Positions 1-14,809 of a stretch of 14,809 nt of DNA are shown piece by piece. Positions within the stretch are counted from its first letter, which is position 1; every line of letters starts with the position of its first letter. Position numbers and translations under genes: made by a program. The DNA is from a bacterium (GTDB taxonomy: Bacteria > Blakebacterota > Blakebacteria > Blakebacterales > Blakebacteraceae): assembly GCA_025774205.1 (NCBI GenBank), contig JALGWK010000026.1, forward strand, positions 1-14,809, given 5' to 3'. A model generated the notes under the pieces. It saw only the letters and a program-made list of their open reading frames with translations. It had not been told where the DNA came from and did not search any database.

Positions 1-917
1 GGAAGGCCTTCGTCCGGAAGGTCGACACCGACTTCTTCACCGACGCGATCAGCTATACCCGGGTCCGGATCCTCGATGTCTTCGATTCGACCGCCGGCGA
101 GGCTCGCACCACCGCCACGCCGCTGATCGATATCGAGGACCGCGAGGTCGTCGATGAAGAACACTCCCTTGAAGGAATCGGTGTACGGGCCGATGAGGAT
201 CTGTCGCCGGTCACCGCCGCAATACATCGGTCGGGAAGTGCGTACATCGCCGAATGCGGAGAGGTGCACGTGCTGACCCATGTCTCCGGGTTCAAGAAGA
301 TAAAATTCTACACCTCGGAGAATGTGGGTTACGGCGACGTGAACCTGCCCGATCACGAGATGCACACCACCTCGTTCTGGCTGACCGTGCCCGAAGCCGT
401 GCTCGAGCCGCTCGGGAGGACCCGGGCCGAGATCGTCGACGGGATGTTCGGCATCGCCTATGCCCTCCAGGGGGTGGCGGCCCTCTTCATGATGTGCGAC
501 ATCCGGGATATGGGCCGGAGTGTCGGAGACAAGTCGGCCACGTGGTACGCCAGCCTGGGACGGGGGAGCCGTGGGATGCGCTATACCAGCGGCACCGGTC
601 AGGGCGAGCTCGAGGTCGACCTGGAGGGTCTCGAGACCTTCCAGCCGACGATCTTCCTCTATGACAACTATCCCGGCGGGATCGGATTCAGTTCATCTCT
701 CTGGGACCTGGCTCCCGACCTGCTCCGCGGCACCCTCGATCTGATCAGGAACTGCGGCTGCGAAGAGGGCTGTCCCTCGTGTGTCGGACCGGTCGGCGAG
801 GTGAGCAGCCGGGGACGGGCGGTTGCCACCGAGATCCTCGAACTGGTCCTGAGCGTTGACGACGCTGACGGCGGTCGGGATGAACCGATCTCCTCCGCGA
901 TTCGTGCGGCACCGTGA
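1..917 (+). CDS. mrfA: MrfA-type DEXH-box helicase, C-terminal part (5' end outside window)
   Basis: This is the C-terminal ~304 residues of a large ATP-dependent DNA helicase; the reading frame is already open at the window edge (first full codon at base 3) and ends with TGA at 915-917. The helicase core itself is not in the window. What is visible is the region typical of YprA/MrfA: GFKKIKFYT and ENVGYG, then PDHEMHTTSFW, followed by the DUF1998 metal-binding region. Four cysteine codons at 753, 759, 771 and 780 (CGC...GCPSC) form the expected metal-binding cluster. In Bacillus subtilis MrfA works with MrfB to excise mitomycin C lesions independently of UvrABC. The next gene here is an MrfB homologue starting inside this stop codon, which strongly supports the assignment. 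The last ~25 residues are variable. Family assignment is secure; the same lesion specificity in this organism is inferred. Confidence 0.9.
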   Translation, partial: KAFVRKVDTDFFTDAISYTRVRILDVFDSTAGEARTTATPLIDIEDREVVDEEHSLEGIGVRADEDLSPVTAAIHRSGSAYIAECGEVHVLTHVSGFKKIKFYTSENVGYGDVNLPDHEMHTTSFWLTVPEAVLEPLGRTRAEIVDGMFGIAYALQGVAALFMMCDIRDMGRSVGDKSATWYASLGRGSRGMRYTSGTGQGELEVDLEGLETFQPTIFLYDNYPGGIGFSSSLWDLAPDLLRGTLDLIRNCGCEEGCPSCVGPVGEVSSRGRAVATEILELVLSVDDADGGRDEPISSAIRAAP

Positions 918-2260
918 CGAGGGACCTGCGGAACCGTCTCAGCAAGGCGCTCGAACGGGGCGAGGTGCGTTCGGCCGGCTCGACTCTCGGCCCCGCGATG
1001 CGCACCCGGCTCGAGCGGGCTCTCACCGGCAGCGGTCACGAAGGAGCCGCGCCTCTGCCGCGGATTTACTCCGCCCGGCAGATGTCGGAACCGGTGGCAG
1101 GTGAAGATCGCGCGGTCTTTTCAGCGAAACTCTCCGAGGGGGAACTGGAGACCCCCCTGGGACCGGTGATGCGGTATCGCTGGAGTGTGCCGGTAAAGGA
1201 ACTGAGCGCGGTCCAGGACCTTGATGGCACCTCGGAAGGCGTCGGAGTCCTCTCCGAACTGCTTGGAAATCCCGCCATCGGCGATCTCGACCTCTCGAAC
1301 ATCCTCTTCATTGATACCGAGACCACCGGGCTGGCGGGCGGTACCGGTACCTACGTCTTCCTCATGGGAATGGGCTGGCTCGAGGGGAAGAACTTTATCG
1401 TCGAGCAGCTCTTCATGCGTGACTTCGTCGAAGAGCCGGCCCTCCTCTGGCGGACGGCGCAACTCGTCGGCGAGTATGACCACCTGGTCAGTTTCAACGG
1501 CCGGCGTTACGACGTCCCGCTGATCGACACCCGTCTCATCCTGAACCGGCTCGACGGGCGGCTGGCTGAGATCCCCCACCTCGATCTGCTCCAGCCCGCC
1601 CGGCTTCTCTACGCGGGGATCTTCGACGATTGCCGGCTTCAGACGCTGGAGAAGGAGCTGATGGGACAGTACCGCGTCGGGGATGTCCCCGGGGCCGAAA
1701 TACCGCGCCTCTTCTTCGAGTATCTCTCTTCGGGAGACGCCGGCACTCTTCTGCCGGTCTTCGAACACAACGTTCTCGATGTGGTCACACTCCTCACCCT
1801 CACCGCCCATTTCCTCCATCTCTGCCAGAAGCCGGAACTCGATCCCCGGGCACTCGGAGGACTGGGACGTCTCTATGGCCGGAGGGGGAACGAGGACCTG
1901 GCCCGGGAACTGCTGGAAGAGGCCCGCTCCCGACGGAAGGCGACCTACCGTGATCTGCGCGATCTAGGACTGCTTTACAAGCGGAGCGGCGATCATTCGA
2001 AAGCGGTTGAGGTCTGGAAGGCGCTCATCGCGCGCCAGGAGCGGGTGAGCCACGACCTCGGTTTCGATGCCGGGCCATACGTGGAGGCGGCCAAGCATTA
2101 CGAACACCAGAAGAAGGATTACGGGAAGGCGCTGGACTACACCGATGCCGCGCTGCAGCAGGCGGCTGCGGCCAACGGTCACGCCCCTTCACAGCGACTG
2201 GTTGGCGAACTCGACCACCGCGCGATCCGTCTCAGACGGAAGCTCGATCACTCTCCCTGA
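914..2260 (+). CDS. mrfB: MrfB-type DEDD exonuclease with C-terminal TPR-like region
   Basis: A 448-residue protein with an RNase H-like 3'-5' exonuclease domain (RNase_H_2/YprB family) in its middle. The DEDD residues are visible: D134 and E136 in FIDTETTG, D200 in SFNGRRYDVPLID, and H285/D289 in FEHNVLDVV. Residues ~310-440 are helical and TPR-like (LGRLYGRRGNEDLA, LGLLYKRSGDHSKA), as in the TPR-bearing MrfB. The N-terminal ~120 residues are less conserved. The GTG start at 914 overlaps the mrfA stop codon (GTGA), with no good Shine-Dalgarno site, which points to translational coupling. With MrfA it would degrade the damaged strand in mitomycin-type lesion repair; this role is transferred from B. 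subtilis. A convergent operon lies downstream, past a hairpin. Confidence 0.9.
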   Translation: MTRDLRNRLSKALERGEVRSAGSTLGPAMRTRLERALTGSGHEGAAPLPRIYSARQMSEPVAGEDRAVFSAKLSEGELETPLGPVMRYRWSVPVKELSAVQDLDGTSEGVGVLSELLGNPAIGDLDLSNILFIDTETTGLAGGTGTYVFLMGMGWLEGKNFIVEQLFMRDFVEEPALLWRTAQLVGEYDHLVSFNGRRYDVPLIDTRLILNRLDGRLAEIPHLDLLQPARLLYAGIFDDCRLQTLEKELMGQYRVGDVPGAEIPRLFFEYLSSGDAGTLLPVFEHNVLDVVTLLTLTAHFLHLCQKPELDPRALGGLGRLYGRRGNEDLARELLEEARSRRKATYRDLRDLGLLYKRSGDHSKAVEVWKALIARQERVSHDLGFDAGPYVEAAKHYEHQKKDYGKALDYTDAALQQAAAANGHAPSQRLVGELDHRAIRLRRKLDHSP

Positions 2261-2319
2261 CCTCTTTCGGTCCAACGCTCTGAGAATCAATCAGCGACCT
2301 GATCGACTGTTAAAGAGCA

Positions 2320-2348
2320 GGGGCGCGTCCCTGTAGTGGACACGCCCC
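2320..2348. terminator. Hairpin between convergent operons, probable terminator
   Basis: An 11-bp inverted repeat with one mismatch: GGGGCGCGTCC at 2320-2330 and GGACACGCCCC at 2338-2348, around a 7-nt loop. It sits in the ~130-bp gap between the stop of the MrfB gene (2260) and the stop of the convergent amidohydrolase gene (2393), so it could serve both directions. There is no T tract on the plus side. On the minus side it is followed by CTCTTTAAC, a weak U-rich tail. Confidence 0.6.
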
Positions 2349-2392
2349 CGTTGATCACTCCTGCTCCTCCGGTTTTCCTGGTCGTTCAGCCG

Positions 2393-3643
2393 TCAGGGAG
2401 TGATCTCTCCCGCCCGGCCGATGAACCGGCGGAGGAGCCGGTTGAACTTGTCGTCCCATGGGATCTGCTCGCCCCTGATGAACATGGTCTGAACCTGGCT
2501 GGTGTATTCCACCGGGTTCCCGGTCGTGATGAGCAGGTTGGCGACCTTCCCTTCATCGATGCTGCCGAGCCGGTCGTCTACTCCCAGGATGCGCGCCGCG
2601 TCGAGGGTGAGGCAGCTCAGCGCCTTATCCATCGGCAGTCCGAAGGCCACCGCCATCCCGGCTTCGTAGGTGAGGCTGAAGACATTGGCGACTCCGCCCG
2701 AATAGATGGCGAAATCGACTCCCGCCTCATGAAGGAGGGCCGGGGTGGCATAGTGGATATCGTACGGTTCATCCCGTCCCGGGGTGGCGTGGATGCCGCT
2801 GAAGAGGAGCTTCACGTCGTGCTCGACCAGGAAGTCGGTGATCTTCCAGGCGTCGAGACCGCCGCGGATCACGTACTTCAGCCCGAGTTCCTCGGCGAAC
2901 TCCACTGCCTCCTTGATGTCATCCTCACCGCGCGCTTCGAAGATGACGGGCAGCTCACCGGTGACGACCGGGATGAGACCCTCCATGCGGATGTCCCATT
3001 CGAAGTCGGCCAGTTCACCCCGTTCGGCCATCTCCGCCCTGGTCGCGTATGCCTTCCCCTCCATGAAGTAGGCTTTCAGGTCCTCGGCGCGGTTCCCGGC
3101 CCAGTTCACCCTCAGGCCGATCCGCTTCTCGACCGCCATTGCCTGCGGTGTCCAGCCCCACAGGTTGATCAGGCTGTCCCAGCCGGGGATCGGTTCGCCC
3201 CGTCCGTTCAGACCGGTCACTACCGAGGTGAAACCGCCCACCCGCTGGCAACCGAGTATCTCGCTGTTCTGATCCACTCCGATGTACGCCTCGATATGCG
3301 GGTTGTAGGGACCGAGCTCGAAGTTGTCCACCGGCCCGGCCATTCCGCCCGCTTCCTGCAGACCGAGACCGGTACCGGCATCGATCAGGCCGGGATAGAC
3401 GAACAGCCCCGAAGCGTCGAATCGCTCCACACCCGAGGGTATCTGGACGTTCGTGCCGACGGCCGCGATAAGCCCGTCCCTGATGAGGACCGTCCCGTTG
3501 GGGATCGTCCGACCGGAGACGGTCACCACCGTTCCGCCGGTGATCGCCCAGTCGTTCTGCTGCGCCCCCGCGAGCGCGGGGAGCGTGATAATCATCGCCA
3601 GAGCAATCGCCCCGGCGGCGCGTCGTGTCATGCGTGTTCTCAT
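2393..3643 (-). CDS. Exported amidohydrolase-fold protein, metal ligands lost
   Basis: A 416-residue protein, third and last in a minus-strand trio. A signal peptide is evident (RR then a hydrophobic stretch, residues ~6-27, ending ALAGAQQ), so it should act outside the cytoplasm. The amidohydrolase fold is recognisable: an N-terminal beta region (GGTVVTVSG, VLIRDGLIAAVG), then VYPGLID, and a C-terminal return (DRLGSIDEGKVANLLITTGNP). The metal sites are not conserved. The usual HxH after PGLID is replaced (DAGTG, 88-92), the strand-5 His site reads FEAR (E236), the strand-6 His site reads RGG (~261), and the strand-8 Asp site reads YSGG (~316). It is probably not a classical metal-dependent hydrolase. 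The ATG at 3643 is preferred because AAGGAG sits 8 nt upstream; an in-frame ATG ten codons earlier would spoil the signal peptide. The gap to the upstream gene is 26 nt. Confidence 0.85.
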   Translation of the reverse strand: MRTRMTRRAAGAIALAMIITLPALAGAQQNDWAITGGTVVTVSGRTIPNGTVLIRDGLIAAVGTNVQIPSGVERFDASGLFVYPGLIDAGTGLGLQEAGGMAGPVDNFELGPYNPHIEAYIGVDQNSEILGCQRVGGFTSVVTGLNGRGEPIPGWDSLINLWGWTPQAMAVEKRIGLRVNWAGNRAEDLKAYFMEGKAYATRAEMAERGELADFEWDIRMEGLIPVVTGELPVIFEARGEDDIKEAVEFAEELGLKYVIRGGLDAWKITDFLVEHDVKLLFSGIHATPGRDEPYDIHYATPALLHEAGVDFAIYSGGVANVFSLTYEAGMAVAFGLPMDKALSCLTLDAARILGVDDRLGSIDEGKVANLLITTGNPVEYTSQVQTMFIRGEQIPWDDKFNRLLRRFIGRAGEITP

Positions 3644-3651
3644 GGTCACGT

Positions 3652-3657
3652 CTCCTT
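3652..3657 (-). promoter_or_regulatory. Shine-Dalgarno site fixing the start at 3643
   Basis: AAGGAG on the minus strand, 8 nt before the ATG at 3643. It favours this start over the in-frame ATG at 3673, which overlaps the end of the upstream gene. Confidence 0.75.
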
Positions 3658-3669
3658 CCGTTCCGGGGT

Positions 3670-5013
3670 TCATGGTCTGTTCCGGTCACCGCCGTCGGGG
3701 TCGATGACCCAGTCGGCGGCGACATCCGTCGCACTGCGATCGAAGTAGATCTCACCCTCGATGATCGTCATCTCGCAGCGGGCCGCAGTGTGCAGGGGGT
3801 AGTGGCTGAAGATGGCGATGTCGCCATCCTTGCCGAGTTCGATGCTGCCTACCCAACTGTCGATACCGAGGTTCAGGGCGGCGTTGATGGTGATCATCTT
3901 CAGGCACTCGTTCTCCGGCACGCCGCCGTACTTCACTCCGCGGGCCGCTTCCTGGAAGAGCCGGCGGACCCGTTCGGCGGAGTCGGAGTTGATCGAGGTC
4001 CGGACCCCGTGCTCGTAGTGGATCTGCATCTTGTAGGGGATCGCCTCGTAGGCCTCGATCTTGTAACCCCAGCTGTCGGCGAAGACGCTCGTCGCCCAGC
4101 CGTTGCGGGCCAGTTCGGGCGCGATCTTGTAGCCGTCGAGGGCGTGCTCGAAGACCCCGGCGGGGACACCGAACTCGTTGCAGACCTCCATCATCATCGC
4201 CATCTCATCGGCCCGGTAGGCGTGACACCGGATGATGAGCTCACCCCTCAGGGCCTTGGCCATCACCTCCAGCTGCAGGTCGCGCTTCGGGGGGAGGGGA
4301 GCGAAGCCCCGATTGCGGCGGTTGGCGCGGTCCCAGGCCGCCTTCTCCGCCTGATAATCATCCCAGTCATCGATGTAGTTCTGTGCCAGCTGGAACGATT
4401 CCCGCATCACCTCGGCGACGCCGGAGCGACTGCGGGGATAGCGGGTGGGATCGTCGGAGGAGGAGCGGCGCACGTTCTCGCCGAGGGCGAACTTGAGCGT
4501 CCCCGGTGCGTTCTTGATCACCAGTTCCTCCCACGGTCGTCCCCACTTCAGCTTGATCGTCTCATTCTGTCCGCCGATCGAGTTGGCCGAACCGTGCATG
4601 GTGTGGATGGTCGTGATCCCGCCGGCCAGGGCAGTGAAGAAGGCAGGGTCGTCGTGTTTGATCACGTCGGCGATGCTCACCTCCGGCACCACCGATCTCG
4701 ATCCTTCATTGATCCCGCGGTCGACCCCCATGTGGGAGTGGTCATCGAGGATCCCCGGCATCACGAACAGGCCGCGGGCATCGATCACCCTGACCCCCTC
4801 GGGAGCCTCGAGGTTCTGACCGATCCCGGCGATCCTGCCGTCCTTGATGTAGACATCGGTGTCGGTCAGGTTGCCTTCGGTGATCGTCAGAACGGTTCCG
4901 CCCCTGATGAAGAGATCCTGGGCCATGATCGTCTGCGGCCAGACGACGATCAGGCAGAGGATCGTGACCAGGAGAGCAGAGAATGGGCGAACCTTCAGTC
5001 TGGTGACAGTCAT
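3670..5013 (-). CDS. Exported metal-dependent amidohydrolase, ligands intact
   Basis: A 447-residue middle member of the trio and the only one with a complete amidohydrolase metal site. Residues ~11-31 are hydrophobic and end at MAQ, a likely signal peptide. Expected ligands: H92 and H94 (DDHSHMG), bridging lysine K174 in LKFALGENVRR, H264 (IRCHAYRADE), H290 (FEHALDGYK) and D344 (SINSDSAE). The layout resembles imidazolonepropionase-like periplasmic amidohydrolases often found in pairs in Bacteroidota and Gemmatimonadota; the substrate cannot be read from sequence. An insert at ~210-245 is rich in charged and aromatic residues. The start at 5013 has GGGAGGG 7 nt upstream and overlaps the stop of the preceding gene (ATGA), so the two are translationally coupled. 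It is probably the catalytic unit of the operon. Confidence 0.88.
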   Translation of the reverse strand: MTVTRLKVRPFSALLVTILCLIVVWPQTIMAQDLFIRGGTVLTITEGNLTDTDVYIKDGRIAGIGQNLEAPEGVRVIDARGLFVMPGILDDHSHMGVDRGINEGSRSVVPEVSIADVIKHDDPAFFTALAGGITTIHTMHGSANSIGGQNETIKLKWGRPWEELVIKNAPGTLKFALGENVRRSSSDDPTRYPRSRSGVAEVMRESFQLAQNYIDDWDDYQAEKAAWDRANRRNRGFAPLPPKRDLQLEVMAKALRGELIIRCHAYRADEMAMMMEVCNEFGVPAGVFEHALDGYKIAPELARNGWATSVFADSWGYKIEAYEAIPYKMQIHYEHGVRTSINSDSAERVRRLFQEAARGVKYGGVPENECLKMITINAALNLGIDSWVGSIELGKDGDIAIFSHYPLHTAARCEMTIIEGEIYFDRSATDVAADWVIDPDGGDRNRP

Positions 5014-6671
5014 CGTTCCACCCTCCCTTCACCGGTTCCTGCATCCGGTTTCCGCATACCTGTCAATTCTGCGCTGCCCGTCGTGCCGAGCCCGAGCGAT
5101 CCGCTCATCTTGTCACCCTCGACGGTCGCAGTGAGGGTGACCGCTCCCAGGTCGGGGATCGAACCCTTCAGGTTCAGTTCTCCACCACTGAAGGACCCTT
5201 CGAACTCGATCGTCAGACCTGCGATGGTGAGTTCTCCGGTTACCTGATCACCGGTCTGATCGAGGATCAGATCACCTTCGGCCGCCTCACCCATCATCGA
5301 GACGCTGACCGTCCACTCTCCACCAACCGCCCCGCCGCCGCCGGTCGCGCGTGGTTTCGGCGCCTCGAAGGTCTCCTTGCGCCCGTCGATGAAGACATGG
5401 GCGATCCAGGCTTCTTCGTCGGTAAAGACGTCTCCGCTGGTGACCGTGAGGTTGGCGATCTTGCCCGGTTCGAGCGTGCCGAGCATGTCGGACACCCCGA
5501 AGATCGAGGCGGGATTGACGGTCAGCGCCTTCAGCGCCTCTCCGGCCGGCAGTCCGGCTTCAACCGAGGTCCGCAGGTTCTTCAGGAAGCTGTCGACACT
5601 CCGCATGCCGCCGGTACCGAGCGCGAAGGGCACACCGGTTCCGTAGACGACCGCGGCGTTGGAATGAACGGCCGTTTCGTCACGCTCATCGAGCGCCTCC
5701 GTCTCCGCCTCGTCGAGGTTCCGGTAGGCCCGGTCGAACCAGTAGCCGGTAACCTGGTTGATGGAGGGGAAGTTGAGGGAGACGAGGATCGGCACTCCCG
5801 CCGCCTCGATGAGGTCGGGGACGCGGAAGGCCTCTTCGGCGCCGGCGATCCAGTAGCTGAGACTGTATTCGGCCACCAGGCTCCGCAGACGCTTGAAGTC
5901 GTTCTCGAGATGGACGATGCCGAGCACCGGTGCCTCGCCCTTCGCCACCGGGATGAGTGCCTCCAGGTCGGGATCGGCCGGTGGCCGGGCCATCGAGCGG
6001 GGCTCCCGACTGTAGCGGGTCAGGAGGAGGTTGTGATACGAGGCGTCGATCAGCGTCTGACGCTGCCAGGCCACGACCGCCATCAGGGTGCCGGGGTAAT
6101 CCCCCTGTCCCTCGTAGCCCATGACCTGAACCACCGGGGCCCTGACGGTCATCGAGGGGACATCCCCGCCCATCAGGTTTATCAGAACTGCCTGGCCGCC
6201 GAAGACACCGTCACTTCGGGCAACCAGAGCCGTGGTCAGCCCCTGTTGCCGGTAGGCGGCGAGGTCGTCAGAGGCGGGGTCGAAATGATCGGTCGCCAGT
6301 CTGCTGGCGATATTGCCGGCGTGTTCCCTCTCCTGGCGGTCTGGCAGTGCCAGCCCGGCCTGGGAGTAGGCGTCGATGAATCCCGGATAGACCGTCAATC
6401 CCTCCCCGTCGACGAGTACCGCGTCGGCGGGAGGGCTGATGTTCGCCCCGAGGGCCTCGATGAGGCCGCCTCGCAGGACGATGGTCCCGCTCTCGATGAT
6501 CGGACCGGTACCGGTCACGAGCCGCGCGCCGGTGACGGCGTAGACCCGGCCTTCGTACTGGGCCGAAACATCAGAGAGGGGTAACAGGATCACGACGGCG
6601 AGAGCCGGCAGCAGCAGGCGTACCGCTCTCGGGAACAGTGGCCGATCCCGATGGGTCACGGGTCTCGGCAT
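5010..6671 (-). CDS. Exported amidohydrolase-fold protein with C-terminal beta domain, metal ligands lost
   Basis: A 553-residue first gene of the trio. Residues ~15-38 form a signal peptide ending at VSAQYE. The amidohydrolase fold is clear (ARLVTGTG, YPGFID, PVLGIVHLENDF, GTLEPGKIANLTVTSGD). As in the third gene, metal ligands are missing: the HxH position reads YSQ (102-104), the strand-5 His site is I252, the strand-6 His site is A277, and the strand-8 Asp site is in GTGG (~353-355). After a glycine-rich linker (TGGGGAVGG) comes a ~95-residue beta-rich domain (GEWTVSVS..., DQTGDQVTGEL..., GDKMSGSLG), a lipocalin-like strand pattern common at the ends of such exported hydrolases. The ATG at 6671 is chosen because AAGGAGG lies 8 nt upstream; an in-frame ATG at 6689 would place that site inside the gene. 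Its role is probably binding or structural. Confidence 0.85.
   Translation of the reverse strand: MPRPVTHRDRPLFPRAVRLLLPALAVVILLPLSDVSAQYEGRVYAVTGARLVTGTGPIIESGTIVLRGGLIEALGANISPPADAVLVDGEGLTVYPGFIDAYSQAGLALPDRQEREHAGNIASRLATDHFDPASDDLAAYRQQGLTTALVARSDGVFGGQAVLINLMGGDVPSMTVRAPVVQVMGYEGQGDYPGTLMAVVAWQRQTLIDASYHNLLLTRYSREPRSMARPPADPDLEALIPVAKGEAPVLGIVHLENDFKRLRSLVAEYSLSYWIAGAEEAFRVPDLIEAAGVPILVSLNFPSINQVTGYWFDRAYRNLDEAETEALDERDETAVHSNAAVVYGTGVPFALGTGGMRSVDSFLKNLRTSVEAGLPAGEALKALTVNPASIFGVSDMLGTLEPGKIANLTVTSGDVFTDEEAWIAHVFIDGRKETFEAPKPRATGGGGAVGGEWTVSVSMMGEAAEGDLILDQTGDQVTGELTIAGLTIEFEGSFSGGELNLKGSIPDLGAVTLTATVEGDKMSGSLGLGTTGSAELTGMRKPDAGTGEGRVER
5021..5027 (-). promoter_or_regulatory. Shine-Dalgarno site inside the upstream gene's 3' end
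   Basis: GGGAGGG on the minus strand, 7 nt before the ATG at 5013. It lies within the last codons of the preceding amidohydrolase-fold gene, consistent with coupled re-initiation at the ATGA overlap. Confidence 0.65.
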
Positions 6672-6679
6672 GGGATGAT

Positions 6680-6686
6680 CCTCCTT
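6680..6686 (-). promoter_or_regulatory. Shine-Dalgarno site fixing the start at 6671
   Basis: AAGGAGG on the minus strand, 8 nt upstream of the ATG at 6671. It argues against the earlier in-frame ATG at 6689. Confidence 0.8.
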
Positions 6687-6710
6687 CATGATTGAATTTC
6701 TGGCGGGTGG

Positions 6711-6739
6711 ATTTTTGACCTAAGCGCCATGTCACGCAA
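6711..6739 (-). promoter_or_regulatory. Possible promoter of the amidohydrolase operon
   Basis: On the minus strand TTGCGT (6734-6739) and AAAAAT (6711-6716) are separated by exactly 17 nt. This would place transcription start about 33 nt before the ATG at 6671. The match to the sigma-70 consensus is modest (3/6 and 4/6), so this is only a candidate. Confidence 0.25.
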
Positions 6740-6795
6740 CAACCGTCGCATTCGAGCGGCGCCGTATCCCGACCGCCTGCGTTGCGCCTCCTCAC

Positions 6796-6811
6796 CATAG
6801 CCACCGCTATG
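6796..6811. repeat. Short inverted repeat CATAGC-CACC-GCTATG
   Basis: A perfect 6-bp palindromic stem with a 4-nt loop in the ispH/amidohydrolase intergenic region. It could be an operator half-site pair or part of a small repeat element. No T tract follows on either strand, so it is not a normal terminator. Confidence 0.5.
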
Positions 6812-6842
6812 CCTCGTCGCCACGCCTTGCCGGTCAAGTACG

Positions 6843-6864
6843 GTGTCACTCTCGGTGCTGACAC
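6843..6864. repeat. Inverted repeat GTGTCA/TGACAC with a third copy nearby
   Basis: GTGTCA at 6843-6848 and TGACAC at 6859-6864 are separated by 10 nt; GTGTCA recurs at 6902-6907. The spacing of the first pair is compatible with a dimeric regulator site or a small hairpin. It lies between the two divergent transcription units. Confidence 0.4.
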
Positions 6865-7025
6865 TTGTTACGGAACATGACCCTATGCTTCACGCTGATG
6901 GGTGTCAACTGTGGCACGGTTCAATGGTTGAGCGGGTTGCTTTATCCTGGGTGGGAAGGGTTGCAGGTCCCTATTATTGAACGTCGGGAGGATGTGTCAT
7001 CGTGTGCAGGGGAGGTTGGTCGACG

Positions 7026-8273
7026 ATGAGTGAGACGGAGAACAGGGATTACCATCGCCGGGGGTTCGGACTGCGCCAGGAAGTGGAACCCGAACTCGAG
7101 GCGCACTACCGCAATGCTCTCGTGGACTGGATCTGCGCCCACGGCCATATCCTGGTGGCGGGCGATCTCACCATCCGGCTGGCCAGGGAATTCGGATTCT
7201 GCTACGGCGTGGACCGGGCAGTGGATTTTGCCTACGAGACCCGCCTCCGCTTCCCCGACCGGAGGGTCTGGCTGATCGGCGAGATCATCCACAATCCCCA
7301 TGTGAACGAGAAGATGCTTGAGATGGGTATCGGCTTCCTCTTCGGCAGGTACTCCAAAGACAACGGGTACAAGGCGGTCGAGAAGGAGGATGTCGTGATC
7401 CTGCCTGCCTTCGGGATTCCCCTGGAGGATATGGAGCGCATGAACCGGATCGGCTGCACCCTGGTCGACACGACCTGCGGGTCGGTGATCCTGGTCTGGA
7501 AGAATGTCGAGCAGTATGCCCGGGACGGATTCACCTCGCTCATCCACGGCAAGTTCTACCACGAGGAGACCATGGCCACCGCCAGTCGGGCAATCGCCGA
7601 GGGCGGGCACTACCTGATCGTCCGGAACCTGACTGAGACGGAAATGGTCTATGATCAGATCCGCAACGGCGGTCCGGGAAGGGAACGGTTCCTCGAACAG
7701 TTCGATCAGGCCATCTCGCCCGGCTTCGATCCCGACGTCCACCTCGAGCGGATCGGGCTCGCGAATCAGACCACGATGCTGAAAAGTGAATCGCTGCAGG
7801 TGGCCGACACGCTTCTGAAGGCGATACGCGACCGATATGGTGCGGAGCATCTGGCTGAGCATTTCCGGAACTTCGAGACCATCTGTACCGCCACCCAGGA
7901 ACGGCAGGATGCCATCCTGGAACTGCTCGAAGCGCCGCTCGATCTGATGCTGGTCATCGGCGGGTACAATTCAAGCAACACCAACAACCTTTCCAGGATC
8001 GCCGCCACCCGAGTCATGACCTATCACATCGAGAGTGCCCGGGGGATCCTGCCGGGCAACGAGATCAGGTACAAGCCGGTGGGGGAAAAGGACCCTGTTG
8101 CCAGGTATGACTGGCTGAAGGAGGGACCGCTTCAGATCGGGATAACCGCGGGCGCCTCGACACCCGACAGCGAGATCGGGAATGCGATCCTCGGGATAAT
8201 GGAAACGCTCGACCTCGACCTGCCGGTCGAGGTGGCTGAAGCGATGACCGATCCGTCCGGGAAGGCTACCTGA
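7026..8273 (+). CDS. ispH: 4-hydroxy-3-methylbut-2-enyl diphosphate reductase, long type
   Basis: IspH performs the last step of the MEP pathway, reducing HMBPP to IPP and DMAPP with a 4Fe-4S cluster. The protein is ~415 residues, the long form known from cyanobacteria and plastids rather than the ~310-residue E. coli form; the N-terminal YHRRGFG segment is typical of that form. The three cluster cysteines are visible: C59 (GFCYGVDRAV), C151 (DTTCGSV) and C287 (ICTATQERQ). Substrate-site motifs are present: IIHNPHVN, HGKFYHEET, NQTTM, GGYNSSNTNNL and GITAGASTPD. The ATG at 7026 has AGGGGAGG 10 nt upstream. An in-frame GTG at 7002 also has CGGGAGG 10 nt upstream and would add eight residues. 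The 3' end overlaps a convergent small gene by 8 nt. Confidence 0.95.
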   Translation: MSETENRDYHRRGFGLRQEVEPELEAHYRNALVDWICAHGHILVAGDLTIRLAREFGFCYGVDRAVDFAYETRLRFPDRRVWLIGEIIHNPHVNEKMLEMGIGFLFGRYSKDNGYKAVEKEDVVILPAFGIPLEDMERMNRIGCTLVDTTCGSVILVWKNVEQYARDGFTSLIHGKFYHEETMATASRAIAEGGHYLIVRNLTETEMVYDQIRNGGPGRERFLEQFDQAISPGFDPDVHLERIGLANQTTMLKSESLQVADTLLKAIRDRYGAEHLAEHFRNFETICTATQERQDAILELLEAPLDLMLVIGGYNSSNTNNLSRIAATRVMTYHIESARGILPGNEIRYKPVGEKDPVARYDWLKEGPLQIGITAGASTPDSEIGNAILGIMETLDLDLPVEVAEAMTDPSGKAT

Positions 8274-8574
8274 TCCCGGAAGGGATCTCCTCGCCCAGGT
8301 ACTCCGACCAGCGCTTGAACGCCGAGGTGAAGATCCGGTCGATCCGGGCGGTGTCCACCGATCCGTCCCGGCCATCCTCGTAGAGATCTACCGCGGCCCA
8401 TAACTCATCAAGGTCCTTCTGGTAGACGGTTCTCTCCGAGGCCGGGATCTGAAGGGTCCTGCCGGCCAGCCACGATGCCCGGTCGAACCATTTCACCCCC
8501 TCGCCGGAGAGCTGGTCACGGCGGGTCGGTACGTCCATCCGGTACGGATTGTCTTCTGGGATTGTCTTTTTCAT
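8266..8574 (-). CDS. Small protein of unknown function, convergent with ispH
   Basis: A 102-residue frame starting with MKKTIPEDNPYRMD. No family was recognised. It is judged real because its codons have the G/C-rich third positions of neighbouring genes and its composition is protein-like: soluble, amphipathic, with several Trp (KWFDRASWLAG, ELWAAVDLYEDG, FKRWSEYLGEE). There is no signal peptide or membrane segment. The ATG at 8574 is chosen over further upstream starts because translation beyond it becomes low-complexity and runs into the yjbQ gene. A GGGG run sits only 1 nt before the ATG, so the ribosome site is poor. The TAG stop lies inside the ispH 3' end. It is divergent from yjbQ, with a 120-bp intergenic region. 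Confidence 0.6.
   Translation of the reverse strand: MKKTIPEDNPYRMDVPTRRDQLSGEGVKWFDRASWLAGRTLQIPASERTVYQKDLDELWAAVDLYEDGRDGSVDTARIDRIFTSAFKRWSEYLGEEIPSGIR
8272..8287. terminator. GGAA-tetraloop hairpin at the ispH stop codon
   Basis: A perfect 6-bp stem GATCCC/GGGATC closes a GGAA (GNRA-type) tetraloop. It begins inside the ispH TGA and lies within the coding 3' end of the convergent small gene. No T tract follows, so a terminator or 3'-stabilising role is only suggested. Confidence 0.3.
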
Positions 8575-8694
8575 ACCCCTGAAAGTAAGCCCGGATCGGG
8601 CGCCACTCAAGAGCATCATTATGACTGCTGCTCTCGTATATGGAAGAAGCGCGGATCGGGACGCGCGGCCCTGATTGTGAAAGGAAGTATTTCG

Positions 8695-9114
8695 ATGAGT
8701 GCGCATTTCCGTCGCTGGATGGTTGAGCTGGGATCCGAGTGCGGTCATGAGGATGTGACGGAGACCGTACGCGAGGTGGTAACCGAATCGGGCGTCACGA
8801 CCGGTCTGGTCACGGTGGGGATGGCCGGATCGACCGGGGGCGTCACGACGATCGAATATGAATCGGGCGCCCTGAAGGACCTGTGGCGGGCGGTCGAACA
8901 ACTCGCTCCCGCCGACGGGGAGTACATGCACAACCTCAAGTGGGGCGACGGCAATGGCTTCTCACATGTGCGCAGTGCTCTGCTCAAGACAAGTCTGTCG
9001 GTCCCGGTCATCAACGGCGAACTCTATCTGGGAACGTGGCAGCAGATTACCGTTTTCAACTTCGACAACCGCTCACGCCGAAGGGAGATAGCCGCGGTCG
9101 TGGTCGGCGAATAG
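8695..9114 (+). CDS. yjbQ: YjbQ-family (UPF0047) protein, variant without the usual active-site His
   Basis: A 139-residue protein matching the YjbQ/UPF0047 family, annotated as secondary thiamine-phosphate synthase from weak activity of E. coli YjbQ; the physiological role is unsettled. The C-terminal half carries the signature: WGDGNGFSHVRSALL, SVPVINGELYLGTWQQI and DNRSRRRE. The characteristic HT(S/T)A motif at the middle strand reads AGSTGGVTTIEYE, so the histidine is absent; a GST...VTTIEYE form is, as far as I recall, a recurring subfamily in archaea and actinobacteria. The ATG at 8695 has AAGGA 9 nt upstream; an in-frame GTG at 8677 overlaps that site and is rejected. The tandem DsrC-like gene follows 59 nt downstream on the same strand and may be cotranscribed. 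Confidence 0.88.
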   Translation: MSAHFRRWMVELGSECGHEDVTETVREVVTESGVTTGLVTVGMAGSTGGVTTIEYESGALKDLWRAVEQLAPADGEYMHNLKWGDGNGFSHVRSALLKTSLSVPVINGELYLGTWQQITVFNFDNRSRRREIAAVVVGE

Positions 9115-9173
9115 TGCTGACCTGACCCCCTAGAACTGGTGCAGATCGTGAGTTAGATTACGATCCGGAATCG

Positions 9174-9812
9174 GTGACCTTCGGCGATACCACCTTCACC
9201 CTGGACAACCACGGATTTCTTGATCCATCCGATCAGTGGGATGAGGTGTTTGCCGAAGGTATGGCCATGATGCAGGGTATTTACGGTGGTCTTACCGATG
9301 AACAGTGGAGTTTCATCCACTATCTCAGGAAGCAGTTCCTGGAAGAGGAAACGGTTCCGGTGGTGGTACTTGCCTGTGCTGACAACAAACTCAGGCTCGG
9401 CGACCTGAGGTTTCTCTTTCCGACCGGCTATCACCGGGGGGCCTGCAGGATCGCCGGGATCAATTACGATTTCATGTACCAGACGAACATCTGGTTGACC
9501 TATGAGACTTCCACCCTCCTGCAGGAAGAGTTCAAGCTCACCCCCCGCGGATTCCTGGAGGACTTCGGCCAGTGGAACGAGCGGTTCGCTCATCTGATCA
9601 TCCGTGAGTGGCAACTGACGCAGGGCCTCACCGAAAGACATCTGGAGATCATCGCATACCTGCGGACCTACTTCGCCAGGACGAAGAATATCCCCACCAT
9701 CATCGAAACCTGCAGAGAGAATGATTTCGACCTGGAGGAATTCCGGGAACTCTTCCCGGATGGCTATCGCCGGGGAGCCTGCCGTATAGCCGGACTGCCC
9801 TTCTTCGGCTGA
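9174..9812 (+). CDS. Tandem DsrC/TusE-like two-domain protein
   Basis: A 212-residue protein built of two DsrC/TusE-like domains. Each has the family plan: GFL...QW, LT(D/E)xxWxxI or equivalent, a YLR helix, an LFP motif, then G-Y-x-R-G-A-C-R-I-A-G. Repeat 1 is residues ~1-100 and repeat 2 ~113-212, an offset of 112. C91 and C203 match the DsrC CysB position. C68 and C180 form a second pair at equivalent sites, again 112 apart. The penultimate CysA of DsrC and TusE is missing: repeat 2 ends right after AGLPFFG and repeat 1 continues as AGINYDF. Ordinary DsrC is ~105-115 residues. Lack of CysA argues against the classical trisulfide or persulfide carrier role; family members without CysA have been proposed to be regulatory (RspA). 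The GTG start gives a normal domain 1 edge but only a weak GGA upstream, so the start is uncertain by a few codons. Confidence 0.8.
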   Translation: MTFGDTTFTLDNHGFLDPSDQWDEVFAEGMAMMQGIYGGLTDEQWSFIHYLRKQFLEEETVPVVVLACADNKLRLGDLRFLFPTGYHRGACRIAGINYDFMYQTNIWLTYETSTLLQEEFKLTPRGFLEDFGQWNERFAHLIIREWQLTQGLTERHLEIIAYLRTYFARTKNIPTIIETCRENDFDLEEFRELFPDGYRRGACRIAGLPFFG

Positions 9813-9887
9813 TTCCGGGTTTCGAAGTACCCCGCCGGGGGATACACTACACCGATCAACATCTCACCCTCATGTAATCGAGCCGCC

Positions 9888-11330
9888 ATGAAGAGAACCG
9901 TTCTGCTCCTCGGATGCCTGATTGCTCTCGGTGCCGCCTCCTCGCAGGCTGCTGCCCAGACTCAGTCGATTACCCGTTCCTCCGAACTCATGCAGGTCTA
10001 CCACTCCATCTCGAGCCACGATCTCCTGGCCTATGCCGCCGAGCTGAGTGATGAAAAATACGGCGGTCGACTCTCGGGAAGTCCGGAGTACATGGCGGTT
10101 GCGGAGTGGGTGGCCTCCCGGCTCAAGGAGTGGGGACTCGAGCCGTACGGGGATGACGGCACGTTCTTCCAGATGTTCGACAATCCCCACAGCGAGGTCT
10201 TCGATTCCGGCGCTCTTTCAGTTCGGATGGAGCAGGAGGGAGAGGAACTGACCATCGGATATTCCTTCCCCGAGGACTACTTTCCCGGATCGAATTCGGA
10301 TGCCGGGACCGTCACCGGTGAAGTGGTCTACGTCGGATACGGTATCACGGCTCCCGAACTGGGGTACGACGATTACGCCGGTCTCGATATTCAGGGCAAG
10401 ATCGTGGTGATCGATTCCGGAGTTCCCTTCCAGGGTGAGGATGACGAGTTCGTGAAGTGGGTCCCCTACAGTTACCACCAGTTAAAACTGGACAATGCCC
10501 GCCGGCACGGCGCCGCGGGTCTCCTCTATAACAGCAAGATCGCCAATCCCAACACCTCCTTCAACGAGGAGCTCGTCTACTGCCATATCGATCAGCACGT
10601 GACCGATCATCTCTTCTTCGGGACCGGCCGGGACCACACCATCACGGCGTCGATCCGACGTCACCCCGATTCCAGATCGTGCAATGTCATCGGTCTCATC
10701 AGGGGTTCCGATCCCTCGTTGCAGGATGAGGTCATCCTGGTGGGCGGACATCTCGACGGGGTCGGGGACCTGGGCCAGGTGATTCCGGGAGCGCTCGACA
10801 ACGCCTCCGGATGCGCCGACATGCTCGCGGCCGCCCGCGCCCTGGCGGCCTCTCCGGTGAAGCCGAAACGCTCGATCATGTTCATCTTCATCGGGGGCGA
10901 GGAGTGCGGTCTCCTGGGCAGTTACCACTACTGCGCGAATCCCCGCTTCCCCCTGGAGAAGACAGTGGTCTACTTCAACCTCGACATGGTCGGCCACGGC
11001 ACCGGACTCTCGGTCGGAGGGGGAGAGACATATCCGGGGATCGCACGGCATTTCGAGGCGGTGAACAGTGATCTCCTGCATCGCGCCTTCCGGATGTCGG
11101 CCTCCCGGTCATCGGTCGGCCGCCCGAGGAGCGACTCGGTCATCTTCAACCGGGCCGGATTCCGGACCATGAGTTTCGGCACCTCCGGCCGGGTCCCGGG
11201 TATCAGGACGTCCTACCATCATCCCGATGACACGATCGGGACCCTGACCCCCGAGATCATGGAGGATGTGGCGAAGCTGATGTTCCTGGGGCTGCTCGAT
11301 CTGGCCAATGACACCGGGCTGGAGTTCTGA
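9888..11330 (+). CDS. Exported M28-family zinc aminopeptidase-like peptidase
   Basis: A 480-residue secreted metallopeptidase. Residues 1-23 are a signal peptide (KRTVLLLGCLIAL... ending AAAQ). A PA-like insertion (~135-260; GYGITAPELGYDDY, GLDIQGKIVVI, AGLLYNSK) precedes the catalytic core. M28 residues are all present: H288 and D290 (GGHLDGVG), bridging D304 (ALDNASG), catalytic/ligand E338-E339 (GGEECGLLG), D366 (NLDMVGH) and H444 (SYHHPDDT). It should remove N-terminal amino acids from peptides outside the cytoplasm; the substrate is unknown. There are few cysteines in the core and no extra C-terminal domain. The start ATG has only a weak upstream purine stretch. yggS begins 3 nt after its stop, so the two may be cotranscribed. 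Confidence 0.92.
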   Translation: MKRTVLLLGCLIALGAASSQAAAQTQSITRSSELMQVYHSISSHDLLAYAAELSDEKYGGRLSGSPEYMAVAEWVASRLKEWGLEPYGDDGTFFQMFDNPHSEVFDSGALSVRMEQEGEELTIGYSFPEDYFPGSNSDAGTVTGEVVYVGYGITAPELGYDDYAGLDIQGKIVVIDSGVPFQGEDDEFVKWVPYSYHQLKLDNARRHGAAGLLYNSKIANPNTSFNEELVYCHIDQHVTDHLFFGTGRDHTITASIRRHPDSRSCNVIGLIRGSDPSLQDEVILVGGHLDGVGDLGQVIPGALDNASGCADMLAAARALAASPVKPKRSIMFIFIGGEECGLLGSYHYCANPRFPLEKTVVYFNLDMVGHGTGLSVGGGETYPGIARHFEAVNSDLLHRAFRMSASRSSVGRPRSDSVIFNRAGFRTMSFGTSGRVPGIRTSYHHPDDTIGTLTPEIMEDVAKLMFLGLLDLANDTGLEF

Positions 11331-11333
11331 CGG

Positions 11334-12044
11334 GTGGATCTCGAAACACGGATAGCCGGGATCCCGGAACGCCTCGAAGAGGTCAGGAGCCGGATCGTAC
11401 GGGCCGCCGATGATGCGGGGCGGGATCCCTCAGAGGTCAGCATTGTCGGCGTGACCAAAACCCTGCCGACCGCCCTGGTCACCGCCGCGATCGATGCCGG
11501 TCTGGACGGGATCGGTGAGAACCGGATCCAGGAGGGATGCCGCAAGATTGAGGAACTGGGGCGCGAGAAGGCGACCTGGCATCTGATCGGACACCTCCAG
11601 ACGAACAAGGCGCGGTACGCGGCCCGGTGGTTTGATGTCGTGCAGAGCGTCGACTCGGTCCGGATCGCGAATGCGCTCCAGCAGCGGGCGGAAATCGAAG
11701 ACCGGAGCATCCCGGTCTTCCTGGAGGTGAATACCTCCGGTGAAGAGAGTAAATTCGGAGTGATTCCCGATGAACTGGAGCCTCTCCTGGAGGCCGTTTC
11801 GGGATTCGATCGGCTTGCGATACGAGGTCTGATGACCATTGCTCCCTACGATTCCAGGGAAAGAATAGTCCGACCGGCTTTTGTCAGACTGCGCCGCTTG
11901 CTTGAAGAAGCCCGGGAATGGGATGTTCCCGGCGTGGAGATGAGCGAACTCTCCATGGGTATGAGTGATGATTTCGAATGGGCCGTAGCCGAAGGCGCTA
12001 CCGTGGTGCGCCTGGGTTCGGTGCTCTTCGGCCGGAGAGGGTGA
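11334..12044 (+). CDS. yggS: YggS/PLPBP-type pyridoxal phosphate homeostasis protein
   Basis: A 236-residue PLP-binding TIM-barrel protein with no known catalytic activity, acting in cytoplasmic vitamin B6 balance. Motifs: VGVTKT with the PLP lysine K42, GENRIQE, WHLIGHLQTNK, VNTSGEESKFG, RGLMTIAP, and the C-terminal LSMGMSDDFEWAVAEGATVVRLGSVLFG. Length is normal for the family. The GTG start is 3 nt after the peptidase stop, with GGAG inside the end of that gene as the likely ribosome site. yggT follows 4 nt after its stop, the usual yggS-yggT pairing. Confidence 0.95.
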   Translation: MDLETRIAGIPERLEEVRSRIVRAADDAGRDPSEVSIVGVTKTLPTALVTAAIDAGLDGIGENRIQEGCRKIEELGREKATWHLIGHLQTNKARYAARWFDVVQSVDSVRIANALQQRAEIEDRSIPVFLEVNTSGEESKFGVIPDELEPLLEAVSGFDRLAIRGLMTIAPYDSRERIVRPAFVRLRRLLEEAREWDVPGVEMSELSMGMSDDFEWAVAEGATVVRLGSVLFGRRG

Positions 12045-12048
12045 ACTC

Positions 12049-12354
12049 GTGATCGTGCTCGCAAACATTCTGGTGGCGACCGGCAGTCTCCTGAAGACCG
12101 TGACCACCCTGTATATGCTGGCGGTAATCGCCTCGGCCGTCATCACCTGGTTCCCGGTCCACCCGTGGCACCCGGCGGTCAAGTTCCTCCGGGGGATCAC
12201 CGATCCCGTCTATGAACGGATCAGGAAGGTCATGCCGAGGGCGCTGTGGAGCACCGGAATCGATCTGACACCGGCTCTCGTCATCATCGTTCTCTGGTTC
12301 CTGAACGGCGCGATTTTCCAGAGTCTGATCGACGTCGGACTGCGGATGAGATAG
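12049..12354 (+). CDS. yggT: YggT-family membrane protein
   Basis: A 101-residue integral membrane protein. Two hydrophobic segments are seen: ~2-35 and ~72-95, the latter containing PALVIIVLWFLNG. The family signature ITDPVYERIRKVMP lies between them, followed by GIDLTP. The family is linked to osmotic/envelope roles and often sits beside yggS and divIVA; its molecular function is not defined. The GTG start at 12049 follows GGAGAGG in the end of yggS and is 4 nt from the yggS stop. divIVA begins 34 nt downstream. Confidence 0.9.
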   Translation: MIVLANILVATGSLLKTVTTLYMLAVIASAVITWFPVHPWHPAVKFLRGITDPVYERIRKVMPRALWSTGIDLTPALVIIVLWFLNGAIFQSLIDVGLRMR

Positions 12355-12372
12355 CCGTCCGCGGACCATCTC

Positions 12373-12380
12373 AAAGGAGG
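12373..12380 (+). promoter_or_regulatory. Strong Shine-Dalgarno site of divIVA
   Basis: AAAGGAGG ends 8 nt before the GTG at 12389, one of the strongest ribosome-binding sites in the window. It supports the non-ATG start and suggests high translation. Confidence 0.8.
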
Positions 12381-12388
12381 ACTCGACA

Positions 12389-13144
12389 GTGCGGATAACC
12401 CCGATAGACATTCGGAAACAGGAGTTCCGCAGGACCATGCGGGGCTATGACATGGATGAGGTCGACACCTTCATGACCATGGTCTCCGAAGAGATGGAGG
12501 AACTGATCAGTTCGGCCCACCAGGCGAAGACCGAAGCCGCGTCGCTGAAGGAACGACTGACCGAATACCAGCAGATGGAAGCCACCATGCGGGAGACCCT
12601 GATCACGGTCCAGCAGGCGGCCGAGGAGAAGCGTGAAGCCTCTCACAGGGAGGCTGATATCATCCTGAAAGAGGCGGAGGTCAGGGCCGGGCACTGGATC
12701 GAGGACGCCCATCGATCGATCAGGGACATCAAGAAGGAACTGGCCAAGCTGAGAGCCATGCGGGATTCCTACGTGACCCGCCTCAAGATGCTGGTCCAGG
12801 CCCAGCTCGACATGCTCAAACTGGCGGAGATGGAAGAGGAGGCGCCTGACGGCACCCTCGATATGTTCGAGGAGCGCCTGGAGCAACTCACCGCGGCGGC
12901 CCGGGAACGGGTAGCCGTGGCCGGTGAATCGGGTGTGCCTGTCATCGAGGTCGAAGCAGAGGGCGGGAGTGACGGGGGGCCGGCCGCGGAGGAGGGCGGG
13001 ATCGAGATCAAAGAGACACTCGATACCGCCTTTCAGAGCTGGCATGAGAATGAACCTGACGAGGAACGCGAACCGGACGGACCGCTCGACCTTGATGGTG
13101 ATCCCGACCCTGATTCCAGCGAAGACGTCACTCTTGAGGACTGA
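12389..13144 (+). CDS. divIVA: DivIVA-domain cell division/polarity protein
   Basis: A 251-residue DivIVA-family protein. The N-terminal lipid-binding module is clear: ITPIDIRKQEFRRTMRGYD then MDEVDTFMTMVSEEME. A long coiled coil follows to about residue 165, rich in Glu, Lys and Ala, with heptad-like spacing. The last ~65 residues are strongly acidic and low in complexity (EGGSDGG, DEEREPDGP, LDGDPDPDSSED), probably disordered. DivIVA proteins recognise curved membrane and recruit division or cell-wall factors; the acidic tail may bind a partner. The start is GTG with AAAGGAGG 8 nt upstream. Position after yggT matches the common division-associated cluster. Confidence 0.92.
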   Translation: MRITPIDIRKQEFRRTMRGYDMDEVDTFMTMVSEEMEELISSAHQAKTEAASLKERLTEYQQMEATMRETLITVQQAAEEKREASHREADIILKEAEVRAGHWIEDAHRSIRDIKKELAKLRAMRDSYVTRLKMLVQAQLDMLKLAEMEEEAPDGTLDMFEERLEQLTAAARERVAVAGESGVPVIEVEAEGGSDGGPAAEEGGIEIKETLDTAFQSWHENEPDEEREPDGPLDLDGDPDPDSSEDVTLED

Positions 13145-13170
13145 GAATATCTCGATCCCGATATATCCCG

Positions 13171-13974
13171 ATGTCCGACCTCTATGACCAGCTCGGGGAA
13201 GCGGTTGCCGCTCTGGGGCCGACCGCCGGCGCGCCCGTTGCGGGCATCGTGGTTGCCGGGGGGCTGCTGAATCCGATCGAGACGATCGAAGCGGAACGAT
13301 TCGTTCCGTGGCGGGATGTTCCCCACGCCCCCGCGGCACCGCCGGGGAGCGGACTCACCCTCGGTGTCCTGGCCGGCAGACCGGTGGCGGCCGCGCACGC
13401 GATCGCGATCGGGGCGGAGGATTCGGTCGCCGCGGAGGCTGCCTTCCCGCTGCGGCTGCTGCATATGATCGGAGTACCGGTCGTGATCGTCTGCGGCCGG
13501 ACCGGGAGGCTTGCTGACCATCTGGAACCGGGCGGCGTGGCGCTGGTAACCGATCACCTGAACCTGACCGGTGACAATCCGTTGATCGGACCGAACGATG
13601 ATCGACTCGGTCCCCGGTTCCCGAACATGACGGCCGCTTACAGTCCCCGTCTGAACGGACTTGCCAGATCGTCCGCTATTGCTGAACGTATCCCCCTTCA
13701 CGAGGTCATCCTGGCCGAGGTGAACGCTCCGGGATCGTTGCCCGAGGGGGAGCGAGCGCGCCTTCGTTCACTCGGCGCCGACGTGGTGGGAGCAGGTGTG
13801 GTACACGAAGTCACGGCCGCCGTCCACCTGGGCATGGAGGTTACGGCCCTCCTGGCTGTCACCGATCCCGGTCATGTATCACGGTCCGGATCGGGAGTAG
13901 AGGAGGGCAGGGACGTGGAGGGAGCGGGGCCGCTTCTGGCCCGTCTCGTGAAGAAACTGATAATGGAAGTCTGA
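13171..13974 (+). CDS. Purine nucleoside phosphorylase-like protein, catalytic residues degraded
   Basis: A 267-residue homologue of trimeric (human-type, PNP-I) purine nucleoside phosphorylase. The best-conserved part is residues ~124-160 (VTDHLNLTG, NPLIGPNDDRLGPRFP, MTAAYSPRL), together with FPLRLLHMIGV and LGADVVG. Key positions of the human enzyme are changed by my hand alignment. The phosphate loop GSGL reads AGGL; R84 and H86 of RFHMYEG become I and I, with Y88 to A and only E89 kept; AAGG becomes RTGR; E201 of GPSFET is lost (APGSLP); M219 of GMSTVPE is replaced; N243 is Asp (AVTDPGH). It probably does not phosphorolyse nucleosides by the standard mechanism. It sits where an active pnp commonly occurs, between divIVA and ileS. 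Its ATG has no clear ribosome site. Confidence 0.8.
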   Translation: MSDLYDQLGEAVAALGPTAGAPVAGIVVAGGLLNPIETIEAERFVPWRDVPHAPAAPPGSGLTLGVLAGRPVAAAHAIAIGAEDSVAAEAAFPLRLLHMIGVPVVIVCGRTGRLADHLEPGGVALVTDHLNLTGDNPLIGPNDDRLGPRFPNMTAAYSPRLNGLARSSAIAERIPLHEVILAEVNAPGSLPEGERARLRSLGADVVGAGVVHEVTAAVHLGMEVTALLAVTDPGHVSRSGSGVEEGRDVEGAGPLLARLVKKLIMEV

Positions 13975-14002
13975 ATATCCGAGAACCTGAATCGAAACGC
14001 TG

Positions 14003-14809
14003 ATGAGTACGACCGATCGAAAAGAGAATCCACCGTTCAAAACCGTAGAGGACCTGAACCACTCACCGGCACGGGAGGAGAAGATCCTTGAATGGTGGCG
14101 GGAGCGCGCCATATTCGAGAAAACCCTCGAATTGCGGGAAGGCGCCCCCGATTACGTCTTCTTCGAGGGACCGCCGACCGCGAACGGTCTACCCGGTGTC
14201 CATCATGTTCAAAGCCGGACCTTCAAGGATCTGATCTGCCGCCTGAAGACGATGGAAGGCTATCGGGTTCTCCGCAAGGCGGGCTGGGACACCCATGGTC
14301 TGCCGGTCGAAATCGAAGTCGAGAAACAGCTCGGTCTGAACCACAAGGCGGAGATCGAAGAATACGGAATCGCCGAGTTCAACGAGAAGTGCCGCGCCTC
14401 GGTCAGTCGATACGAGGAGGACTGGCGGCGCCTCACTGAACGGATAGCGTTCTGGCTCGACCTGGACGATCCCTATTTCACGTACACGCCCGAATACATC
14501 GAAAGCGTCTGGTGGATACTCTCCCGGTTCTTCCAGAAGGACCTGATCTATCGCGGCCACCGTATCACTCCGTACTGTCCGAGATGCGGCACGCCCCTCT
14601 CGAGTCATGAGGTCTCACTGGGGTACCGCGACGCCGAGGATCCGTCCATCCATGTCCGATTCCCCGTCCGGGAGGATGAGGCTTCGGCAGAACTCTTCGC
14701 CGACAAACCTGACGGGATGTCGCGCAGTCTCCTGGTCTGGACCACCACCCCGTGGACGATGATCAGCAACACCTTCACGGTGGCGCACCCTGATCTGACT
14801 TACGTGGAA
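14003..14809 (+). CDS. ileS: Isoleucyl-tRNA synthetase, IleS2-like, N-terminal part (3' end outside window)
   Basis: The first 269 residues of a class I isoleucyl-tRNA synthetase; the frame is open to the window edge. It contains FFEGPPTANGLPGVHHV in the nucleotide-binding region, GWDTHGLPVEIEVEK, YTPEYIESVWWILSRF, the CPRCG motif and VWTTTPWTMISN leading to the editing domain. The class signature normally reads HxGH; here residues 65-68 read GVHH, as in a subset of bacterial IleS2 enzymes, and the PPTANG context is also IleS2/eukaryote-like. The ATG at 14003 has no strong Shine-Dalgarno site and follows the PNP-like gene by 28 nt, so it is likely part of the same transcript. Confidence 0.93.
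   Translation, partial: MSTTDRKENPPFKTVEDLNHSPAREEKILEWWRERAIFEKTLELREGAPDYVFFEGPPTANGLPGVHHVQSRTFKDLICRLKTMEGYRVLRKAGWDTHGLPVEIEVEKQLGLNHKAEIEEYGIAEFNEKCRASVSRYEEDWRRLTERIAFWLDLDDPYFTYTPEYIESVWWILSRFFQKDLIYRGHRITPYCPRCGTPLSSHEVSLGYRDAEDPSIHVRFPVREDEASAELFADKPDGMSRSLLVWTTTPWTMISNTFTVAHPDLTYVE

Follow-up and report, generated by a model that had tools for sequence, protein, structure and literature searches.

A gene that fuses two DsrC domains and lacks the sulfur-binding cysteine in both raises the question of what its product does. In ordinary DsrC, CysA of the C-terminal arm first binds sulfur and next forms a pair with CysB; DsrMK reduces the disulfide or trisulfide that results. The gene described here lies in a window of 14,809 nucleotides, the whole stretch of DNA that was analysed, which is the entire contig C47 of a 3.09-Mb genome that is 86% complete (hereafter G000). 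Homologues of the tandem protein, their cysteines and their gene neighbours point to a tentative answer, in which the protein serves a DsrMK-type complex as a partner and not as a substrate.

Two DsrC domains in one protein

An earlier note on this DNA had described the product of 212 residues as two fused DsrC-like domains with an offset of 112 residues, and the open reading frame, the PF04358 profile and a gapless alignment of the repeats agree with that description (Table 1). When each half is searched in isolation against PF04358 (cut-off, 24.9 bits), repeat 1 matches with an E-value of 3e-16 (about 60 bits) and repeat 2 with an E-value of 9e-18 (about 65 bits). The TIGR03342 profile (cut-off, 53.5 bits) gives 95.6 bits for the whole protein and slightly less than the cut-off for each half alone. 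A gapless alignment pairs residues of the two repeats that are exactly 112 positions apart, with a local score of 179; the highest score in 1000 shuffles is 48, ruling out a chance likeness of the two halves.

The predicted structure likewise returns the DsrC fold for repeat 1, which superimposes on crystal DsrC 3or1_C with an rmsd of 1.4 Å over 101 residues. The model (AlphaFold2, three sequences) has a mean pLDDT of 76.5, with low confidence in the linker of residues 100–117, and the eight top structural matches of the predicted tandem fold all belong to the DsrC family. Thus, a profile score over the cut-off and a predicted DsrC fold place the protein in the DsrC/TusE/DsvC family, while its two domains and 212 residues set it apart from single-domain DsrC (about 105–115 residues).

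Between the tandem genes of the window genome and its congener, dN is 0.060 and dS is 0.726 (dN/dS about 0.08; NG86). The repeats taken apart give a dN of 0.051 and a dS of 0.810 for repeat 1, and a dN of 0.071 and a dS of 0.652 for repeat 2 (NG86). Because dN is low relative to dS in each repeat, both are under purifying selection.

Table 1 Positions of the tandem DsrC gene, its domains, cysteines and flanks in the window, and of DsrC(Y) genes at related loci
Feature	Position	Strand	Evidence or remark
Tandem DsrC gene	9174..9812	+	GTG start, 212 residues; ORF call, profile matches
DsrC domain, repeat 1	9183..9461	+	PF04358, 59–60 bits; fold match 3or1_C, Z 17.0
DsrC domain, repeat 2	9522..9800	+	PF04358, 64–65 bits
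C68 codon, internal Cys site of repeat 1	9375..9377	+	Cys in 14/14 tandem repeat-1 sequences
C91 codon, CysB of repeat 1	9444..9446	+	Cys in 14/14 tandem repeat-1 sequences
C180 codon, internal Cys site of repeat 2	9711..9713	+	Cys in 13/14 tandem repeat-2 sequences
C203 codon, CysB of repeat 2	9780..9782	+	Cys in 6/14 tandem repeat-2 sequences, Val in 8/14
YjbQ/UPF0047 gene, left junction flank	8677..9114	+	Ortholog in G001:C260, upstream of DsrMK-like operon
Sequence of about 50 bp resembling an IS3-like IS end	9117..9167	+	88% to G002:C17, 84% to G001:C193; IS by inference
M28 peptidase gene, right flank	9888..11330	+	Downstream of tandem in G000 and G001; synteny with G001:C45
DsrC(Y) genes at related loci	L103:12959-13273, L105:4603-5007, L106:10452-10817, L029:1462-1776		Each upstream of a DsrM-like gene

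Distribution and origin of the family

Sequence and profile searches of about 860 genomes found tandem DsrC in 12 of them, from six families and at least five phyla: G000, its sister genome and congener G001 (record JALGVQ01), G042 (Deltaproteobacteria bacterium RBG_13_61_14; record MGQK01), G026, G101, which holds three copies, G458, G459, G460, G463, G468, G574 and G791. In G026 the gene is split between two frames, close to a stretch of eight G in the linker (L008:1780-1960); the break may reflect a sequencing error, slippage or a real frameshift. By tblastn, tandem DsrC is absent from phage and plasmid records, and a viral scan with canonical DsrC gave no match. A phage survey has reported one DsrC that carries just the first of the cysteine motifs (PMC8190135).

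In a midpoint-rooted tree of 72 domains, the 28 repeats of the tandem proteins form one group apart from all 44 single domains (support 100/99). Being repeat 1 requires one label change on the tree (in 80% of bootstrap trees), and being repeat 2 requires two (one in 36%). The tree, which has long branches and rests on few alignment columns, is most simply read as a single duplication and fusion, after which the pair spread as one unit. The sequence data support a genuine and conserved family of its own, made up of fused DsrC pairs without CysA.

The hosts tend to carry dsr genes, with dsrA scoring over its cut-off in eight of the 12 tandem-bearing genomes. No dsrA match is present in the two f265 genomes without a tandem gene, and the f24 genomes have dsrA fragments only, together with dsrMKJOP-like genes and dsrC.

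Loss of CysA and retention of CysB

The cysteines were compared in an alignment of the 44 single DsrC/TusE domains with the 28 repeats of 14 tandem proteins, namely 13 intact tandem ORFs and the two frames of G026. C91 and C203, which the earlier note had taken as CysB equivalents, both lie within a GACRIAG motif that fits the pattern GxC[KR]xAG. The CysA arm (LPKPTGC(V) at its end) is missing from both repeats, as had also been claimed: repeat 1 continues with INYDFMYQ and repeat 2 terminates with LPFFG. This absence extends to all 14 tandem proteins, because the arm is found in none of the 28 repeats, compared with a cysteine in the CysA column of all 44 single domains. The sole cysteine of a tandem repeat in that column, in one repeat 1 of G101, is an unrelated linker residue. 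The distinctive trait of the family, as read from this alignment, is the complete loss of CysA with CysB kept in repeat 1, which is the inverse of TusE.

The symmetry of the cysteines holds less well across the family. The duplication is conserved in the homologues, and C68, C91 and C180 (the last in 13 of 14) are the best-conserved cysteines of the tandem proteins. However, C203 is a cysteine in only six of 14, with valine in the other eight, so that fully symmetric pairs are not a family trait. The "extra" cysteines C68 and C180 are indeed where the earlier note had placed them, but their site is not new. It is a cysteine in 27 of 28 tandem repeats and in 23 of 44 single domains, and all of these 23 are ordinary DsrCs bearing both CysA and CysB (23 of the 30 CysB-bearing single domains). 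The dsrC of the window genome itself has it (RKLCKATD). The proposal of a new cysteine pair was rejected on these counts. Because the internal cysteine is common in ordinary DsrCs, it is inherited and is no invention of the tandem protein.

A DsrMK-like operon as the proposed partner

The earlier note had seen no dsrAB, hdr or tus genes nearby. Within the window this stands, as no dsr, hdr or tus gene was found there, tusBCD neighbours included. Elsewhere in G000, however, dsrA (570 bits; cut-off, 393 bits) and a cluster of sulfur genes are present. The cluster runs in the order aprA (a partial ORF; 580 bits, cut-off 642 bits), QmoA-like and QmoB-like HdrA proteins, qmoC, sat, an OsmC-like gene, dsrC and dsrM. 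Its dsrC is normal, with both CysA and CysB, and a TusE-type single protein is additionally encoded on C50. This gene content indicates that the host is a dissimilatory sulfate reducer. In the sister genome, moreover, DsrM-like and DsrK-like (Hdr-type) genes lie directly upstream of the tandem gene. The idea that the protein has no Dsr context was rejected for these reasons, and the absence of such genes from the window is read as a local loss.

In G001, a contig end cuts off a DsrK-like gene, whose 3' part lies directly before the tandem gene, and the end of contig C260 overlaps this contig end in 57 of 58 bases inside the same dsrK-like gene. The joined sequence encodes ispH, yjbQ, an ECF sigma factor, a likely anti-sigma factor, two more genes and DsrC(Y), followed by the DsrM-like, DsrK-like and tandem DsrC genes, the M28 peptidase and yggS. 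The order DsrC(Y), DsrM-like, DsrK-like, tandem DsrC recurs in G458, G460 and G463, with an Rrf2 gene inserted between the DsrK-like and tandem genes of G458. In G459, DsrK-like, Rrf2 and tandem genes follow one another, and the remainder of the operon is broken by a gap in the assembly. This operon is seen only in the lineages of the window genome and of f265; clade B, which comprises the tandem proteins with valine at CysB of repeat 2 and is made up of those of G026, G101, G042, G468, G574 and G791, is without it.

The DsrM-like proteins score 103–106 bits against cytob_DsrM (cut-off, 300 bits), and the DsrK-like protein of G463 scores 342 bits against DsrK (cut-off, 400 bits). Because these scores are below the cut-offs, the proteins are relatives of DsrMK and not canonical subunits. 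The DsrK-like partner has the complete HdrD-type motif CX34CCX39CXXC (L105:5744-7099), whereas the canonical DsrKs of G026, G101 and G042 read CxCAID in place of its CXXC. No J, O or P subunit was seen in the operon. DsrC(Y) is a single-domain DsrC of a separate clade (support 100/99) that keeps CysA and has tyrosine in place of CysB in all four operons (GAYRLAGLPRPxGCL). The cysteines of the two DsrC-type proteins are thus reciprocal: DsrC(Y) has CysA without CysB, and the tandem protein has CysB without CysA.

Because it has no CysA, the tandem protein should be incapable of DsrC-type sulfur carriage and of the normal intramolecular bond, and the only cysteines left for its CysB to react with would be that of the internal site and the CysA of another DsrC. 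We tentatively favour a reading in which the tandem protein is a non-substrate, CysB-presenting partner of a DsrMK-type complex, although we do not regard it as established. The protein would be a DsrC paralog that has abandoned the substrate role and offers its CysB to the CysA of a partner DsrC, producing an intermolecular disulfide or persulfide bridge. A DsrMK-type complex, as a compact membrane thiol/disulfide reductase, would reduce or oxidise this bridge, and the fused pair would serve to bind two partners or two faces of a single complex. The co-encoding of a CysA-only DsrC(Y) with a DsrMK-like complex suggests that such a bridge is handled by that complex. The favoured reading also draws on published work, in which sulfur is bound by CysA alone in DsrC and CysB is essentially confined to organisms with DsrAB (PMC3397948), on the occurrence of dsrA in tandem-bearing genomes and on the purifying selection of both repeats. 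A stricter version, in which one DsrC is split between CysA in DsrC(Y) and CysB in the tandem protein, and the disulfide or trisulfide reduced by the DsrMK-like complex spans the two, is unlikely in our estimate. CysA-only DsrCs of the TusE type are common, and so the reciprocity with the tandem protein could be a coincidence. The favoured reading is also weakened by the restriction of the operon to two lineages, clade B being without it, and by the lack of DsrC(Y) and of a close DsrK-like ortholog in G000, where the tandem gene nevertheless shows no excess change.

Regulators, hydrogenases and a desulfurase as neighbours

Besides the DsrMK-like genes, the neighbours of tandem genes are varied. 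Rrf2 genes lie directly upstream of the tandem gene and in the same orientation in G458, G459, G468 and G574. In two clade B genomes, G026 and G101, the tandem gene lies inside a [FeFe]-hydrogenase operon: NuoE-like and NuoF-like subunits, HydA and a response regulator precede it, and a GAF histidine kinase with a PilS-like part of six transmembrane helices and then a HydG-like radical SAM protein follow. Two tandem-DsrC genes stand consecutively in the hydrogenase operon of G101 (L043:3882-10969; the G101:C124 locus with regulators). A PAS histidine kinase adjoins the tandem gene on contig C50 of the same genome, a response regulator is near that of G791, and nothing informative adjoins that of G042.

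The recurrence of regulators next to the tandem gene makes the main rival a thiol-state sensor or adaptor that would convey a redox or persulfide state to an Rrf2 protein, response regulator or histidine kinase through C68, C91 and C180, without electron transfer. We consider it somewhat unlikely, though it is the most serious alternative. It would account for the conservation of just these three cysteines and for regulators at loci of both clades (G458, G459, G468, G574, G026, G101 and G791). However, the loci of G001, G463 and the window have no such regulator directly adjacent; regulators are frequent neighbours by chance, and none is known to bind DsrC. The recurrent neighbours do point to redox or regulatory work, as the earlier note had suggested, but not on the basis of a new cysteine pair.

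A further rival is raised by G468, in which the tandem forms the C-terminus of a natural cysteine desulfurase-DsrC-DsrC fusion of 622 residues (L109:742-2610). The desulfurase part scores 412.5 bits against TIGR01977 (cut-off, 377 bits), and the gene lies in a cluster of Rrf2, the fusion, TtrB/DsrO-like, PhsA-like, dsrA and normal dsrC genes. A fusion inside a dsr-containing cluster is consistent with a sulfur relay, in which persulfide from a cysteine desulfurase would be loaded onto C68/C180 or CysB and passed on, as in TusE but with another acceptor cysteine. This is improbable, because the fusion is seen once and DsrC accepts sulfur on CysA only, CysB being dispensable for it (PMC3397948).

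The junction beside the tandem gene

In the window, yjbQ is followed by the stretch of about 50 bp and then the tandem gene, with nothing else between. A 7.2-kb block of G001 with the DsrC(Y), DsrM-like and DsrK-like genes sits where the window has this stretch. The block has no match in G000, at 86% completeness, and its flank matches at 79%. Neither DsrC(Y) nor a close ortholog of the DsrK-like protein was found in G000 (best match, 45%). Homology to G001 restarts about 12 bp before the GTG of the tandem gene, and the first eight codons of the G001 gene are not retained. The copy of the stretch at G002:C17 is followed, at the end of a contig, by a start codon and the peptide VARKRFTPEQIINHLREA; this peptide and the TGACCTGACCCCC terminus resemble what we take to be an IS3-family element. 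The best reading of the junction is that a deletion at the IS-like end removed the partner block. Alternatively, an assembly fault at the repeat, together with the gaps of the incomplete G000, may account for it. Elsewhere in the window, three long consecutive ORFs of secreted appearance lie on the minus strand (2393-6689); that at 2393-3673 matches the amidohydrolase family, and the others look alike.

The missing block, the IS-like end at the junction and the shortened 5' end could mean that the tandem gene of G000, and of G000 only, is an orphaned relic. This is quite improbable, since the reading frame is uninterrupted, no key residue has been lost and the branch shows no acceleration: the end branches of the tandem are 0.06 and 0.05 in G000 versus 0.053 and 0.12 in G001, with no excess change. 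A gene without adjacent partners that shows no decay leaves two readings of the favoured partnership with a DsrMK-type complex. Either other DsrC and DsrK proteins of G000 are now used in place of the missing partners, or the loss is recent.

A DNA-binding pseudo-dimer, in which two HTH-like DsrC domains are fused to bind operator DNA, is very improbable: although a role of dsrC in rdsr expression has been suggested (PMC4411801), repeat 2 resembles HTH proteins only weakly in structure, with Z of at most 5.3, a level typical of common helical arrangements that is not taken as evidence, and the most conserved residues include cysteines.

Comparison with known systems

The retention of CysB with CysA always missing, across several phyla, suggests an independent function for CysB. 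Judging by its relatives in at least five phyla, the protein may be a so far undescribed partner of the machinery for sulfur respiration, with a redox or regulatory task. The candidates for what it works with are a DsrMK-like complex, a CysA-only DsrC, redox regulators and a cysteine desulfurase. No report of a tandem or of a CysA-less, CysB-bearing DsrC family was found in the open-access literature on DsrC, which is weak evidence of novelty. For annotation, matches to TIGR03342 or PF04358 should be read with caution, because they include proteins unable to carry sulfur like DsrC or TusE.

The tandem protein resembles DsrC (2v4j, 3or1, 1sau) in its fold, the CysB motif GACRIAG, the internal cysteine site and its dsr-bearing hosts. 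It differs in having two fused domains with the CysA arm in neither, in not being encoded with dsrAB, and in reading FPxGY for FPxGP. With TusE, a component of the tRNA 2-thiouridine relay, it shares the PF04358 domain and the presence of only one of the two classical cysteines. However, CysB is the one that is kept, in place of CysA in TusE, and no tus genes are adjacent. Because the CysA arm is absent, the tandem protein is neither DsrC nor TusE in the strict sense and is still a member of the PF04358 domain family. Its ancestral operon resembles the DsrMK, TmcBC and HdrDE-type membrane complexes in pairing a DsrM-like protein with a DsrK-like protein that carries the CCG motif, here as partners of the tandem protein. 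It is distinguished from them by scores under the DsrM and DsrK equivalog cut-offs, by an operon in which no J, O or P subunit was seen and by CXXC in place of CxCAID. If real, a bridge between CysA of DsrC(Y) and CysB of the tandem protein would be a protein counterpart of the heterodisulfide of methanogens.
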